Part shown: piece by piece, positions 1-64,000 of the stretch
How the letters are laid out: each line of letters opens with the position of its first letter
Position numbering within the stretch: the first letter of the stretch is position 1
DNA from: Lachnospiraceae bacterium
Lineage (GTDB): Bacteria > Bacillota > Clostridia > Lachnospirales > Lachnospiraceae
Direction of reading: 5' to 3'
DNA length: 64,000 nt
Assembly: GCA_022483465.1 (NCBI GenBank)
Contig: JAKVNF010000001.1
Span: 1,488,001-1,552,000 of the forward strand
Program-made: the position numbers and the translations under genes
The notes under the pieces: generated by a model
Seen by the model: only the letters and a program-made list of their open reading frames with translations
Told to the model about the DNA's origin: nothing
Database searches by the model: none

Positions 1-63
1 GACCTCTGTCACGATGTCCCGCCGTACTGCATTTGCCGTCTTTTTCAGCTGTAAGTTGTCCAT
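1..63 (-). CDS. Transketolase, N-terminal subunit (partial)
   Basis: Only the first 21 codons are in the window, beginning MDNLQLKKTANAVRRDIV. The pattern of Lys/Ala/Asn, then Arg and hydrophobic residues, is how the thiamine-binding N-terminal half of split transketolases often begins. An AAAGGAGAGG ribosome site lies just before the ATG. It starts 12 bp after the xylulokinase stop on the same strand, so it is probably the next gene of the same operon. The metabolic fit is good, since xylulose 5-phosphate made by the kinase is a transketolase substrate. The identification rests on a short fragment plus context. Confidence 0.6.
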   Translation of the reverse strand, partial: MDNLQLKKTANAVRRDIVTEV

Positions 64-75
64 CGTCCTCTCCTT

Positions 76-1548
76 TCAAAGCTCCGGGAAGATTCCCTTG
101 AGTGCCGGGTACAGCTTCCGGAACGTCTGATACCGCTTCTCATAGCGCGCAGCAAGCTCTGGGTCGGGCTCGGTCTTCGCCGTGACCTTCACAAGCTTTT
201 TGCAGGCAGCCTCCACAGAGGTGTACGCCCCGCAGGCAACCGCTGCGAGGATCGCGCCGCCGTAGCCCGGTCCCTGCTCGGTCTCCGGGGTGGTGAGCTC
301 AATGTTCAGGACGTTGGCAAAGATCTTCTTCCAGAGCGGGCTCTTTGCCCCGCCGCCGCAGATCATGCTGGTCTGGATGTGGATGCCGAGGGCCTTGGCG
401 GCCTCCAGGGAATCCCGGATGCCGAAGGCAACGCCCTCGAGCACCGCCTGGGTCATGTCCGCCCGGGTGGTGTCCATGGTCATGCCGATAAAGCAGCTTC
501 TTGCAGACGGATCGTTGTGCGGTGCCCGCTCTCCCATGAGATAGGGCAGGTAATAGACGTGGTTGCAGCCGAGGCGGTCCTTTGCGATGCCCTTCTGCTC
601 CCCCGCATAGTCTGTGGTCTTCAGGATGTCATCCATGAACCACTTGTTGCAGGAGGCCGCGGAGAGCATGCAGCCCATCAGGTGGTACTTTCCGTCCGCA
701 TGGTCGAAGGCGTGCAGGCTGTTGCCGCTGTCCACCCGGAAGGTATCGCTGGAGATGAAGATCGTGCCGGAGGTGCCCAGGGAGATGTTGCAGGCACCGT
801 TTCCGACGGTCCCCGTCCCGATGGCGGCTGCCGCGTTGTCCCCGGCGCCTGCTGCCACCTTCACGCTCTGCGGAAGGCCAAGCTCCTTGGCCGCCTCTTT
901 GGTCAGGGTGCCGACCGTCTCATAGGACTCGAAGAGCTTCGGCATCTGCTCCTCGCGGATGCCGCAGATGTCCAGCATCGGCTGGGACCACTTCTTGTTC
1001 TTCACGTCCAGAAGGAGCATGCCCGAGGCATCGGAGTAGTCCGTGCAGTGGACGCCGGTCAGGCAGTAATTGACATAGTCCTTCGGGAGCATGATCTTTG
1101 CGATTCTCGCAAACAGCTCCGGCTCGTGCTTTTTCATCCAGAGGATCTTCGGCGCCGTGAAGCCGGCAAAGGCGATGTTGCCGGTGTACGCCGTGAGCGT
1201 CTCCCTGCCGATCACGTTGTTGAGATAGTCCGTCTCCTCCTGGGTTCTGCCGTCGTTCCAGAGGATGGCGGGGCGGAGCACCCTGTCGTTCTCATCGAGA
1301 ACGACGAGGCCGTGCATCTGGCCGCCTGCGCCGATGCCCGCCACCTGGCTCTTGTCAATGTCCGCTGTCAGCTCCTGGATGCCCGCCTTCACCGCGGCGA
1401 TCCAGTCCTCGGGCTTTTGCTCGGACCAGCCCGGGTGCGGGAAGTAGAGCGGATACTCCTTCGTCACTATCTTTTTGATGCTGCCCTCGCCGTCCATCAG
1501 AAGGAGCTTGACGGCAGAGGTGCCCAGATCCACGCCGATATAAAACAT
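76..1548 (-). CDS. xylB: Xylulokinase (FGGY carbohydrate kinase)
   Basis: This 490-residue protein has the usual length of xylulokinase, which phosphorylates D-xylulose with ATP in the cytoplasm. The N-terminal phosphate-binding strand reads GVDLGTSAVKLLLMD. NDGRTQ and a GAGDNAAAAIGTG segment match the sugar-binding and hinge parts of FGGY kinases, and GGGAKSPLWKKIFANVLN near residue 400 is the C-terminal FGGY signature. A purine-rich GGGGAAG site precedes the ATG. A terminator-like hairpin separates it from the upstream DUF4867 gene, so it may be read by partial read-through. A kinase for a related ketopentose remains possible, given the isomerase upstream. Confidence 0.9.
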   Translation of the reverse strand: MFYIGVDLGTSAVKLLLMDGEGSIKKIVTKEYPLYFPHPGWSEQKPEDWIAAVKAGIQELTADIDKSQVAGIGAGGQMHGLVVLDENDRVLRPAILWNDGRTQEETDYLNNVIGRETLTAYTGNIAFAGFTAPKILWMKKHEPELFARIAKIMLPKDYVNYCLTGVHCTDYSDASGMLLLDVKNKKWSQPMLDICGIREEQMPKLFESYETVGTLTKEAAKELGLPQSVKVAAGAGDNAAAAIGTGTVGNGACNISLGTSGTIFISSDTFRVDSGNSLHAFDHADGKYHLMGCMLSAASCNKWFMDDILKTTDYAGEQKGIAKDRLGCNHVYYLPYLMGERAPHNDPSARSCFIGMTMDTTRADMTQAVLEGVAFGIRDSLEAAKALGIHIQTSMICGGGAKSPLWKKIFANVLNIELTTPETEQGPGYGGAILAAVACGAYTSVEAACKKLVKVTAKTEPDPELAARYEKRYQTFRKLYPALKGIFPEL

Positions 1549-1567
1549 GGTCTTCCCCTTTCCTGAA

Positions 1568-1603
1568 AAGAGCCCGAAAGCAATGGATCACTTCCGGGCT
1601 CTT
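1568..1603 (-). terminator. Intrinsic terminator between DUF4867 gene and xylB
   Basis: On the minus strand the arms AAGAGCCCG and CGGGCTCTT (with extra pairing inside) are followed by TTTTC. It lies in the gap between two codirectional genes, so it probably lowers rather than abolishes xylB expression. Confidence 0.65.
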
Positions 1604-1623
1604 GCTTGTCTTTGCTGCAGGAA

Positions 1624-2268
1624 TTATTCGAGCTCTCCTGCGATGTCAATGTTCTCACCGGTGATGCCGACAAAGGCGCCATTCTTTGCTTCCGCCGCAT
1701 CCTTGTGGGCAATCAGCCACTTGTTGGATGCGAACAGGAGGCGGTCCTCCGGGCACTTGCCGGGTGTCTTCGCGGTTCCGACGTTCGTCCCCTTCGGGAG
1801 AACGACGAGGACCTGGAAGCCCTTGTCTCTTGCTGCCTGGCAGGGTGCGTAGTGAAGTGTGGTCGCATAGACCTCCACCATGACGCCCGCCGGCACGCGG
1901 AATGCCTTCACGCAGGAGGAATCCAGAACCCAGTCTGTCATCTCGTCCTGCTTTGCGAGCAGGAGAATGAAGTCCTCCGTGCCGAGATTGAACTCACTGT
2001 TCCTGTGGTACTCGAGGCAGTTGAGCTTGGTGTTGTGTCCGTTGCACCAGCCAAACTGCGCGGGGATGCCGCCGAAGAGGCTCGGCGCGATCGCCTGTGC
2101 CTCGGGCAGAGACTGCACCGCCGGCTCCTCGGGCACGTAGTCGGTTGCCGCGGGGATCGGGGTCTTCTCCTTGAGTGTGCGGACAATGGCGGCACACTCC
2201 GTCTCATAGCCGGTCACCACTCTGCCATAGGGCTTGAAGGCAGGATCAAAAACGCTGTAAATCGTCAT
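1624..2268 (-). CDS. DUF4867 family protein
   Basis: The 214-residue soluble protein begins MTIYSVFDPAFKPYGRV and has a cupin-like run of strands, with HNTKLNCLEYHRNSEFN and VPAGVMVEVYATTLHYAPC in the middle. This fits the DUF4867 family, which is found beside sugar isomerase and kinase genes and has no settled biochemical role. It starts 14 bp after the isomerase stop and is surely cotranscribed with it. A sugar-binding or mutarotase-like accessory role is an inference from neighbours and fold only. Confidence 0.75.
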   Translation of the reverse strand: MTIYSVFDPAFKPYGRVVTGYETECAAIVRTLKEKTPIPAATDYVPEEPAVQSLPEAQAIAPSLFGGIPAQFGWCNGHNTKLNCLEYHRNSEFNLGTEDFILLLAKQDEMTDWVLDSSCVKAFRVPAGVMVEVYATTLHYAPCQAARDKGFQVLVVLPKGTNVGTAKTPGKCPEDRLLFASNKWLIAHKDAAEAKNGAFVGITGENIDIAGELE

Positions 2269-2282
2269 AGTTCCTCCCCTTC

Positions 2283-3773
2283 TCAGGCAAAGGGATTCTC
2301 GTCCACATAGCGGACGCCCTCAGGCTGGTTGTAGCCGATCTCCTCCGGTGCGACGCCGATGTACTTGAGTGCCTCGTACAGAGCCTTTCCGTAGTGGCCG
2401 AACATCACGGCACCGTGGTGCGGGAAGTTCTTGCCGATCAGCCAGTAGCGGTAGAAGCGGCCCATCTCATGGATGGCGAAGACACCGATGGAGCCGAAGG
2501 ACCGGGTTGCCACCGGCAGGACCTCACCCTGTGCCGCATAGGCGCGGAGCTTGTTGTCCGCCGTGGACTGCAGGCGATAGAAGGTGATCTTTCCGGGGAT
2601 GATGTCGCCCTCGATGGTGCCGTCGCACCAATCCTGCGGGTGGGTTCTTGCCATGATCCGCTGGAAGGACAGATGCTTGTTGGCAGAGAGCTTGCTGCTG
2701 CAGGTGTTGCCGCAGTGGAAGCCCATGAAGGTATCCGTGAACTTGTAGTCAAACTTGCCCTTGATGGACTCGTCGTACATGTCGTGCGGCACGGAGTTGT
2801 TGATGTCCAGGAGCGTCACCTCATCCTGGCTGATGCACAGGCCGATGTACTCGGAGAGGGTTCCGTAGATATCCACCTCGCAGGAGACCGGGATGCCCTG
2901 CTTCATGAGGCGGCTGTTGACGTAGCAGGGGACGAACTTGAACATGTCCTGGAAGGCCGGCCAGCACTTGGTGGTCATGGCCACGTACTTGCGGCATCCC
3001 TTGTGGGACTCGGCCCAGTCGAGCAGGGTCAGCTCATACTGCGCGAGCTTCTCGAGCATGGCAGGGCGGTTCTCCTTCGTGTAGCCCATCTCGTTCGCCA
3101 TATCATCTGCGACACCGGCGATTCTGCTGTCGCCCTCGTGCTTCTGATAGGACTCGAACAGATCGAGCTCGGACTCCTCCTCGATCTCCACGCCCAGGTT
3201 GTAGAGCTGCTTGATCGGCGCGTTGCAGGCCAGGAAGTTGGCCGGGCGCGGTCCGAAGGAGATGATCTTTAAGTTGGCAAGGCCATAGGCAACTCTTGCG
3301 ACAGGAAGGAAGTCGTGGATCATGTCCGCGCACTCCTCGGCGTTGCCCACCGGGTTCTCCGGGATGTAGGCCTTCACGTTGCGAAGGGCCAGGTTGTAGG
3401 AGGCATTGAGCATGCCGCAGTAGGCATCGCCTCTGCCGTCAATCAGGTCATTCTGGCTCTCCTCTGCAGCGGCGCAGAACATCTTGGGGCCGTCAAAGTG
3501 CTTTGCCAGAAGGGTCTCGGAGATCTCAGGACCGAAGTTTCCGAGGTAAACGCACAGGGCATTGCAGCCCGCCTTCTTGACATCCTCGAGGGCATTCACC
3601 ATGTCGGTCTCGCTCTCGATGATGGTGATCGGACACTCGTAGATGTCCTTTGCATCGTACTTTGCGGCATAGGCCTTCACCAGGGCCTCTCTCCTGTTCT
3701 GTGCCAGGGATGCCGGGAAGCAGTCACGGCTGACTGCCACAATGCCGACCTTCATTACCGGAATATTGTTCAT
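2283..3773 (-). CDS. L-fucose/L-arabinose isomerase family protein
   Basis: A 496-residue ketol isomerase of the fucose/arabinose type (MKVGIVAVSRDCFP... DIYECPITIIESETDMVNALEDVKKAGCNALCVYLGNFGPE). Such enzymes turn an aldose into the ketose that the downstream kinase phosphorylates. I chose the ATG at 3773 rather than 3788 because GGAGG lies 5 bp upstream of it. Glu, Asp and His residues in the C-terminal half (for example GFHCGNTC) are consistent with a metal site, but the exact sugar cannot be told from sequence. It is the first gene of the unit and has a strong promoter and operator just upstream. Confidence 0.85.
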   Translation of the reverse strand: MNNIPVMKVGIVAVSRDCFPASLAQNRREALVKAYAAKYDAKDIYECPITIIESETDMVNALEDVKKAGCNALCVYLGNFGPEISETLLAKHFDGPKMFCAAAEESQNDLIDGRGDAYCGMLNASYNLALRNVKAYIPENPVGNAEECADMIHDFLPVARVAYGLANLKIISFGPRPANFLACNAPIKQLYNLGVEIEEESELDLFESYQKHEGDSRIAGVADDMANEMGYTKENRPAMLEKLAQYELTLLDWAESHKGCRKYVAMTTKCWPAFQDMFKFVPCYVNSRLMKQGIPVSCEVDIYGTLSEYIGLCISQDEVTLLDINNSVPHDMYDESIKGKFDYKFTDTFMGFHCGNTCSSKLSANKHLSFQRIMARTHPQDWCDGTIEGDIIPGKITFYRLQSTADNKLRAYAAQGEVLPVATRSFGSIGVFAIHEMGRFYRYWLIGKNFPHHGAVMFGHYGKALYEALKYIGVAPEEIGYNQPEGVRYVDENPFA

Positions 3774-3823
3774 GTTATCCTCCTTCATTCCCTTCCGCTG
3801 CGGTGCTCCGGGCCCGCGGAAAG

Positions 3824-3850
3824 CACTTTTATAAAAGTCCTTTACAAAAC
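3824..3850. promoter_or_regulatory. Operator upstream of isomerase operon (ROK repressor site)
   Basis: ACTTTTATAAAAGT at 3825-3838 is a perfect 14-bp palindrome and is followed two bases later by TTTACAAAA. The same composite recurs at 5072-5096 before the ROK gene. It lies across the predicted transcription start of the isomerase promoter, the classical place for repression. Confidence 0.7.
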
Positions 3851-3853
3851 AGA

Positions 3854-3882
3854 ATGATATTTCTTTTTGCCTGCTCTGTCAA
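3854..3882 (-). promoter_or_regulatory. Sigma-70-type promoter of the isomerase operon
   Basis: On the minus strand TTGACA (3882-3877) and TATCAT (3859-3854) are 17 bp apart, a near-perfect housekeeping promoter. Transcription would start near 3847, inside the operator. Confidence 0.75.
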
Positions 3883-3917
3883 TGGCAGACAGACAGTTTG
3901 GGGGTGCTTTTTTTTGG

Positions 3918-5051
3918 TCAGATTGCCTCAATGAACTGCCCGATGAAGTGCCAGGCGGCGCCCCGCATGCCGGCCTCCGCGTTGGCGGAGAGCCGCACGT
4001 AGTCGGCCGTCGCGCTGAAGGGATCCAGGGCCGCCACCTTCTCCCGAAGCGGTTCGATCCACTTGTCCATGTGCTCTGCCACAAAGCCCCCCAGGACGAT
4101 GTCGCAGTCAAAGGCCATGCGGATGTTGATGATGCCGAGGGCCAGGTGGTCCAAAACGTCCTCCCAGAGCTTCGTGCAGGCGGGATCCTTCTGATCAAGT
4201 TTGGCAAAGAACGCCTCGGTGGTCATGCCGAGATCCCGGGAGAAGCGCAGCGCGCTGCAGTAGGCCTCCAGGCAGCCGTTCTGCCCGCAGTTGCACTTTC
4301 TGCCCCCGGGCACGATCCGCATGTGGCCGAACTCGGCGCTCCTGCCGTTGGCGCCCTCATAGACCTGGTGATTGAGGTAGATGTAGCCGCCAATGCCGTT
4401 CTCCAGCATCAGGTAGACAAAGTCCCCCTGCCGGTTAGGCGGGAGTGTGGCCAGCTCCGCCGCGCCGGCGCCGGTGGAATCGTTGACGATGTACACCGGC
4501 AGATCGCTCCCCTCCACGATGGTCCGCAGGCTGATGTCTTTCATGCGCATCGTCGGGGAGATCACCACGCTGTCGGTCTTCTCGTCGTAGATGCCCGGGA
4601 TCGTCAGGCCGACCCCGAGGATCTTCGAGGGATCCGGGCAGTAGTCCCGGACAAAGCGGCCAAGCTCCCGCAGAAAGAACCCCGGAAGGTCCGGATCCGC
4701 GTCGCAGTCGTGGAGGAGGCTTCGCTTGTGCAGCTCCTCCAGCTTCATGTCGCAGAGGATGAAGCGCAGGTGGTCCGCGGAGATCGCCGCGCCGATCGCC
4801 AGTTTGCAGTCCCGCTTCACCTCATATCCCATGGGCCGCCGGCCCCCGGTGGAGCGCTTGATCTCCCCCACATCGATGAGCCCGGCCTCCAGGAGTTCCC
4901 CGATGTTGAGCTGCACCGTGGGCATGGAGAGATGGAGCGCCTGGGTGATCTCCAGCTTGCTGATGGGCCGCTTTGCGTGGTAGATCAGCTGGTAGATGGA
5001 ATTTCGGGTCTGTCGTCTTCTCTCTGTGATGGTCGGTTCGAGCTGCGCCAT
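3918..5051 (-). CDS. ROK family transcriptional repressor (XylR/NagC type)
   Basis: 377 residues: an N-terminal winged helix (about 10-80, TRNSIYQLIYHAKRPISKLEITQ then SMPTVQLNIGELLEAGLI) fused to a ROK sugar-binding domain. The ROK zinc motif CNCGQNGCLEAYC is intact near residue 255. The N-terminal ATP-binding DxGxT loop of ROK kinases is not seen, so this is a regulator, not a kinase. It is transcribed away from the exporter and towards the isomerase operon. Matching palindromes overlap its own start and the isomerase start, suggesting autoregulation and sugar-relieved repression of both. Confidence 0.88.
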   Translation of the reverse strand: MAQLEPTITERRRQTRNSIYQLIYHAKRPISKLEITQALHLSMPTVQLNIGELLEAGLIDVGEIKRSTGGRRPMGYEVKRDCKLAIGAAISADHLRFILCDMKLEELHKRSLLHDCDADPDLPGFFLRELGRFVRDYCPDPSKILGVGLTIPGIYDEKTDSVVISPTMRMKDISLRTIVEGSDLPVYIVNDSTGAGAAELATLPPNRQGDFVYLMLENGIGGYIYLNHQVYEGANGRSAEFGHMRIVPGGRKCNCGQNGCLEAYCSALRFSRDLGMTTEAFFAKLDQKDPACTKLWEDVLDHLALGIINIRMAFDCDIVLGGFVAEHMDKWIEPLREKVAALDPFSATADYVRLSANAEAGMRGAAWHFIGQFIEAI

Positions 5052-5071
5052 AACTGCCTCTTTTCTGCAAT

Positions 5072-5105
5072 ACTTTTGTAAAAGTGATTTATAAAATCCA
5101 TTATA
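5072..5105 (-). promoter_or_regulatory. ROK gene promoter and operator
   Basis: The minus strand has TATAAT (5105-5100) with GGGACA 17 bp upstream. ACTTTTGTAAAAGT at 5072-5085 plus ATTTATAAAA follows at once, overlapping the expected start. It matches the isomerase operator in sequence and internal spacing. Confidence 0.65.
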
Positions 5106-5262
5106 GCGGTCTCCCGCCCGTTTGTCCCTTCTTTTTTTCCAGTGCTCCTCACTTTTCCGGGAATGGGGATGGACAGTTCGGAGTTAGACTTTTATGCTGT
5201 TTTCGATAACCGTTCACCACATTAACGCCTTATTTTGTGCTGCAGTCTTTTAGAGGCTTACC

Positions 5263-7020
5263 ATGAAAAAGAGCAGTTCCGCCGGGACAGGCCTCACCCA
5301 TCCCGAAAAAATCACTTCCTATTTCAGCGCCCAGCGGCCGATTCTCCTGGTCATCACCATCACAGGCCTTGTCTACAACATCGGTCTGCTCGCCGGCCCC
5401 TACTATGAGGGGCAGATGGCCCAGTGTCTTCTGGACATCTCCCGGGGAGAGGCCGCTTTCCAGGACATGCTCCATCTCGTCCTCACCTACCTTCTCGTGA
5501 TCTTCCTCGTGCAGGGGAGCCGCTTCTGCAAGCGCTTCTACGTGCGCCGCTTTGCCAACAACACGGCCCGGAGCATGAAGGAGATCCTCTACGGGAACCT
5601 CGTGCACCACTCCAAACAGGAGCTCGACGCGCAGGGAGCCGGAAACCTGATCACCAAGGCGGTCTCCGACGCCGACGACTGCGCCGAGGGCATGCGCAAG
5701 TTCACAACCGAGCTCTTCGACACCGGCGTCGCCCTGATCTCCTACACGTTCTTCCTCCTGTCCTACGACTGGAGGCTGGCCCTGCTGTGCCTCCTGTTCC
5801 CGCCCGTCTCCTATATTCTGGCGGACCGGATGAAGGTCCCGGTCCAGCGGACCGGCCAGGCGGCCAAGGAGTCCTCCGGGCGGCTCTCCTCCGCCACCCT
5901 CGACCGGGTCTTTGGCGCCCTGACCTACCGGGTGTTCGGCTGCGAACAGGCGAGAAACCAGGACTATGAGGATCACCTTGCGGACTACGAGCAGAAGGGG
6001 ATCCGGGCCAACCTCTTTGTCCTTGCCATGCCGCCCATCTACCAGGTGATCTCCCTTGTCAGTGTCATCTTCATCCTCTGGTTTGGCGGCAGAAATGTCA
6101 TGGGCACCGGCTGGACGACCTGGGACGTGGCGGCCTTCACCGCCTTTCTCTCCTCCTATACCAAGCTCGCCGTCAAGAGCTCCCACGCGGCCAAGCTCTT
6201 CAACGCGGTCCAGAAGGCCCAGGTCTCCTGGCGCCGGATCAAGCCGTTTCTGACGAAGGTCCCGGAGGAGCCCGCCATCCCCGCAAAGGATCCCGGCACC
6301 CTCCGCGTCCGGGACTTTGGCATCACCTTCCCGGGACAGGCGCCGCTCGTCTCGGGCCTTTCCTTCACCGCTGCCCCCGGGGAGGCCATCGGCGTCACCG
6401 GGCCCGTCGCCTGCGGCAAGTCCGCCCTGGGACAGGCCTTTCTCGGTGAGATCCCCTATGCCGGGACCATCTCCTGGAACGGGCAGGACCTTTCAGGCCT
6501 TGCCCCCGAGGTGCGAAACGGCATCGTGGGGTACCTTGGCCACGACCCGGAGCTCTTTGACGGCACCATCGAGGACAACGTGCTCCTGGGAAAGAAGGAG
6601 GACGTCTGGCCCTATCTGAAGGCCGTCTGCCTCGACAAAGAGGTGCAGGCCATGGAGGAGGGGATCCAGACGCGGATCGGCCCCTCCGGGAACCGCCTCT
6701 CCGGCGGCCAGCAAAAGCGCCTTGCCCTGGCGAGGACCCTGGCCCTGCACCGGCCCCTGTATGTGCTCGACGATCCCTTTTCCGCGCTGGACCGGAACAC
6801 CGAACAGCAGATCTTTGCCAACCTGCGGGCCCAGTGCAAGGGCAGTACGCTCTTGTACCTCTCCCATCGGATGGAGCTCTTTCCCCAGATGGATCAGGTG
6901 CTCCTGTTTCAGGGCGGCCGGGTGATTGTCTCCACCCACGCCGCGCTGCTGTCCGATTCGCCGGAATACGCGCAGCTCGTTGCGCTCTCCCGGGGAAAGG
7001 GGGAAGACCATGAAGCGTGA
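5263..7020 (+). CDS. ABC exporter half-transporter, degenerate-site subunit
   Basis: 585 residues: an N-terminal six-helix exporter membrane domain (about 20-320) then a nucleotide-binding domain. Walker A is GPVACGKS near residue 380, the signature is LSGGQQKRLALAR near 480 and Walker B is LYVLDDPFSALD near 500. The residue after the Walker B Asp is Asp instead of the catalytic Glu. That change is typical of one half of heterodimeric exporters, and the next gene supplies the other half. The substrate could be a drug, lipid or peptide and cannot be told. It is the first gene of a two-gene unit running divergently from the ROK gene. The ribosome site (AGAGG) is modest. Confidence 0.88.
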   Translation: MKKSSSAGTGLTHPEKITSYFSAQRPILLVITITGLVYNIGLLAGPYYEGQMAQCLLDISRGEAAFQDMLHLVLTYLLVIFLVQGSRFCKRFYVRRFANNTARSMKEILYGNLVHHSKQELDAQGAGNLITKAVSDADDCAEGMRKFTTELFDTGVALISYTFFLLSYDWRLALLCLLFPPVSYILADRMKVPVQRTGQAAKESSGRLSSATLDRVFGALTYRVFGCEQARNQDYEDHLADYEQKGIRANLFVLAMPPIYQVISLVSVIFILWFGGRNVMGTGWTTWDVAAFTAFLSSYTKLAVKSSHAAKLFNAVQKAQVSWRRIKPFLTKVPEEPAIPAKDPGTLRVRDFGITFPGQAPLVSGLSFTAAPGEAIGVTGPVACGKSALGQAFLGEIPYAGTISWNGQDLSGLAPEVRNGIVGYLGHDPELFDGTIEDNVLLGKKEDVWPYLKAVCLDKEVQAMEEGIQTRIGPSGNRLSGGQQKRLALARTLALHRPLYVLDDPFSALDRNTEQQIFANLRAQCKGSTLLYLSHRMELFPQMDQVLLFQGGRVIVSTHAALLSDSPEYAQLVALSRGKGEDHEA

Positions 7021-8698
7021 ACACCAAAACCGCGCCGTCAACTACGGACTGCGCAGCATCGGCGCCACCATGCGCCATCATCTCCTGCTCACCCTGGGGG
7101 TGGCCCTTGCCATCGCAGGGGCGGTCATCACGGGCCTTCTGCCGCCTCTTATCCTCGAGAAGGCCGTCAACCTCCTCTCTGCCGGGGAGATGTTCCCCTT
7201 CTCCCTGGCGCTTGCCTACTTCGGTCTCCTCTTTGTGGCAGGGCTCCTCGAGTCCTGCAAGCAGGCCCTGCTGACCGTCTTTGGCCAGAAGATCACAAGG
7301 GAGCTCCGGCACGAGCTCTGTCAGAAGCTGACGCTCCTTCCCGCCGGGGTGCTCTCCATGCAGGATGCCGGCGCGGTCTCCTCCCGGTTTGTCAGCGACG
7401 TGGACACCGTGGAGAACCTCTTTGACGACGGCGTGGTCAGCATGATCGCCGACCTGGTGCAGGTGGTGAGCATCTTTGTGATCCTCTTCTCCAGGAACCG
7501 CGGCCTCTCGCTCCTGCTTCTTGTCGTCCTGCCGCTGGTCTTTTGGTACACCCGGCACGTGCAGAAAAGGACCCTCCGGGCCCAGGTGGACAACCGCAGG
7601 GCCCTGGCCAATGTGACCGGCCTCATCCCGGAGACCATCCGGAACATCCGCACGATTCACAACAGCGGCAGCGCCTCCTGGATGCGGACCCGCTACGGCC
7701 GCTATGTCGGGGACAGCTACCGGGCCATCGAGCAGACCAACTTCTTTGATGCCATCTACTCCCCGATCATCCTGCTCACCAACGCCGTGGTGGTCGGCAT
7801 CGTGATGCTGCTCTCCGCCTCGGGCAATCCCGAAATCCAGTCCTTCTTCGGCATGCAGGTCGGCACCGCGGTGGCGGTGATCTCCTACATCTCCCAGATC
7901 TTCACGCCGCTCGAGAACATCGGCATGGAGATCCAGACGATCCAGTCGGCCTTGGCCGGCCTGACAAGGATCAACGAATTCCTGGGCCAGGAGGAGACCT
8001 GGAAGAAGGTGCCCGGCACCGGCCGCGCGGCCCTCTCGGCAACGGACGTCCCCGCTGTAGCGGTTCAAGACGTGACCTTTGGCTACAACAGCGAAGAGAC
8101 CGTGCTCCGGAACTTTTCTCTTACGGTGCGTCCCGGGGAGACCGTGACGCTCACCGGGCGCACCGGCGCCGGAAAGAGCACCCTGTTCCGGCTCCTTCTG
8201 GGACTCTATAGGCCGGATGCAGGACAGATCCGGATCTTCGGTCAGGAGGCCGCCGGCATCCCCGACAACGAAAAGCGCGCCCTCTTTGGCTATGTGGAGC
8301 AGAACTTCCGCATGGTCCCGGGCACCGTCCTCGACCAGATCACGCTCTTTGACGACGGGATCACGAGGGAAATGGCAGAGGAAGCGGCAAAGACCGCTGA
8401 ACTCGACGCCGTGATCCGGCAGCTCCCGAAGGGGTATGACACCCCCTGCCGCGAGGGGCTCTTCTCCCAGGGCCAGTGGCAGCTCCTCTCCATCGCCAGG
8501 GCCATTGCGGCGAGCCCCCGGATTCTCCTCCTGGATGAGATCACCGCAAACCTCGATGCCGCGACGGAGGAGACCGTGCTGAAGGCGATCAAAAACGCCG
8601 CCGGCGGGCGGACCGTGCTCTCCATCTCCCACCGGCTCAGCGCCTCCCTCGGCGGCCGGCAGATTGCCCTTGCGCCGGAGGCGGGAGAATCGTCGTGA
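7010..8698 (+). CDS. ABC exporter half-transporter, catalytic subunit
   Basis: 562 residues from the ATG at 7010, which overlaps the upstream gene by 11 bp and is preceded by GGGGGAAG. A six-helix domain is followed by an ATPase with Walker A GRTGAGKST (about 384), a non-standard signature FSQGQWQLLSIAR (about 484) and Walker B ILLLDEITANLD with the catalytic Glu. The SQGQ signature faces the partner's DD Walker B in the degenerate site, while the other site pairs LSGGQ with LLDE. The two proteins are therefore a complementary asymmetric pair, as known for TM287/288-like transporters. Confidence 0.88.
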   Translation: MKREHQNRAVNYGLRSIGATMRHHLLLTLGVALAIAGAVITGLLPPLILEKAVNLLSAGEMFPFSLALAYFGLLFVAGLLESCKQALLTVFGQKITRELRHELCQKLTLLPAGVLSMQDAGAVSSRFVSDVDTVENLFDDGVVSMIADLVQVVSIFVILFSRNRGLSLLLLVVLPLVFWYTRHVQKRTLRAQVDNRRALANVTGLIPETIRNIRTIHNSGSASWMRTRYGRYVGDSYRAIEQTNFFDAIYSPIILLTNAVVVGIVMLLSASGNPEIQSFFGMQVGTAVAVISYISQIFTPLENIGMEIQTIQSALAGLTRINEFLGQEETWKKVPGTGRAALSATDVPAVAVQDVTFGYNSEETVLRNFSLTVRPGETVTLTGRTGAGKSTLFRLLLGLYRPDAGQIRIFGQEAAGIPDNEKRALFGYVEQNFRMVPGTVLDQITLFDDGITREMAEEAAKTAELDAVIRQLPKGYDTPCREGLFSQGQWQLLSIARAIAASPRILLLDEITANLDAATEETVLKAIKNAAGGRTVLSISHRLSASLGGRQIALAPEAGESS

Positions 8699-8778
8699 AA
8701 CTCTTTAGAATATTCAAAACCGAGCGGCGCCATACGCTTTTTCTGTCGTTCGGTGCATTAATTTATTAGGGAAATCCG

Positions 8779-8806
8779 TTGACAGGTGCAATTGGAAGAG
8801 TATAAT
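8779..8806 (+). promoter_or_regulatory. Strong promoter of the peptide ABC operon
   Basis: Consensus TTGACA (8779-8784) and consensus TATAAT (8801-8806) with a 16-bp spacer. The start would be near 8813, only about 5 bases before a terminator hairpin. Confidence 0.75.
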
Positions 8807-8817
8807 CACCTCTAAGC

Positions 8818-8856
8818 AAAGGCGCTTGTGGGGCAGGTCCCCGCAGGCGCTTTTTT
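8818..8856 (+). terminator. Terminator/attenuator at the very 5' end of the peptide ABC operon
   Basis: AAAGGCGCTTGTGGGG pairs with CCCCGCAGGCGCTTT around a CAGGT loop and runs into TTTTTT. It begins about 5 bases after the predicted start of the promoter above. It could end exporter transcripts, attenuate the downstream operon, or both. Confidence 0.75.
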
Positions 8857-8904
8857 GCGTCCCCAATTGTATACAAGAATACACAAGGAATCGAGAGTAT
8901 CACC

Positions 8905-9939
8905 ATGACAGCAGCCACACAAAATCAGGCAGGGCAGGAGGCACCTCTGCTCGAGGTGAAGGACCTGCAGATCTCCTTCTTCAAGGACAAGCGGGAAATC
9001 CCGGCGATCCGGGGCATCTCCTACACCCTTCGCCGCGGCGAGGTTCTGGGCATCGTCGGCGAGTCCGGATCGGGAAAGTCCGTCTCCTCCCGTGCCATCA
9101 TGCGCCTCGTGGCGCCGGGTGAGAAGATCACCGGCGGTGAGATTCTCTTTGACGGCCGGGATGTCCTGAAGATGACGGACGCCGAGACCGCAAAGATGCG
9201 GGGCAGCGACATCTCCATGATCTTCCAGGACCCGATGACCAGCCTGGATCCCCTGTTTCCGATCGGCTATCAGATCGAGGAGGTGCTGAAGAAGCACACC
9301 TCCATGGACAAGGCGGCCCGCAGGGCCCGCATGCTCGAGCTTCTCACGCTGGTCGGCATCAACCAGCCCGAGCGGCGGCTTTCCCAATATCCCCACGAGT
9401 TCTCCGGCGGCATGCGCCAGAGAGTCATGATCGCCATGGCCCTCGCCTGCAGCCCGAAGCTCCTCATCGCCGATGAGCCCACCACGGCCCTCGACGTCAC
9501 CATTCAGGCCCAGATCATCGACCTGCTCAAGTCCCTGAAGGACCGCCTGAACATGGCGATCATCTTCATCACCCACGACATGGGTGTCGTGGCCGACATC
9601 TGCGACCGCATCGCCGTCATGTACGCCGGAGAGATCGTGGAGATGGGGAGCAAGCGGGAGATCTTCTATTCCCATCAGCATCCCTATACCGAGGGCCTTC
9701 TCGCCTCCGTCCCCAAGGTGGACGGCGCGGAGAAGGTTCCGCTCCAGCCCATCGAGGGCAATCCCCCGGACATGACCCGCGTGGGGAAGGAGTGCGCATT
9801 CGCACGCCGCTGTCCCTATGCGATGCGGATCTGCGCCAAGCAGACCCCTCCGCCGGTTGTCGGCTTTGAGGAGGATCACTACGCCCGGTGCTGGCGCTGC
9901 TGCGAGCGCTGCCTGCAGGAAGAGAAGGGAGGCGCCTGA
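8905..9939 (+). CDS. Peptide ABC transporter ATP-binding protein (OppD/DppD type)
   Basis: 344 residues with Walker A GESGSGKS near 53, Q-loop [10 protein letters not shown], signature [15 protein letters not shown] near 170 and Walker [13 protein letters not shown]. The C-terminal extension (about 265-335, [13 protein letters not shown], then [14 protein letters not shown]) is the oligo_HPY tail that marks oligopeptide/dipeptide/nickel importers. It energises the two permeases downstream from the inner face of the membrane. First gene of a five-gene operon, followed after 2 bp by its partner ATPase. Confidence 0.92.
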
Positions 9940-9941
9940 TC

Positions 9942-10916
9942 ATGGAAGAGACAAACAGCAAGACGCCGCTTCTTGCGGTGGAACATCTGAAGAAGTACTT
10001 TGAGATCCGCCAGGGCTTTTCCAAGAAGCTCTTTGTCCACGCGGTGGACGACGTCTCCTTCTCGATCCAGAAGGGCGAGACCCTGGGACTGGTGGGAGAG
10101 TCGGGCTGCGGCAAGACCACCCTGGGCAGGACGATCCTGCGCCTGACCGAGCCCACGGACGGTAAGATCCTCTACAACGGCACCTGCATCAACGACGTGG
10201 ACATGCGGCCCTACCGCCAGAAGATGCAGATCGTCTTCCAGGACCCCTATGCCTCCCTGGACCCCCGGCTCACCGTCTCCGCCATCATCGGCGAGGCGCT
10301 GGACATCAACGGGAAGGCAGGATCCAAGCAGGAGCGGCAGGAGAAGATCCTGCACCTCATGAAGCTCGTGGGCCTCTCCGAGAACTTCTACAACCGCTAT
10401 CCCCATGAGTTCTCCGGCGGCCAGCGCCAGAGAATCGGCATCGCGAGAGCCCTTGCCGTGGATCCGGAGTTTCTCGTCTGCGACGAGCCGGTCTCCGCGC
10501 TGGACGTCTCGATTCAGGCCCAGGTCATCAACATGCTCGAGGAGCTCCAGAAGTCCCGGCACCTGACCTACCTGTTCATCGCCCACGACCTGTCCGTCGT
10601 GCGCCACATCTCCGACCGGGTCGCTGTGCTGTACTTAGGGCACCTGGTGGAGCTTGCGCCCTGCGATGCGCTGTATCGGAATCCGATCCATCCCTACACG
10701 GACATGCTCCTGTCCGCGGTGCCGATCCCGGACCCGGACGAGAGCGAAAAGAGAAAGCGGAAGATCCTCCAGGGGGAGATTCCCTCGCCGATCAATCCGC
10801 CCTCCGGCTGCCCGTTCCGGACCCGGTGTCCCTATGCGGATGACGAGTGCGCTGCGTCCTTCCCGGAGCTGACGGACCGGGGAGGCGGCCACTTCGCCGC
10901 CTGCCACAAGCGCTGA
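9942..10916 (+). CDS. Peptide ABC transporter ATP-binding protein (OppF/DppF type)
   Basis: 324 residues from the ATG at 9942, which has a GAAGGGAGG ribosome site. Walker A is GESGCGKTT, the Q-loop [11 protein letters not shown], the signature [15 protein letters not shown] and Walker [13 protein letters not shown]. The C-terminal oligo_HPY tail carries [14 protein letters not shown]. It forms the ATPase heterodimer with the preceding protein. Both ATPase sites look intact, unlike the exporter pair upstream. Confidence 0.92.
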
Positions 10917-10934
10917 GAAGGAGGCGAGACGACA

Positions 10935-11852
10935 TTGAAGCTGCACATCATCCTCAAGCGAATCGGGTTTGCGCTGCTCTCCCTGTTCGTGATCATCACC
11001 ATTACCTTTTTCCTGATGAACATCATCCCGGGCGATCCGTTCATGTCGGATCGGGCTACCGCCGAGACCCGGGCACAGCTGATGGCAAAGTACGGCCTGG
11101 ATCAGCCGGTCTATGTCCAGTACTTCCGCTACCTCATCAACCTCCTGCACGGCGATATGGGACAGAGCTATGTCCTGCAGAAAGGCCGTGACATCACCAC
11201 CATCGTCGTGGACTCCTTCAAGGTCTCCATGTCCCTGGGCATCCGGGCCCTGATCCTGGCGATCGTGATCGGCGTGCCGCTGGGCTGCATCGCCGGCCTG
11301 TTTCAGAACCGGGCGGGGGACAGCGCGATCCGCGTCTTCTCCGCCATCGGCATCTCGGTGCCGGGCTACGTCATCGCGGCAATCCTGATGCTGATCTTCG
11401 CCGTCAACCTGAAGGTCCTTCCGGTCTCCTACGGGAAACCCGGCGGCGAGGTGATGCCGATCATCGTGCTGGCGATCGGCCCCACCTGCTACCTGATCCG
11501 ATTGACCAGGGCCTCCATTCTGGAAGTCCTGGGCCAGGACTTTCTCGAGACCGAGCGGGCCAAGGGCATGAGTGAGAACCGCGTCATCTTCGTCCACGCG
11601 CTGAAGAACTCCCTGATCCCGATCATCACCTACATCGGACCCCTGACCGCCTCCATCCTGACCGGCGGCTTCGTGGCGGAGTCGGTGTTCAACGTGCCCG
11701 GCCTTGGCCGGTACTTCGTGCAGGCCGTGAGCGCCCGGGACTACACCCTGATCATGGGCACCACGATCTTCTATGCGGCCATGATCATCCTCATGAACCT
11801 GGTCTGCGACATTCTCTACACGATCGTCGATCCCAGAATGGAGGTAGACTGA
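10935..11852 (+). CDS. Peptide ABC transporter permease (DppB/OppB type)
   Basis: 305 residues, six predicted membrane spans. The opening MKLHIILKRIGFALLSLFVIITITFFLMNIIPGDP is split here as a helix ending in the family IIPGDP motif. The EAA loop reads TERAKGMSENRVIFVHALKN. I use the TTG at 10935 because AAGGAGG lies 10 bp upstream and no ATG fits. Its stop overlaps the ATG of the next permease (TGATG), so the two are translationally coupled. Confidence 0.9.
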   Translation: MKLHIILKRIGFALLSLFVIITITFFLMNIIPGDPFMSDRATAETRAQLMAKYGLDQPVYVQYFRYLINLLHGDMGQSYVLQKGRDITTIVVDSFKVSMSLGIRALILAIVIGVPLGCIAGLFQNRAGDSAIRVFSAIGISVPGYVIAAILMLIFAVNLKVLPVSYGKPGGEVMPIIVLAIGPTCYLIRLTRASILEVLGQDFLETERAKGMSENRVIFVHALKNSLIPIITYIGPLTASILTGGFVAESVFNVPGLGRYFVQAVSARDYTLIMGTTIFYAAMIILMNLVCDILYTIVDPRMEVD

Positions 11853-12856
11853 TGCGCGCAAGAATCCTGTCCATGCAGGTGCCCGAGGAGAAGCTGGACT
11901 TCTCCCCGCTCCCGCGGGACTTCTACCTGGATGAGACCAAACAGCAGGAGGAGACCTCCTACTGGAAGGAGGCCTGGAAGCGCCTCCGGAAGAACAAGAT
12001 TGCCATGATCTCCCTGGCCGTCATCGTGTTTCTCATTCTCTTTGCCTTTGTGGGGCCGTACCTGGTCCCCTATACCTATGACCAGCAGGTGCGGGGCGAC
12101 GAAAACCTCTGGCCCTGTGCCTCCCACTGGTTCGGTACCGACCGGCTCGGCCGCGACCTTCTGGTGCGCTGCATGATCGGCACCCGGATCTCCCTGATCG
12201 TCGGCCTCGTGTCCGCCGTCATCGTCCTGGTGATCGGCTCCATCTACGGCGCCATCTCCGGTCTTGCCGGCGGCATGGTGGATGTGGTGATGATGCGCAT
12301 CGCAGAGATCATCTACTCCGTGCCCGAGATCCTGCTGATCGTCGTCATCAAGCTGGTCATCGATGAGCCGCTGGACAACCTGATCAGCACCAACGCCTTC
12401 TTCCGGCCCCTGCAGCGGGTCGGCTCCGGCCTGATCGCCATCTTCATCGTCTACGGCCTGCTCTACTGGGTGGGCATGGCGCGGATCGTCCGCGGCCAGG
12501 TGCTGCAGCTCAAGGAGATGGAGTACATCACCGCCTCCCGGGCGCTCGGCGCCGGCCGGCACCGGCTGATCTTCGGCCATCTGCTTCCCAACTGCATGGG
12601 ACAGCTGATCGCCACCGCGATGCTGCAGATCCCCTCTGCAATCTTCTCGGAGGCTTTCCTCTCCTTCCTTGGCATGGGCGTCTCGGCGCCGATGGCATCT
12701 CTGGGCTCCCTCACCTCGGAGGCCTTAAACTCCATCAGCAGCCGCCCCTACCGCATGATCTTCCCCGCGGTGATCATCTCGATGATCATCCTGGCCTTCA
12801 ACCTCTTCGGCGACGGCCTGCGGGATGCGCTGGACCCGAAGATGAAGTCCCGCTGA
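11852..12856 (+). CDS. Peptide ABC transporter permease (DppC/OppC type)
   Basis: 334 residues with the N-terminal OppC-type segment (WKRLRKNKIAMISLAVIVFLILFAF), the periplasm-facing loop containing HWFGTDRLGRDLLVR that is typical of DppC, and an EAA loop ITASRALGAGRHRLIFGHLLPN. GGAGGT precedes the start at 11852. It pairs with the preceding permease to form the channel. The stop is 62 bp before the binding-protein gene, with a short CGGCAGA/TCTGCCG hairpin in between. Confidence 0.9.
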   Translation: MRARILSMQVPEEKLDFSPLPRDFYLDETKQQEETSYWKEAWKRLRKNKIAMISLAVIVFLILFAFVGPYLVPYTYDQQVRGDENLWPCASHWFGTDRLGRDLLVRCMIGTRISLIVGLVSAVIVLVIGSIYGAISGLAGGMVDVVMMRIAEIIYSVPEILLIVVIKLVIDEPLDNLISTNAFFRPLQRVGSGLIAIFIVYGLLYWVGMARIVRGQVLQLKEMEYITASRALGAGRHRLIFGHLLPNCMGQLIATAMLQIPSAIFSEAFLSFLGMGVSAPMASLGSLTSEALNSISSRPYRMIFPAVIISMIILAFNLFGDGLRDALDPKMKSR

Positions 12857-12918
12857 TCTGATTCTGTCAGTCGCGGCAGAGCAGCTTCTGCCGTGCAGCA
12901 TACACAAAGGAGGTTCCT

Positions 12919-14547
12919 ATGAAAAAAAAGTTGTTGTCCGCCATTCTTGCAGCTTCGATGGCCACAGCCATGCTCGCAGGCTGCGGCAGCAGCAGTTCCG
13001 GCTCTGATACCGCCGCCACCGCTGCCTCTGCATCCGGTGAGGCTGCCACTGCCACCGGCACCGCCGCGTCCGGGGCAGGCGCTGCAATCGACTCGATCAG
13101 CGTGGTCTCCGGCTCCGAGGACGGCGCCGTCCTCGACACCGCCAAGTCCGGCACCCTGCAGTCCTTCTCCGAGGACCGCCACCTCTATGAGGGCCTCTAC
13201 AAGCTCGATCAGGATGGCAACCCGGTTCTGGGCCAGGCTGCCAATGTGGAGACCTCGGATGACGGTCTGACCTGGACCTTCACCCTGCGCGATGACATCA
13301 CCTGGTCCGACGGACAGGCAGTCAAGGCATCGGACTTCACCTATGCATGGCAGCGCCTCGCTGAGTCCGGCCAGGACTACAGCAGCCTGCTCTCCATGAT
13401 CAAGGATACAAAGACCCCCGATGACAAGACCATCGTGATCACGCTGAACTATCCCTGCGCGTATCTGCCCTCCGTGCTGGCCTTCCCGTCCTCCTATCCG
13501 GTCCGCCAGGACTACGCGGAGAAGTACGGCGATGCCTATGCCACCGATCCCGACAAGGCCGTCTACAACGGCGCCTACACCCTCTCTGACTGGACGCACC
13601 AGCAGGAGATCGTGATGACAAAGCGGGACGACTACTATGACGCCTCCAACATCACCGTCGGCGAGATCCACTGGGAGCTCATGAGCGATGCCACCACCGC
13701 CCTCGCCTCCTACCAGAGCGGCGACGTGATCTACTCCGACCTTGTGCCGGATGAGGAAGTGGAGAACCTGGAGGGCCAGGGACTCCAGTATGCGCCCGGC
13801 TACATGACCTACACCGTCATGTTCAACTTGAAGAGCGGCAATGAGGTTCTGCAGAACGCGGATGTGAGAAAGGCCCTGTCCCTTGCGATCGACCGCCAGA
13901 GAGTGGTGGACCTGCGCTCGATGAACGACGAGCTGGCTGACACCTACACCCCCAGCGGCATGACAGGCAGCGACGGCACCGACTTCACCGACACCGTGAC
14001 GCCCTGGTTTGACAACAGCACCTACGAGGACAACTGCAAGGAGGCCCAGGATCTGCTGGCCAAGGCCGGATACAGCGGAGACAACTTCCCGACCCTCACC
14101 TACCTCGTCAGCAACAGCAACACCCAGGAGGTGGCAGAGAGCATCGTCGGCGACTGGAGCAGCGTGCTCGGCATCAACTCCATCACGGTCAGCTCCTCGG
14201 ATTCCTTCTTCAGCTCCCGCGAGAACGGCGACTATGACCTGGCTTACTTCGGCTGGTACATGGACTATCCGGACATCTCCAACATCCTCGGCACAATGGT
14301 CACCGGCGCCAATGACGCAGGCTACAGCAGTGACGAGTACGATGCCGCCTACGATGCAGCCATCGCCGAGTCCGATCCCACCAAGCAGTGGGAGGACTAC
14401 GCAAAGTGCGAGGACATCCTCTCCAACGACCTGCCGATCACCCCGATCCTGCACGGCGAGAACAAGTATCTGTTTGACGACACGAACTACAGCGGACTCA
14501 TCTACTACTGCGGCAATGCCTACTTCGGATATCTGACCCAGAACTGA
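12919..14547 (+). CDS. Peptide ABC transporter substrate-binding lipoprotein
   Basis: 542 residues of solute-binding family 5. The lipoprotein signal ends LAGCG at about residue 22, followed by a Ser/Ala/Thr-rich tether to the membrane. EDRHLYEGLYKLDQDGNPVLGQAANVETSDDGLTWTF is the classic family-5 opening, split here by domain I, with WTFTLRDDITWSDGQ the best single motif. It has the typical OppA/DppA length. AAAGGAGG precedes the ATG. It is the last gene, which is unusual only in that binding-protein genes often come first. Family-5 proteins bind peptides but also nickel or opines, so the ligand is open. Confidence 0.92.
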   Translation: MKKKLLSAILAASMATAMLAGCGSSSSGSDTAATAASASGEAATATGTAASGAGAAIDSISVVSGSEDGAVLDTAKSGTLQSFSEDRHLYEGLYKLDQDGNPVLGQAANVETSDDGLTWTFTLRDDITWSDGQAVKASDFTYAWQRLAESGQDYSSLLSMIKDTKTPDDKTIVITLNYPCAYLPSVLAFPSSYPVRQDYAEKYGDAYATDPDKAVYNGAYTLSDWTHQQEIVMTKRDDYYDASNITVGEIHWELMSDATTALASYQSGDVIYSDLVPDEEVENLEGQGLQYAPGYMTYTVMFNLKSGNEVLQNADVRKALSLAIDRQRVVDLRSMNDELADTYTPSGMTGSDGTDFTDTVTPWFDNSTYEDNCKEAQDLLAKAGYSGDNFPTLTYLVSNSNTQEVAESIVGDWSSVLGINSITVSSSDSFFSSRENGDYDLAYFGWYMDYPDISNILGTMVTGANDAGYSSDEYDAAYDAAIAESDPTKQWEDYAKCEDILSNDLPITPILHGENKYLFDDTNYSGLIYYCGNAYFGYLTQN

Positions 14548-14565
14548 GGCTGCACAACAACAGGC

Positions 14566-14608
14566 AATAAAAAGACAGGGCGTTCTCCCTGCGGAGCACT
14601 TCCCTGTC
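14566..14608 (-). terminator. Terminator of the GNAT-MATE unit
   Basis: Minus strand: GACAGGG and CCCTGTC arms around a partly paired loop, then TTTTTATTG. The plus direction has no T tract, so it serves the minus-strand genes. Confidence 0.7.
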
Positions 14609-14646
14609 TCATATCCTTCCTGAATGGGGTAGGCACAAAACTGTGC

Positions 14647-16011
14647 TTACCCTTTTTGTTTGTCCAGCTGTCTCTCCCGGAGCCGAAGCACGTGGCGGCA
14701 CATGAAAAAGAGGTAGATGGTCGCACCGATCCAGGCTGACTGGTCGGTCCAGCAGATCGCGGCGTACCCGAAGAGGGGCACAAAGGCGGTGGCCACCGCG
14801 CTCCGCGCGCTCATCTCGATGACACCGGCCAGGATGGCCCGGCCGGAAAAGCCGAGGGCCTGGCAGACGTTCCGGTAGACGTTGAGGGGTGCCAGCACCC
14901 AGTAGAGATACCCCATGCAGCGAAGGTAGCGGGCTGCCGCATCCAGGGCGCCGGTGTTTCCCGCAGAGAGAAACCATCCCGCCATTCCCCGGCCGAAGAA
15001 GATCATGCACAGGCCCGCGCCGACTCCGTAGAGGAGCGCCATCAGCAGCACCTCCCGCAGGCCCTGCCGGACCCGGTCCATCCTGCCCGCCCCGTAGTTC
15101 TGGCCGGTGAAGGTCGCCAGGGCGGTGGCCATCGCGTCAAAGGGGCAGATGAAGAGCTGCTTGAGCTTGGTCCCCGCGGTGAAGCCGGAGACATACACAC
15201 TGCCGAGGCTGTTGTTGGCGCTCTGCATGACCATGGAGCCGATCGCCGTGATGGAGTACTGCAGTCCCATCGGGATGCCCATGGCGATCAGGTTTTTCGC
15301 GGTCGCGGCATTCCAGTGCCGGTCCGCCCGCCCGATGTGAAGCTCCGGCACCTTCCGGATGATGTAGAGCAGGCAGAAGAAGCCTGAGAGCGCCTCCGAG
15401 GCGATGGTCGCGATCGCCGCGCCGCCGCAGCCCCAGTGGAGCACCGCGATGCAGAACAGGTCCAGAAAGATGTTCAGGACCGTGGAGAGGGCGAGAAACC
15501 CGAAGGGCGCCCGGCTGTTCCCCACTGCCCGCAGGATGCTGGCGGTCAGGTTGTAGAGGATGTTGAAGGGGATGCCGAGAAAGATGATGAACAGGTAGCG
15601 GTTTGCGTCCGCGTAGATCTCCTCCGGCGTCTGCATGAGATGCACGATCCTGCCGCAAAAGAGCGCAGTGACAAGCGTCATGATGACCGCAAGCGCTGCG
15701 GAGAGGACCGCCGCGTGGTATACGCAGCTTCGCATCTCATCCTGCTTTCCCGCGCCGAAGTTCTGCGCCACCGGGATCGCAAATCCGGCGCAACTTCCGA
15801 TGCACAGGCCCAGGGTCAGGAACTGGACGCTGGTGGTGGCGCCCACCGCCGCCAGCGCATTGGCGCCCAGGATCTGGCCGACGATCATGCCGTCGGCCAT
15901 GTTGTAAGCCTGTTGGAAGAGGTTCCCCAGAAGGAGCGGCAGCATGAACGAGGTGATCAGCCGGATCGGGCTCCCGCTCGTCATGCTCCGGACAGCCTGC
16001 CGCCCGCTCAT
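14647..16011 (-). CDS. MATE family efflux transporter
   Basis: 454 residues, twelve predicted helices in two similar halves, with MATE motifs such as PLLLGNLFQQAYNMADGMIVG at the N-terminus (shortened here) and NNSLGSVYVSGF plus FTGQNYGAGRMDRV in the second half. It exports cationic compounds with proton or sodium exchange. Its ATG overlaps the stop of the upstream acetyltransferase by 4 bp (ATGA), so both are one unit. The substrate cannot be inferred. Confidence 0.92.
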   Translation of the reverse strand: MSGRQAVRSMTSGSPIRLITSFMLPLLLGNLFQQAYNMADGMIVGQILGANALAAVGATTSVQFLTLGLCIGSCAGFAIPVAQNFGAGKQDEMRSCVYHAAVLSAALAVIMTLVTALFCGRIVHLMQTPEEIYADANRYLFIIFLGIPFNILYNLTASILRAVGNSRAPFGFLALSTVLNIFLDLFCIAVLHWGCGGAAIATIASEALSGFFCLLYIIRKVPELHIGRADRHWNAATAKNLIAMGIPMGLQYSITAIGSMVMQSANNSLGSVYVSGFTAGTKLKQLFICPFDAMATALATFTGQNYGAGRMDRVRQGLREVLLMALLYGVGAGLCMIFFGRGMAGWFLSAGNTGALDAAARYLRCMGYLYWVLAPLNVYRNVCQALGFSGRAILAGVIEMSARSAVATAFVPLFGYAAICWTDQSAWIGATIYLFFMCRHVLRLRERQLDKQKG

Positions 16012-16502
16012 GCCGGTTCCCCGAAGGTCAGCCGCATCTGGTACCAGGTCACATTTCCGTGGACCGAGGCGGAGATCCCCTCATTTTCAAAGCCAAAGCG
16101 GTGGTAGTAGGGGATGAGCGCCTCCTTGCAGGTCAGGACAAGGCCCTTTCGCCCCTGCGCCTTCGCATCCGCGATCGCCCGGTTGAGGAGAAGCCCTGCG
16201 CAGCCCCGCCGCCGATAGGCGGGGATCGTGTTGACTCCGAAAATCATCTGCCAGGCACCGTCCTCCCGGTGGAGATCCGCCCGCTCGTACATCCCGTCGG
16301 TCAGGTCCTTTTCATCGGTGACGAAGCCGTCCACAAAGGAGACCGGCACCTCGCCGTCAAAGAGAAACCAGAAGTGGTTCCCGTAATAGTGAAGCCGGTC
16401 TCTCAGCTGCTCCGGTGTTGCCGCCTCCGCAGGCGGAAAGCACTCCGCCTCGATTGCCGCCGCAATCGCGGCATCCTGTTCCGTTCCGTATCGAATTCTC
16501 AT
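16008..16502 (-). CDS. GNAT family N-acetyltransferase
   Basis: 164 residues with the acetyl-CoA loop YRRRGCAGLLLNRAI near residue 110 and a C-terminal YYHRFGFENEGISAS segment typical of GNAT enzymes. GGAGG lies 6 bp before the ATG at 16502; a GTG one codon earlier is too close to it. It is coupled to the MATE gene downstream. An acetyltransferase beside an efflux pump could be a resistance pair, but this is inference. Confidence 0.88.
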   Translation of the reverse strand: MRIRYGTEQDAAIAAAIEAECFPPAEAATPEQLRDRLHYYGNHFWFLFDGEVPVSFVDGFVTDEKDLTDGMYERADLHREDGAWQMIFGVNTIPAYRRRGCAGLLLNRAIADAKAQGRKGLVLTCKEALIPYYHRFGFENEGISASVHGNVTWYQMRLTFGEPA

Positions 16503-16556
16503 CACATTCCTCCCATGTGTCTTTTCATCCTACGAAGCGGGAGGCGCTTTTGCAAC

Positions 16557-16586
16557 CAAAAAAGAGGTTCCCAAGCGGGAACCTCT
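16557..16586 (-). terminator. Intrinsic terminator
   Basis: AGAGGTTCCC and GGGAACCTCT are perfect 10-bp arms around AAGC. The minus strand continues TTTTTTGG, so it ends the small-gene unit at 16.6-17.05 kb. Confidence 0.8.
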
Positions 16587-16628
16587 TCTGATTTTTGCAT
16601 GGAAACTGACCGCTTTTTGGAAAACCGC

Positions 16629-16867
16629 TCAGGTATCCCCGCTGGTCATGAAATCGATGCGCTTTTTGGTATCCTCCGGCTCATAGGCCACCAGCTCCAT
16701 CTCCGGAATGGTCCTGTCAGAAAAAGCTGCGTCAGGGGCACGTACCGGGAGAGCTTGGACTTCAAATTGAGGCGGTCCCCCTCGCCGGTGACCAGCTCCA
16801 CCTTTCCCTTGCAGGAGTCAATGACGGCAAAGAGCTTGTCGACGTTCTTCACGTTCATGAGCTTCAT
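16629..16867 (-). pseudogene. Small conserved protein with one-base frameshift
   Basis: The frame opens MKLMNVKNVDKLFAVIDSCK and runs into a wrong tail after LTQLF. Shifting one base at the A5 run 16721-16725 (T5 on the coding strand) restores SDRTIPEMELVAYEPEDTKK and a stop at 16629, giving about 79 residues. It resembles small acidic Clostridial proteins of unknown role that bind no obvious cofactor. Its ATG overlaps the stop of the upstream small membrane protein (ATGA). Either a T was lost (real or sequencing error) or the last part is unused. I cannot assign a function. Confidence 0.55.
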
Positions 16868-17052
16868 GAATGCTTCCTCTCTTTTCGGTACTGCCAGACT
16901 GCCCAGACGCCAAAGGCGATGCCGCCTGCCGCGAACAGGATGGCTGCCGCGGTCAGACCCGGCCTGGCACTTTCCTCACCCGAATGAATCAAATATGACA
17001 ATATAACCTGCCAGCGTCCTCTCCCCTGAAAATCGGCACGGGGCAGATGCAT
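16864..17052 (-). CDS. Small single-span membrane protein
   Basis: At most 62 residues. A hydrophobic span (about 32-50, LTAAAILFAAGGIAFGVWA) is followed by WQYRKERKHS, a basic cytoplasmic tail. The start is uncertain: the ATG at 17052 has no clear ribosome site, and a later TTG after GGGGAGAGG is possible. Coupled by 4 bp to the frameshifted gene downstream. The helix-plus-basic-tail shape also resembles the end of a wall-anchored protein, but no LPXTG is present. Confidence 0.45.
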   Translation of the reverse strand: MHLPRADFQGRGRWQVILSYLIHSGEESARPGLTAAAILFAAGGIAFGVWAVWQYRKERKHS

Positions 17053-17072
17053 GGTGGGCTGTGACAGGACAG

Positions 17073-17112
17073 AAAAAGGCGCTGTGCCGGCATACCGGCA
17101 CAGCGCTTTTCT
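17073..17112. terminator. Bidirectional terminator
   Basis: GCGCTGTGCCGG and its exact complement form a 12-bp stem around CATA (17079-17106), flanked by AAAAA on the left and TTTT on the right. It ends the DUF2200-DUF1905 unit on the minus strand and could work in both directions. Confidence 0.8.
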
Positions 17113-17139
17113 GTTTTGATCAGTTTGTCTGTGTTTGAA

Positions 17140-17436
17140 TCAGGAGGCCCCTTCCTCCTGTGCATCGCGAATCACCACGTGCAGGGAATCGCCTTCCTTC
17201 CGGTGCAGGGCGGTCCGGATGTCCTTTCGTACCCCGATGATCCAGCACACGGACCCGTCAGGATTTTTCAGGCCCATGTTGACCAGGGATCCGTCATAGG
17301 GGATCCCGTCAAAGGAGGCATGCACTTTACGTCTGCCGGTGCCAAACTCCGCGCGGACATCCCAGGGGAAGACGACATAGGCGCCGCCCCGCTCCGGGAT
17401 CTCATGGAGCACCGCATCGAACTCGTAGGCCCTCAC
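17140..17436 (-). CDS. DUF1905 domain protein
   Basis: 98 residues. YEFDAVLHEIPERGGAYVVF, FGTGRRKVHASFDG and MGLKNPDGSVCWIIGVRKDIR follow the DUF1905 pattern of a small beta-barrel fold. The family has no established activity; longer relatives carry a YdeI/OmpD-associated part, absent here. It overlaps the upstream DUF2200 gene by 4 bp. Confidence 0.8.
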   Translation of the reverse strand: MRAYEFDAVLHEIPERGGAYVVFPWDVRAEFGTGRRKVHASFDGIPYDGSLVNMGLKNPDGSVCWIIGVRKDIRTALHRKEGDSLHVVIRDAQEEGAS

Positions 17437-17774
17437 CGCAGGATCTTCTCCATCGATCTTCCCTTGGAGAGCTCGTCCACCAGCTTGTCCAGCTGCCGCA
17501 CCCGCTTCAGCGTCGGGTCTTCGATGGTGTCCAGGCGCATGCCGCAGATGCTCCCCCGAATGCGGTCCGCCCGCTCATTCCAGTGGGGTGCATTGCGAAA
17601 AAAGTCGCCGTAGATCAGCTCTGTGTCCACGATGGACCGGTCGATCTCCTCTGCGGAATACCCGGTCAGCCACTCGGTGATGCAGAAGACCTCCTCTCTG
17701 GTCTTCCCCTTCTTCATCGCCTTCCAGAGCAGCATCGGATAGGCCTTCGAAAACTTCATCTCACAGACGTTCAT
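17433..17774 (-). CDS. DUF2200 family protein
   Basis: 113 residues. FSKAYPMLLWKAMKKGKTREEV, ITEWLTGYS and the end LDKLVDELSKGRSMEKILR match DUF2200, a small helical cytoplasmic family of unknown function. GGAGGAG lies 12 bp before the ATG. It forms an overlapping pair with the DUF1905 gene. Confidence 0.85.
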   Translation of the reverse strand: MNVCEMKFSKAYPMLLWKAMKKGKTREEVFCITEWLTGYSAEEIDRSIVDTELIYGDFFRNAPHWNERADRIRGSICGMRLDTIEDPTLKRVRQLDKLVDELSKGRSMEKILR

Positions 17775-17885
17775 GATTTCGCATTCTCCTCCGACCTGTA
17801 TTCTATCAAAATCTGCTTAAAGTGCATATAGCTTTTTTGTATTTTTGGTTACTCTGTCAGCAGATCAGAGGGTATTTTGCGAAAT

Positions 17886-19871
17886 TCAGAACAGGGGCTG
17901 CTGCGCCTTCTCCGCGTCCGCAAAGGGTCCCGGCAGGATGCCGATGCCCCGGTGTGCTCCAAAGTAGTCCTGGTCGAAAGTAATCGGCGTGCCGTCCGGA
18001 TTCTCGTATGCCTCATCCGGCTCAAAGGCCTTTCCCAGCACCTGGGTATTCACCAGGCGGCAGGAGGGAGACAGCACCTCGTAGATGTTGGTGACCAGGT
18101 GCCAGTGTCCGTTCTCCTCCACCAGGTTGACATACACCTGATCCTTGGGGAACTGGCCCTGCTTTTCCTGATGCGCCGCCTCTGCGCCGCACAGGTAGGC
18201 ATTGCCCTCCATCCAGACGGGGAGCTTGGACCGATGCCAGGGCTCGAGTTTTGCCATATCCGGCACGTCGCTGTCCATGTCAAAGTGGGAGATCCACTCG
18301 TCATAGGTAGGATAGTCGTCAAAGGCAAAGGTTCCCACCTTCCGATTTTCCGTAAAGGTCTCGTCCCGGGAGTCGGAGCGCAGCACCACCGGATCCTTCG
18401 GCCACTTCTGGATGAAGATGTTGTTGTAGAACCGGTCATCGCCGTGCAGGATTGTCATGAAGCCGCAGACCTCGGTCCGGTGCGGGATGTGATACGGCGT
18501 ATACCGGTCCCCGGTGCCGCTCCCGACGCAGGTGAAGGCGCCGCAGATCAGGTTGTGGACCAGGGCAACGCCCTGGGTGGCAAACCGGAGCGAGACGTCG
18601 GAGAGCAGGACGTTGTTGTCGATCAGGGTCGGGCCATGGCCCACCTCCACAAAGATATCCTGGCTCATCATACCGCCGGGAAGCTGGGCAGCGAAGGCGG
18701 GCCGCTGGTTGTCGTGCAGAAGGTTCTGGGTGATCCGCGTCCCCTGGGCCTCCCAGTCCGTCCAGATGCCCATCGTGCAGTGGTGGATGTGGTTGCGACG
18801 GATGATAACATCGATCGCCGCATGGATCTTGATGCCGGCGATCTCCGCGCCGCCCAGCTCCATCATGTTGTTGATGTGGTGGATGTGGTTGTCCTCGATG
18901 ACGCTGAAGACCGCGCCCATTCTGCCGATGATGCCGCCCTGCTCGCAATGGTGGATGTTGCAGCGGCGGATGATGTGGCTGCCGATCTGCTCCTTCAGCC
19001 AGCCGTGGTACTGGCCGCGGCACACCGCATCCCGCTCCATCTGGGTCGGGCTCTTGACGTGATGCCGGGTGAAGAAGTGGTCGTTGTCCGGATCATAATA
19101 CTTGCCCAGAGAGATCCCGGCGCACTTGCTGCCCCAGATCTCGCAGTCCTCGATGATCCAGCCCTTTGCCCAGTGGGGGCCGATCATGCCGTCCTGATAG
19201 GCCGCCGGCGGCGCCCAGGTGGTCGCTGCCTTGTTGATGTCAAAGCCGGACACCGTGATCCAGGAGATGCCGTTTTCCCTGGGCATAAAGCACTCCCGCC
19301 GCACCGTGATCTCGATCTTCTCCGCCGCGGGATCCGCCCCGCCGAAGTTGGCAAAGATCAGGGTCTCGTCCCGCTCCGGGTCCTGGCGGGTATACCACTT
19401 CTTCCGGGATGCCTCCGGATTCCAGCTGTAAGGGCTCACATCGCCCCGCTCGCACTCCTCGAGGCTTGCCGTCTCGTACAGGGCCGCATCGTTCTCCCAC
19501 ACGCAGCCCGTGTGTCTTGTGCGTCCCGCAAAGTACCAGTCCCCGTAGACATAGGTGGTGTAGGGGTTGTAGTCCCCGAAGGTGCTGTTGGGAATTCTCG
19601 CAAGGTAGAGATGCTCCGAGTACTTCTCCCAGTTCGTGACCTGCTCCGCGCCGGTGATCACGGCGCCGAGGGGCTCGGTGCTGCGGTAGACGATCCGGGC
19701 ATCCTCCCGTCCCGCATGCCGGGGCGCCACGTCCTCCCGGTAGATGCCGGGCAGAACCAGCACCTCATCCCCAGGCTGCGCGATCTTTGCCGCATCCCCG
19801 ATCTTCACAAAGGGCCGCTCCCTGCTGCCGTCCCCATCCCGCACTGCACTGCTGTCCACATAGATCTTCAT
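17886..19871 (-). CDS. Right-handed parallel beta-helix protein (polysaccharide lyase/hydrolase-like)
   Basis: 661 residues from the ATG at 19871, which has GGGAGGAAC upstream. The N-terminus MKIYVDSSAVRDGDGSRE and PGDEVLVLPGIY is the usual opening of bacterial beta-helix enzymes (DUF1565-like). The middle holds repeated HxxxH turns (CNIHHCEQGGIIGR, DNHIHHINNMMELGG, NHIHHCTMGIW). No signal peptide is visible, so it acts inside the cell. It probably cleaves or epimerises a sugar polymer fragment, but the exact activity is not readable. It stands alone between two terminated units. Confidence 0.8.
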   Translation of the reverse strand: MKIYVDSSAVRDGDGSRERPFVKIGDAAKIAQPGDEVLVLPGIYREDVAPRHAGREDARIVYRSTEPLGAVITGAEQVTNWEKYSEHLYLARIPNSTFGDYNPYTTYVYGDWYFAGRTRHTGCVWENDAALYETASLEECERGDVSPYSWNPEASRKKWYTRQDPERDETLIFANFGGADPAAEKIEITVRRECFMPRENGISWITVSGFDINKAATTWAPPAAYQDGMIGPHWAKGWIIEDCEIWGSKCAGISLGKYYDPDNDHFFTRHHVKSPTQMERDAVCRGQYHGWLKEQIGSHIIRRCNIHHCEQGGIIGRMGAVFSVIEDNHIHHINNMMELGGAEIAGIKIHAAIDVIIRRNHIHHCTMGIWTDWEAQGTRITQNLLHDNQRPAFAAQLPGGMMSQDIFVEVGHGPTLIDNNVLLSDVSLRFATQGVALVHNLICGAFTCVGSGTGDRYTPYHIPHRTEVCGFMTILHGDDRFYNNIFIQKWPKDPVVLRSDSRDETFTENRKVGTFAFDDYPTYDEWISHFDMDSDVPDMAKLEPWHRSKLPVWMEGNAYLCGAEAAHQEKQGQFPKDQVYVNLVEENGHWHLVTNIYEVLSPSCRLVNTQVLGKAFEPDEAYENPDGTPITFDQDYFGAHRGIGILPGPFADAEKAQQPLF

Positions 19872-19974
19872 GTTTGTTCCTCCCGTATTCGGTATGGCAA
19901 TCCCCCATATGCTGTTTGGGTGCTGACCTTCAGTATACCGTTCCCGCGGCCTGCTGTCATACACGCAATGCAGC

Positions 19975-20002
19975 AAAACCCCGCTGCCGGATGGCAGCGG
20001 GG
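19975..20002 (-). terminator. Terminator of the tartrate dehydratase operon
   Basis: CCCCGCTGCC and GGCAGCGGGG are perfect 10-bp arms (19979-20002). The minus strand then reads TTTTG. Confidence 0.75.
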
Positions 20003-20040
20003 CGTGTCGTGTGTGCTCTGTTTCGTTCTTTGTCAGTGCG

Positions 20041-20667
20041 TTACCGGATAAATCCCACCTCCTTCGAGATCTTTGCGGTCTCCTCGTCCTTGCGCCGGTT
20101 GTATTCCACCTTTTTCTCCTCAAAGTAGTTCCGGCCCTCGGCATCAATAGACACGATCAGGGGACCGAACTCCTTCACCTTGCAGTGCCAGAGGGTCTCC
20201 GGCATGCCAAGATCCTTCCACTGGGCCTCCACGATCTTCTCGACGCAGGTGGCCGCCACCACGGCATTGCCGGCGGGGAACACGCAGTGGATCGCGCCGA
20301 ACTCCTTGCAGGCCCTTGCCGTGTTCTCCTTCATGCCGCCCTTGCCGACGATCACCCGGACACCGGTGGTCCTGACAAACTCGTACTCGAACTTCTCCAT
20401 GCGCATGGAAGTGGTGGGTCCCACGGAGACCATCGCGTACCGATCCTCTCCCAGCGGCCGGATGATCGGCCCCGCGTGGAGAATCGCTGCGTTGCGCACG
20501 TCCACGGGAATCTCCCTTCCCTCTTCCACGACGCGGCGATGTGCCACGTCCCGGCAGGTGGTCAGGTCTCCGGTCAGGTACACAATGTCCCCGATGTGAA
20601 TGTCCTTCAGATCCTCCCGCGATACCGGTGTCGTCAAAATTTTCTTTCCGTCTCTGATCTCAATCAT
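20041..20667 (-). CDS. ttdB: L(+)-tartrate dehydratase subunit beta
   Basis: 208 residues. KKILTTPVSREDLKDIHIGD, YLTGDLTTCRDVAHRR, ILHAGPI, MVSVGPTTSMRME, VGKGGM and VKEFGPLIVSID run in the order of E. coli TtdB and the related class-I fumarase C-terminal domain. It supplies part of the active site of an iron-sulfur dehydratase converting L-tartrate to oxaloacetate and water. It lies 17 bp downstream of the alpha subunit gene. Fumarase beta is the close alternative; the alpha subunit favours tartrate. Confidence 0.85.
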   Translation of the reverse strand: MIEIRDGKKILTTPVSREDLKDIHIGDIVYLTGDLTTCRDVAHRRVVEEGREIPVDVRNAAILHAGPIIRPLGEDRYAMVSVGPTTSMRMEKFEYEFVRTTGVRVIVGKGGMKENTARACKEFGAIHCVFPAGNAVVAATCVEKIVEAQWKDLGMPETLWHCKVKEFGPLIVSIDAEGRNYFEEKKVEYNRRKDEETAKISKEVGFIR

Positions 20668-20684
20668 CTCCTGCCTCCCTGGCC

Positions 20685-21602
20685 TTATGCCTGTGCCTGC
20701 CGGTAGGTGAAACCGGTGTGTGTGGTGACCGTGTAGTTCAGGTCGCGGTCAAATACGATATGTCCTCTTCTGTGGCTCCAGCAGCCCACGTTGACGGCAA
20801 CGCCGATGGCGGAGGGGTGCCGCGCTGTGTTCTCGATGTTGACGCCCATGACCGAGTACTTTCCGCCCATGCCCTGGGGTCCCAGGCCGATGGCGTTGAT
20901 GCCGTCCTCCAGGAGCTTCTCCATCTTTGCGGCCCGCGCGTTCGGATTGTGGGAACCGATGGGGCGCATCAGGGCCTTCTTGGAGAGAAGTGCTGCGGTC
21001 TCCACCGAGGTGGCAACGCCAACGCCCACCAGAAGGGGCGGGCAGGCATTGAGTCCGTAGGAGGTCATCCGGTCCATGACGAACTTCGTGACGCCCTCAT
21101 ATCCCTCGCCGGGCATCAGCACCGTGGCGTTTCCGGGCAGGGTGCAGCCGCCGCCCGCCATGTAGGTGTAGATCTCGCAGGTGTCGGAGTGGGGGACGAT
21201 GTCCCACCAGACCGTGGGGGTGCCCTTGCCGACGTTCTTTCCGGTGTTGACCTCATCAAAGGTCTCCACCGAGTTGTGCCGGAGCGGTGTCTGCACGGTG
21301 GCCTCGATGACGGCCTCCTTCAGAAGGGCCTCCACGTCATCGATGAGCGGAAATCCGGTGCCGCACCGGACCCAGAACTGCAGCACACCGGTGTCCTGGC
21401 AGGAGGGACGGTCGAGCGCGATCGCCAGCTCCTGATTGCGGAACATGGTGTCGTAGATCACCTTCGCCATGGGGCTCGTCTCCTTCTCCCGGAGCTCCTT
21501 GAGCTTTTCGATGACATCATCCGGGAGCTTCTTTGCCGTGAATCCGACGAACTGCGCCATGATGTCCGTCATTCTTCTTACCTGTTGTTCTCTCGTTTCC
21601 AT
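20685..21602 (-). CDS. ttdA: L(+)-tartrate dehydratase subunit alpha
   Basis: 305 residues, like E. coli TtdA (303) and longer than many fumarase alpha subunits (about 280). RPSCQDTG (first cluster Cys), PLRHNSVETFDEVNTGKN, YMAGGGCTLPG, NACPPLLVGVG and RPIGSHNPN are all present, with three Cys placed to hold the [4Fe-4S] cluster whose open iron binds substrate. The match to TtdA is much closer than to FumA over recalled sequence. Such enzymes are oxygen-sensitive, which fits an anaerobe. Confidence 0.85.
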   Translation of the reverse strand: METREQQVRRMTDIMAQFVGFTAKKLPDDVIEKLKELREKETSPMAKVIYDTMFRNQELAIALDRPSCQDTGVLQFWVRCGTGFPLIDDVEALLKEAVIEATVQTPLRHNSVETFDEVNTGKNVGKGTPTVWWDIVPHSDTCEIYTYMAGGGCTLPGNATVLMPGEGYEGVTKFVMDRMTSYGLNACPPLLVGVGVATSVETAALLSKKALMRPIGSHNPNARAAKMEKLLEDGINAIGLGPQGMGGKYSVMGVNIENTARHPSAIGVAVNVGCWSHRRGHIVFDRDLNYTVTTHTGFTYRQAQA

Positions 21603-21696
21603 ACTGTTCTCCTCTCCGCGTTCCTCCGCGGCCTTACCTTGGTTGACTGCAAATGGATTGGAATTTCCTATTGAACCTATCTATGTCCTGCTGATC

Positions 21697-22971
21697 TCAC
21701 GATCCCGGGAAGAAGGGGAAGGCGAGCGGCAGGATGATCATGCTGACCACCGTCGCAATCAGAATCAGCGGCAGTCCTGCCTTGACGTAATCCTTGAACT
21801 GGTACCCGCCGGCGCCCATGACCATCGTGTTGGCTGGCATGCCGATCGGTGTCGCGTAGGCACAGCTCCCGCCGATGACACAGGCCATCAGCACCGCCTT
21901 GGGATCCGCTCCCATCGCCTGGGCAATGGAGAGACAGATCGGCGCGAGGAGCGCGGTTGTTGCCGTGTTGGACATGAAGTTGGTCATGACGCAGCACAGG
22001 ATGAATACGATGAAGGTCAGAAGCAGCGGGGAGGGGTTGTCCCCCAGAACGCCCAGGACCGAGTCCGCGATCATCTCTCCGGCCCCGGAGGTCTCCAGGG
22101 CCTCTGCGAGGGAGAGGGTGCCGCCAAAGAGGAAGATCGTCTTCAGGTCGATGGACTTGAGCGCCTCCTTCTCGGAGATGACACCGGTCAGCACCAGGAC
22201 CAGGGCGCCGACGCACCCCGTCACGTAGAGCTTGACCCCGATCTGCTTCTCAAAGATCATCCCCAGGAGGGTTCCCAAAAGGACCAAAAGGGACACGGCC
22301 TTTTTCCACTTCGGGACCTTGGAGAAGTCCCGCTCCTCCGAGAAGATTCCCTCCTCGTCCTTTGTCTCGTGGTTCGGAAGGAACCGAAAGCCGATGGTCG
22401 CGTAGAACAGGATGCCGCAGGCGAGAATCGGCAGGCCCACGATCGCGTAGTCGAAGAAGCCGAAGGAGAGTCCCACCTCTTCCAGGGTGGACTGGGCGAT
22501 CATGTTTCCGGGGGCGCCGATCAGGGTCAGGTTTCCGCCCATCGCCGCGGCGAACACCAGCGGCATCAGGAGACGGGATCTCCGGTAGCCGCTCTTTGCG
22601 GCGATGCCGATGACCACGGGGATCAGCACGGCGGCGGTGCCGGTGTTGGAGAGCACGCCGCTCATGAGGCCCACAATCAGCATGATGGCCACGATCAGCC
22701 CCCGCTCGGTGCGGGCGAACTTCGTGACAAGGCCTCCGATGTCGTTGGCGACCCCGGTCTCAAACAGGGCCCCGCCCACGACAAACATCGCCACGAACAG
22801 GATCACGTTGCTGTTGACAAAGCCCTCGAAGGCGGCCGCGGGCTCCAGCACCCCGGTCAGCACGAGGCCGATACATACGATCATCGAGGTGACCCCGAGG
22901 GGGATCTTCTCCAGGACAAACATGACGATGGCAAACAACAGAAAGAGCAGGGTAATGACAGCTGAACTCAT
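21697..22971 (-). CDS. SLC13/CitM-type anion permease, probable tartrate or dicarboxylate carrier
   Basis: 424 residues from the ATG at 22971, behind AGGAGGAAACCC. About eleven helices with inverted halves: FVNSNVILFVAMFVVGGALFETG split by a loop, SNTGTAAVLIPVVIG, then FMSNTATTALLAPI in the second half. The two SNT motifs are the SLC13 substrate/sodium sites. It is first in the operon with ttdAB, so it likely imports tartrate or another C4-diacid. E. coli uses the unrelated-looking CitT-type TtdT for the same purpose. Confidence 0.85.
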   Translation of the reverse strand: MSSAVITLLFLLFAIVMFVLEKIPLGVTSMIVCIGLVLTGVLEPAAAFEGFVNSNVILFVAMFVVGGALFETGVANDIGGLVTKFARTERGLIVAIMLIVGLMSGVLSNTGTAAVLIPVVIGIAAKSGYRRSRLLMPLVFAAAMGGNLTLIGAPGNMIAQSTLEEVGLSFGFFDYAIVGLPILACGILFYATIGFRFLPNHETKDEEGIFSEERDFSKVPKWKKAVSLLVLLGTLLGMIFEKQIGVKLYVTGCVGALVLVLTGVISEKEALKSIDLKTIFLFGGTLSLAEALETSGAGEMIADSVLGVLGDNPSPLLLTFIVFILCCVMTNFMSNTATTALLAPICLSIAQAMGADPKAVLMACVIGGSCAYATPIGMPANTMVMGAGGYQFKDYVKAGLPLILIATVVSMIILPLAFPFFPGS

Positions 22972-23081
22972 GGGTTTCCTCCTGATCCCGGGAACGCCGG
23001 GGGCGGTGCAATTGTGGGTAAGAAACTTCTGAAAGCGCGCCTTCCTGTCTGTTTCTGACTGCATCGTATCGTGATTTCAGA

Positions 23082-23095
23082 CAAATGTACATTTG
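23082..23095. promoter_or_regulatory. Palindrome in the divergent permease/LysR region
   Basis: CAAATGTACATTTG is a perfect 14-bp palindrome between the divergent starts (22971 and 23187). LysR-type proteins usually bind such dyads between divergent genes, so it is the best operator candidate. Confidence 0.55.
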
Positions 23096-23123
23096 CGATT
23101 CATGAGCCTCAGGTTAGGAAAAA

Positions 23124-23153
23124 TTGATACTAAAGGGCGCAGCATGGTACAAT
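23124..23153 (+). promoter_or_regulatory. Promoter of the LysR gene
   Basis: TTGATA (23124-23129) and TACAAT (23148-23153) with 18-bp spacing and an upstream TGG; start near 23160, about 27 bp before the ATG. Confidence 0.55.
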
Positions 23154-23186
23154 CGGGGCAGCCCCCGGCGGGGCAAAGGAGGACCC

Positions 23187-24101
23187 ATGACCCTGAATCA
23201 GCTCGAATACTTCTGTGCGGTCTGCCGCTGCCACAGCATCTCCCGGGCGGCGGAGGAGCTCTACGTCTCCCAGCCCACGATCTCCACCTCCATCCGGGAG
23301 CTGGAGCGGGAGTTTCACCTGCAGCTCTTCTCCCACGGAAAGAATAGGATCGCCCTGACCCCGGACGGAGATGCGTTCTACCGGAGGGCAGCGGAGATCC
23401 TCGAGGGCACAAGGAGCCTTACCGACGACTTTCTTGCCCTGGGGGCCAGCCAGCGCCCGGTGCGCATCGGCATTCCGCCGATCATGAGCACGATCTTCTT
23501 TCCCCGGCTCACCGACCAGTTCCACGAGGTCTCGGACATCCCGGTGCGGCTCGTGGAATACGGCTCCGTCCGCGCCTGCGAGATGGTGGCCTCCGGGAAC
23601 CTGGACCTCTCCCTCATCAACATGGACGTCTACGACCTGGAGAAGTTCAACAGCTTCCCCCTGATGGAGACGGGATGCGTGTTCTGCGTCTCCCGCACCC
23701 ATCCCCTGGCGAAGGAAAAACAGCTGACCTTCGGGCAGCTCCGGGATGAGAACCTGATCCTCTTCAACACCGACTCGGTGCTGAACCAGCTCGTAAATCA
23801 CCGGTTCCGGGCGATGCACGCCACGCCCCATATCCTGATGGAGTCCTCCCAGCTCTACACCATCCTGAACGTGGTCCGGGGCGGGAACTGCGGCACCTTT
23901 CTGTTCTCGCCGATCGCGGCGAACCCCCGGGACTTCGTCGAGATCCCGGTGGTGCCCACGATCAAGAGCCGCTTCGGCATCGTCTGGAACCGGGGTCCCG
24001 TCCGGGAGGACGTGAAGACCTTCCTCGACTTTGCAAGGACCGTCGACTTTACCCCCTACACCGAATCCGCCCCGTCCCCTGCCCGCCGGGAGGAGCCGTG
24101 A
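23187..24101 (+). CDS. LysR family regulator of the tartrate operon
   Basis: 304 residues from the ATG at 23187 (AAAGGAGG upstream). The HTH (about 1-60) reads MTLNQLEYFCAVCRCHSISRAAEELYVSQPTIS in family style, shown here only to SRAAEELYVSQPTIS as the key part. The effector domain follows (RIGIPPIMSTIFFP onward). Divergent orientation and the shared palindrome make it the likely activator of the permease-ttdAB operon, with tartrate as a plausible inducer. Confidence 0.88.
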   Translation: MTLNQLEYFCAVCRCHSISRAAEELYVSQPTISTSIRELEREFHLQLFSHGKNRIALTPDGDAFYRRAAEILEGTRSLTDDFLALGASQRPVRIGIPPIMSTIFFPRLTDQFHEVSDIPVRLVEYGSVRACEMVASGNLDLSLINMDVYDLEKFNSFPLMETGCVFCVSRTHPLAKEKQLTFGQLRDENLILFNTDSVLNQLVNHRFRAMHATPHILMESSQLYTILNVVRGGNCGTFLFSPIAANPRDFVEIPVVPTIKSRFGIVWNRGPVREDVKTFLDFARTVDFTPYTESAPSPARREEP

Positions 24102-24109
24102 GCGCAGAA

Positions 24110-24143
24110 AAAGCGGCCGCAGATCCCAATCTGCGGCCGCTTT
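24110..24143. terminator. Bidirectional terminator between convergent genes
   Basis: AAAGCGGCCGCAGAT and its exact complement form a 15-bp stem around CCCA. The minus strand ends TTTTTC, the plus strand CTTTCC, so it works best for the YeiH gene. Confidence 0.8.
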
Positions 24144-24179
24144 CCCTGCCGTATTTTCTTTCTGTAGGTATGTGTGAAC

Positions 24180-25250
24180 TCACCAGATGCCGAGGGCTCT
24201 CTGCAGGACCAGGCTCACCGCCGTGATGCCGGCCCAGCAGATTCCGCCGAGCAGGATCACCTTGCCGCCGCTTCGCAGGAGCTTGACCACGTTGGAGTGG
24301 AGGCCGATGGCCGCCATCGCCATCATGATCAGAAACTTGGAGAGCTCGGTGATGGGGTGGAACGCGGTGGAGGGCACCCCCGCCCCCACGGCCACGGTGG
24401 TGAACGCGGCGGCCAGGACGAACCAGAGGATGAAGAGCGGGAAGGACCGGCGGAAGCTGTATCCCGATGTCACGCTCCCGTCCTGTTTTGCCTGATGCGC
24501 CCGGTGCAGGGAGAGGACCAGGGTGATGGGGATGATGGCCAGAGTTCTGGTGAGCTTGACCGTCACCGCCTCGTTCAGGGTTGCGCTCCCCAGGTTCCAC
24601 ATGGAGTCCCAGGTGGAGGCCGCCGCGGTCACCGAGGAGGTGTCGTTGACGGCGGTGCCGGCGAAGATGCCGAAGGCGTGGCCGGAGGTGGTGTCAAAGC
24701 CGATCACGCGCCCCAGGATCGGGAAGAAGATCGCGGCGATCACGTTGTAGAAAAAGATGACGGAGATCGCCTGGGCGGTCTCGCTGTCATCGGCATCGAT
24801 GACCGGCGCGGTGGCCGCAATGGCCGATCCGCCGCAGATCGAGGAGCCGACGCCGACCAGGGTCGCGGTCTTCCAGGGGATGTTCATCGTCCGCCCCAGC
24901 ACCGCCGCCAGGACCAGGGAGGTGGTGATCGTGCAGATGATGATCGGGAGGGACTCCCGGCCGGTCCGCAGGATGACGCCGAAGTTCATGCCAAAGCCAA
25001 GGAGCACCACCGCGGCCTGCAGCACGTACTTCGAGGTCCAGCTGATGCCCACCTCAAAGTTTCCTCGATCCTGCCAGAACAGGGAGAAGGCCATGCCGAT
25101 CAGAATCGCAAAGACCGCGCCGCCCATCACCGGCAGGCACTTCCCCAGAATCCAGGACGGCACCGCCATGGCCAGGCAGACGCCGATCCCCGGCAGGAGC
25201 CTCCTCTCGGTATGTTCCTTCTGCAGGGCTTTTTCACTTGTCTCTGACAT
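24180..25250 (-). CDS. YeiH family putative sulfate exporter
   Basis: 356 residues with about ten membrane spans, starting MSETSEKALQKEHTERRLLPG. An AAGGAG site precedes the ATG. GVGSSICGGSAIAATAPVI and GTAVNDTSSVTAAAS are the conserved membrane-embedded loops of the UPF0324/YeiH (PF03601) family. The transported ion is not proven; sulfate or sulfonate-derived sulfite is usually proposed. The divergent LysR gene repeats the yeiH-yeiE arrangement of E. coli. Confidence 0.88.
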   Translation of the reverse strand: MSETSEKALQKEHTERRLLPGIGVCLAMAVPSWILGKCLPVMGGAVFAILIGMAFSLFWQDRGNFEVGISWTSKYVLQAAVVLLGFGMNFGVILRTGRESLPIIICTITTSLVLAAVLGRTMNIPWKTATLVGVGSSICGGSAIAATAPVIDADDSETAQAISVIFFYNVIAAIFFPILGRVIGFDTTSGHAFGIFAGTAVNDTSSVTAAASTWDSMWNLGSATLNEAVTVKLTRTLAIIPITLVLSLHRAHQAKQDGSVTSGYSFRRSFPLFILWFVLAAAFTTVAVGAGVPSTAFHPITELSKFLIMMAMAAIGLHSNVVKLLRSGGKVILLGGICWAGITAVSLVLQRALGIW

Positions 25251-25361
25251 CTTTTCTCCTTCCCCACTGCCTCCCAGGACAGCAGCTGTATTCTCATTTC
25301 CTGACTGCACTGGGCAGTATAGCGCGGGGTTTCAAAAAGATAAATTTATGATATATTAGTC

Positions 25362-25384
25362 ATCAATAAATACTTCTTATTGAT
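25362..25384. promoter_or_regulatory. Inverted repeat between YeiH and its LysR regulator
   Basis: ATCAATAA (25362-25369) and TTATTGAT (25377-25384) are exact 8-bp arms with a 7-bp centre, including a T-N11-A core expected of LysR sites. It lies in AT-rich DNA just before the LysR start. Confidence 0.6.
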
Positions 25385-25400
25385 AAATCGGAGGACCTCC

Positions 25401-26288
25401 ATGCTGGACTTTCGTGTCGCCACCTTTCTGTGCGTCTGTCAGACCATGAACTTCACCCGGGCCGCCCAGGCGCTCTCCCTGACCCAGCCCGCCGTCACCC
25501 AGCACATCCATGTGCTGGAGAAGTACTACGGCGTGCCGCTGTTTCACTACGAGAAGCGGACCCTGACGCTGACCCGGGAGGGCGCCCTGCTCCGGGACCG
25601 GCTGACCTCCATGGTGCAGGATGAGCAGCGGATTCGGACCGAGCTCGCCGCCTCCCCCGAGGACCATCCCCTGCTGCGCTTTGGCGTCACACGGACGATC
25701 GGGGAGTACGCCGCCCTCTCGCCGCTTTGCCATTACCTCAGCGACCATCCCGACTGCAACCTGCTGCTTCACTACGGCAACACCGAGGAGCTCCTCTCCC
25801 TCCTGGACGCGGGGGAGCTCTCCCTCGCCCTCATCGAGGGAAACTTCCCCCGGGGGAAGTACGGGACAAAAAAATACAGAACAGAGGACTTCTGCGCCGT
25901 CTGTTCTGCCCATCACCGCTTTGTCTGCGGGACGCCCCGGGAGGTCCGGGACCTTCTGCCGGAGCGCCTTCTGATCCGGGAACCGGGGAGCGGAACCCGC
26001 AACATCCTGGAGCGGAGCCTCTCCGCCCTGGGCCTTGCCATCCCGGACTTTCCCTCCTATCTCCAGGTCGAAAACATGCACACCCTGATCCGCTTTCTCG
26101 AGAAGGACATGGGGATCTCCTTCCTGTACCGGATCGCCGCCCGGGAGGGCCTGGAAAACGGCACCCTCCGGGAGATCACCCTCTCCGACTTTCGGCTGCG
26201 CCACGACTTCTCTTTTGTCTGGGATGACCACAGCATCTACGCCGACAGGGCCCGCGCCCTTGCAGACCTCCTCTCTCAGCCCTCCTGA
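25401..26288 (+). CDS. LysR family regulator (YeiE-like position)
   Basis: 295 residues from the ATG at 25401, with CGGAGGACC upstream. The HTH reads TFLCVCQTMNFTRAAQALSL then TQPAVTQHIHVLEKYYGVPLF. The effector domain begins near residue 90 (LRFGVTRTIGEYA). It is divergent from the YeiH gene and probably controls it. Its end overlaps the convergent GNAT gene by 13 bp. Confidence 0.87.
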   Translation: MLDFRVATFLCVCQTMNFTRAAQALSLTQPAVTQHIHVLEKYYGVPLFHYEKRTLTLTREGALLRDRLTSMVQDEQRIRTELAASPEDHPLLRFGVTRTIGEYAALSPLCHYLSDHPDCNLLLHYGNTEELLSLLDAGELSLALIEGNFPRGKYGTKKYRTEDFCAVCSAHHRFVCGTPREVRDLLPERLLIREPGSGTRNILERSLSALGLAIPDFPSYLQVENMHTLIRFLEKDMGISFLYRIAAREGLENGTLREITLSDFRLRHDFSFVWDDHSIYADRARALADLLSQPS

Positions 26289-26710
26289 GACGGCCAGCGC
26301 ATGCGGATCTCCCGCTCTCCCGTGCCGGGATCGGTCTGCACCAGCTCCTGCACAAAGCCCTCCCGCCGGTAAAACCGAAGGGCTCCCTCGTTTTTTGCAT
26401 AGGCGGACAGGGTGAGTCTCCTGCGCCGCGTCTTTGCCGCATCCAGGAGCGCCTTTCCGATTCCCTGTCCCCGGCAGGAGCCCGAAACAAAAAGACCCTC
26501 TATCCCGTCTTCCACCAGGCCAAGAAACCCCAGGATCTGTCCTGTCTTTCCCTCATACACAAGGACCTCTGCCTGGGCGATGGCTTCCCGCACCTCCCTT
26601 GCATGTGACCGCCAGTACCCGGGATCCACAAAGGCGTGGGCGTCCAGGTTGCCGGAGAGCCAGATCGCGCACACGGTGTCCAGATCCTTGGGCCGCGCAT
26701 CTCTCACCAT
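26276..26710 (-). CDS. GNAT family N-acetyltransferase (YjaB-like)
   Basis: 144 residues from the ATG at 26710, behind AGGAGGACGACGC. It has the acetyl-CoA loop GSCRGQGIGKALLDAAK and an end YRREGFVQELVQTDPGTGE typical of GNAT proteins acting on small molecules. It overlaps the end of the upstream 446-residue gene by 7 bp, so the two are cotranscribed. The substrate is unknown. Confidence 0.87.
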   Translation of the reverse strand: MVRDARPKDLDTVCAIWLSGNLDAHAFVDPGYWRSHAREVREAIAQAEVLVYEGKTGQILGFLGLVEDGIEGLFVSGSCRGQGIGKALLDAAKTRRRRLTLSAYAKNEGALRFYRREGFVQELVQTDPGTGEREIRMRWPSQEG

Positions 26711-28044
26711 GCGTCGTCCTCCTTTTTCGCACTGCCCTGCAAAAAGCCAAAGTCGCGGAGCTTCTGCTGCATGTCCTGTGCCGTCTTCGGCCCGATTCCG
26801 GGAAGATCCCGGTACCATTTCGGATTCGCAAGGGACACGCGCACAAGGTCTCCCACGGTGCAGATTCCTGCCCGTGCCATGGCCTCATAGTGCCGGACCT
26901 TCAGGCCAAGGCGAAGGGCAAGATCCGCCTCCGAAATCTGCTCCGCCGCGGCGGGAAGGGGAAAGGTCCAGTGCTCCGCCGCCGCGCAGGCGCGAAGGTT
27001 TGCCTGATATCCGTCCCGGTACCAGGCGGCCACCAGCGGGTCCCGGAGCCGGACCAGGGCCTTGTGGTGGTAGGTGCCAACGGTCCCCGCGGTGCGGTTT
27101 AACTCCCGTCCGATCGCCTCATAGGTCTTTCCATCCCGGTATTTCTCCTGCATCACCCGCTGCTGTTTGGGAACCAGCTGCCCCAGGGCGACAAAAAGCC
27201 CTGTGATCTGATCCTCTGTCCAGGATGCCGGATCCCTCTCCTTGTCCAGGACATGGAAGAGATTCTGGGGATAGGGAAGGCTTCTGCTTCCACGGCCCGG
27301 GCGGTCGCTGCCGTAGGCAAGAAGCGCCCGAATTTCCCGCTCCCCCGCCTGCGGTACGATCTCCTTTACCCTTGCTTCCAGCTTCTCCAGAGAGGTCTTC
27401 GGCTCCTCCCGGTAGCAGGAGGTGACGAGTTCCCGCCCGAAGAGGTGCTCCGGGGTCGTGAGCACCGCGATGGGCCAGCCGTAGGACGCGCCCTTTTTGT
27501 TCACCCGCTGCCGGAAGCCGGCGCAGACCAGGTAGGTCTCCATCTCCAGCCCGGTGAGGGTCCCGGCGAAGTTCTTCTCTCCGCCCTTTCCAAAGCCCGC
27601 CTTCTCCCGCACCTCAAAGGAGAAGCGCTCCGCATCCGCCTGGTCCCCGAAGAAGAGATCCATGATCTTCTTTTGCCGGTAGGAGGCGAGCTCATCCTCC
27701 CACCTGGCGTCAAAGTCGTACCCGTCCCGCCGGTAGTTCGCAAAGACCGGGAGCCAGTCCCGGGCGACAAAGCCCGCCCGGCCCCCGAAGAACTTGCCGT
27801 AGACAACCTGCCGCCTTTCGGTCAGCGTGATCCGCCATTCCCAGGGATCCGTCCCGGGATCTCCGGTCCACCAGTCCTCCGGGGCGGTCCGCTCCTCCAC
27901 GGAAAAGCCCGGCACCTCCCCGGCAAAGAGGGGCAGAAAGCCGATCTGTTCCACGAGGGCCTCCAGATCCGCCGCGCTGTGCAGGCAGGCGGGATCTGAG
28001 GCGGGGATGCCCCGCATGATCCACGTTCCGTTTTCCACTGACAT
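26704..28044 (-). CDS. AlkZ-related N-terminal region fused to sigma-4-like and alpha-CTD-like domains
   Basis: 446 residues, starting at 28044 behind AAAGGAGAG. Residues about 30-220 (GFLPLFAGEVPGFSVEE, WWTGDPGTDPWEWR, FFGGRAGFVARDWLP) resemble the AlkZ-related proteins of Clostridia, relatives of winged-helix DNA glycosylases. Residues 283-336 (LVALGQ-type start, VPKQQRVMQEKYRDGKTYEA, TAGTVGTYHHKALVRLR) look like sigma-70 region 4, which reads -35 elements. Residues 375-434 (LGLKVRHYEAMARAGICTVG, DLPGIGPKTAQDMQQKL) look like the RNA polymerase alpha C-terminal domain. DNA binding is likely; glycosylase activity is not proven. Coupled to a GNAT gene. Confidence 0.65.
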   Translation of the reverse strand: MSVENGTWIMRGIPASDPACLHSAADLEALVEQIGFLPLFAGEVPGFSVEERTAPEDWWTGDPGTDPWEWRITLTERRQVVYGKFFGGRAGFVARDWLPVFANYRRDGYDFDARWEDELASYRQKKIMDLFFGDQADAERFSFEVREKAGFGKGGEKNFAGTLTGLEMETYLVCAGFRQRVNKKGASYGWPIAVLTTPEHLFGRELVTSCYREEPKTSLEKLEARVKEIVPQAGEREIRALLAYGSDRPGRGSRSLPYPQNLFHVLDKERDPASWTEDQITGLFVALGQLVPKQQRVMQEKYRDGKTYEAIGRELNRTAGTVGTYHHKALVRLRDPLVAAWYRDGYQANLRACAAAEHWTFPLPAAAEQISEADLALRLGLKVRHYEAMARAGICTVGDLVRVSLANPKWYRDLPGIGPKTAQDMQQKLRDFGFLQGSAKKEDDAW

Positions 28045-28218
28045 GGTCTCTCCTTTCTGTGCTGCTGACATTGTACCCCGGGACGGGCGCCGCTTCACCC
28101 TCCGCATGTTTTCCCATTTCTGATTTTCCTGCAACCCGGCCCATGGTAATGTTGTCCTATGAAGTAAAAGGGGTTCCGTGCGCCCCGCAGCATCCATCGC
28201 CACGGATTGGAGGAGTTT

Positions 28219-29928
28219 ATGATGATAAAATCTCATCCTGCCGCCCTCGGGGGGATCCTTGCCGTTTCCCTCTTTGCCGCCGGCTGCGCAGAGACCTCTG
28301 CCCCCGCCGCGCAGCAAAACGCCGCTTCCGAAGCCGCTTCCATATCGGAGACCGAGGCGGCCGCAGCCAAAACCACAGAGGAAGAAATCCCGGAAACGGG
28401 AACCGCAGAGACAGCATCCACAGAGGAAACCGCTCCGGAAGAGGAAACGGAAGTATCCGGCGCTTTGCCCTCCGGGGCGCTCCTCACAAAAAGCTCTGTC
28501 TGGGCCGGCGCCCAGCGGGAGGACGGCACATTTCTCACCGAGGTCACCTACGACCAGCTCGCGCAGGATACCACCGATTACGCGGGGATCCTCTTCGGGG
28601 AGGCCGGCGCTTCTCCCGCACCGGATGGGCTCGAAGCCGCCCTTGCCGCCTGCAACAATGCCGTCCGCACCGGGGCGGAGTCTGCCGCCTTGCAGCTCAA
28701 AGAGGCCGCGCTCTCGGACGACACCCTCTCTTCCGACGATACCAGCTGCTACTACACCCTGCACAGCCGTCTTTACGTGCAGCGGTCCGATGCTGCCGTG
28801 CTGAGCGTCCTTCTCTATACCGATACGTACTCCCACGGCGCCCACGGAAGCCAGGCCTTTGCGGGATACAACTATGACCTTCGCACCGGAAAAGCCCTCA
28901 CGCTGGCCAGCTGCTTTTCCGATCTCTCCGTGCTCCCCGCAAGGATCCAGGAGCGCCTCGCTGCGCTCTATCCGGACGTCTCCCTGGATGAGAGCGCCGT
29001 GCAGCAGGTCTTTTCCCTCGCAAAGTCCCCCGAGACCGGAGGCGCCCTCCCTTTCACCTTCGGCCCCTGCGGCGTCACCTTCTGGTTTGCGCCGGGGGAT
29101 CTGAGCGCCTACGCGGCGGGCGCCATGACCGCCACCTTCTCCTACGCGGAGCTCTCCGATGTCCTTGCAGACGGTCTTGCCCCCGAAGCGGAAAGCCCTG
29201 CCATCCAGTCCCTGCCCGAGTCGGTCCCCTATGACACCGGGCGGGAGGATGCGCCCCTTCTCTTCTATGCCGTCCCGGAAGAGATAGACGGCGCAGAGAC
29301 CGGAAACCTGACGGTCTCCGTGACCTTTGACGGCCGCGCCGCCTCCCTCCCCCTTGTCGGCTATGGGGCGGAGTACGGCCTCGCTGATATGGGAGCGCGG
29401 CAGAGCCTTCTGATCAACACAAGACAGGACGATGACTGGGAGACGCTCTCCCTGTTTGACCTTGCCGGCGGGTCGCTCTCCGGCGACGGTTCCGCCCTGG
29501 GGATGGGGCTTTACGGCCACATCCCGATGGACCCTGCCTGCTTTGTCATGGAAAAGCGGATCCAGACCCTGGGGACCTCCCTGGTATCCACCCTCTGCGG
29601 GCTGGGAACAGACGGCCGCCCCGCCGCCCTCTCCCCCTGGTTTGTCGAGGATCAGCGCGTCGGGGACAGCCTGACGGCAAAGGAGGACGTTCCGGCAGAG
29701 CGCGGCGCCTCCGGAACAAACCCGGATGCCGCATCCCTGACAGAGGGCACCATCCCCGCGGGGACCGTGCTCACCCCGCTTCGCACCAACGGGACGGACA
29801 CGGTGGACTGCCTCACAGGAGACGGCAGGCTGGTGCGGATTACCGTGGATAATCCGGAGTCCTGGCCCCAGACCATCGGCGGTACCGACATCGAGACCCT
29901 CTTTGACGGCATCGGTTTTGCCGGATAA
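28219..29928 (+). CDS. Secreted lipoprotein with DUF3298-like domain
   Basis: About 569 residues. The lipobox LFAAGCAE sits near residue 20, followed by a long Ala/Glu/Thr-rich linker (about 25-80). The middle (YYTLHSRLYVQRSDAAVLSV, SHGAHGSQAFAGYNYDLRTG) matches the DUF3298/RsiV-type fold found in anti-sigma and wall-associated proteins. The C-terminus carries two SH3-like stretches (GTVLTPLRTNGTDTVDCLTG). GGAGG precedes the ATG at 28219. It stands alone and ends in a terminator. The ligand is unknown. Confidence 0.7.
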   Translation: MMIKSHPAALGGILAVSLFAAGCAETSAPAAQQNAASEAASISETEAAAAKTTEEEIPETGTAETASTEETAPEEETEVSGALPSGALLTKSSVWAGAQREDGTFLTEVTYDQLAQDTTDYAGILFGEAGASPAPDGLEAALAACNNAVRTGAESAALQLKEAALSDDTLSSDDTSCYYTLHSRLYVQRSDAAVLSVLLYTDTYSHGAHGSQAFAGYNYDLRTGKALTLASCFSDLSVLPARIQERLAALYPDVSLDESAVQQVFSLAKSPETGGALPFTFGPCGVTFWFAPGDLSAYAAGAMTATFSYAELSDVLADGLAPEAESPAIQSLPESVPYDTGREDAPLLFYAVPEEIDGAETGNLTVSVTFDGRAASLPLVGYGAEYGLADMGARQSLLINTRQDDDWETLSLFDLAGGSLSGDGSALGMGLYGHIPMDPACFVMEKRIQTLGTSLVSTLCGLGTDGRPAALSPWFVEDQRVGDSLTAKEDVPAERGASGTNPDAASLTEGTIPAGTVLTPLRTNGTDTVDCLTGDGRLVRITVDNPESWPQTIGGTDIETLFDGIGFAG

Positions 29929-29942
29929 CCCAGCACAGCAAA

Positions 29943-29985
29943 AGCCCGGTTCCGGTCCCATCAGGGGACCGAAGCCGGGTTTTTT
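29943..29985 (+). terminator. Terminator of the lipoprotein gene
   Basis: AGCCCGGTTCCGGTCCC pairs with GGGACCGAAGCCGGGT (one bulge) around ATCAG, followed by TTTTTT. Confidence 0.85.
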
Positions 29986-30008
29986 GGAGGAACAATGAAA
30001 GAAAGAAA

Positions 30009-30866
30009 TTACTCTTTGACGCCGCCGAGCTGCACACCGCCCACGATGTACTTGGACAGGAGCAGGTAGACGATGATGACCGGGAAGATCGAGAAGGCAA
30101 TGGTCATGTAGACGATGCCCATATCGAACTTCAGGAAGTCCGCGCCGCGGAGCTCTGCGATCAGAACGGGGAGCGTCTTCTTTGTCTCGGTCTTGAGGAC
30201 CAGGCTGGGCGTAAAGTAATTGTTCCAGCTTCCGACAAAGGTGAAGATCGCCTGCACGGCGATGGCGGGCTTCATCAGGGGAATCACGATCTTATTGAAG
30301 GTGTAGAATTCCCCGGCGCCGTCCATTCTTGCCGCCTCAATCAAGGAGATGGACAGGACCGAATCCATGTACTGCTTCAGGTAGAAAAACGTGGCCGGTG
30401 CCGCGATGGAGGGGATGATCAGTCCCACATAGCTGTCCATCAGCTTCATCTTGGTCAGCAGCTGAATGAAGCCGAGAGCGGTGACCTGGGTGGGGATCAT
30501 CATGATCGCCAGGATCAGGGTGTACATCGCCTTTCTCCCCTTGAACCGATATGCGTGGATCGCGTAGGCGGTCATCGTGGAGAAGTAGGTGCACAGGATG
30601 GCCGAGAGACCGGAGACCAGGACCGAGTTGAGCATGCCCCGGACCACCGGCTGGGTGCTGTGGAGCATGCCGGTGAAGTTCTTGACCAGGTTGCTGCCGG
30701 GAAACGGGGTAAAGCCCCGGGAGAGCTCTCCGTTGCTTCTTGTGGCGTTGATAAACAGGATGTAGAACCACACGAGGCAGAGGAAGGACATCAGGATCAG
30801 CACGAAGTAGGCGAGGAACCGCCTTCCGTGCACGCTGTTATGCGGCTTTTTTGTTTTCTGTTCCAT
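30009..30866 (-). CDS. Carbohydrate ABC transporter permease (MalG type)
   Basis: 285 residues, six helices, with the inner-membrane EAA loop SLIEAARMDGAGEFYTFNKI that docks on the ATPase, and an end YIVGGVQLGGVKE typical of the MalG group. It follows the MalF-type gene by 12 bp. No ATPase is encoded nearby, as is usual when one MsiK-like ATPase serves several importers in Firmicutes. Confidence 0.9.
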   Translation of the reverse strand: MEQKTKKPHNSVHGRRFLAYFVLILMSFLCLVWFYILFINATRSNGELSRGFTPFPGSNLVKNFTGMLHSTQPVVRGMLNSVLVSGLSAILCTYFSTMTAYAIHAYRFKGRKAMYTLILAIMMIPTQVTALGFIQLLTKMKLMDSYVGLIIPSIAAPATFFYLKQYMDSVLSISLIEAARMDGAGEFYTFNKIVIPLMKPAIAVQAIFTFVGSWNNYFTPSLVLKTETKKTLPVLIAELRGADFLKFDMGIVYMTIAFSIFPVIIVYLLLSKYIVGGVQLGGVKE

Positions 30867-30878
30867 AGCGTCCTCCTC

Positions 30879-31817
30879 TCATCGATCCGTCTTCTCGTCG
30901 TTGCCCGTGATGTGGAACACCGCGATACTCAGCACACCGGTCAGCAGGAACATCAGGACGGACAGGGCACCGCCCATGCCGTAGTTCTTGCTGTACAGGT
31001 GCTTGTTCAGCCACATGACCATGGTCATCGTGTTGCGGGCCGGATCGCCGCTGCCGTTGGTCAAAATCTGCGGCACATCGAACATCTGCAGGCCGCCGAT
31101 CAGGGAAGTGATCAGCACGTACACGAGGATCGGGCGGAGCAGGGGAAGGGTGATGCGGCGGAAGATCTGGTTCGCCGAGGCACCGTCCACCTCTGCGGCC
31201 TCAAACAGCGTGGGGTCGATGCCCATCATGCCGGCCATCAGCAGGATCGTCGTGTTGCCGGTCCACATGATGAAGTTCATGAAGCCCACCAGGCTCCTCG
31301 TCGCGACGGTGCTGGAGAAGAACTTGAAGGGCTTGGAGATCAGGCCCATCTGCACCAGCATGGAGTTCACCGGGCCGCTGTCCGCAAACAGGGTGAAGAA
31401 CAGCATGGCGAAGGCGGAGGCCATGATCAGGTTGGGCAGGTAGATGACGGTCTTGAAGAACCGCTTTCCCCTCAGGTTCAGCGAGGGATCCGTAAACCAG
31501 GCAGCCAGAAGAAGGGAGACCAGAATCTGCGGGATGAAGCCGATCAGCCACATGATCAGGGTGTTGCCCACGTACTTCCACAGGTCCGGGCTGGAGAGGA
31601 TCTTGGCGTAGTTGGCAAAGCCGATGAAGTTGGGTCCGATCTGCTTGAGTCCGGAGCGGTAGTTCTCGAAAAAGCTGTTGTAGATGGTGGTCGCCAGCGG
31701 GATCAGCTGGAAGATCACGAAGACGATGAAGAAGGGCAGCAGGAAGATATACCCCCAGCGGTTATACCGCATCACTTTCTTACTACCCCCGTTGGTTGAT
31801 TTTGTATTCGCCGCCAT
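30879..31817 (-). CDS. Carbohydrate ABC transporter permease (MalF type)
   Basis: 312 residues from the ATG at 31817 (GGAGGGAAACCC). It starts MAANTKSTNGGSKKVMRYNR and then six helices, with EAA loop LFEAAEVDGASANQIFRRIT. It makes the channel with the MalG-type protein downstream. A GC-rich hairpin without a T tract lies between it and the binding-protein gene. Confidence 0.9.
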   Translation of the reverse strand: MAANTKSTNGGSKKVMRYNRWGYIFLLPFFIVFVIFQLIPLATTIYNSFFENYRSGLKQIGPNFIGFANYAKILSSPDLWKYVGNTLIMWLIGFIPQILVSLLLAAWFTDPSLNLRGKRFFKTVIYLPNLIMASAFAMLFFTLFADSGPVNSMLVQMGLISKPFKFFSSTVATRSLVGFMNFIMWTGNTTILLMAGMMGIDPTLFEAAEVDGASANQIFRRITLPLLRPILVYVLITSLIGGLQMFDVPQILTNGSGDPARNTMTMVMWLNKHLYSKNYGMGGALSVLMFLLTGVLSIAVFHITGNDEKTDR

Positions 31818-31840
31818 GGGTTTCCCTCCTGAGAAAGAAG

Positions 31841-31873
31841 AGGTGCCTGCCCGTCTTCTGCGTGCAGGCACCT
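31841..31873 (-). other. Intercistronic hairpin after the binding-protein gene
   Basis: AGGTGCCTGC and GCAGGCACCT are exact 10-bp arms. The minus strand downstream is CTCTTCTTTC, a weak T tract, so it looks like an mRNA 3'-end stabiliser or leaky terminator that favours the binding protein over the permeases. Confidence 0.6.
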
Positions 31874-31914
31874 TTCCGGTTAATGCTTCGTTACGTGCTC
31901 AACTCTTGTGGAAC

Positions 31915-33366
31915 TCAGTCTGTGGTCAGCTCCGGATACTTCTCGGTGATGGCCGTGTTGAATGCTGCGAGGGCATCGTCATAGGTTGCATAGCTTCCGT
32001 CAAAGTAGCCCTTCATTGCGGTCTGGAACTCCTCGTTGCAGCCCTGATCGTAGTCAGAGATGTTGCTCATGTCGACCTTCTCCGCACCTGCTGCCAGCAT
32101 TGCGTAAGGGTTCTGTCCGCCCAGCAGAGCGAGGTTACCGGAATCATCCGATGCCAGAGACTCCAGGACGCTCTTGTTGTTGACGCAGTCGGAATCCTTC
32201 TGCGCGATGTCCTTCATGATGTCGGGATCGGTGCACATCTTCAGCATGATGTCCTTGACCAGCGTCGGGTTGTCGGTTCCCTCTGCTGCGCAGATCCAGG
32301 TGCCGCCCCAGTAGAAGGACTGCGGTCCGGTGACAAAGCCCCAGCCGCCGTTGGCTGCGATGGACTGCGGATCATCCGCAGAAAGGCTGAAGTTGAAGAA
32401 CCATGCGGGTCCGAAGTAGCAGAATACCTTTCCGTCCGGATACTTGCCCTTTGCCCAGTCATCGCCCCAGAGCTCATAGGTGTTCTCCTCGCCGGCATCT
32501 GCCAGGGCCTTGGAGTCATCCACCCACTTCTTGATGTTGTCGTCGACATTGACCTTGCCATCCACAACCCAAGGCGTGGTCACGTTGTTGGAGTAGACAT
32601 GGTAGGTGTCGTTCACGGAGCACATCGTGTAGCCCGCATCCTTTGCCTTTGCGGCCACATCGTTGAACTTATCCCAGGAATCCAGCTGCGACTGCACCTC
32701 GTCCGGATCGTCGGTGCCGAGGACGGCCTTGGCTGCTTCGCGGTTGTAGATCAGACCGGCGGAGCAGGCCTGCCAGGAGATACCGCGCTGGCTGCCGCTG
32801 GCGTCGGTGACGATGTCCTTGGTGTACTGATACTGATCTGCCAGATCGTCTGCGGTGATGCCCAGCTCATCCATGCTCATGGCCACTGCCGGATCGGCGT
32901 TCATGTACTTGAGGGCATAGTCTGCCTCGACGAGGAAGATATCCACTCTGTCATCTGCTGCCGCATCTGTGTTGCCGGGCAGGATGGAGTCCAGGTTGTT
33001 CTGGTAAGCGTTGTCATCGGTGGGGGTGATGATCCACTTCACGGTGACGTCGCCGATCTTGCCGGTGGTGTCATCCACCTTCTCGTATCCCGGATAGTGA
33101 TCGGTAATTCTGGACTGGAACTCGGTGTTCCAGCACTGGATGTTGAGGACCTTGCCCTCATCGGCGCCGGTGGCGGCTGCCTCAGTGGTGGTGTCCGCCG
33201 CGGCCTCGGTGGCGGCGGGAGCAGCAGCCTCGGTGGCGGCAGAGGTGGCCGCCTCAGTTGCTGCGGTGGAGGCAGCGGTGTCACTGCTGCTGGAAGAGCC
33301 GCAGCCTGCGAGCATTGCTGCTGCGAAGGATGCTGCAAGGATGGTGCTGACGAGTTTCTTCTTCAT
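31915..33366 (-). CDS. Carbohydrate ABC transporter substrate-binding lipoprotein
   Basis: 483 residues of solute-binding family 1. The lipoprotein signal ends LAGCGSSSSS, followed by a Thr/Ala/Glu-rich linker of about 45 residues. KVLNIQCWNTEFQSRITDHYP opens the first lobe, and KYMNADPAVAMSMDELGI, WQACSAGLIYNREAAK and CYFGPAWFFNF follow. It delivers a sugar or oligosaccharide to the two permeases downstream. The exact sugar is not readable. A LacI-like half-palindrome lies about 70 bp upstream. Confidence 0.88.
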   Translation of the reverse strand: MKKKLVSTILAASFAAAMLAGCGSSSSSDTAASTAATEAATSAATEAAAPAATEAAADTTTEAAATGADEGKVLNIQCWNTEFQSRITDHYPGYEKVDDTTGKIGDVTVKWIITPTDDNAYQNNLDSILPGNTDAAADDRVDIFLVEADYALKYMNADPAVAMSMDELGITADDLADQYQYTKDIVTDASGSQRGISWQACSAGLIYNREAAKAVLGTDDPDEVQSQLDSWDKFNDVAAKAKDAGYTMCSVNDTYHVYSNNVTTPWVVDGKVNVDDNIKKWVDDSKALADAGEENTYELWGDDWAKGKYPDGKVFCYFGPAWFFNFSLSADDPQSIAANGGWGFVTGPQSFYWGGTWICAAEGTDNPTLVKDIMLKMCTDPDIMKDIAQKDSDCVNNKSVLESLASDDSGNLALLGGQNPYAMLAAGAEKVDMSNISDYDQGCNEEFQTAMKGYFDGSYATYDDALAAFNTAITEKYPELTTD

Positions 33367-33433
33367 AAACTTACCTCCCTAACCTTGATGGGTCATTCGA
33401 GCGGAGCGGTTCCCTTTGCCGTTCGCCTGTTAA

Positions 33434-33447
33434 CTAAATCGTTTACG
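33434..33447. promoter_or_regulatory. LacI-family-like operator
   Basis: CTAAATCGTTTACG has the central CG flanked by A/T-rich half sites (GTAAACGATTTA on the other strand) typical of LacI/GalR proteins. It departs from the strict CcpA cre consensus at both outer positions. Confidence 0.35.
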
Positions 33448-33663
33448 TTAATAACGTACCCTCATTTTTCACAAAATGCAATAGGAATTCCTCATTTTCT
33501 CCTCTATTTTTTTGCATCACCCGGTCAGCTTCCATGATTTTGTCCTATTCTGTCCCCGATCTCCCGGAGATTTTGGCGTATTTATCCCCAATTTTAAGAA
33601 ATCGTTTAATGTCCGCCCGGCGAAATTTTCGCGCCCAGCGAAACAAAGTCCTTGCACGACAAA

Positions 33664-33697
33664 AAGACCGGTCCTGCATGGGATCCGGATCGGTCTT
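33664..33697 (-). terminator. Terminator of the truncated binding-protein gene
   Basis: Arms AAGACCG(G)TCC and GGATCGGTCTT; on the minus strand the stem is followed by TTTTTG. It separates the two binding-protein loci. Confidence 0.75.
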
Positions 33698-33717
33698 CTT
33701 GCGTGCTGGCAGGCAGC

Positions 33718-34915
33718 TCACTGGCTGTTGGACGCCTTCCACTCGCTGTACTGCTCCTGGGCGGCCTTCAGGATGTCCTGATAGCCGGCGCCGTCGAGCT
33801 CATTCTGGTACTCCTCGATCGTGGCATCCACCTGGCCCTCGGCGTAGCCGCCCAGCTCCAGGGAGAAGCCGTAGGTGTTGAACTTGTCGATGCAGGCGGC
33901 GACCTTGTCGGTCAGACCCGCTGCATCCGCGTTGAAGCAAAAGCCCGTGGACGGATAGGCCTTCGCGTTCTCGTTGAAGGTATCATACATCTCCACCTTG
34001 TCGTCCGGCTCGCCCACCTCCAGGGTGACGGCCTTGACGGAAGTGGACTCCCAGGGGCTGTGGCTGTAGAGGGTGCCCATGCCCTCCTGGGTGCGGTCCA
34101 CCTTCCCCTCCGTCAGGACGTAGTCAGTGCCCTCGATGCCGTAGGTGAACAGGTTCCCGACCACCGGGTCGGTCTCGAGGACGCCCGGGAAGTCGATGCA
34201 GGCCTTTGCCTTGGTCTCATCGCACTTGGCAGAGATTGCCCAGCAGGATCCCAGCGTGGAGCGGGAGGTGCTGTAGTTGCTGGTCAGATCCGCGAACTCC
34301 TCCGCCTGGTTGCCGTCACGCCCCTCGGACTCCTTGTCGTTCGGGACGGCGGTCCACCAGTAGAACATCCAGTCGCTGGTGGAGCCCACGGTGGCATCGA
34401 CGATCTTGCCCACCTCGTCGTCCGCGTTGAGGTATCCCTTGTCCGCCCAGCGGGACATCATCTTGCAGTAGTTTGCGTAGTCCTCGGTCTGGATCGGGTT
34501 GATCACCTCATCCGTCGACACGTCGACCGCCAGCATGGACTCCATGTTGGTGGCGATGAAGTCGTACTTGCCCATGTAGAAGCGGTAGAACATTGGCGTT
34601 GCGGCGAAGGTGAAGGGATAGCGGATGCCCGCATCCACGGCCTTGTCCATGAAGAGCTCCAGGGCGCTCAGCTTGCCATAGACGTTGTCCTTGGCGTCCA
34701 TGGCGCTCTTGACCTCGTCCGCCGAGACGCCGGCGGCGTCCAGGTTGGACTGCAGCATCTTGAGCTTGTACCCCTCGGCGCCCTCCTTGTAGATCGGGAC
34801 GTAGTAGTCGCGCCCGTCATAGCGGCAGCCCTCCCAGTAGGACTCGGGGATCGCGTTGTACAGGTCGGTGCCGGGCAGAAGATCCGTGATGTCCAGCGCG
34901 GACTTGTTCTTGTGT
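33718..34915 (-). pseudogene. Extracellular solute-binding protein (DUF3502 type), 5'-truncated
   Basis: About 400 residues of a LplA-like sugar-binding protein, from SALDITDLLPGTDLYNAIPE to the DUF3502-type end (YGFSLELGGYAEGQVDATIE). The signal peptide, lipobox and the first lobe's beginning are missing. The frame stays open upstream to 35049, but that part (LRKRHTPFLTFFRAEFQV) has no binding-protein character. No permease genes are beside it. The break near 34915 is 170 bp from the ISL3 element, so the IS edge is not itself the cut. The product could not be exported, hence a pseudogene. Confidence 0.7.
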
Positions 34916-35083
34916 ATCCTATGCGAAGGGGCCATTTGGCGGCACCCCTGCGGTTTTCCCTCTTTCTCCCTTGTCTTTTGCAGGTCCCCCGAAACCTGAA
35001 ATTCCGCCCGGAAAAATGTCAAAAAAGGGGTGTGCCGCTTTCGCAGCACATCCTCTTCAGTAAGAAACCTGTTTGGTTTTTTT
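34916..35083. other. Non-coding stretch between truncated gene and IS
   Basis: About 170 bp without a convincing gene. On the minus strand it contains TTGACATTTTTCCGGGCGG, possibly the old promoter or leader of the sugar operon brought next to the truncated gene by an internal deletion. It ends in GGTTTTTTT at the IS boundary. Confidence 0.4.
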
Positions 35084-36838
35084 GGGCCCTTTCACTTTTT
35101 TTGTGGGATGAGCCCTTCCTGACCGTCTCCGAGGTCCTCTGCCCCCGGTCCTCCACAGGTGCCCTCTGCTCTCCGTGTATCTGTACTCCCGGGCGGACCG
35201 TGGGAGCATCGCCGAGGGGCCCACGGTCTCGGAACAGCGTTCTCCATCAGATCCGCTTGTACGGATTTCTGGATGCATCCATGATCTTTAGGAAAAAGTA
35301 CTCATCATCTGGAAGGCCATAGGCTTTCCTGCGGATGACCTTGATGTGTGCGTTGATCCCCTCTATCTTCCCGGAGCTGATCGGACAGAGCCCGTATCCC
35401 ACAATGCCGTCAAAGTGGTTCTCAATGAGCCTGGCAAACCAGAGAAAGTGCTCATTTTTCGTGCCCCTGCACCAGTCGATGATATCTGTAAACTTCTCGA
35501 TCATCGTCGCCTGATTGGCTGAGGCATATGCTTCCTGCATGGCCTGCTTGATCAGATCACAGGTGAACAGCAGCTTGTTCGAGTTGATGATGTCGTCGTA
35601 TCGCCGCTCGAAATCGTCATGGGTATGCCTGTAATCGGTCGTACCGAAGATCGCAGATCCCTTGCGGCACACCTTGCCCTCACGGGCTTCCTGATCGTGT
35701 TTCTGCAGGGACTCCCTGCTGGCACAGAGTATCTTCCTTGACCCCTTCAGGATAGCAGCTTCCTCGACCAGGCCTTCCTTCTTCAGGCGGATCTGTTCCT
35801 CCTTCCGAACCTCGGCAATGACCTTCTCGTTGAAGTTCTTGACGATGTGGAAATGATCATAAACGATCTGGATCCAACCGCATTTTGCCTTGAAAGCCTC
35901 CTGGAAGTCGCTGTTCATATCCATGGCAACGGCCTCTACATGATGCATCCAGTCGTCACCCACCAGCTCCATGAATTCTTCTACAACGGCCTTTGTTTTG
36001 CCTGCTCGGATGAACAGCACCGCACCGGTTATCAGGTCTATGATGTGCGTCGCATATTTGTGTCCGTTATGCAGCTTGAACTCGTCAATGGCAAGATACC
36101 TTGCATAGGCGGCAGGCTTTTTGAGCTTGCCATTCTCATCCGCGTAAAGACTCTTCAGACGCTTAAGATCGATCTTCTTGATCGTATTGATGTTGACGCC
36201 AGTAATGATTGCCGTGTCCGTAAGGGTAAATTCATCCATAGAAAGATAGCGAATGATCAGCTGCTCAAGCTCCTTTGTAATCATCGAATCATCTGCCTTG
36301 AACGCGACATCCGGTGTGATGGTCTTGCCACAGAGATTGCATCTCCACTGGTACTTGTCGCACTCAATGATGGTTTGGCATGCCTGAAAGGGAATGTGTT
36401 TGATCTTCGTGTGGTAGGTCTGATTCTTGTACATCCTGCGCCCGCAGCAAGAGCATACAGGATGGTCCAGCTGGTCCAATTTACCGCGCAGAATATAAGC
36501 CCTTTTGAAGGTATTCTCACTCAGTTTGCTCTTCCGCATGGAGTGGAAGGGCCTGACGTCTCGAATAGGAACCTCTTCAACGCTCTCCTGATGGAACCCC
36601 GTCAGGTGGCTTGGGAACATCAGATAGTCATTTTGAGTCCGGGCAGCAAAAGACATTTGCCCATTCGCCTCGGTGTATGTATAATTCTGATTCATAAGAG
36701 GTTTCCTTTTTATCCCGTATTGCATATCTTGGTCGACGTGCAATCGAGATGATATCAGGAAATCTCTTTTTGTAAATAGAAGATATTCTCTATAGGCTGC
36801 CTTCTTTTAGTGCATCACACAAGAAAAATGAAAGACCC
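35084..36838 (-). mobile_element. ISL3-family insertion sequence
   Basis: About 1755 bp. The left end begins GGGCCCTTTCACTTTTTTTG and the right end, read inward on the other strand, begins GGGTCTTTCATTTTTCTTGT. About 23 of 29 positions match when one gap is allowed. Both sides are flanked by a T7 run in the same orientation (35077-35083 and 36839-36845), which looks like the target duplication (ISL3 elements usually make 8 bp). It carries one transposase gene. Confidence 0.8.
35247..36695 (-). CDS. ISL3 family transposase
   Basis: 482 residues from the ATG at 36695. An N-terminal zinc-ribbon-like part has CSCCGRRMYKNQ and CNLCGKTITPDV (about 100-150), then a helix-turn-helix region, then the DDE domain. 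Candidates for the acidic triad are D in LAIDEFKLHNG, D in VAMDMNSDFQEAF and E in SGKIEGINAHIKVIRRKAYG. The gene is full length with intact motifs, so the element may be active. Poor codon fit with the GC-rich neighbours (more A/T) suggests recent arrival. Confidence 0.9.
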   Translation of the reverse strand: MNQNYTYTEANGQMSFAARTQNDYLMFPSHLTGFHQESVEEVPIRDVRPFHSMRKSKLSENTFKRAYILRGKLDQLDHPVCSCCGRRMYKNQTYHTKIKHIPFQACQTIIECDKYQWRCNLCGKTITPDVAFKADDSMITKELEQLIIRYLSMDEFTLTDTAIITGVNINTIKKIDLKRLKSLYADENGKLKKPAAYARYLAIDEFKLHNGHKYATHIIDLITGAVLFIRAGKTKAVVEEFMELVGDDWMHHVEAVAMDMNSDFQEAFKAKCGWIQIVYDHFHIVKNFNEKVIAEVRKEEQIRLKKEGLVEEAAILKGSRKILCASRESLQKHDQEAREGKVCRKGSAIFGTTDYRHTHDDFERRYDDIINSNKLLFTCDLIKQAMQEAYASANQATMIEKFTDIIDWCRGTKNEHFLWFARLIENHFDGIVGYGLCPISSGKIEGINAHIKVIRRKAYGLPDDEYFFLKIMDASRNPYKRI

Positions 36839-36866
36839 TTTTTTTGCGGGGCCCGCGCCTTTTCTC

Positions 36867-38906
36867 TTATCTTACGCCGGAAAAAAACCGCTCAAACACC
36901 GGCATCGCATCCAGCGGCGCCGCGGTGTGAATGGTGCGGCCGCCCTCCAGGACGCTCCCATCCCGGGTGTCTTTCCAGGTGCCCGCGGGCAGGTAGACAT
37001 CCCGCTCCCGCTCTCCCAGGTGGAAGATCGGGGCGACCAGGTACTTTGCCCCGAACATGTACTGATCCTGGAGCTCCCAGCACTTCTGGTCCTCCGGGAA
37101 CTCGTAGAACATCGCCCGGATGAGGGGAGAGCCGTTCTCCGACGCCTCCCGGTAGAGATCTCTGATGTAGTCGTGCAGGCTGATCCGGATGTCGTAGTAC
37201 TTCTTCAGGATCTTGTACACATCCTCCCCGTAGCTCCAGAGCTCATTGGGCTGGCCGGTGTGGAGATATCCGCCGCCAAAGTCCCTGTGGTCCAGGGGCG
37301 GAATCGTGTAGGGTCCCCGGTCCCCGTGCATCCGAAGGACCGCCGTGTAGACCGCAAACTCATACCAGCGCACCAGGAGCTCCCGGAACGCCGGGTCCTC
37401 CACGTCGTCCGTCATAAAGCCCCCGATGTCGGTGGTCCACCAGGGGATACCCGCAAGGCCCATGTTCAGGCCGCACTGGAGCTGGTCGTAGAAGGCCTCG
37501 AAGGTGCTGGGCACATCGCCGCTCCAGATGACATTTCCGTACTTCTGGCTTCCCGCCCAGCCGCAGCGCAGGAGATTGACGACGGTGCCGTCCCCGAGAT
37601 CCTTCATCTTATCGTAGAAGACGCGGCTGTAGAGCTGGGGATAGAGGTTCGAGACCGACAGGGCGGGACCCGCTGCATAGCGATAGTGGTCGAAGTCATA
37701 GACCCCCAGGTCCGGCTCGGAGTTGTCCAGCCAGAAGCCGTCGATGCCGAGGTCATAGTAGTTCTTCTTGCAGACGTTCCAGACGTACTCCCGGGCCTTC
37801 GGATTGAAGACGTCGATCTCCACGCAGTCCCCCTGGAAGTCATAGGTCTGCAGGGCGCCGCGCTCGGTCTGCATGAGCAGCCCCTGGTCCAGCATGGGGC
37901 CGAAGTTCTCAGACCTGCGATCCACCGAGGGCCAGACCGAGACGATGACCTTGATGCCCATGGAGTGGAGCTCCTCCACCATGGCCTTCGGGTCCGGCCA
38001 GTAGGTCCTGTCAAACTTCCAGTCGCCCTGGACCGTCCAATGGAAGAAGTCGATGACGATCTGGTCAATCGCAATGCCCGCCTTCTGGTAAGCCCTTGCC
38101 ACCTCCAGCACCTCCTCCTGGGTCCGGTAGCGGAGCTTGCACTGCCAAAGGCCCATCCGATCCTCCGGGAACATCGGCGCCCTGCCGGTGACGCCGGTGT
38201 AGTTCTGCAGGATCTCCTTCGGGTTCTCCCCCACCGTGATCCAGTAGTCCATCTGGCGGGTGGACGCAGCAGTCCACTCGGTGACAGCCTTGCCGAAGGT
38301 GACCGTTCCCACCGCCGGGTTGTTCCACAGCATGCCGTATCCCAGGCTCGAGACCAGGAAGGGCACCGTGATCTGGGAATTTCTCTGGGCAAGCTCCAGC
38401 TGGCAGCCCTTTAAATCCATGTACTTCTGCTGGTACTGGCCCATACCGAAGAGCTTCTCGCCGTCATTTCCCTCAAAGCGGACCTGCAGGCGGTACTCCG
38501 TGCCCCCGAGGATCCCCTTCCAGGTGCGGTTTGTCACCTTCAGGCACCGGGACTCCCGGGAGATCGTGCCGTCATAGTTGCGGTAGTACTCCCGGAGGAT
38601 CTTCTCTCCCCTGCGGAAAAAGGTGATCACGCCCGCGTCGTTCACCGTGGCCGCAAGATCTCCGTTGGTGATCCTGGCCTCGGTGCGCCCGCGCATGCCG
38701 CCCCAGGGGGAGCGCTCCTCATATTCCCGAATCTCCACCTTCTCAGGCGTCCGATCCGCCTGCTCCGTCAGCGCCCAGTCTGTATCCTGGATGGCAGAAA
38801 GCTTTGTCGCCCGAACCCGCAGGGAATTCTTTCCCCAGCTCTCGATCCGGAGCAGTTCTCCCTCCCTTGCCGCCTCCAGTACACCGTCCCGATTGAAAAA
38901 CTGCAT
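36867..38906 (-). CDS. Glycoside hydrolase family 31 enzyme
   Basis: 679 residues. The GH31 nucleophile motif is GIDGFWLDNSEPDLG, with Asp in WLDNSEP as the nucleophile. The general acid is probably the Asp of VIWSGDVPSTFEAF. The N-terminal beta-sandwich and C-terminal sheets fill the usual length for alpha-glucosidases and alpha-xylosidases. It has no signal peptide, so it splits imported oligosaccharides. An AraC-type regulator is divergent. Alpha-xylosidase would fit the xylulokinase operon, but that is inference. Confidence 0.9.
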   Translation of the reverse strand: MQFFNRDGVLEAAREGELLRIESWGKNSLRVRATKLSAIQDTDWALTEQADRTPEKVEIREYEERSPWGGMRGRTEARITNGDLAATVNDAGVITFFRRGEKILREYYRNYDGTISRESRCLKVTNRTWKGILGGTEYRLQVRFEGNDGEKLFGMGQYQQKYMDLKGCQLELAQRNSQITVPFLVSSLGYGMLWNNPAVGTVTFGKAVTEWTAASTRQMDYWITVGENPKEILQNYTGVTGRAPMFPEDRMGLWQCKLRYRTQEEVLEVARAYQKAGIAIDQIVIDFFHWTVQGDWKFDRTYWPDPKAMVEELHSMGIKVIVSVWPSVDRRSENFGPMLDQGLLMQTERGALQTYDFQGDCVEIDVFNPKAREYVWNVCKKNYYDLGIDGFWLDNSEPDLGVYDFDHYRYAAGPALSVSNLYPQLYSRVFYDKMKDLGDGTVVNLLRCGWAGSQKYGNVIWSGDVPSTFEAFYDQLQCGLNMGLAGIPWWTTDIGGFMTDDVEDPAFRELLVRWYEFAVYTAVLRMHGDRGPYTIPPLDHRDFGGGYLHTGQPNELWSYGEDVYKILKKYYDIRISLHDYIRDLYREASENGSPLIRAMFYEFPEDQKCWELQDQYMFGAKYLVAPIFHLGERERDVYLPAGTWKDTRDGSVLEGGRTIHTAAPLDAMPVFERFFSGVR

Positions 38907-39039
38907 ATGTCCCTCCTTTGGTTGGTTTCACTCTGTTTTCTTTTCCCTATTCTTGTACTATATTGATAACCAACCCGAAATACTTGAACAGATTTGACCA
39001 TTCCTAACACAATTTTGATCATCTTGGAGGTGCCAGCCC

Positions 39040-39969
39040 ATGACGCAGGATATCGGAGAAAAACGCGTTTTCGGCATCCGCGAACCCGTCTTCCACGGGG
39101 GACCGGACTTTCACCTGATGCTCCACGACTTTGCCTCCAGGGAGCCGGTGCACCCCCACTGGCACACGGAGTACGAGATCCTCCTGTTCAACGACGGAGC
39201 AGGAACCATGCAGATCAACGCGGATCGCTTTCCCTTCCGCGCGGGCACCATCGTCTTTGTCCGGTCCGGGGCGGTGCACGGCATGACCCCCGCCAAAGGC
39301 ACCTCCTACGCGTTTTCTGCGGTCTGCTTTGGGCGGGAACTGATCGACAGCGCCGCCGGGGACGCGATCCAGCGAAAGTACATCACCCCGGAGGCGGAGG
39401 GAACGCTGCTCTTCCCCGCCTGCATTCCCAGGGAGCATCCCCTCTGGGAGGCCCTCGCGGCGCCCCTTCTCGAGATCCGCTCGGCGGGGAAACAGGGCTT
39501 TGCCGGCAGGGAGCTCCTCGTCAAGTCGGACCTTCTGCGCATCTGGTATCTTCTCTCCACCTCCCCGGTGCCCACGGGCCGCCCGACCGCTGTCCCAGAG
39601 GAGAAATTTCTCCTCCTGCGGCAGATCCTGCAGGAACTCCAGGCGCGGTATGCCGAGGACCTCACCCTGGGGGCGCTTGCCTCCTCCTTCCACATGAGCG
39701 AGGGGCAGCTCTGCCGCTTCTTCAAGCGGGGCACCGGCATGAGCGTGATCTCCTACCTGAATGATTATCGGATCACCGTCGCCTGCAGGATGCTCCGGGA
39801 GGGGAACGAGCCGGTGGGGCGGATCGCCGCCTCCGTGGGCTTTCGCAACATCTCCTATTTCAACCGGGTCTTCCGGCGCCTGGTCCGCTGCACCCCCGCC
39901 GCGTACCGGAAAAACCCGGAGGGGACCGGCCCCGCCGACCCCAGCAGCCTCTTACAGCCCGAAAAATAA
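39040..39969 (+). CDS. AraC family transcriptional regulator
   Basis: 309 residues. The N-terminal cupin domain (about 20-110) has HPHWHTEYEILLFNDG and FPFRAGTIVFVRSGAVHGM. The C-terminal pair of helix-turn-helix motifs (about 195-295) has LTLGALASSFHMSEGQLCRFF and FRNISYFNRVFRRLVRCTPA. GGAGGTGCC precedes the ATG. It is divergent from the GH31 gene with 133 bp between, so it is the likely sugar-responsive activator of that gene. Confidence 0.9.
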   Translation: MTQDIGEKRVFGIREPVFHGGPDFHLMLHDFASREPVHPHWHTEYEILLFNDGAGTMQINADRFPFRAGTIVFVRSGAVHGMTPAKGTSYAFSAVCFGRELIDSAAGDAIQRKYITPEAEGTLLFPACIPREHPLWEALAAPLLEIRSAGKQGFAGRELLVKSDLLRIWYLLSTSPVPTGRPTAVPEEKFLLLRQILQELQARYAEDLTLGALASSFHMSEGQLCRFFKRGTGMSVISYLNDYRITVACRMLREGNEPVGRIAASVGFRNISYFNRVFRRLVRCTPAAYRKNPEGTGPADPSSLLQPEK

Positions 39970-39997
39970 AGGGCGGGAACCGCACGGGTTCCCGCCC
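39966..39997. terminator. Terminator between AraC gene and hypA
   Basis: GGGCGGGAACC and GGTTCCCGCCC are perfect 11-bp arms. The minus side reads TTTATTTTT, so it is mainly the terminator of the hypA unit. Confidence 0.8.
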
Positions 39998-40005
39998 TGT
40001 CTTGT

Positions 40006-40350
40006 CTATTGCGCCCGAATACTCCGGACCACCACGTCCCGACCGGTCACCAGGCAGGTGTTGCCGCTGCCGCAGTGGGGACAGATCCTGCCGTGGGCCG
40101 TCGTCTTGTAGGTCGCCCCGCAGTCCCGGCAGCAGGAGATCCCCTCGATGACAACGAGGTTTAGCCTGCAGTCGCGCATGATCTCGGAGCGCTGGATCGC
40201 CCAGTTGTAGCAGTCCCGGAAGTAGTCCGGCACCACGGTGCTCACCTCCCCCACCTCGAGGTCGAGCTCCGTCACCTTCTCGGCGCCGCTCTTTCTTGCC
40301 GCCTGCTCCGCCATCTCGATGACGTGCAGCACGATGCCCAGCTCATGCAT
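40006..40350 (-). CDS. hypA: HypA-type nickel metallochaperone
   Basis: 114 residues starting MHELGIVLHVIEMAEQAA; the conserved Met-His-Glu is the nickel site of HypA. The zinc site is CRDCGA ... CPHCGS. The ATG at 40350 overlaps the end of the 962-residue oxidoreductase gene by 8 bp, so it is translationally linked. No hydrogenase, urease, HypB or other Ni enzyme is encoded in the window. It may serve a hydrogenase elsewhere or a different role beside the oxidoreductase. Confidence 0.85.
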   Translation of the reverse strand: MHELGIVLHVIEMAEQAARKSGAEKVTELDLEVGEVSTVVPDYFRDCYNWAIQRSEIMRDCRLNLVVIEGISCCRDCGATYKTTAHGRICPHCGSGNTCLVTGRDVVVRSIRAQ

Positions 40351-43231
40351 GTTCCGCGTTCCCAGTATTCTTTCCAGCATCGCCGTTTTCGCGCTGCGCC
40401 TTCTCGTAGGCCTTCCGCTTTTCCCGCATGATCTTTGCCTCCTCGGAGCCCGCGTTCATCGCGATCTTCACCGCCCGGGAGAGCTGGTAGGGAAGAAGGC
40501 CCGCGATCTTGTCCTCGCCCCGGCGCATATTCGTCATCTCCGGGTGGTCCCGGTAGAGGTGGATCGCGTCGAACTGGCACCTCGTGGTGCAGATGCCGCA
40601 GCCGATGCACTTGTTGGGATCCACCACGCTGGCGCCGCAGCCAAGGCACCTGCCGGTCTCGGTCTCCACCTGCTCCCTGGTGAGGGTCCCGCTCTCATCC
40701 CGGAAGGGATCTGCCCCCGCCCGCTTTCTTGCTGCCTCCTGGCGGCCCGCAGTGTCGTAGGAGCCGATGGTGAGGTCGTTCTTGTCAAATTCCTGGTAGT
40801 CGTGGCGGTCCCGCCCGATCGTCAGGCTCGCCCCGGGCTGCACATAGCGGTGCAGGGACTCCGCGGCGTAGTGGCCCTCCGCGATCGCGTCGATGACAAA
40901 CCGGGGCCCGGTCAAAAGGTCGCCTCCCACAAAGAGCTCCGGATCGGATGTCTGGAAGGTGAGGTCATCGGCCGCCGGGTAGTTTCCGTGGACAAAGTTG
41001 AGTGTGCGCCCCTCGAGGAGCTTCCCCCACTCCACTGTCTGGCCGATCGCAAACACGATCTGGCTACAGTCGAACGTCTTGGTCACGGTCTCATCGTACT
41101 GCGGGGCAAAGCGGCCCGTCGCAGGGTCGATGGTGCGGGTGCACTTCTTGCAGACAAGGCCCCGCACTTTTCCCGCCGCATCGACCAGGACCTCCTTGGG
41201 TCCCCAGCCGTCTGCGACGGCCACGCCGTCCTCCTTTGCCTCTTCCACCTCTGCGGTGCTCGCCGGCATCTCCCCTTCCTTTTCCAGGCAGACCATGGTG
41301 ACCGGCCCCGCGCCGCGGCGGCTCGCGTTTCTCGCACAGTCGATGGCGACGTTGCCGCCGCCCACCACAACGACCGACCCCTCCATGGCGGGGTTGTTCT
41401 CCTCATAGGCGCGCCGCAGGTAGTGCACGGCGATGTCGGTGCCTTCTGCCATGTCATTCGGAACGCCGGGGCGGCGTCCGCCCTGGCAGCCGATCGCCAG
41501 GTAGAAGGCGGCAAAGCCCTGCGCCTTCAGCTCGGAGAGCGTCACATCCTTGCCGACCTCGACGCCGCAGCGGATCGTGACGCCGAGCTTTTTCAGCACG
41601 TCGATCTCCGCCTGCAGCACGTCCTTCTCCAGCTTGTAGGTGGGGATGCCGTACTGCATCATGCCGCCGGGCAGCGCATTCTTCTCAAAGACCGTCGGCG
41701 CATAGCCAAGAAGCGCCAGATAGTAGGCGCAGGAGAGGCCCGCCGGGCCCGCCCCGATGATGGCGATCTTCTGGGGGAACTGCCCCGCCACCGAGGGAAC
41801 CGTCTTTGCCGGAAGATAGGGGTCCTTCCTGGCAAGATCCAGGTCCGCCACGAACTTCTTGACCGCATCGATGGAGACCGGCTGATCCACCGTGCCCCGG
41901 GTGCAGGCGTCCTCGCAGCGGCGGTTGCAGATGCGCCCGCAGACCGCCGGGAACGGGTTCATGGTCTTGATCAGGGCCAGGGCCTCATCGTACTTCCCCT
42001 CGTGGGCCTTTTTCAGATACCCCTGTACCGGCACGTGGGCGGGACAGGCCGCCTTGCAGGGGGAGGAGCCGGTGGGCCAGCTGTTGTGCATCCTGGCCGT
42101 ATCCCGGTAGTTCTCATCCCAGGCATACTTTCCCCAGCGGATCTTATCCGGCAGGATGGCCCGGGGGTAGGTCTGCTCCGTGCCGTCCTTTTTGCAGAGC
42201 TTCTGCCCGAGCTTAACCGCCCCCGCGGGGCAGGACTCGACGCACAGGCCGCAGGCGACGCAGTTCTCCGGCGTCACCTTTGCCGTGTAGGCGCTCCGGG
42301 AGAGATTCGGCGTGTTGAACAGAAGGCTGGTGCGCAGCGCGTTGCAGATCTTCACGTCGCAGTTGCAGATATCGAAGATCTTGTTCTCGCCGTCGATGTT
42401 GGTGATCTGGTGGACGAAGCCGTTCTCCTCCGCCCGCTTCAAAATCGCCAGGGCTTCCTCCGGGGTGATGTAGTGGGCGCGGCCGGTCTCCACGGTGTAG
42501 TCCGCCATGTCGCCGAGCTGAATGCACCAGTCCTCCGGGTCGTCCGCGCAGCCGTCCCCCAATGTCGTTCTGGAGTAGCGGCAGGAGCAGAGCCCTGCGG
42601 AGATGTGCCCCTCGTACTTCTTGAGCCAGTAGGAGATGTGCTCCAGATCCACCGACTCGTTGGTAAAGTCCACCGCCTGCTCCACCGGGATCACGTGCAT
42701 GCCGATGCCGTCTCCCCCGGGCGGCACCATCTGGGTGATGCCTGCCAGCGGCAGAAAGGTCATGCGCTCAAAGAAGGAGGCCACCGGCGGATTCTTGTCC
42801 ACCCGGTCCTTTGTGGAGTTGAACAGCTCCGCGGACCCGGGCACAAAGAAGGGCAGCCGCCACCTCTTGATGCGGGGCCGGTCCTTCAGCTCCCCGTTGT
42901 GGTCGTAGTTGTCCCCGTAGTCGTACTCCAGGATTCCGATCCGGCTCATCTCGTCCAAGAGTTCCTGCAGGTGCACCGGATCCTGCTCCGGACAGAGCTT
43001 TCGCATGTCCTCAAAGGTGTAAAACTTCCGCAGCTTCATCCGGTTCGCGACGTCCACCTGCTCGTCGGTGAGCACCTCCCGAAGTCCCCAGTACTCCGGA
43101 TCGTCCGTCGTCACGCCATGGATCTTGTGTGCTGCGATGTCTGTGATCTTGCGGCCCAGCTTTGCATAGGCCTCTTTTCGTTCTGTCTCGTTCTGATACA
43201 CCGAGCGCGGGTGTTTTGCCTGTTCCGGCAT
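40343..43231 (-). CDS. Multidomain iron-sulfur/FAD/NAD(P) oxidoreductase (GltD-like)
   Basis: 962 residues. An N-terminal region (1-300) with its own Cys residues precedes a ferredoxin site CVACGLCVESCP (324-335). Then comes the GltD-type helical iron-sulfur part (CKAACPAHVPVQGYL near 392, CGRICNRRCEDACTR near 431), an FAD site GAGPAGLSCAYYLALLGY near 493 and an NAD(P) site GGGNVAIDCARNASRRG near 623. A C-terminal ferredoxin-like site CIGCGICTTRCQ follows near 880. It should move electrons between NAD(P)H and iron-sulfur partners. The partner is unknown; no glutamate synthase large subunit is nearby. Followed by hypA. Confidence 0.85.
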   Translation of the reverse strand: MPEQAKHPRSVYQNETERKEAYAKLGRKITDIAAHKIHGVTTDDPEYWGLREVLTDEQVDVANRMKLRKFYTFEDMRKLCPEQDPVHLQELLDEMSRIGILEYDYGDNYDHNGELKDRPRIKRWRLPFFVPGSAELFNSTKDRVDKNPPVASFFERMTFLPLAGITQMVPPGGDGIGMHVIPVEQAVDFTNESVDLEHISYWLKKYEGHISAGLCSCRYSRTTLGDGCADDPEDWCIQLGDMADYTVETGRAHYITPEEALAILKRAEENGFVHQITNIDGENKIFDICNCDVKICNALRTSLLFNTPNLSRSAYTAKVTPENCVACGLCVESCPAGAVKLGQKLCKKDGTEQTYPRAILPDKIRWGKYAWDENYRDTARMHNSWPTGSSPCKAACPAHVPVQGYLKKAHEGKYDEALALIKTMNPFPAVCGRICNRRCEDACTRGTVDQPVSIDAVKKFVADLDLARKDPYLPAKTVPSVAGQFPQKIAIIGAGPAGLSCAYYLALLGYAPTVFEKNALPGGMMQYGIPTYKLEKDVLQAEIDVLKKLGVTIRCGVEVGKDVTLSELKAQGFAAFYLAIGCQGGRRPGVPNDMAEGTDIAVHYLRRAYEENNPAMEGSVVVVGGGNVAIDCARNASRRGAGPVTMVCLEKEGEMPASTAEVEEAKEDGVAVADGWGPKEVLVDAAGKVRGLVCKKCTRTIDPATGRFAPQYDETVTKTFDCSQIVFAIGQTVEWGKLLEGRTLNFVHGNYPAADDLTFQTSDPELFVGGDLLTGPRFVIDAIAEGHYAAESLHRYVQPGASLTIGRDRHDYQEFDKNDLTIGSYDTAGRQEAARKRAGADPFRDESGTLTREQVETETGRCLGCGASVVDPNKCIGCGICTTRCQFDAIHLYRDHPEMTNMRRGEDKIAGLLPYQLSRAVKIAMNAGSEEAKIMREKRKAYEKAQRENGDAGKNTGNAEHA

Positions 43232-43417
43232 CGTCTTTCCTCCCTGTTCATCCCCTGTTGTCTGCCGCAGGAATTCCCCTGCATCTGTTTGCTTCTATCA
43301 GCGTACCATTTTTGGCAGGGACGCGTAAAGGCGGAAACCCGTAGAATTCTTCGGCGTTTTCAGCGACATATTGCACAAAAGTTAATCAGATTTGAATCAA
43401 GTATTTGATCAACATAG

Positions 43418-43451
43418 AAAAAGCGGGACATTCCCGAAGGGAATGCCCCGC
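43418..43451 (-). terminator. Terminator of the second SLC13-type permease gene
   Basis: GCGGGACATTCCC and GGGAATGCCCCGC pair around GAA; the minus strand continues TTTTTC. Confidence 0.8.
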
Positions 43452-43480
43452 CAGAAGATGCAGGAACGGCGCTGTGCGGA

Positions 43481-44767
43481 TTACCTCCAGACAAACCAGA
43501 TGAAGAGGTAGCCCACGATCACAGCCGTCAGGGTGAAGGGAACGCCGATCTTCATGAAGTCCCCGAAGGAGGTGGAGTACCCCTCCTTCTTCAGGATGCC
43601 CACCGCCGTGATGTTGGCACTGGCGCCGATCGGGGTGATGTTGCCGCCCAGGGTGGCACCGGTCAGCAGGCCGAAGTACAGCAGATAGGGATCGATGCCC
43701 ATCAGGGCACAGATCTGCCGGATGATGGGAAGCATGGTGGCAACATAGGGGATGTTGTCGATGAAGGCCGAGGCCACCACCGAGCCCCAGACGATGATCG
43801 TGTAGAGCAGGAACAGGTTTCCGCCGCCTGCCGCCGCGATCAGCTGTGCCGCCAGGTCGATGAGGCCCACATCCGTGATGCCCTGGATCACCAGAAACAG
43901 GCCGCAGAGGATGAGGAGCGTCTCAAAGTCCACCGACAGGACGGCAGGCTTGATCTTGTCCGTCCCCTTGGTCCGGATGATGTCCTCGAGCATTGTGATC
44001 ACCGCGATGATGCAGCAGATCAGGCCGTTGATGAAGGAGGGCGTGTTCGGGACAAAGGAGGCGATGATCAGACATACCACCACGGAGCACAGGGCCACCG
44101 TCGGGAAGTAGTTGGTGACCTTGGTGGTGCTCTTGGCGTCCACCGGCTGGTTGTACTTGTGGAACAAGAGCATCATGATCGGAACCGTGGCGATGGCGCC
44201 CAGCTCCACGGACCAGAAGATGCCGAGCCGCCCGTTCATCCAGAAGAAATCCATGAAGTTCATGCCCGCATAGCCGCCGAGCATGATGGAGGTGGTGTCT
44301 CCCACCAGGGTGGCCGCGCCCTGCAGGTTGGAGGAGACCGCGACCGACAGGATCATCGGCGCCGGGGAGATCTTGAGCTTCTTGCACACCGCCAGGGCAA
44401 CCGGGGCGATCATCAGCACCGTGGCCACGTTGTCGATGAAGGCGGAGACCGCGCCGGAGAACAGAGACATCAGGATGATGACCCACATGACGTTGGAACA
44501 TCGCCCGAGGATCAGCTCCGCGAGCAGGTTCGGCATCTTCGACTCGGTGAAGTAGTACACGATGAGCATCGTGCCGCCGATCATCATGATGACGTTCCAG
44601 TTGATCGAGGAGAGCAGATAGAGCGGGGAGCGGGACCCCAGCACCCCGAGAATGACGAATACCACGGCGACCGCCCAGATGGCGTACACCCGCCACTCCT
44701 GCTTGGCCACCATCACCACGTACATGGCGATGAACAGGATCAGTGCGATGATCTGCATGCTTGTCAC
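43481..44767 (-). CDS. SLC13/ArsB-NhaD-type ion permease
   Basis: 428 residues with about twelve helices. FIDNVATVLMIAPVALAVC and FIDNIPYVATMLPIIRQIC are the two inverted-repeat binding loops; FIDN in place of SNT places it nearer the ArsB/NhaD side of the ion transporter superfamily. I take the GTG at 44767, since AGGAGGT is 7 bp before it, while the ATG three codons later is too far. A terminator-like hairpin lies just before it in the leader. Substrate unknown. Confidence 0.82.
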   Translation of the reverse strand: MTSMQIIALILFIAMYVVMVAKQEWRVYAIWAVAVVFVILGVLGSRSPLYLLSSINWNVIMMIGGTMLIVYYFTESKMPNLLAELILGRCSNVMWVIILMSLFSGAVSAFIDNVATVLMIAPVALAVCKKLKISPAPMILSVAVSSNLQGAATLVGDTTSIMLGGYAGMNFMDFFWMNGRLGIFWSVELGAIATVPIMMLLFHKYNQPVDAKSTTKVTNYFPTVALCSVVVCLIIASFVPNTPSFINGLICCIIAVITMLEDIIRTKGTDKIKPAVLSVDFETLLILCGLFLVIQGITDVGLIDLAAQLIAAAGGGNLFLLYTIIVWGSVVASAFIDNIPYVATMLPIIRQICALMGIDPYLLYFGLLTGATLGGNITPIGASANITAVGILKKEGYSTSFGDFMKIGVPFTLTAVIVGYLFIWFVWR

Positions 44768-44800
44768 TTGCCTTACCTCCTACGCCGGACCTGCCCCGGC

Positions 44801-44836
44801 AAATAAAAACTCCTGTCCGCAGAGAAACAGGAGTTT
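44801..44836 (-). terminator. Leader terminator/attenuator before the permease gene
   Basis: AAACTCCTGT and ACAGGAGTTT are exact 10-bp arms on either side of a 10-base loop; the minus strand continues into TTTTTATTTG. It ends about 35 bp before the GTG start at 44767, so it can control read-through into that gene. Confidence 0.65.
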
Positions 44837-44855
44837 ACTTCCGTGTGTTTGAGTT

Positions 44856-44957
44856 GACTTTCGATCATGCGGTCAATCTGCCCCTTTCATCCCCTCATCC
44901 TCGTGCATAGAGGGGGATCATCGGAGTGATAATACCCTTAATCGGTACCTGCTTCAT
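44856..44957 (-). pseudogene. Relic of a dihydrodipicolinate synthase-family gene
   Basis: The minus strand at 44957 has an ATG after GGGAGGG and reads KQVPIKGIITPMI then a stop after 20 codons. KGIITPMI is the typical opening of DHDPS/N-acetylneuraminate-lyase-type aldolases. In shifted frames EDEG and later IDRMIES follow, as expected after about 30 residues of that family, before it ends abruptly. So about 100 bp of a decayed 5' gene end remain, with the rest deleted. A close copy of this family, nanA, is intact at 52.7 kb. Confidence 0.55.
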
Positions 44958-44984
44958 TGTAACTGCCCTCCCACCTGTTCTCAA
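44956..44984 (-). promoter_or_regulatory. Possible promoter before the SLC13-type permease
   Basis: TTGAGA (44984-44979) and TACAAT (44961-44956) are 17 bp apart on the minus strand. The same bases include the ribosome site and ATG of the relic above, so one of the two readings may be coincidence. Confidence 0.4.
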
Positions 44985-45053
44985 CCGGAAGTTTCAGAAT
45001 GGCCCTGATGAAGGACTGCCAGTCCGGATCTGTCCTGCTTTTTCCGGACATGA

Positions 45054-45102
45054 AAACTCCCTCTCCGCAGGCCTGCATATTCCAGCGCCTGTCAGAGAGG
45101 GA
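45054..45102 (-). terminator. Probable terminator of the HD-domain gene
   Basis: TCCCTCTC and GAGAGGGA arms with a long loop, followed on the minus strand by GTTTTC. Weaker than most in the window. Confidence 0.5.
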
Positions 45103-45121
45103 TCCTGTTTTCGTTTCGATT

Positions 45122-45634
45122 TTATTGTTCCACCGGGAACAGGTCCTGCAAAAGAGCAAGTCCTGTCTTGGTCCGAAACACCTTGTCCCGGAAGGCCCGG
45201 ATGGCGTCCTCTTTCATTGCGGACTCATCCGCGTTCACGAGAAAGTCCGCCTCCAAAAGGATCTGATAATCCATGCCGTCCACGCCGGTGTAGGTGTGGT
45301 GATGGGAGACCAGATACACGATCCGGTCCAGTTCTTCATTGGAAAGGCCGTAGTCCTGGTAGAACGTCCGCGCCAGCGGTCCGCCCTCCAGTTCCTGATA
45401 CTTTCCGTTGGTGTTCCCGTACTTTTCCCGGCAGATCGGGCAGGCGATGTCGTGGGCGATGGCAGCCAGCTCCAGGATCTTCTGGGTCTTGGGATCCACC
45501 CCCTCCGAGAGGCCGATGGTTCTCGCGTAGGCCCAGACCTTCAGGAAATGGGTGCTGTCGTGAACCACGACGTTACTGGTCTTCCGGTAAAATGCGGTCA
45601 TCTCCCTGACCGCCCTTGCGGTGCAATCGGACAT
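45122..45634 (-). CDS. HD domain phosphohydrolase
   Basis: 170 residues. The metal-binding pattern is H in VVVHDSTHFLKVWAYA, HD in AAIAHDIAC, HHH in YLVSHHHTY and D in LEADFLVNADES, in the order of the HD superfamily. It is short, with no extra domain. GGAGG precedes the ATG at 45634. Such proteins hydrolyse nucleotide or other phosphate esters; the substrate is not readable. Confidence 0.87.
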   Translation of the reverse strand: MSDCTARAVREMTAFYRKTSNVVVHDSTHFLKVWAYARTIGLSEGVDPKTQKILELAAIAHDIACPICREKYGNTNGKYQELEGGPLARTFYQDYGLSNEELDRIVYLVSHHHTYTGVDGMDYQILLEADFLVNADESAMKEDAIRAFRDKVFRTKTGLALLQDLFPVEQ

Positions 45635-45712
45635 GTTCGGATACCTCCATATGGCCCCAGTGTATCCGCTTCCCGCCCGCTTGAAAAGGACAGCGCCGCG
45701 AAAACCTGCCGC

Positions 45713-46351
45713 TTAAGCGCGCACGACGCCGATGCGCTCCTGCAGGTGCTCTCCCCGCTCGATCTCATCCACCATGGCGATCGCATAGTCCGCATAGGAG
45801 ATGACAGACTCGCCGCGGTCATTGCACCGAAGCTCCTCCCCGCCAAGCAGATAGGAGCCGGTCCGCTCTCCCTCCGCCTGGAAGTCCGCCGCCGGACTCA
45901 CATAGGTCCAGATGACGTCGTCCCGCTTTCTCAGCTCACCCAGCGACTTTGCCGCCGCGTTGGCAAGGGGCTTGAAGGCCTCCGGGAAATCTGCCTCCTG
46001 GGAGAGGGTCTTCGTGTGCTCCGGGTTGACATAGAGGGAGCCTGCGCCGCCCACCACAAGGAGCCGCACCTTCGTGCCGGAGAGGATATCGCAAAGATGC
46101 GCCAGCGTGGTGCTGTAGAGGCCAAAGTCCGCCTCGTTCCAGACGCCGAAGGCATCCACCACGGCGTCAAACCCCGCAAGGTCCTCCCGCGTCAGGTCAA
46201 AAATGTCCCGACAGATGTGGGTCTGCGCCTGTGTGTTGTTCTCCTTTCTTCTTCCGAAGGCGGTCACCGAGAATCCCCGCGAAACGGCCTCCCGAATGAC
46301 ATTTCATGCAGCTCTTCCGTTTGCTGCGACGACTGCGATCTTCTTTGCCAT
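45713..46351 (-). pseudogene. NAD(P)-binding oxidoreductase with in-frame stop
   Basis: A 212-residue NAD(P)H-binding (YwnB-like) protein interrupted at codon 16. MAKKIAVVAANGRAA, then TGA (46306-46304), then NVIREAVSRGFSVTAFGR stay in one frame, so a single substitution explains it. AGGAGG lies before the ATG at 46351. The rest is intact (DIFDLTREDLAGFDAVVDAF, RLLVVGGAGSLYVN). No SECIS-type structure or Cys context suggests selenocysteine. Reinitiation downstream would lose the dinucleotide loop. Confidence 0.75.
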
Positions 46352-46488
46352 GTTGATTTCCTCCCGGGATCCTGCTCCCTAAATGTTATTATTTTTGTTA
46401 CATTTTTCCGACAAGAGGGAGGATATCATCCGCCGGGATAGCTGCCATCACTATTTTTACATCTTTTTGTCTGCGGATGCGGGCACGA

Positions 46489-46524
46489 AAAAAACGATCA
46501 GAACGCCAAAGCGTTCCGATCGTT
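46489..46524 (-). terminator. Terminator of the DUF362-cupin operon
   Basis: AACGATC-A-GAACGC and GCGTTC-C-GATCGTT pair around CAAA with one mismatch; the minus strand continues TTTTTTTCG. Confidence 0.8.
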
Positions 46525-46551
46525 TTCAGGCGATTCAAGGATAGGAGTCTC

Positions 46552-47535
46552 TCATCCCGCAAACGGCACCACGTCCGCCACCGCTTCCTTCTGGGTGATG
46601 GGGCGGTCATCGTGGTCGATGTCGAGCAGCCGATACCGGACATTGCCCATGCCCATCTCGTGCATGCAGGAGAGCTGCCGCAGGCCGTGCCGCGACTCCA
46701 TGCGCTCCACCAGGTCGTGATGGTCCTGCTCCTTCAGGGCATAGACCAGATCCACGCTGGCGGTGTCGACGGCGCAGATGTCCCGGGAGGCGAGAATTCC
46801 GATGTTGGGTGTTACCACCGGCTGAGCCGCGGTGCCCTCGCAGTCGCAGGAGACGGACATGTTGCGGCAGACGTTGATGTAGAGGATGTGCTCCCCGAAG
46901 AAGTCGATGGTCGCCTTGGTGGACTCGGTGATCCGCTCCATCAGCTCCTCCTGAGCGATCGACCACTGGCCCTCGCCCTCGTGGGAGTGGATCCACTTCT
47001 TGCCGATGTGGCCGTCCGCGCAGCCGATGCCGATGTTCTTGTTGGAGCCGCCAAAGCCGCCCATCACGTGGCCCTTGAAGTGGGTCAGCACCACCAGGGA
47101 GTCATACTGCAGCATGTGGGAGCCGACGGACATCTGCTGCATCCACTTCCCGCCCTTGATGGGAAGGAGCGCTGTGCCCTCCTCGTCCATGATGTCCACC
47201 GGGCAGAACGTCCAGCCGTTGATCTCCAGAGTCTTGCGGTGCTTTTCGGTGGTATCCCGGTCCCCCGCGTAGTAGGTGTTGGTCTCGACGATCGACGCGT
47301 TGGCAAGCTCCGGCTCCCTGCCCATCAGGTACTTCACCCAGTCGTGGGGAATGATGTTGGGGCCGTTGCGCTCACCGGTGTGGAGCTTGATGCCGGTCTT
47401 GCCCACAATGTTTCCGTTCACCTTCTCGTAGATTCTTGCCAGTCCCTCCCCGGAGAGATCCCGGGTAAAATAGACATCTGACTCTGCTCGGTCCCGCTTC
47501 TCATAGGGGACATAGACGCTTCCATCTCCCATCAT
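46552..47535 (-). CDS. DUF362 domain protein
   Basis: 327 residues from the ATG at 47535 (AAAGGAAAC upstream). VGKTGIKLHTGERNGPNIIP, VVLTHFKGHVMGGFGGSNKN, INVCRNMSVSCDC and DICAVDTASVDLVYALKEQD are the DUF362 pattern. Many relatives end with a ferredoxin part; this one does not. The family is linked to iron-sulfur or redox chemistry but has no agreed activity. Last gene of the four-gene cassette with the hydrolase, cupin and CMD genes. Confidence 0.82.
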   Translation of the reverse strand: MMGDGSVYVPYEKRDRAESDVYFTRDLSGEGLARIYEKVNGNIVGKTGIKLHTGERNGPNIIPHDWVKYLMGREPELANASIVETNTYYAGDRDTTEKHRKTLEINGWTFCPVDIMDEEGTALLPIKGGKWMQQMSVGSHMLQYDSLVVLTHFKGHVMGGFGGSNKNIGIGCADGHIGKKWIHSHEGEGQWSIAQEELMERITESTKATIDFFGEHILYINVCRNMSVSCDCEGTAAQPVVTPNIGILASRDICAVDTASVDLVYALKEQDHHDLVERMESRHGLRQLSCMHEMGMGNVRYRLLDIDHDDRPITQKEAVADVVPFAG

Positions 47536-47569
47536 CGCAAGTTTCCTTTCCTCTACATCATACCATGCC

Positions 47570-48541
47570 TTATGCAAGATACTTGCGGAAAAATGCCTCG
47601 ATCCGGTCGAACGGGATCACATCCAGGTTGTCATAGAGATCGGTGTGGACGGCGCCGGGGATCAGAAGGAGTTCCTTGTTGTCCCCCTTGAGCTTCTTGA
47701 ACGCGTCCTTCGTGAAGTAGCAGGAGTGGGCCTTGTCCCCGTGGATCATCAGCACTGCGTTGCGGATCTCACTGGCATAGCAGTGGAGCGGCATGTTCAG
47801 GAAGGAGAGGGAAGAGGTAATGTTCCAGCCGCCGTTGGAGTTGAGCGATCTCTTGTGGTAAGCCCTGTGCTTGTAGTAGGCGACGTAGTCCTTGACGAAG
47901 AACGGCGCGTCCTCCGGCGCCTCCTCCGGAAGGCCGCCGGCAAGCTGATACGTACCGGTCCGGTAATCCTCCGTTCTCTGGGCATTCAGCTGCTCCCGGA
48001 GCTTGTAGCGGTCGTCCTCTGTCATCGCGTCGAAGTAGCCATTGGCGGTGACGCGGCTCATGTCATACATGGTGGAGGTGACGGTTGCCCGGATTCTCGT
48101 GTCCATGGCCGCCGCGTTCAGCGCCATGCCGCCCCAGCCGCAGATGCCGATGATGCCGATCTTATTGGAATCCACGTTGTCCTGCACGCTGAGGAAATCC
48201 ACTGCCGCGCTGAAATCCTCGGTGTTGATGTCCGGGGAAGCCACATATCTAGGTTCTCCTCCGCTCTCTCCGGTGTAGGAGGGATCAAAGGCAATGGTAA
48301 GAAATCCGCGCTCCGCCATGATCTGGGCGTACAGGCCGGAGGCCTGCTCCTTGACGGCGCCAAACGGCCCTGCCACCGCAAGGGCAGCGAGCTTCCCCTG
48401 CGCGTTCTTCGGGATGTACATGTCCGCTGCCAGCGTGATGCCGTAGCGGTTGTGGAAGGTGATCTTCTTGTGATCCACCTTGTCACTCTTCGGGAACGTC
48501 TTGTCCCACTCGGTTGTCAGTTCCAGTTTCTGATCCTGCAT
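47570..48541 (-). CDS. Alpha/beta hydrolase with Cys-type nucleophile elbow
   Basis: 323 residues from the ATG at 48541; GGAG lies 5 bp upstream of it (an ATG one codon earlier is too close). The fold reads AFDPSYTGESGGEPRYVASP, then the nucleophile elbow GICGWGGMAL, and a late VLMIHGDKAHSC and GAVHTDLYD that supply the Asp and His. The elbow centre is Cys, as in dienelactone-hydrolase-like members, rather than Ser. Same unit as the cupin gene 9 bp upstream. Probable ester or lactone hydrolase. Confidence 0.82.
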   Translation of the reverse strand: MQDQKLELTTEWDKTFPKSDKVDHKKITFHNRYGITLAADMYIPKNAQGKLAALAVAGPFGAVKEQASGLYAQIMAERGFLTIAFDPSYTGESGGEPRYVASPDINTEDFSAAVDFLSVQDNVDSNKIGIIGICGWGGMALNAAAMDTRIRATVTSTMYDMSRVTANGYFDAMTEDDRYKLREQLNAQRTEDYRTGTYQLAGGLPEEAPEDAPFFVKDYVAYYKHRAYHKRSLNSNGGWNITSSLSFLNMPLHCYASEIRNAVLMIHGDKAHSCYFTKDAFKKLKGDNKELLLIPGAVHTDLYDNLDVIPFDRIEAFFRKYLA

Positions 48542-48553
48542 CATTTCTCCTCT

Positions 48554-49363
48554 TCAATCCTTCAGTGCGTCATACTCGGCATCGGTCACGGGCGAGAGCC
48601 ACTCGGTCGAGGTGTTCTCCCCCGGTACCTCCAGGGAGATGTGGGCAAACCAGCTGTCCTTCTTTGCCCCGTGCCAGTGCCTGACCCCTGCTGGAATCAC
48701 GATGACCTTGCCGGGCGTCAGGGAAACGGCTTCCTTTCCCTCCTCCTGATACCAGCCCTCACCGGCCGTGCAGATCAGGATCTGCCCGCCGCCCTTGTCC
48801 GCGTGGTGGATGTGCCAGTTGTTGCGGCAGCCGGGCTCAAAGGTGACATTGGCGAGAAACAGGGGATCCTGTCCGGGCTTGGTCAGGGGGTTCAGAAAGG
48901 AATGGCCGGTAAAGTAGACCGCATAGGCGTCGTTGGGCGCCCCGGTGCCAAATGCGTTGATGGAATCAAACTCTTCTCTGTTTTCAATCTTCATGGTGAT
49001 CTCCTTCTGCGGGGCCGGCGCAATGCGCAGCGTAACCCTTCCGGACCACTGCTCCATCTGTTCCAGGGAGGCCTTCTCCAGCTTCCCGATGAGAATCAAA
49101 TTTCCTCCGGGATCGAATTCCCGCGCCCTGCTGCCCAGCAGCACAAAGTAGCCGCTGCACAGGCACAGGTCTCCGCGCTCCCACTCCGCCCGCAGCTCCA
49201 TGGGATCAAAGATGCCGCTTGCCACCGGAAAGCAGTACCCGGCGGCAAATTCCGACCCGCTCAGGCGGCAGGGAAGGCGCCTGGCGAAGTCTGCGGCAGC
49301 AAGCGTGTCGTTGAGGTACGCGTAGAGGGGAACTCTCCCGTCATCGAGCCGTATGCGTCTCAT
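48554..49363 (-). CDS. Cyclophilin-like/cupin fusion protein
   Basis: 269 residues in two parts. Residues about 1-115 (LYAYLNDTLAAADFARRLPC, PGGNLILIGKLEKA) fit the cyclophilin-like fold. Residues about 130-269 are a cupin with NNWHIHHADKGGGQILICTA and VIPAGVRHWHGAKKDSWFAH giving a metal-binding set of His. These domains are usually on separate genes in such cassettes. GAAGGGCAG precedes the start. Role probably redox or small-molecule oxygenation; not established. Confidence 0.8.
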   Translation of the reverse strand: MRRIRLDDGRVPLYAYLNDTLAAADFARRLPCRLSGSEFAAGYCFPVASGIFDPMELRAEWERGDLCLCSGYFVLLGSRAREFDPGGNLILIGKLEKASLEQMEQWSGRVTLRIAPAPQKEITMKIENREEFDSINAFGTGAPNDAYAVYFTGHSFLNPLTKPGQDPLFLANVTFEPGCRNNWHIHHADKGGGQILICTAGEGWYQEEGKEAVSLTPGKVIVIPAGVRHWHGAKKDSWFAHISLEVPGENTSTEWLSPVTDAEYDALKD

Positions 49364-49369
49364 CTGCCC

Positions 49370-49744
49370 TTACGCTTCGTAGACTTCCTTCGCGAGCCGA
49401 AGCGCTGCCCAGCCCTTGGGCCAGCCCGCGTAGAAGGCGGCGTGGGTGATGGCCGCCGCCATCTCCTTTGCGGTGACGCCCTGGTTCTTCGCGTTCCGGA
49501 TGTGGTAGGCAAGGGAGCCGTCCGTCATGCCGCTTGCCATCAGGGCAATCACGGTGACAAGGCATCTCATCTTGAGGTCCAGGTCCTTGTTGTTCCAGTT
49601 CTCGCCAAAGAGCACGTCGTCGTTGTAGTGGGCAAAATCCGGGGCAAATTCCCCGAGCTGCTCTCTCCCTGCGGTCTGAACGATCTTCTCTTCCATCTTC
49701 CATTCCACCCTTCGCATTCTGTTCTCTCGTGTCTTCCCGGCCAT
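49370..49744 (-). CDS. Carboxymuconolactone decarboxylase family protein
   Basis: Up to 124 residues. MRCLVTVIALMASGMTDGSL and HIRNAKNQGVTAKEMAAAIT, HAAFYAGWPKGWAAL follow the CMD family. No CxxC redox pair is visible, so it is closer to the decarboxylase side than AhpD. The start is uncertain: ATGs at 49744, 49714 or 49693 are all possible, none with a strong ribosome site. First gene of the cassette running to DUF362. Confidence 0.83.
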   Translation of the reverse strand: MAGKTRENRMRRVEWKMEEKIVQTAGREQLGEFAPDFAHYNDDVLFGENWNNKDLDLKMRCLVTVIALMASGMTDGSLAYHIRNAKNQGVTAKEMAAAITHAAFYAGWPKGWAALRLAKEVYEA

Positions 49745-49827
49745 TATGTCCTACCTGGGATGGGGACTCAATTTCCAGATTTTTGGCCGCGGGGTTTATG
49801 CCACACATCCGAAAAAGTGGACAGCAA

Positions 49828-49869
49828 AAGGCCCCCGGCGGCAGGAAATGTTCCGCTGCCGGAGGCCTT
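49828..49869 (-). terminator. Terminator of the nitroreductase gene
   Basis: AAGGCCCCCGGCGGCA-type arm pairs with CCGGAGGCCTT (one bulge); the minus strand continues TTTTGC. Confidence 0.7.
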
Positions 49870-49900
49870 GCGCCTTCCGTTTCGGTTCTTCTGTTCTGTC

Positions 49901-50401
49901 TCAGCGCGTCACGTAGTGGATGCGGTCCGCGTCAAAGCGGTCCTCCTGCGGGCGCTGTTCCGCGGGATATCCCACCGGAAACAGGGAGAAGGGCTCGAGT
50001 CCCTCCGGGAGGGAGAGAACCTTCCGCACCTTTTCCATCCGATCCGGGATCGGCGCGATCGCAAGCCAGACCCCGCCGAGCCCCAGCTCATCGGCCCGCA
50101 GCCAGATGTTCTCCTGGGCAATGGACAGATCGATCTGGGCAAACTCCGGGAAGCGGAGCCCCTTCGTCCGGTAGACCGGAACCAGCACCGTCCCGGCGCC
50201 CGCCGCGCAGCCCGCATAGGGGCTTGCCTGGGAGAGCTGCCGGATCTTCTCCGGATCCGTCACGACATAGAACTCCCAGGGCTGTTGATCCCCCGCGCTG
50301 GGGGCCTGCATGCCGGCACGCAGCAGCTCCTCCACATCTTTCTGGCTCACCTTCTGGTCGGTAAACTTCCGCACGCTGATTCTGTGGTAAATACTGCTCA
50401 T
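49901..50401 (-). CDS. Nitroreductase family flavoprotein
   Basis: 166 residues from the ATG at 50401. IYHRISVRKFTDQKVSQKDV and AGMQAPSAGDQQPWEFYVV are the FMN-binding opening, and ADELGLGGVWLAIAPIPDRM the middle loop of the compact nitroreductase family. It reduces nitroaromatics, quinones or flavins with NAD(P)H. It stands alone between two terminators. Confidence 0.9.
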   Translation of the reverse strand: MSSIYHRISVRKFTDQKVSQKDVEELLRAGMQAPSAGDQQPWEFYVVTDPEKIRQLSQASPYAGCAAGAGTVLVPVYRTKGLRFPEFAQIDLSIAQENIWLRADELGLGGVWLAIAPIPDRMEKVRKVLSLPEGLEPFSLFPVGYPAEQRPQEDRFDADRIHYVTR

Positions 50402-50486
50402 TCTGTGTACCTGCCTTTCCCTTTGACAACGCCAATGTACCCGATTCCGGCAAAAAAGGGAAGTACGCACTTTTCCGTGCCTTTCT

Positions 50487-51232
50487 TCAGTTTCCCGACG
50501 CGGTGGACGGGTGCGCGTGGAGCAGGGCGAGCAGGATCAGGCCGGCTGTGATGCCAAGGCTCAGGGGATAGACCAGCATGATCGTCTGAAAGCCCCGGTG
50601 GAGCGGGAACACCGCAAAGATCCAGCTAAACCTGGTGCCGCAGACGCCGAGGGTGGTCAGGATGGCGGGCAGCACGGAGATGCCAAAGCCCCGCAGGTAC
50701 CCGGACATCACCTCATAGCACATGCTGAAGGCACAGGCGGCAAGGACCGTGGTCAGCCGGATGTAACCAAGCCGGATCACCTCCGGGTCCGTGTTGAACA
50801 GGGACAGGAGCTGCCTGACAAAGAAGAGCACCAGCGCCACGCTCGAGACCGAGGCGATGGCATCCTCGATGAGGCAGACCCGCAGGACCTTCCGGCAGCG
50901 GGCCATGTTGCCGGCACTGCGGTTCTGGCCGGTGAAGGTGGCGCAGGCCTGGCTGAAGGAATTCAGCATGTCGTAGCAGAAGATCTCGATGTTGAATGCG
51001 GCGCTGGAGGCCGCGATGGCGGCGGTTCCCAGGGAGTTGATCGCCGACTGGATCAGGATGTTTGCGATGGCAAACACCGCGCCCTGGATGCCGGCGGGAA
51101 GGCCGATCCGGAGGATTTTCGAGCGCGCCTGGCCGTTAATCCGAAGGAGCTCTCCGGCAATCCGGATCGGGAGCTTGGTCCGAAACAGCATGGACAAGAG
51201 AAGGAGGGAGCTCACCGCATTGCATCGTCCTG
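50487..51232 (-). pseudogene. MATE efflux transporter, C-terminal half only
   Basis: About 245 residues with six helices, from RCNAVSSLLLLSMLF to the end. GLPAGIQGAVFAIANILIQS and FTGQNRSAGNMARCRKVL mark the second half of a MATE protein. The first half and the start are missing, and the homology stops near 51232, only 16 bp from a LysR fragment running the other way. A deletion that removed both 5' parts explains this. Confidence 0.8.
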
Positions 51233-51247
51233 GGGTCCTGCGCCCCG

Positions 51248-51826
51248 ATGCCCGTCAACCGGCTGATGCCCCTGCTCCAGGTCCATTTCCCCGATAGGAC
51301 CATCATGACAAAGACCATCGCCGACGAGACCGCACTCCAAAAGGGCCTGCATGACGAGCCTCTGGACCTTGCGGTCCTGACCGCGCCGCCCGAAGACCCC
51401 GCGATCTTCCGCCAGCGCTACCTTCGGGAAAAGCTCTTTCTCTGCGTCACCCCGGACCATCCGCTGGCCAAAAAATCCTCTGTCACCCTGTAGGACCTCG
51501 CCTCCTGCCGCATCCTGATCAACCGCCACATCGGCTTCTGGCTGCAGCGCTGCCTGGCCCTGCTCCCCGCCCAGAACCTCTTGATCCAGGAGAGCATGGA
51601 CGCCATGGACGAGCTTGCCGACTCCTCCACAATCGCGATGTTCCACTCCGATGCGATGATGCAGGACGGCTTTCTCTCCCAGGGCCGCATCGCCATCCCG
51701 ATCGCGGACCCCTCCATGGAGGCGGTGTACTATGTCGCCTGCATGGCACAAAAAAAAGACCGTTTCCGGTCTTTTTTCAGCGCGGTCCGCGCAGAGAGCC
51801 TGCGCGCCGGCTCAGCCGAGCGCTGA
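51248..51826 (+). pseudogene. LysR family regulator, effector domain only, with stop
   Basis: The reading frame covers the effector domain (LQKGLHDEPLDLAVLTAPPE, REKLFLCVTPDHPLAK) but not the helix-turn-helix, which is gone. A TAG at 51491-51493 splits KKSSVTL from DLASCRILIN in the same frame; CAG to TAG is the simplest change. A bidirectional terminator at 51750-51777 lies inside the last part of the frame. It once ran divergently from the MATE gene. Confidence 0.75.
51750..51777. terminator. Bidirectional terminator
   Basis: GACCG TTTC CGGTC with A-run before and TTTTTT after (51772-51777). It ends the kinase gene unit on the minus strand and the LysR remnant on the plus strand. Confidence 0.8.
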
Positions 51827-52735
51827 GCGCTCCTTCTGTTTTCTCTGAAAGTGGTAAAAGGCACCGGCCATCCCGGCGTCATTTCCCTGCATGGCAAACC
51901 GAAGCTTGGTCTTGTCGGCAAGGTAGGGGATCAGGTACCGATCCAGCGACTGGCGGAGTTTGGGTCCGAGCAGCTCTTTCTGGGCCATGATGCCGCCGCC
52001 GAGCACCACCACCTCCGGGTTCAGCACGTAGCACAGGTTGGCAATGCCCTCGCCGAGGACATCGCACATCTCGTCGATGGCCCGCAGGCAGTCCAGATCC
52101 TGCTGCTTTGCTGCCGCAAAGATCCGGATCCCATCCCAGGATCCCGCGGGTTCGTGCTTTGCCGCCGCCACCTTCTCCGAGAGGATCGAGGCGGCGCCGA
52201 GCTTTTCAAAACAGCTCCCCCGCATGTGCAGATACCCGACTTCGCACCCCGCGCTGCAGAAGCCGTGCAGGACCTTTCCGTCGATCACCGCACAGCCGCC
52301 GATCCCGGTGCCGACGGTCAGGCACAGCATGCTCTGGGCGCCCTGCCCGGCCCCCGCCAGGTATTCCGAGAGCCCCGCGCAGTTGACGTCGTTCTCCACC
52401 TCGCAGGGAAGGCCGAAGGCCTGTTCCACCGCCTCCTTGTAGCACACCCCCTCGTAGTCCGGAATCGTGGGGCCGCTGTGGACGATGGTCCCGCTCTCCG
52501 GGTCCACCATTCCGGCGGTGGAGATGGCAGCGCCGAGGATCTGGTCTCTCCCCTCCTTCTCGAGGAAGGAGCCGATGATGCGAAGCGCCTTGTCCCGCAG
52601 CTGCCCGCCGCCGAGGTTCCCCTCGGAGGGGAGCTGCCCCCGGCTCGTGAGCCGGGGCCGCCCGTCGGGAAGAGGCTCTGCCAGCGCGTACTTGATCGCG
52701 GTGCCGCCGATGTCCAGTACAATACAGCTCTTCAC
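51812..52735 (-). CDS. nanK: ROK family sugar kinase, probable N-acetylmannosamine kinase
   Basis: 307 residues. The ATP loop is VLDIGGTAIKYALAE and GTGIGGCAVIDGKVL the second phosphate motif. ENDVNCAGLSEYLAGAGQG carries the catalytic Asp region, and EVGYLHMRGSCFEK replaces the usual ROK CxCGxxGCxE zinc motif. Last gene of the nan operon, 13 bp after nanA, so ManNAc phosphorylation (before NanE) is the inferred role. Glucokinase activity is the alternative. Confidence 0.75.
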   Translation of the reverse strand: MKSCIVLDIGGTAIKYALAEPLPDGRPRLTSRGQLPSEGNLGGGQLRDKALRIIGSFLEKEGRDQILGAAISTAGMVDPESGTIVHSGPTIPDYEGVCYKEAVEQAFGLPCEVENDVNCAGLSEYLAGAGQGAQSMLCLTVGTGIGGCAVIDGKVLHGFCSAGCEVGYLHMRGSCFEKLGAASILSEKVAAAKHEPAGSWDGIRIFAAAKQQDLDCLRAIDEMCDVLGEGIANLCYVLNPEVVVLGGGIMAQKELLGPKLRQSLDRYLIPYLADKTKLRFAMQGNDAGMAGAFYHFQRKQKERSALG

Positions 52736-52748
52736 GCCGCGTCCTCCG

Positions 52749-53666
52749 TCAAAGGAACTTCTCCCGGGCCCTCCGGATCTTGTCGGCTGCAGCCTTCACG
52801 GTGTCCATGTCCTGATCAGAGATCGGTGTCAGCGGTGCCCGCACGGAGCCGATGTCGATGCCCTCGTTGATCCGCAGGATCTCCTTGATCACCGCATACA
52901 TGTTTGCGTGGGTGCTGCACATCGTGTAGATGATGTCATCCGCCGCATACTGCATGGCCCGTGCCCGGTCCAGATCCCGGTTCTTCAAGGCCTCGTCCAT
53001 CGCAAGGTACAGATCCGGCATCACGCCGTAGGTGCCGCCGATTGCGCCCTCTGCGCCGATCAGCCGCCCGGAGATGAACTGCTCGTCGGGGCCGTTGAAG
53101 ATGATGTAGTCGTCCCCCGCATCCATCTTGAACACCTGGATGTCCTGCACCGGCATGGAGGAGTTCTTGACGCCGATCACCCGGGGATTCTTGCGCATCT
53201 CTGCAAACATTCCTCTGGTCAGGGCGACCCCCGCCAGCTGGGGGATGTTGTAGATCACAAAGTCCGTGTTCGGCGCCGCAGCGGAGATGTCATTCCAGTA
53301 CTGGGCGATGCCGTACTCCGGCAGGTGGAAGTAGATCGGGGGAATCGAGGCGATGGCGTCCACGCCGCACTTCTCGGCATGGGCTGCCAGGATCTTGGAG
53401 TCCCGGGTGTTGTTGCAGGCGACGTGGCAGATCACCGTCAGCTTCCCCTTTGCCACCCGCATGACGTGCTCCAGGATGGTCATGCGCTCCTGCGGGTCCA
53501 GATAGATGCACTCGCCGGAGGAGCCGTTGACGTAGATGCCCTTGACCCCCTTGTCCACAAAGTACTGGGTCAGCGCCTCCACCCGCTCCGGGCTGACGTC
53601 CCCGTTGTCGTCATAGCAGGCGTAGAACGCCGGCAGAATTCCCTTGTATTTCTCCAAATTTCTCAT
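52749..53666 (-). CDS. nanA: N-acetylneuraminate lyase
   Basis: 305 residues of the DHDPS/NAL aldolase family. GILPAFYACYDDNGDVSPER, the GSSGECIYLDPQERM segment, then FVIYNIPQLAGVALT (Tyr of the active site) and RVIGVKNSSMPVQDI with the Schiff-base Lys in VKNSS. It splits sialic acid into ManNAc and pyruvate. AAGGAG lies 11 bp before the ATG at 53666. Context with nanE and nanK makes the lyase call firm. Confidence 0.9.
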   Translation of the reverse strand: MRNLEKYKGILPAFYACYDDNGDVSPERVEALTQYFVDKGVKGIYVNGSSGECIYLDPQERMTILEHVMRVAKGKLTVICHVACNNTRDSKILAAHAEKCGVDAIASIPPIYFHLPEYGIAQYWNDISAAAPNTDFVIYNIPQLAGVALTRGMFAEMRKNPRVIGVKNSSMPVQDIQVFKMDAGDDYIIFNGPDEQFISGRLIGAEGAIGGTYGVMPDLYLAMDEALKNRDLDRARAMQYAADDIIYTMCSTHANMYAVIKEILRINEGIDIGSVRAPLTPISDQDMDTVKAAADKIRRAREKFL

Positions 53667-53710
53667 GATTGATATGCTCCTTCTGTTTTCGTCGCCCGGC
53701 GGCACCGATC

Positions 53711-54655
53711 TCAGCCCTTGACTGCACCCATGGCAATGCCCTGGGTGAAGTACTTCTGGAAGATCAGGAATACCGTCAGAATCGGCACCGCCGCCAGGGC
53801 AGCGCCTGCCATGATCAGGCCGAAGTCCGTCGCATTCTCTGCCTGGAGCTTGGCAATGCCCAGGGAGATCGTGAGGTTGCTCGTGGAGGACAGCATGATC
53901 AACTGCATGAAGTAGTCGTTCCAGCTGCTGATGAAGGTGAAGATCGCCAGGGCACCGATCCCGGGCTTGACCATCGGGATCACCACGTCCGTAAAGGTCT
54001 TCCACTCTCCGGCGCCGTCAATTCGTGCGGCCTCGAGCATCTCCGTGGGGACGCTCTCCGAGAACTGCTTCATCAGGAAGACGCCGAAGGGCCAGCCCAC
54101 TGTGGGGAAGATCACCGCCCAGATCGTATTGTACAGCTTCATCGCAGACATCTGCCGGATCAGCGGGATCAGAATGACCTGCTTGGGCAGTGCCATCGCC
54201 GCGACGATCAGCGAGAACAGCAGTGCCTGACCGCGAAAGCGCTTCTTGGCCAGCGCATAGCCCGCCATGGTCGCCGTGGCACAGGTGAGCACCATGGCGG
54301 CGACCGCCATGAACACCGTGTTCACCATCCAGCGGATGGCCGCCGGGACCTCCGGTCCCGCGGTGATCACGATGGCATTTCCCGTCCCGGAGAAGGAGGA
54401 GCTGAAGGGCAGGTGGATCTCCCAGAGCGGCGCCTGCTGCCGGGAAAAGAGCTTCTGGAAGTTGGTCAGGGTCCACTGGGTCGGCCACCAGACCGGCGTC
54501 ACCGAGTTGACTTCCTTTGCGGTCTTGAACGCGCCTGTCACGATCCAGTAGAGCGGGAACAGAAACAGGAAGGCCAGAATCAGCAGCACGACAAGGCACA
54601 CAACCCGGTAGGCCGACATATGGTGTACATCATGTCTCTTGTTGTCCTTTTCCAT
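53711..54655 (-). CDS. Sialic-acid-type ABC transporter permease (MalG type)
   Basis: 314 residues, six helices, with EAA loop EMLEAARIDGAGEWKTFTDV and end YFTQGIAMGAVKG. The loop between helices 1 and 2 is long (EVNSVTPVWWPTQWTLTNFQ). It lies 44 bp before nanA on the same strand. It belongs to the importer for the nan operon; the ligand is inferred from neighbours. Confidence 0.88.
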   Translation of the reverse strand: MEKDNKRHDVHHMSAYRVVCLVVLLILAFLFLFPLYWIVTGAFKTAKEVNSVTPVWWPTQWTLTNFQKLFSRQQAPLWEIHLPFSSSFSGTGNAIVITAGPEVPAAIRWMVNTVFMAVAAMVLTCATATMAGYALAKKRFRGQALLFSLIVAAMALPKQVILIPLIRQMSAMKLYNTIWAVIFPTVGWPFGVFLMKQFSESVPTEMLEAARIDGAGEWKTFTDVVIPMVKPGIGALAIFTFISSWNDYFMQLIMLSSTSNLTISLGIAKLQAENATDFGLIMAGAALAAVPILTVFLIFQKYFTQGIAMGAVKG

Positions 54656-54661
54656 TTGATC

Positions 54662-55567
54662 TCACCTTTCCCTGGCAAACCGAAACTGCACCGCAGAGAG
54701 GATGGCGATGAAGATCGCAAGCATCACACCCATGGCATTGGCGTATCCGTACCGATAGAGCTTGAACGTCGTGTAGTAGATGTAGTACATCACCGTGTCG
54801 GTGGAGTGGTTGGGTCCGCCGGAAGTCAACAGCTGTATCAGGGCGAAGCACTGGAAGCTGTTGATCGTGGTGATGACCAGGATGTAGAGGGTCGTGGGCA
54901 TGATGTTGGGCCACTTGATCTTCCAGAACACCTGCAGATCAGTGGCGCCGTCCACCTGTGCCGCCTCGATCAGGGAGGCGTCCACGTTTCCGAGGGCGGA
55001 GACGTAGAGGACGATCGGCTGGCCCACGGAGGTGGTCAGGAGGATCAGGATGATGCAGCCGAGTGCGTATTTCTCATCGCCGAGCCAGTTGATGCGCTGC
55101 TGGATCAGGCCCAGGCCGGTGCCCACGTAGTTGAAGATGCCGTAGTAGTTGTTGAACATCCACTTCCACACCACCGTGACGGCCACCGAACCGGTGATCA
55201 CCGGGAGGTAGAACACGATGCGGAAGAAGGAGAGGAGCTTGCCCGGCATCTGGTAGATCGCGCTGGAGACCCACAGGGAAAAGACGCAGGTCACCGGCAC
55301 CGACACCACGACGATGACAAAGGTGTTGCGCAGGGCTCGGAGGAAGATCGGATCCTTCCAGAGCTCGACGTAGTTGGCGAACCCGATAAACGTGTCCGCG
55401 GTGTCCTTCCCCATCGTGGAGTCAAAGAAACTGGTGGCCACGCACAGGATCATGGGGACCACAACGAATCCGATGAAGAAGAACAGGGACGGGAGGAGGA
55501 AGAGATAGGCGGACCTGGTCTCCCTTCTCACGAGGACTTTACTTCTTTGAGGCTGAGCCGTCTGCAT
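54662..55567 (-). CDS. Sialic-acid-type ABC transporter permease (MalF type)
   Basis: 301 residues from the ATG at 55567 behind AAAGGAG. SAYLFLLPSLFFFIGFVVVP and EAA loop LIEAAQVDGATDLQVFWKIK identify the MalF-type partner. It is 6 bp from the MalG-type gene. A 35-base palindrome lies between it and the binding-protein gene. Confidence 0.88.
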   Translation of the reverse strand: MQTAQPQRSKVLVRRETRSAYLFLLPSLFFFIGFVVVPMILCVATSFFDSTMGKDTADTFIGFANYVELWKDPIFLRALRNTFVIVVVSVPVTCVFSLWVSSAIYQMPGKLLSFFRIVFYLPVITGSVAVTVVWKWMFNNYYGIFNYVGTGLGLIQQRINWLGDEKYALGCIILILLTTSVGQPIVLYVSALGNVDASLIEAAQVDGATDLQVFWKIKWPNIMPTTLYILVITTINSFQCFALIQLLTSGGPNHSTDTVMYYIYYTTFKLYRYGYANAMGVMLAIFIAILSAVQFRFARER

Positions 55568-55599
55568 TTCGGCGCTCTCCTTTCTTTCATCCCCTCTGC

Positions 55600-55634
55600 A
55601 CGACGTGCACCCCGCAGTGCGGGGTGCACGTCGT
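55600..55634 (-). other. 35-nt near-perfect palindrome after the binding-protein gene
   Basis: Two exact 17-bp arms (starting ACGACGTGCACCCC) flank a single central G at 55617. There is no T tract on either strand, so it is not a normal terminator. It probably protects the 3' end of the binding-protein message. Confidence 0.75.
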
Positions 55635-55663
55635 CTCACACTTTTTGCCAAACCCGAATTGAC

Positions 55664-57088
55664 TTAGGAGGTTGCGGCAGCAAGTGCTGCATTGGCAGTG
55701 GTATCAAAGTTTGCGGTTTCGGTCGGGATGTCGCTGCCCGTTCCGATGGACTGAAGCATGTTCCACCATGCAGTTCTGGCCTCTGCCCAGCCGGGGGTTA
55801 CCTGATAGTAGTCGCCCATCTTCGGCATGAAGTAGTCGGTGAACATCTGCATGGTATCTGCCGTGTCAGTTCCCACGTAGACGTTGCCCATGTTCTGGTG
55901 AACCGGGAAGAAGCCGGCTGCCAGGACAGCCTTGCTGGCCTCGGTCTCGTCGTTGCACATGAAGTCGATAAAGGTCTTGGCTGCAGCGATCTTGTTCTCA
56001 TCGCCGTTGTCGAAGATACCAAAGCCCCAGATGCCGCCGCAGAGCTTCGCGTCGCCGGAGGAAGTCGGGAAGGACATCGGAAGGATGGTGTCGCCGTCAT
56101 TGGTCAGGCCTGCATCGTTGTTGTCGGTGTTGTTCTGCTGAGAGGCATTCCAGCACAGGCTCATCGCCAGGACGCCCTGGCGGAAGAGGTTGATCTCGTC
56201 GCCGCCCACCAGAGAGGCGTCAAAGTTGATGCCGTCCTGGGCGTAGAGATCTGCCAGCGCCTTGTTGTTCTCATCGGAGGACACGGTGTAAGCCGTGTGA
56301 TCTGCATTGGTGAAGGTGCCGCCGTACATGTTGTTGACAAGAGCACGGGTGCCCTGGTCGCCTCCCTGGCCTGCGCAGTAGACGGCTGCCACATCGGTCT
56401 GGCCGCTGTCATAGACGGCCTGTACTGCCTTCAGGAAGTCCTCGGTGGAATTCCAGGTGTGGGTCTCCTCATCCAGGTACTGGAGGGCATCTGCCTTCTC
56501 AAACATGTTCCGGTTGATGGCCATGCAGTGGGCCACCATGCAGAGCGGATACTCATAGACCTTGCCGTCCGACGCCGTGCAGGCGGAGCGGATCGAGTCG
56601 TACAGATCCGACGCGGAATCCTCCGACATCAGATCGGAGAGATCCACCATGAGTCCTTTGGCGCCCCAGTTGGCAACCAGTCTCTCCGGTCCCTCCAGGA
56701 CCAGATCCGGTGCCTGTCCGCCCTCGATGGCGGTGTTGACCTGATCGTCGCCGTTGGTGTAGTCGAGGTACTCCACGGTCACCGAGATGCCGGGATACTT
56801 TGCGTTGAAGTCCGAGATCAGGGAATCCACGGTTGCGGAATCTCCCCAGCTTCCGACGGGATAGGTCCAGAGAGTCAGGGATGCGGAGAGATTGCTTCCC
56901 TCTGCGGTGCTCTCGGTGGTCTCTGCGGCCTGCGTGTCAGCGGCCGGTGCAGCGGTCTGCTCCTGCGCCGCGGTGTCGTCTGCGGCGGATGTGGAGGCAG
57001 CCGTGCTGCTTCCCGAAGAGCTCCCGCAGGCAGCCAGGGAAGCTGCCATAACAGACGCCATTCCCAGTGCGACAAGTTTCTTTTTCAT
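55664..57088 (-). CDS. Sialic-acid-type ABC transporter substrate-binding lipoprotein
   Basis: 474 residues of solute-binding family 1. The signal ends LAACGSSSG, followed by a long Thr/Ala/Glu linker. SLTLWTYPVGSWGDSATVDS and GISVTVEYLDYTNGDDQ open the sugar lobe, and CWNASQQNNTDNNDAGLTN and CGGIWGFGIFDNGDENK follow. Its position between nanE and the nan permeases makes sialic acid or a sialoside the likely ligand. Confidence 0.88.
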   Translation of the reverse strand: MKKKLVALGMASVMAASLAACGSSSGSSTAASTSAADDTAAQEQTAAPAADTQAAETTESTAEGSNLSASLTLWTYPVGSWGDSATVDSLISDFNAKYPGISVTVEYLDYTNGDDQVNTAIEGGQAPDLVLEGPERLVANWGAKGLMVDLSDLMSEDSASDLYDSIRSACTASDGKVYEYPLCMVAHCMAINRNMFEKADALQYLDEETHTWNSTEDFLKAVQAVYDSGQTDVAAVYCAGQGGDQGTRALVNNMYGGTFTNADHTAYTVSSDENNKALADLYAQDGINFDASLVGGDEINLFRQGVLAMSLCWNASQQNNTDNNDAGLTNDGDTILPMSFPTSSGDAKLCGGIWGFGIFDNGDENKIAAAKTFIDFMCNDETEASKAVLAAGFFPVHQNMGNVYVGTDTADTMQMFTDYFMPKMGDYYQVTPGWAEARTAWWNMLQSIGTGSDIPTETANFDTTANAALAAATS

Positions 57089-57136
57089 GTTTTCCTCCTT
57101 CGATCTTGCAATCTGCAGGTTTCCCCTTTTCCTTTG

Positions 57137-57847
57137 CTAAAAGCCTGCTTCCTTCAGCGCATCTGTAAACCGCTTGGTGATGACCTGGGGTCTCGTGATG
57201 ATGGATCCCACCACCGTGGAAAAGACGCCCAGCTGGGTCACCCGCACCAGCTTCTGCGGCGTGTCGATGTTTCCCTCTGCAATCACCCGGTGCTTTGCCT
57301 TCTCCAGGATCTTTCGGATGATCAGAAAATCGTCTGCCTCGATGTGGTCCCCCTTGCTCTCGGGGGTGTAGCCCACCATGGTGGTGCCGACAATGTCAAA
57401 GCCCAGCTCGTCCGCGTACAGCGCCTCCTCCACCGTGGAGCAGTCCGCCATCAGGGGCTGATCCGGGCAGCGCCTGCGCACTTCCTCGTAGAACTCCTTC
57501 AGCGTCTTCCCGCCCGGCCGGAGCCGGTCCGTTGCGTCCAGAGCGATGATCTCCGGTTTCACCTCCAGCAGCTCCTCGATCTCCTTCATGGTGGGGGTAA
57601 TGTAGATGGAACTGTCCGGATAGTCCCGCTTCACGATGCCGATGATCGGCAGATCCACGTTTTTCTGGATCTCGGCGATGTCCTCCTTCGTGTTGGCCCG
57701 GATGCCCTTTGCCCCGCTCTGGGCCGCCGCCAGGGCGAACCGCCCCATGATGAAGGACGAGTGCATCGGCTCATTCGGCAGTGCCTGACAGGAGACAATC
57801 AGCTGCCCCTTCAGGCTGTCAACTTTTTTCTGGGTTGCAGTGTCCAT
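57137..57847 (-). CDS. nanE: N-acetylmannosamine-6-phosphate 2-epimerase
   Basis: 236 residues of the NanE TIM barrel from the ATG at 57847 (GAGGAGGGACG). LIVSCQALPNEPMHSSFIMG, GAKGIRANTKEDIA, DATDRLRPGGKTLKEF (catalytic Asp), MADCSTVEEALYADELGFD and VIAEGNIDTPQK and VVGSIITRPQVIT are in the family order. It converts ManNAc-6-P to GlcNAc-6-P. First gene of the nan unit, downstream of its regulator. Confidence 0.93.
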   Translation of the reverse strand: MDTATQKKVDSLKGQLIVSCQALPNEPMHSSFIMGRFALAAAQSGAKGIRANTKEDIAEIQKNVDLPIIGIVKRDYPDSSIYITPTMKEIEELLEVKPEIIALDATDRLRPGGKTLKEFYEEVRRRCPDQPLMADCSTVEEALYADELGFDIVGTTMVGYTPESKGDHIEADDFLIIRKILEKAKHRVIAEGNIDTPQKLVRVTQLGVFSTVVGSIITRPQVITKRFTDALKEAGF

Positions 57848-57886
57848 TTCACGTCCCTCCTCTGCTGACCTCAAGATACCATATAA

Positions 57887-57899
57887 GAAAATTATTTTC
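57887..57899. promoter_or_regulatory. Possible RpiR-type operator upstream of nanE
   Basis: GAAAATTATTTTC is a nearly perfect dyad about 40 bp before the nanE start, in an AT-rich promoter region (57880-57960). Family operators often contain GAAA and TTTC half sites. A related TTTTCATT lies before the regulator gene near 59037. Confidence 0.45.
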
Positions 57900-58023
57900 A
57901 ATTAAGTCAATCGTAAAAAATTGTTTTCCATTTTTGTGCATAATTACAACAGGCAATTCGGATTACGTCCATGTTTTATTGCATTCTGTTCCCTTTTCGG
58001 ACGAAATCCGCCAAGGTGCAAAG

Positions 58024-58054
58024 AAGCCCGGCACCGCATTCCGGTGCCGGGCTT
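58024..58054 (-). terminator. Terminator of the RpiR gene
   Basis: AAGCCCGGCACCG and CGGTGCCGGGCTT are perfect 13-bp arms around CATTC; the minus strand continues TTCTTTG. It separates the regulator from nanE. Confidence 0.75.
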
Positions 58055-58073
58055 CCATCCTTGTCAAGCCTTG

Positions 58074-58940
58074 TCAGCGATCCTCGTAGCGGTCCACAAT
58101 CGCCGCCGCGGTCTTTTTGTTGTTTGCCTTTGACTCCTCCGGGTTCATCTGGTAGTACAGCTGAAACAGCACCTCCACGATGTAGAGCTGGCTCATCTTG
58201 GCCCCCATGGAGCCGCCCTCCAGGGGTCCCTCCTTGGAGCCGCAGATCAGAACCGTGTCCGCATACTTCGTCAGCGCGGACTTGGGATAGCGGGTGATCA
58301 CGGAGATCCTCGCGCCGCACGCCCTGCCCAGGGCCGCCACCCGCACGTTGTCGGAGGTGGACCCGGAGTAGGAGATGAAGATCAGCATGTCCTGCGGGGT
58401 CAGCATCGAGGCCGCCATGGCCTGCATGTGGGTGTCCACGACATACTGCACCTTCGGCGTGATGTGCAGAAACCGGCCCTGGGCCTCCTCCGCCGTGATC
58501 ATGGAGTTGCCCACCCCCAGGAAGAAGATGCGCTGGGCGGCGGACATCAGCCGCACGGTCTTCTCCACCACCTCCCGGTCCAGCAGCGCGCTGGTCTCGC
58601 GGATGGCGGAGAGGTTGTTGTTGAGGATCTTCTGGAACAGGTTCTCCTCCCGGGCCTCCCCCGTGCCGGCGCCGGTGTCGTGGGCCTCCTGCCTCCCGTC
58701 GTGCAGCGATAGGGACAGCTGCATCTTGAAGTTCTGGTACCCCTTGATCTGGAGCGTGCGGCAGAAGCGGTGCACCGAGGCCTCCGCGACCCCGCAGCCC
58801 TCCGCCAGCTCCGTGATGGACATAAAGGGGACATCCTGTGCGTTCTGCAGCACGTAATCCGCGATCTTCTTCTCCGTCCTGGTGAACTGGTTGTAGTTCA
58901 GCTGAATGCTCAGCAAAAGGTTTCCATTGTCCTGTTCCAT
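58074..58940 (-). CDS. MurR/RpiR family regulator, likely controls nan genes
   Basis: 288 residues from the ATG at 58940. The N-terminal HTH (about 1-75) reads FTRTEKKIADYVLQNAQDVP and CGVAEASVHRFCRTLQIKGY. The SIS sugar-phosphate-binding domain (about 125-260) has GVGNSMITAEEAQG and FISYSGSTSDNV. Such proteins sense a sugar phosphate, and ManNAc-6-P would fit here. The gene is next to nanE, with a terminator between, so it is a separate unit. Confidence 0.9.
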   Translation of the reverse strand: MEQDNGNLLLSIQLNYNQFTRTEKKIADYVLQNAQDVPFMSITELAEGCGVAEASVHRFCRTLQIKGYQNFKMQLSLSLHDGRQEAHDTGAGTGEAREENLFQKILNNNLSAIRETSALLDREVVEKTVRLMSAAQRIFFLGVGNSMITAEEAQGRFLHITPKVQYVVDTHMQAMAASMLTPQDMLIFISYSGSTSDNVRVAALGRACGARISVITRYPKSALTKYADTVLICGSKEGPLEGGSMGAKMSQLYIVEVLFQLYYQMNPEESKANNKKTAAAIVDRYEDR

Positions 58941-59109
58941 CGCACCTGCCTTCCTGCGGTGTCGCATCCCCGGTATGGATTTGCGCTCTGCACTCAATTG
59001 AAAGACATTTTATTTTTTATGATGATTATGGCAAAATTTTCATTCTCATCATAGCTGTTCTGCCGCGCTTTTTCAACGATGGCTTTTGACCTGGTACAAC
59101 ATTATGACC

Positions 59110-59421
59110 TCATTCCTGCAGCGCCTCTTCGCGCTCCTTCAGGAATTCCTCCACACAGTCGGAGAAGGAGAGACCATTTCTCTCTGCCAGAACGGCGAGC
59201 CACCAGACGCACTCCCCGATCTTGGCGGGGAGCTTCTCCCCCTCCTCGCTCGGCCAGCGCCCCGCGCGGTCCATGGTCAGCCGCCCCACCAGACCCGCAT
59301 CGGTCAGAAAGGCCAGGGCGTCCTCCTCCAGCGACCACTCCGAACCGTGGAGCGCCCGCTCCAGCGCATGATACCGTACCCGGATGTCTGCAGACTTGTC
59401 TTCTACTTCCTTCAGGTTCAT
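59110..59421 (-). CDS. MazG-like nucleotide pyrophosphohydrolase family protein
   Basis: 103 residues, all helical, from the ATG at 59421 (AAAGGAGG upstream). LEEDALAFLTDAGLVGRLTM and KIGECVWWLAVLAERNGLS are like small MazG-type proteins. The full four-acid metal set of true MazG is not clear, so catalysis is unproven. It stands alone. Confidence 0.7.
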   Translation of the reverse strand: MNLKEVEDKSADIRVRYHALERALHGSEWSLEEDALAFLTDAGLVGRLTMDRAGRWPSEEGEKLPAKIGECVWWLAVLAERNGLSFSDCVEEFLKEREEALQE

Positions 59422-59612
59422 TCTGCCTCCTTTGGCATCATCCGCTGCCGCCAATCCGCACCTGATGACAGCGGCGCCCACCTGTCAAACCCTGTTTCTG
59501 TCCCATCATACCACGAATCCCCAAGCCGACATTCTGCAGCATGGAAAATACGAACGATAGAGGGCAGTGAATCCCCGGAACTCTCGCATGGTACAATCCC
59601 TTCCCGCCAGTC

Positions 59613-60089
59613 TTAATCCGGATCCCGCTCCATCACAAAATTGGTCAGCGGAATCCCATGCCGCCGCACCGTCTGCTCCCGAATCACCCGGTATCCCCGG
59701 TGCTCGAAGAAGGGCAGCGCGGTGCGGGAGGCATGGGTCGTGACAGGTACCCTCCCCGCCGCCTGCTCCAGCGCATCACAGAGCGCCGTGCCGATGCCCT
59801 CCCCCTGGTGCTGGAAATGGACGAACAGGCGGTCCAGATATCCGTGGCTGTCCATGTCCCCAAAGCCCACAATCCTGCCGTTCTCCCAGGCGACCAAGGT
59901 GCGGTGTTCCAGAAAGGACCGGTTCCACGCCGCAAGATCCGCCTTTCCATCCGCCCAGGCATCCAGCTGCTCCCTCGTGTAGTCTCCCGCATTGACGCTG
60001 TGAACTGTCTGGTAAAACAGCTCCGCCAGCTGCCGGCAGTCCGACGGCTGATAGGCCCGCAGGCTCACCCTGTTCTCTCTCCGTGTCAT
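59613..60089 (-). CDS. GNAT family N-acetyltransferase
   Basis: 158 residues from the ATG at 60089 (AGAGGGAG upstream). FQHQGEGIGTALCDALEQAA is the acetyl-CoA loop and LPFFEHRGYRVIREQTVRRH the end typical of PhnO/YjaB-like proteins. It overlaps the decayed ADP-ribosylglycohydrolase gene by 4 bp and was probably cotranscribed with it. Substrate unknown. Confidence 0.88.
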   Translation of the reverse strand: MTRRENRVSLRAYQPSDCRQLAELFYQTVHSVNAGDYTREQLDAWADGKADLAAWNRSFLEHRTLVAWENGRIVGFGDMDSHGYLDRLFVHFQHQGEGIGTALCDALEQAAGRVPVTTHASRTALPFFEHRGYRVIREQTVRRHGIPLTNFVMERDPD

Positions 60090-61256
60090 TCTCCCTCTTC
60101 CTGACTCCCTGCCGGTCTCGCCCACCGGTCCAGAAGCGCGTTCAGCACTGCGGTATCCTCCTGCACGGAGGTGTCCCGGACCTGGTTCGGATCCCGGTTT
60201 GCAAGGACCGTCTGTTCTTTCTCTCCGACATGGATCTCCCGGATGAAGATGCTGTATCCCGTCCAGCTGCGGTGCAGATACAGGCGGTTTCCCTCCAGGT
60301 ACCAGAACCACTTGTCCTCCATCTCCTCCGGGATATGGCCCAGCCGAAGGCGCCGAAATTCTGCCTCTGTGATCCCCGGTGCAGGACAAACGTCTCATGC
60401 TCTTCCGGCATCGGCAGGGTCTTCCAGTCGTCCCGCACCGCGATCTGCGTGCGGCGCGCGTTGAACCGATGGAGGACCTCCCTCATGTCCTCCGGGAGGC
60501 GCTCCTCGCATGCCCGCTTCAGCGCGGAAGGAACGCCGTAGAAGGCCTCCGCGATGGAGCCTGCGATGCAGGTCAGGATATCGCAGTCGCCGCCGAGGGA
60601 GACTGCGGTGCGGATGACATCCTCAAAATCCGTCCCCTCGAGGAAGGCGGTGACGGCCTCCGGGACCGTGCCCTGGCAGCTCTCCACGTGGCGGTAGGTC
60701 GCCGGATCTCATCGCAGGTGCGGGTAAGATCGTATCCCTGCTCTCTGACAAAGGCCCGGATCTGCTCCTTCGACGCGCCGGTTCTGGCCAGATAGATGCA
60801 CCTCGCCGTAACCACCGCGCCCCGGATCCCCTCGGGGTGATTGTGGGTGACCTCCGCGGTGCGCTGCGCCATGTCCTTGGTCTCTTCCAGCGTTCCAAAG
60901 AGCCAGCCCGCCGAGGAGACGCGCATCGCAGATCCGTTGCCATAGCTTCCATAGGGCACCGGATTTTCCGCGCGGAGCCACTGCCGGAATCTCCCGCCGT
61001 AGCCCGCATTGGGATACCTTCTCCCCCAGGTCTGCATCGAAGCGGCAACGCGCTTTTTGGTCTCCTCCCTCGGCTCGCCGGGGCGCACCTCCAAAAGGGC
61101 CTGCGCCACAGCGATCGTCATCACCGAATCATCCGTAAACACGCTGTCCCTGCCAAAGAGCGGAAACGTCTTGGTCTTGGGACTTTGGTCAAACTCGTAG
61201 GGGCCTCCGATCATATCCCCCAAAATGGCTCGGGGGTGCGGACGCGATATGGACAC
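60086..61256 (-). pseudogene. ADP-ribosylglycohydrolase family protein with two frameshifts
   Basis: The first part (AILGDMIGGPYEFDQSPKTK, FTDDSVMTIAVAQALLE) carries the DDSV metal site. After CDEIR a lost C in CGGCCG (coding strand; position about 60700) shifts the frame; SLGGDCDILTCIAGSIAEAF continues in the next frame. A second lost base near 60372 shifts again before EMEDKWFWYLEGN. Corrected, it would be about 390 residues with both metal half-sites. The original start codon is also gone: the 5' end joins a serine hydrolase fragment. Confidence 0.75.
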
Positions 61257-61377
61257 AATCCGTCCGCTGATAGCCATTCCATTCTGCGGAGTAGATCTCG
61301 TTTCCGTCCTGAAGTACACTGATCTGACAAGTGTTCGGCTGATGTTCCTGTATGTGTGAGTGCAGTTCCTGAAGCAC
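61237..61377 (-). pseudogene. N-terminal fragment of a serine hydrolase (beta-lactamase class C type)
   Basis: About 47 residues: LQELHSHIQEHQPNTCQISV, then EIYSAEWNGYQRTDCVHIAS. This is how many Firmicutes beta-lactamase-family serine hydrolases begin, just before the SxxK motif, which is missing. A GTG at 61377 with GGGAGGC 11 bp upstream may be its start. The fragment stops at the ADP-ribosylglycohydrolase sequence, so a deletion fused the two. Confidence 0.55.
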
Positions 61378-62042
61378 CAGTCCCGCTGCCTCCCGCCTAC
61401 TTTTATTCTTGTTTCATCGTTCACGCCGTTAAGTATCATCAGCCGCAGACATCGTTCAAGCTGCGTTCTCTGATCCAATGGTTCAGAAACTGCATCTGTT
61501 CCTCGGTATGGAACCAATGCTCGCCACCGGGCATGACGGTCAGATCAGCATGGTGCTGCTTGGCAAATGCCGATACTGTTTCAATCGATGTCAGGTTGTC
61601 ATGCTCACCGTAGAGAATACAGGTGGGGACATTCCAGATGATCGGATGCTGCCGCACATAACAAAGGTAATCCCAAGACAGCGTTTCTCCGAAATTCGTG
61701 GCAATTTCCCGTTTCTCGGCAAGCTCCTGTTCGGTCACATTCGACCATTGCATCATATTGCAAATCAAGTTCTCCATATCCACGATTGGGGAGATGAAAT
61801 ACGCCCGGTCAACCAGTGTTTCATCCAGCGAGGACAGTGCGAAGAAAGCCCCGATGCTGTTGGCAACCAAGGTGAGGTGCTCACACCGGCCTCTCTGCTC
61901 GGTGAAAAATGTGAGAAACTCTTTCTTTGCTTGCCATGGCGTTCGCGAACGGTAATCAAATCCGATTACCTCGTGACTCGGAAAGAGTGTTTTGTAATGC
62001 CCGGCTTCCCCAGCCGAGCCGCCTTTTCCGTGAACATATACT

Positions 62043-62717
62043 AATCAGTACCACCAGCTTTGCTGGTGGTCTGTGTTCGCCCCTCCGGGGCTTACCGGTG
62101 CGTTTCCGCCTAAAGGCGGTCTAGCAAACCGTTCTTACATTACTGGTGGCCGCCTAAAGGCGGCTCCCTTTTTGACTACTTTTCGGGATCTCCTTCCAGT
62201 CGATCCCTTTCGTACTGTTCTGCAATATACTTCTTGATTGTCTCTTCATTGACATTTCCCACCGTTTCGCAATAGTAGCCTCTTGCCCAGAAATGTCTGT
62301 CGTATCTTTGGCGATATTCTGGATGCTTGTCGAAGATCATGAGAGAACTTTTTCCTTTGATGCGGCCAACTACCTTTGCCACACTCATTTTCGGTGGGAT
62401 CGACACATACATATGTACATGATCAGGCAAGGTGGCCGCTTTGATAATCGTGACTCCTTCCATCTTGCAGACCTTCCCTATAATTTCGCCTATTTCCTTC
62501 CGCAGCTCCCCGAACATTACTTTTCGTCTATACTTCGGAATGAACACTATATGATATGTGCAGTTATATCGACTGTGTGCTAAACTCAAATCGTCCATGG
62601 GCGCCTCCGCTGTCTTGAAGTGGTTTGCTAGACCTACTTCATTGTACAGCGGAGGCTGTTTTTTGTTACTCCGCTTGCCGCCACGGGCTTCTGTCACTCC
62701 CCCAGCTCCGCTGGGGG
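62043..62717 (-). mobile_element. IS200/IS605-family element (tnpA only)
   Basis: 675 bp inserted within a hydrolase gene. The left end (read on the minus strand) is a CCCCCAGC/GCTGGGGG hairpin at 62699-62717 flush with the junction, next to TTAAT in the target. The right end has an ACCACCAGC/GCTGGTGGT hairpin (62050-62070). There is no target duplication, as for this family. Inside are two CCGCCTAAAGGCGG hairpins (62106-62119, 62150-62163) and a 12-bp inverted pair GTCTAGCAAACC (62119, 62622). Confidence 0.88.
62176..62598 (-). CDS. tnpA: IS200/IS605 family transposase TnpA
   Basis: 140 residues from the ATG at 62598. The single-strand HUH transposase has its His pair in LPDHVHMYVSIPP and the catalytic Tyr in EETIKKYIAEQYERD. 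It is intact and full length, so the element may still move. No tnpB is present. Confidence 0.92.
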   Translation of the reverse strand: MDDLSLAHSRYNCTYHIVFIPKYRRKVMFGELRKEIGEIIGKVCKMEGVTIIKAATLPDHVHMYVSIPPKMSVAKVVGRIKGKSSLMIFDKHPEYRQRYDRHFWARGYYCETVGNVNEETIKKYIAEQYERDRLEGDPEK

Positions 62718-62767
62718 ATTAAGATCTGTTTCATTAAGTCTTTCATTGTATCCTCGAGAACCCTTTC

Positions 62768-63235
62768 TCAAAACTGCGGTATCTCACCGTCAAAATGCGC
62801 CGCCTTTTCCAGCAATGGCCCTTTCGCTCCCATGGTAAAAGCAATGTCGCTGCTGCGGATAGACAGAAGCCGCATTTCCGGCTTAAGATGCAGAAACACC
62901 ATCATTTCTTCCGTCAGCGTGATCTCGCCGAACGCTGAAATATCTGTCCAACAGTACGAACGCCCCTTATAGGGAAGAAAAGTGCCGTCAGGAACTTCAT
63001 AATGTAAAAGTGACGGCGTTTCGGTCAGAATATGTCCCAGCTTTGACGGCAGGAGCAGTCCCTGCCGTGTCACGCAGAAGCCGCCTGTAATTTTGCTTCC
63101 GGTAAACAGATAGACCTTTCCTTCCGAAGCAATGCGGTATTCGTCCACGGCCTGCGGCGGAAGCTGCACCCGTCCGTCAGAATGAACGTCTGATTCTCCA
63201 AAAGCGAATTTTCCGCCCTTGTTCATTTGCGGCAT
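62768..63235 (-). CDS. Uncharacterised conserved protein
   Basis: 155 residues, no signal or membrane span. MNKGGKFAFGESDVHSDGRV, GSKITGGFCVTRQGLL and RSSDIAFTMGAKGPLLEKAA look like two similar short beta units, rather like AbrB-type or barrel folds. I do not recognise a named family. The alpha/beta hydrolase gene starts 22 bp downstream, so the two were likely one unit. More A/T in its codons than in genes before 61 kb. Confidence 0.65.
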   Translation of the reverse strand: MPQMNKGGKFAFGESDVHSDGRVQLPPQAVDEYRIASEGKVYLFTGSKITGGFCVTRQGLLLPSKLGHILTETPSLLHYEVPDGTFLPYKGRSYCWTDISAFGEITLTEEMMVFLHLKPEMRLLSIRSSDIAFTMGAKGPLLEKAAHFDGEIPQF

Positions 63236-63255
63236 AAGTACACTTCCTTTTCACT

Positions 63256-63666
63256 TCAAAGAATGATTCGTGCGATCTCCATCGTCACGATCTTCAGAAC
63301 TGCACCGCCGGACATCACATAGAACCAAACTTCGCGCATCTTTTGCGTTTTTGCAATCGGCGTGGCAATGGCAGCAATGATGATCAGCAGTGCACCGACG
63401 CAGCCAATGATGGTGGGAATACTGACCAATTGGAACAGACCCGGTGCGCAGCTACCGTCAATGGCATTCTGAATCGTTTTATCTAACCCGTCCCGCGCCG
63501 CTGCGAAGCAGCAGACCACAAGTCCAAAAACAAACAGAAGCACACTTCTGCGTCCCCAATACTGAATCACTGCGCGGTTGAAAACCGACCATCCGATAAA
63601 GCCCAGCAGGGCAAGGATCATCAAGGTTGTCGCCGTAGTGACGGCGTTTCCAAAATAGAGTCTCAT
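63256..63666 (-). CDS. Small multi-span membrane protein
   Basis: 136 residues from the ATG at 63666 (AGAGGTG upstream). Four predicted spans: ATTLMILALLGFIGWSVF, SVLLFVFGLVVCCFAA, IIGCVGALLIIIAAIA and a weaker one at the end. A Cys-containing loop (GSCAPGLFQL) lies between. Family not recognised. It follows the zinc-ribbon gene by 14 bp. Confidence 0.65.
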   Translation of the reverse strand: MRLYFGNAVTTATTLMILALLGFIGWSVFNRAVIQYWGRRSVLLFVFGLVVCCFAAARDGLDKTIQNAIDGSCAPGLFQLVSIPTIIGCVGALLIIIAAIATPIAKTQKMREVWFYVMSGGAVLKIVTMEIARIIL

Positions 63667-63680
63667 TCTCACTACACCTC

Positions 63681-63902
63681 TCAATACTGGATCATGATCA
63701 TTCTGCACGCATCACAGCAGCAGGCTTCCACGCTCGTGCGACCACCGACCTTCAACCCGGTGAGCTTTACAAATCCCTCCGCATTTTTGGCGTTTTCCAA
63801 GGCGCTCGGCACTTCGCTTGCAAAGCTGAACGCGCCGTCCTTGCTGCTGAACAGATAGCCGTTTCTCATTTCTTTTCCGCATTTCGGACACATCATTATC
63901 AT
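63681..63902 (-). CDS. DUF6487-like zinc-ribbon protein
   Basis: 73 residues starting MMCPKCGKEMRNGYLFSSK. CPKCGK and the later CCCDACRM form a four-Cys ribbon. Such small proteins of Firmicutes have no established role. The start among ATGs at 63902, 63896 and 63893 is not certain. It lies between the partial gene at the window end and the membrane protein gene. Confidence 0.7.
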   Translation of the reverse strand: MIMMCPKCGKEMRNGYLFSSKDGAFSFASEVPSALENAKNAEGFVKLTGLKVGGRTSVEACCCDACRMIMIQY

Positions 63903-63914
63903 TTTCTTCTATTC

Positions 63915-64000
63915 TTATTGTTGCGCGCTGAACCAATCGAGAACAGCACTTAGATTTTCCGCCTTGACCCGCTCGCCGCCGCACCGCATCATATCCAGCA
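63915..64000 (-). CDS. Unidentified gene, C-terminal end only
   Basis: The last 27 codons read LDMMRCGGERVKAENLSAVL then DWFSAQQ and a stop at 63915. Nothing identifies the family. It is codirectional and 12 bp from the zinc-ribbon gene, so one unit is likely. Confidence 0.45.
   Translation of the reverse strand, partial: LDMMRCGGERVKAENLSAVLDWFSAQQ

Follow-up and report, generated by a model that had tools for sequence, protein, structure and literature searches.

The window is the whole stretch of DNA analysed, 64,000 nucleotides (G000:C1:1488001-1552000) of a Lachnospiraceae bacterium genome of 4.3 Mb in four contigs. Near its end, an insertion sequence splits an alpha/beta-hydrolase-like gene of the minus strand into a 5′ piece, ATGAAAGACTTAAT (62733..62746, placed by junction comparison), and a 3′ piece (61439..62042, placed by its frame and by homologues). 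The element lies on the same strand, occupies 690 bp (62043..62732) and directly follows a single target pentamer, TTAAT (62733..62737, minus strand). tnpA (62176..62598, minus strand), an open frame of 140 aa, is the sole sizeable plausible gene in these 690 bp, and there is no tnpB. In profile searches its product matches Pfam Y1_Tnp (1.1e-41) and NCBIfam transpos_IS200 (NF033573; 1.3e-44, with 151.5 bits where the cut-off is 55), and it matches solved relatives such as the ISHp608 transposase (1.5e-19); the HVH motif and the late tyrosine were assigned by eye. A Y1 transposase of the HUH class places the element in the IS200 group of the IS200/IS605 family, which bears out an earlier note on this DNA that had recognized an IS200-type element inside a hydrolase-like frame. 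A row of small hairpins (e.g. CCGCCTTTAGGCGG) lies between tnpA and the right end (62043-62175, minus strand), and relatives carry such hairpins too. Elsewhere in the window, 51812-58997 holds what we take to be a sialic-acid-use-like cluster (ROK kinase, lyase, ABC transporter, epimerase, and RpiR regulator).

The ends of the element can be read from its copies in the genome, five full and two interrupted by other insertions. All seven carry GAAACAGATCTTAAT between a TNAAT pentamer (TAAAT in five, TTAAT in one, TGAAT in one) and the base at which the earlier note had begun the element. All seven finish on CTGATT (62043..62048 in the window, minus strand), and the bases beyond it are unrelated, the copies lying in unrelated sites. 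Elements in G018 and G076 have the same first base directly after TTAAT, and in G071 the contig starts at AAT immediately ahead of that base. Since the seven copies and the G018 and G076 elements all begin at this base after TNAAT, the element is delimited as 62043-62732. The left-end hairpin, CCCCCAGC-GGA-GCTGGGGG (62699..62717, minus strand; sequence and DNA fold), has the 15 bases of GAAACAGATCTTAAT outside it, and its outer base is the border drawn in the earlier note. A second hairpin, ACCACCAGC/GCTGGTGGT (62050..62070, minus strand; DNA fold), lies at the right end. Insertion 3′ of a fixed pentanucleotide without duplication of the target, here TNAAT in 7/7 copies, and subterminal hairpins at both ends, here folded as DNA, are described as family traits in the available text of one paper (PMC7290912). 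TnpA matches 38 places in the genome, which include several IS200/IS605-like families besides this one, and its close relatives in viral contigs amount to one locus (L183). An Rfam scan of window positions 61400-63300, with E up to 1, returned no matches.

Some of the other copies have histories of their own. A copy identical to the window's (L004, G000:C1:987932-988606) splits a methionine-synthase-like gene, whose 3′ piece matches Meth_synt_2 at 1.2e-12 and whose 5′ piece falls just under the cut-off. Within the copy in L146 (G000:C1:633011-634001) sits a 308-bp sequence that has inverted ends and is accompanied by an 8-bp duplication; by eye, it is found again in L153 and close to the L005 copy, and it may be a small non-autonomous element. 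The copy in L147 (G000:C3:378252-380733) is interrupted by about 1.8 kb, also with an 8-bp duplication, containing a 508-aa frame (ORF 9154-10680) that looks, by eye, like a transposase.

The leader of tnpA is predicted to form a stem-loop (62603..62656, minus strand; RNA fold z = -4.7 for 62560-62732). Its 11-bp stem (62646-62656 with 62603-62613) would pair away the GGAGG ahead of the start codon, and its apical part reads GGTCTAGCAAACC (62622..62634, minus strand). A leader stem-loop over the ribosome-binding site is reported for enteric IS200 in the available text of two papers (PMC12594629, PMC2515195). The apical part is the exact 13-nt reverse complement of a second segment, GGTTTGCTAGACC (62118..62130, minus strand), 45 nt past the tnpA stop. 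In related elements the letters differ, but complementarity to a segment 3′ of the element's own tnpA is kept: this holds for L154 (GGTATCACAAGC), L117 (GGGTTCGCA), L150 (GCTCAAGCC), L161 (TGCCAACCGC), L179 (ACTGACAATCGC), L192 (AGTCCGCCAAG), and L194 (TTGGTTTCGCC), and a complementary, co-changing pair is also present in L224-L226 and L228. In E. coli IS200C (L228) the uninterrupted pairing spans 10 positions, including two G.U, and a Pseudodesulfovibrio element (TnpA 43% identical) has 17 pairs with three G.U. The match in L199 falls at the margin of the leader window, away from the loop, and the named element L227 (40%) shows no convincing match between leader and 3′ region.

Covariation was measured by comparing pairs within one element (own pairs) with pairs drawn across elements (cross pairs). 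The first set, 85 elements with enough sequence, formed 32 clusters at 80% TnpA identity. The longest perfect complement reached at least 9 in 13/32 own pairs and 89/992 cross pairs (cross pairs reached up to 14), and at least 11 in 5/32 and 12/992, respectively. The 44% cut on TnpA identity to the window's protein and the windows used thereafter, placed about the loop and downstream of tnpA, were set after this first count; with them, own pairs in the 22 clusters at or above the cut scored 10.55 on average and cross pairs 6.96, with scores of at least 9 in 17/22 and 75/462. The observed sum was 232, whereas 20,000 partner permutations gave at most 195. Five of the 22 clusters scored below 9 (L148, L116, L197, L211, and L123), and L173, just under the cut at 43.5-44% identity, scored 4. 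The 10 clusters under 44% gave no pairing signal (own mean 5.8, cross 6.6).

A further set was treated with the same windows: 34 loci yielded 30 usable elements, 19 of which were removed as at least 80% identical to the first set, and 10 clusters resulted. All five clusters at or above 44% reached 9, versus 1/20 cross pairs; two of these five (L224 and L228, the [Eubacterium] eligens element and E. coli IS200C) had been inspected beforehand and three were unseen. Ties with the observed value came from 174 of 20,000 permutations, which is the floor for n = 5. Below 44%, 2/5 clusters reached 9, versus 3/20 cross pairs. The leader loop and the segment 3′ of tnpA covary, bound to their positions, and the sense strand presumably pairs with itself.

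The reading preferred here, to which about even confidence is attached, is that pairing takes place at the RNA level, between the 3′ segment and the leader loop, in cis within the tnpA mRNA or in trans from other copies, and tunes transposase translation where STnc490/art200 acts in enteric IS200. The excess of own over cross pairs in the 22 clusters, and again in the five further ones, argues for it, as does the position of the segment, which remains near the tnpA stop codon across clusters. Pairing also accompanies the leader hairpin, being found in 23/33 clusters with the hairpin and 1/9 without it (Fisher p = 0.0025), an association confounded by kinship. In the cores of representatives scoring at least 9, G.U exceeds A.C by 21 to 8 (p = 0.024, the rows not being independent); with neutral scoring over 55 distinct duplexes the counts are 51 to 38, a weak strand asymmetry. 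This count and the confounding by kinship tell against the RNA reading, as do the five low-scoring clusters of the 22 and the score of 4 in L173.

The same pair might instead act on single-stranded DNA, joining the left and right ends of one element for TnpA, a possibility that we hold to be rather unlikely. Pairing would involve the same strand that is expected to undergo transposition, the asymmetry is also consistent with G.T wobble, and element-specific letters would keep the ends of different elements apart. Against such a role, the distance between the segment and the right-end hairpin varies (L111, L150, and L226), and distant relatives, the 10 clusters below 44%, lack the pairing. To return to RNA pairing, the leader would be bound at the antisense-RNA site by the segment, present either on the mRNA itself (in cis) or on a 3′ fragment derived from other copies (in trans). 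From Clostridia to E. coli, elements of the IS200 type could then have a second control arm, namely a 3′ segment complementary to the apical loop of the leader and kept by compensatory change, through which the identity of the element and its number of copies would determine transposase output; judged from sequence, this generalization is as open to doubt as to belief. No 3′ partner of the IS200 leader is described in the titles and abstract starts among the matches listed; an earlier mention in older key work is possible.

Comparison with known systems helps to place the pair. Like the window's element, E. coli IS200C, of the IS200 group, has one Y1 gene, subterminal hairpins, a left-end target pentamer, and no target duplication, and it shares both the leader stem-loop over the ribosome-binding site and the match between leader loop and 3′ region. 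It differs in its TnpA, which is 49% identical, and the target TNAAT and end CTGATT are peculiar to the window's element. The Rfam model STnc490, searched on leaders in the tnpA-sense strand, scores above threshold in 1/12 loci (L119) and below it in four (L161, L194, L115, and L192); it has no match in the window's element, unlike IS200C, or in its family (L111), and the one match in the window's own genome is below the cut-off and lies elsewhere. ISPpu9 is an IS110-type element. It likewise combines a leader structure with an RNA originating downstream of its transposase gene, but its Ssr9 pairs with the antisense RNA Asr9, and the leader is not given as the partner of Ssr9 in the available text (PMC8450116). 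The antisense RNA of IS200, STnc490/art200, acts on the same leader hairpin but, as the available accounts have it, is an opposite-strand transcript of the leader itself, whereas the segment here belongs to the sense strand, 3′ of tnpA (PMC2515195, PMC12594629). In icaR mRNA, pairing between 5′ and 3′ UTRs is likewise reported to control translation, but icaR is a host gene and no transposon (PMC3868564).

The corrected ends change the reading of the interrupted gene. The earlier note had placed the element at 62043-62717 (675 bp), a border that cuts it at the left-end hairpin and misses the 15 outer bases; its "perfect empty site", CTTAAT joined to AGTATATG, retains these 15 nt. That junction seemed perfect because the element's own CTTAAT before the hairpin resembles the CTTAAT of the flank and because 15 is divisible by three. 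For the same reason the 633-nt frame reported across it is open, the remnant making exactly five codons; it amounts to 210 aa plus a stop, and the five codons (MKQIL) come from the element. The corrected junction joins ATGAAAGACTTAAT to AGTATATG and gives a frame of 618 nt with its stop, 205 aa, beginning MKDLIVYVHGKGG. The empty site would accordingly read ATGAAAGACTTAATAGTATATG, and an excised allele, 690 bp shorter, would contain TTAATAGTATATG.

Uninterrupted homologues agree with the corrected junction. L023 (86%) reads ATGAAAAATTTAATAGTATATG and L024 (84%) reads ATGAAAGATTTAATAGTATATG, both like the corrected sequence, and L025 has equal spacing with different letters. The comparison covered 88 frames, from 80 loci (of 309 relatives in the genome collection) and eight places in the genus, one of the 88 being the window's own 3′ piece; KQIL, from the extra residues of the earlier frame, occurs in 0/88. 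The gene has one place in the genome by both searches and is present in 6/62 genomes of the genus, the window's included. Its product is likely an alpha/beta hydrolase because the putative catalytic residues are kept in homologues (Ser67 in 87/87, Asp153 in 87/87, and His180 in 86/87), although the hydrolase piece scores under the curated Pfam cut-offs. In the 3′ piece, no ATG, GTG, or TTG precedes the TTG at 61870, the first possible start, four residues before the putative nucleophile, and function was probably lost after the insertion. As for the neighbourhood, L026 has, immediately upstream of its homologue, a 90% match (79 aa) to one neighbour, a 150-aa gene, and L079 and L027 have one neighbour match each, about 3 kb off. 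Of the three neighbours tested, no homologue locus has two or more, and no same-locus empty site was found among these loci.

The insertion looks recent, as the earlier note had held: three of the four other full copies are identical to the window's and the fourth has a single base difference, and the broken frame has no further lesion. By analogy with the family, the element would have entered 3′ of TNAAT without target duplication, with TnpA bound to its two subterminal hairpins in single-stranded DNA. Where GC skew within the 20-kb surroundings is at least 0.03 (four copies), the tnpA strand is the G-rich strand; of the other copies, one (0.013) is opposite and two are flat. The G-rich tnpA strand fits entry on the lagging-strand template, the presumable route, which is described for the family in available text (PMC6006769). 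Reversibility, also claimed earlier, follows from the family mechanism of no target duplication and a single-strand circular intermediate, as far as the available texts describe it (PMC7290912, PMC6006769), just as it would for any insertion of the family; precise excision here would restore the 205-codon frame, and with tnpA intact the element is presumably mobile. Enteric IS200 is called essentially immobile in the available part of one report (PMC12594629).

What almost certainly lies here is an ordinary, recent, gene-breaking insertion of the IS200 group, 3′ of TTAAT at codons 4-5 of an alpha/beta-hydrolase-like gene, and no dedicated switch. The further suggestion that the site behaves as a reversible on/off switch finds little purchase and is highly improbable: the frame would be restored if the element were excised at its corrected ends, and tnpA is intact, but any insertion of the family should leave a clean empty site, the identical copy in L004 likewise splits a gene, the leader hairpin predicts low transposase output, and no alternative allele was seen in the one genome of the species analysed or in a scan of viral contigs for the corrected junction (20 bases; 0 matches).

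The insertion itself is of little importance. The case corrects the annotation, and it shows how an empty site can seem perfect when an element is taken to start at its hairpin and the remnant left behind has a length divisible by three. If the pair of leader loop and 3′ segment is functional, it would be an overlooked layer of control, or an end-pairing device, in a very widespread transposon family, and it could help to explain the quietness of IS200.
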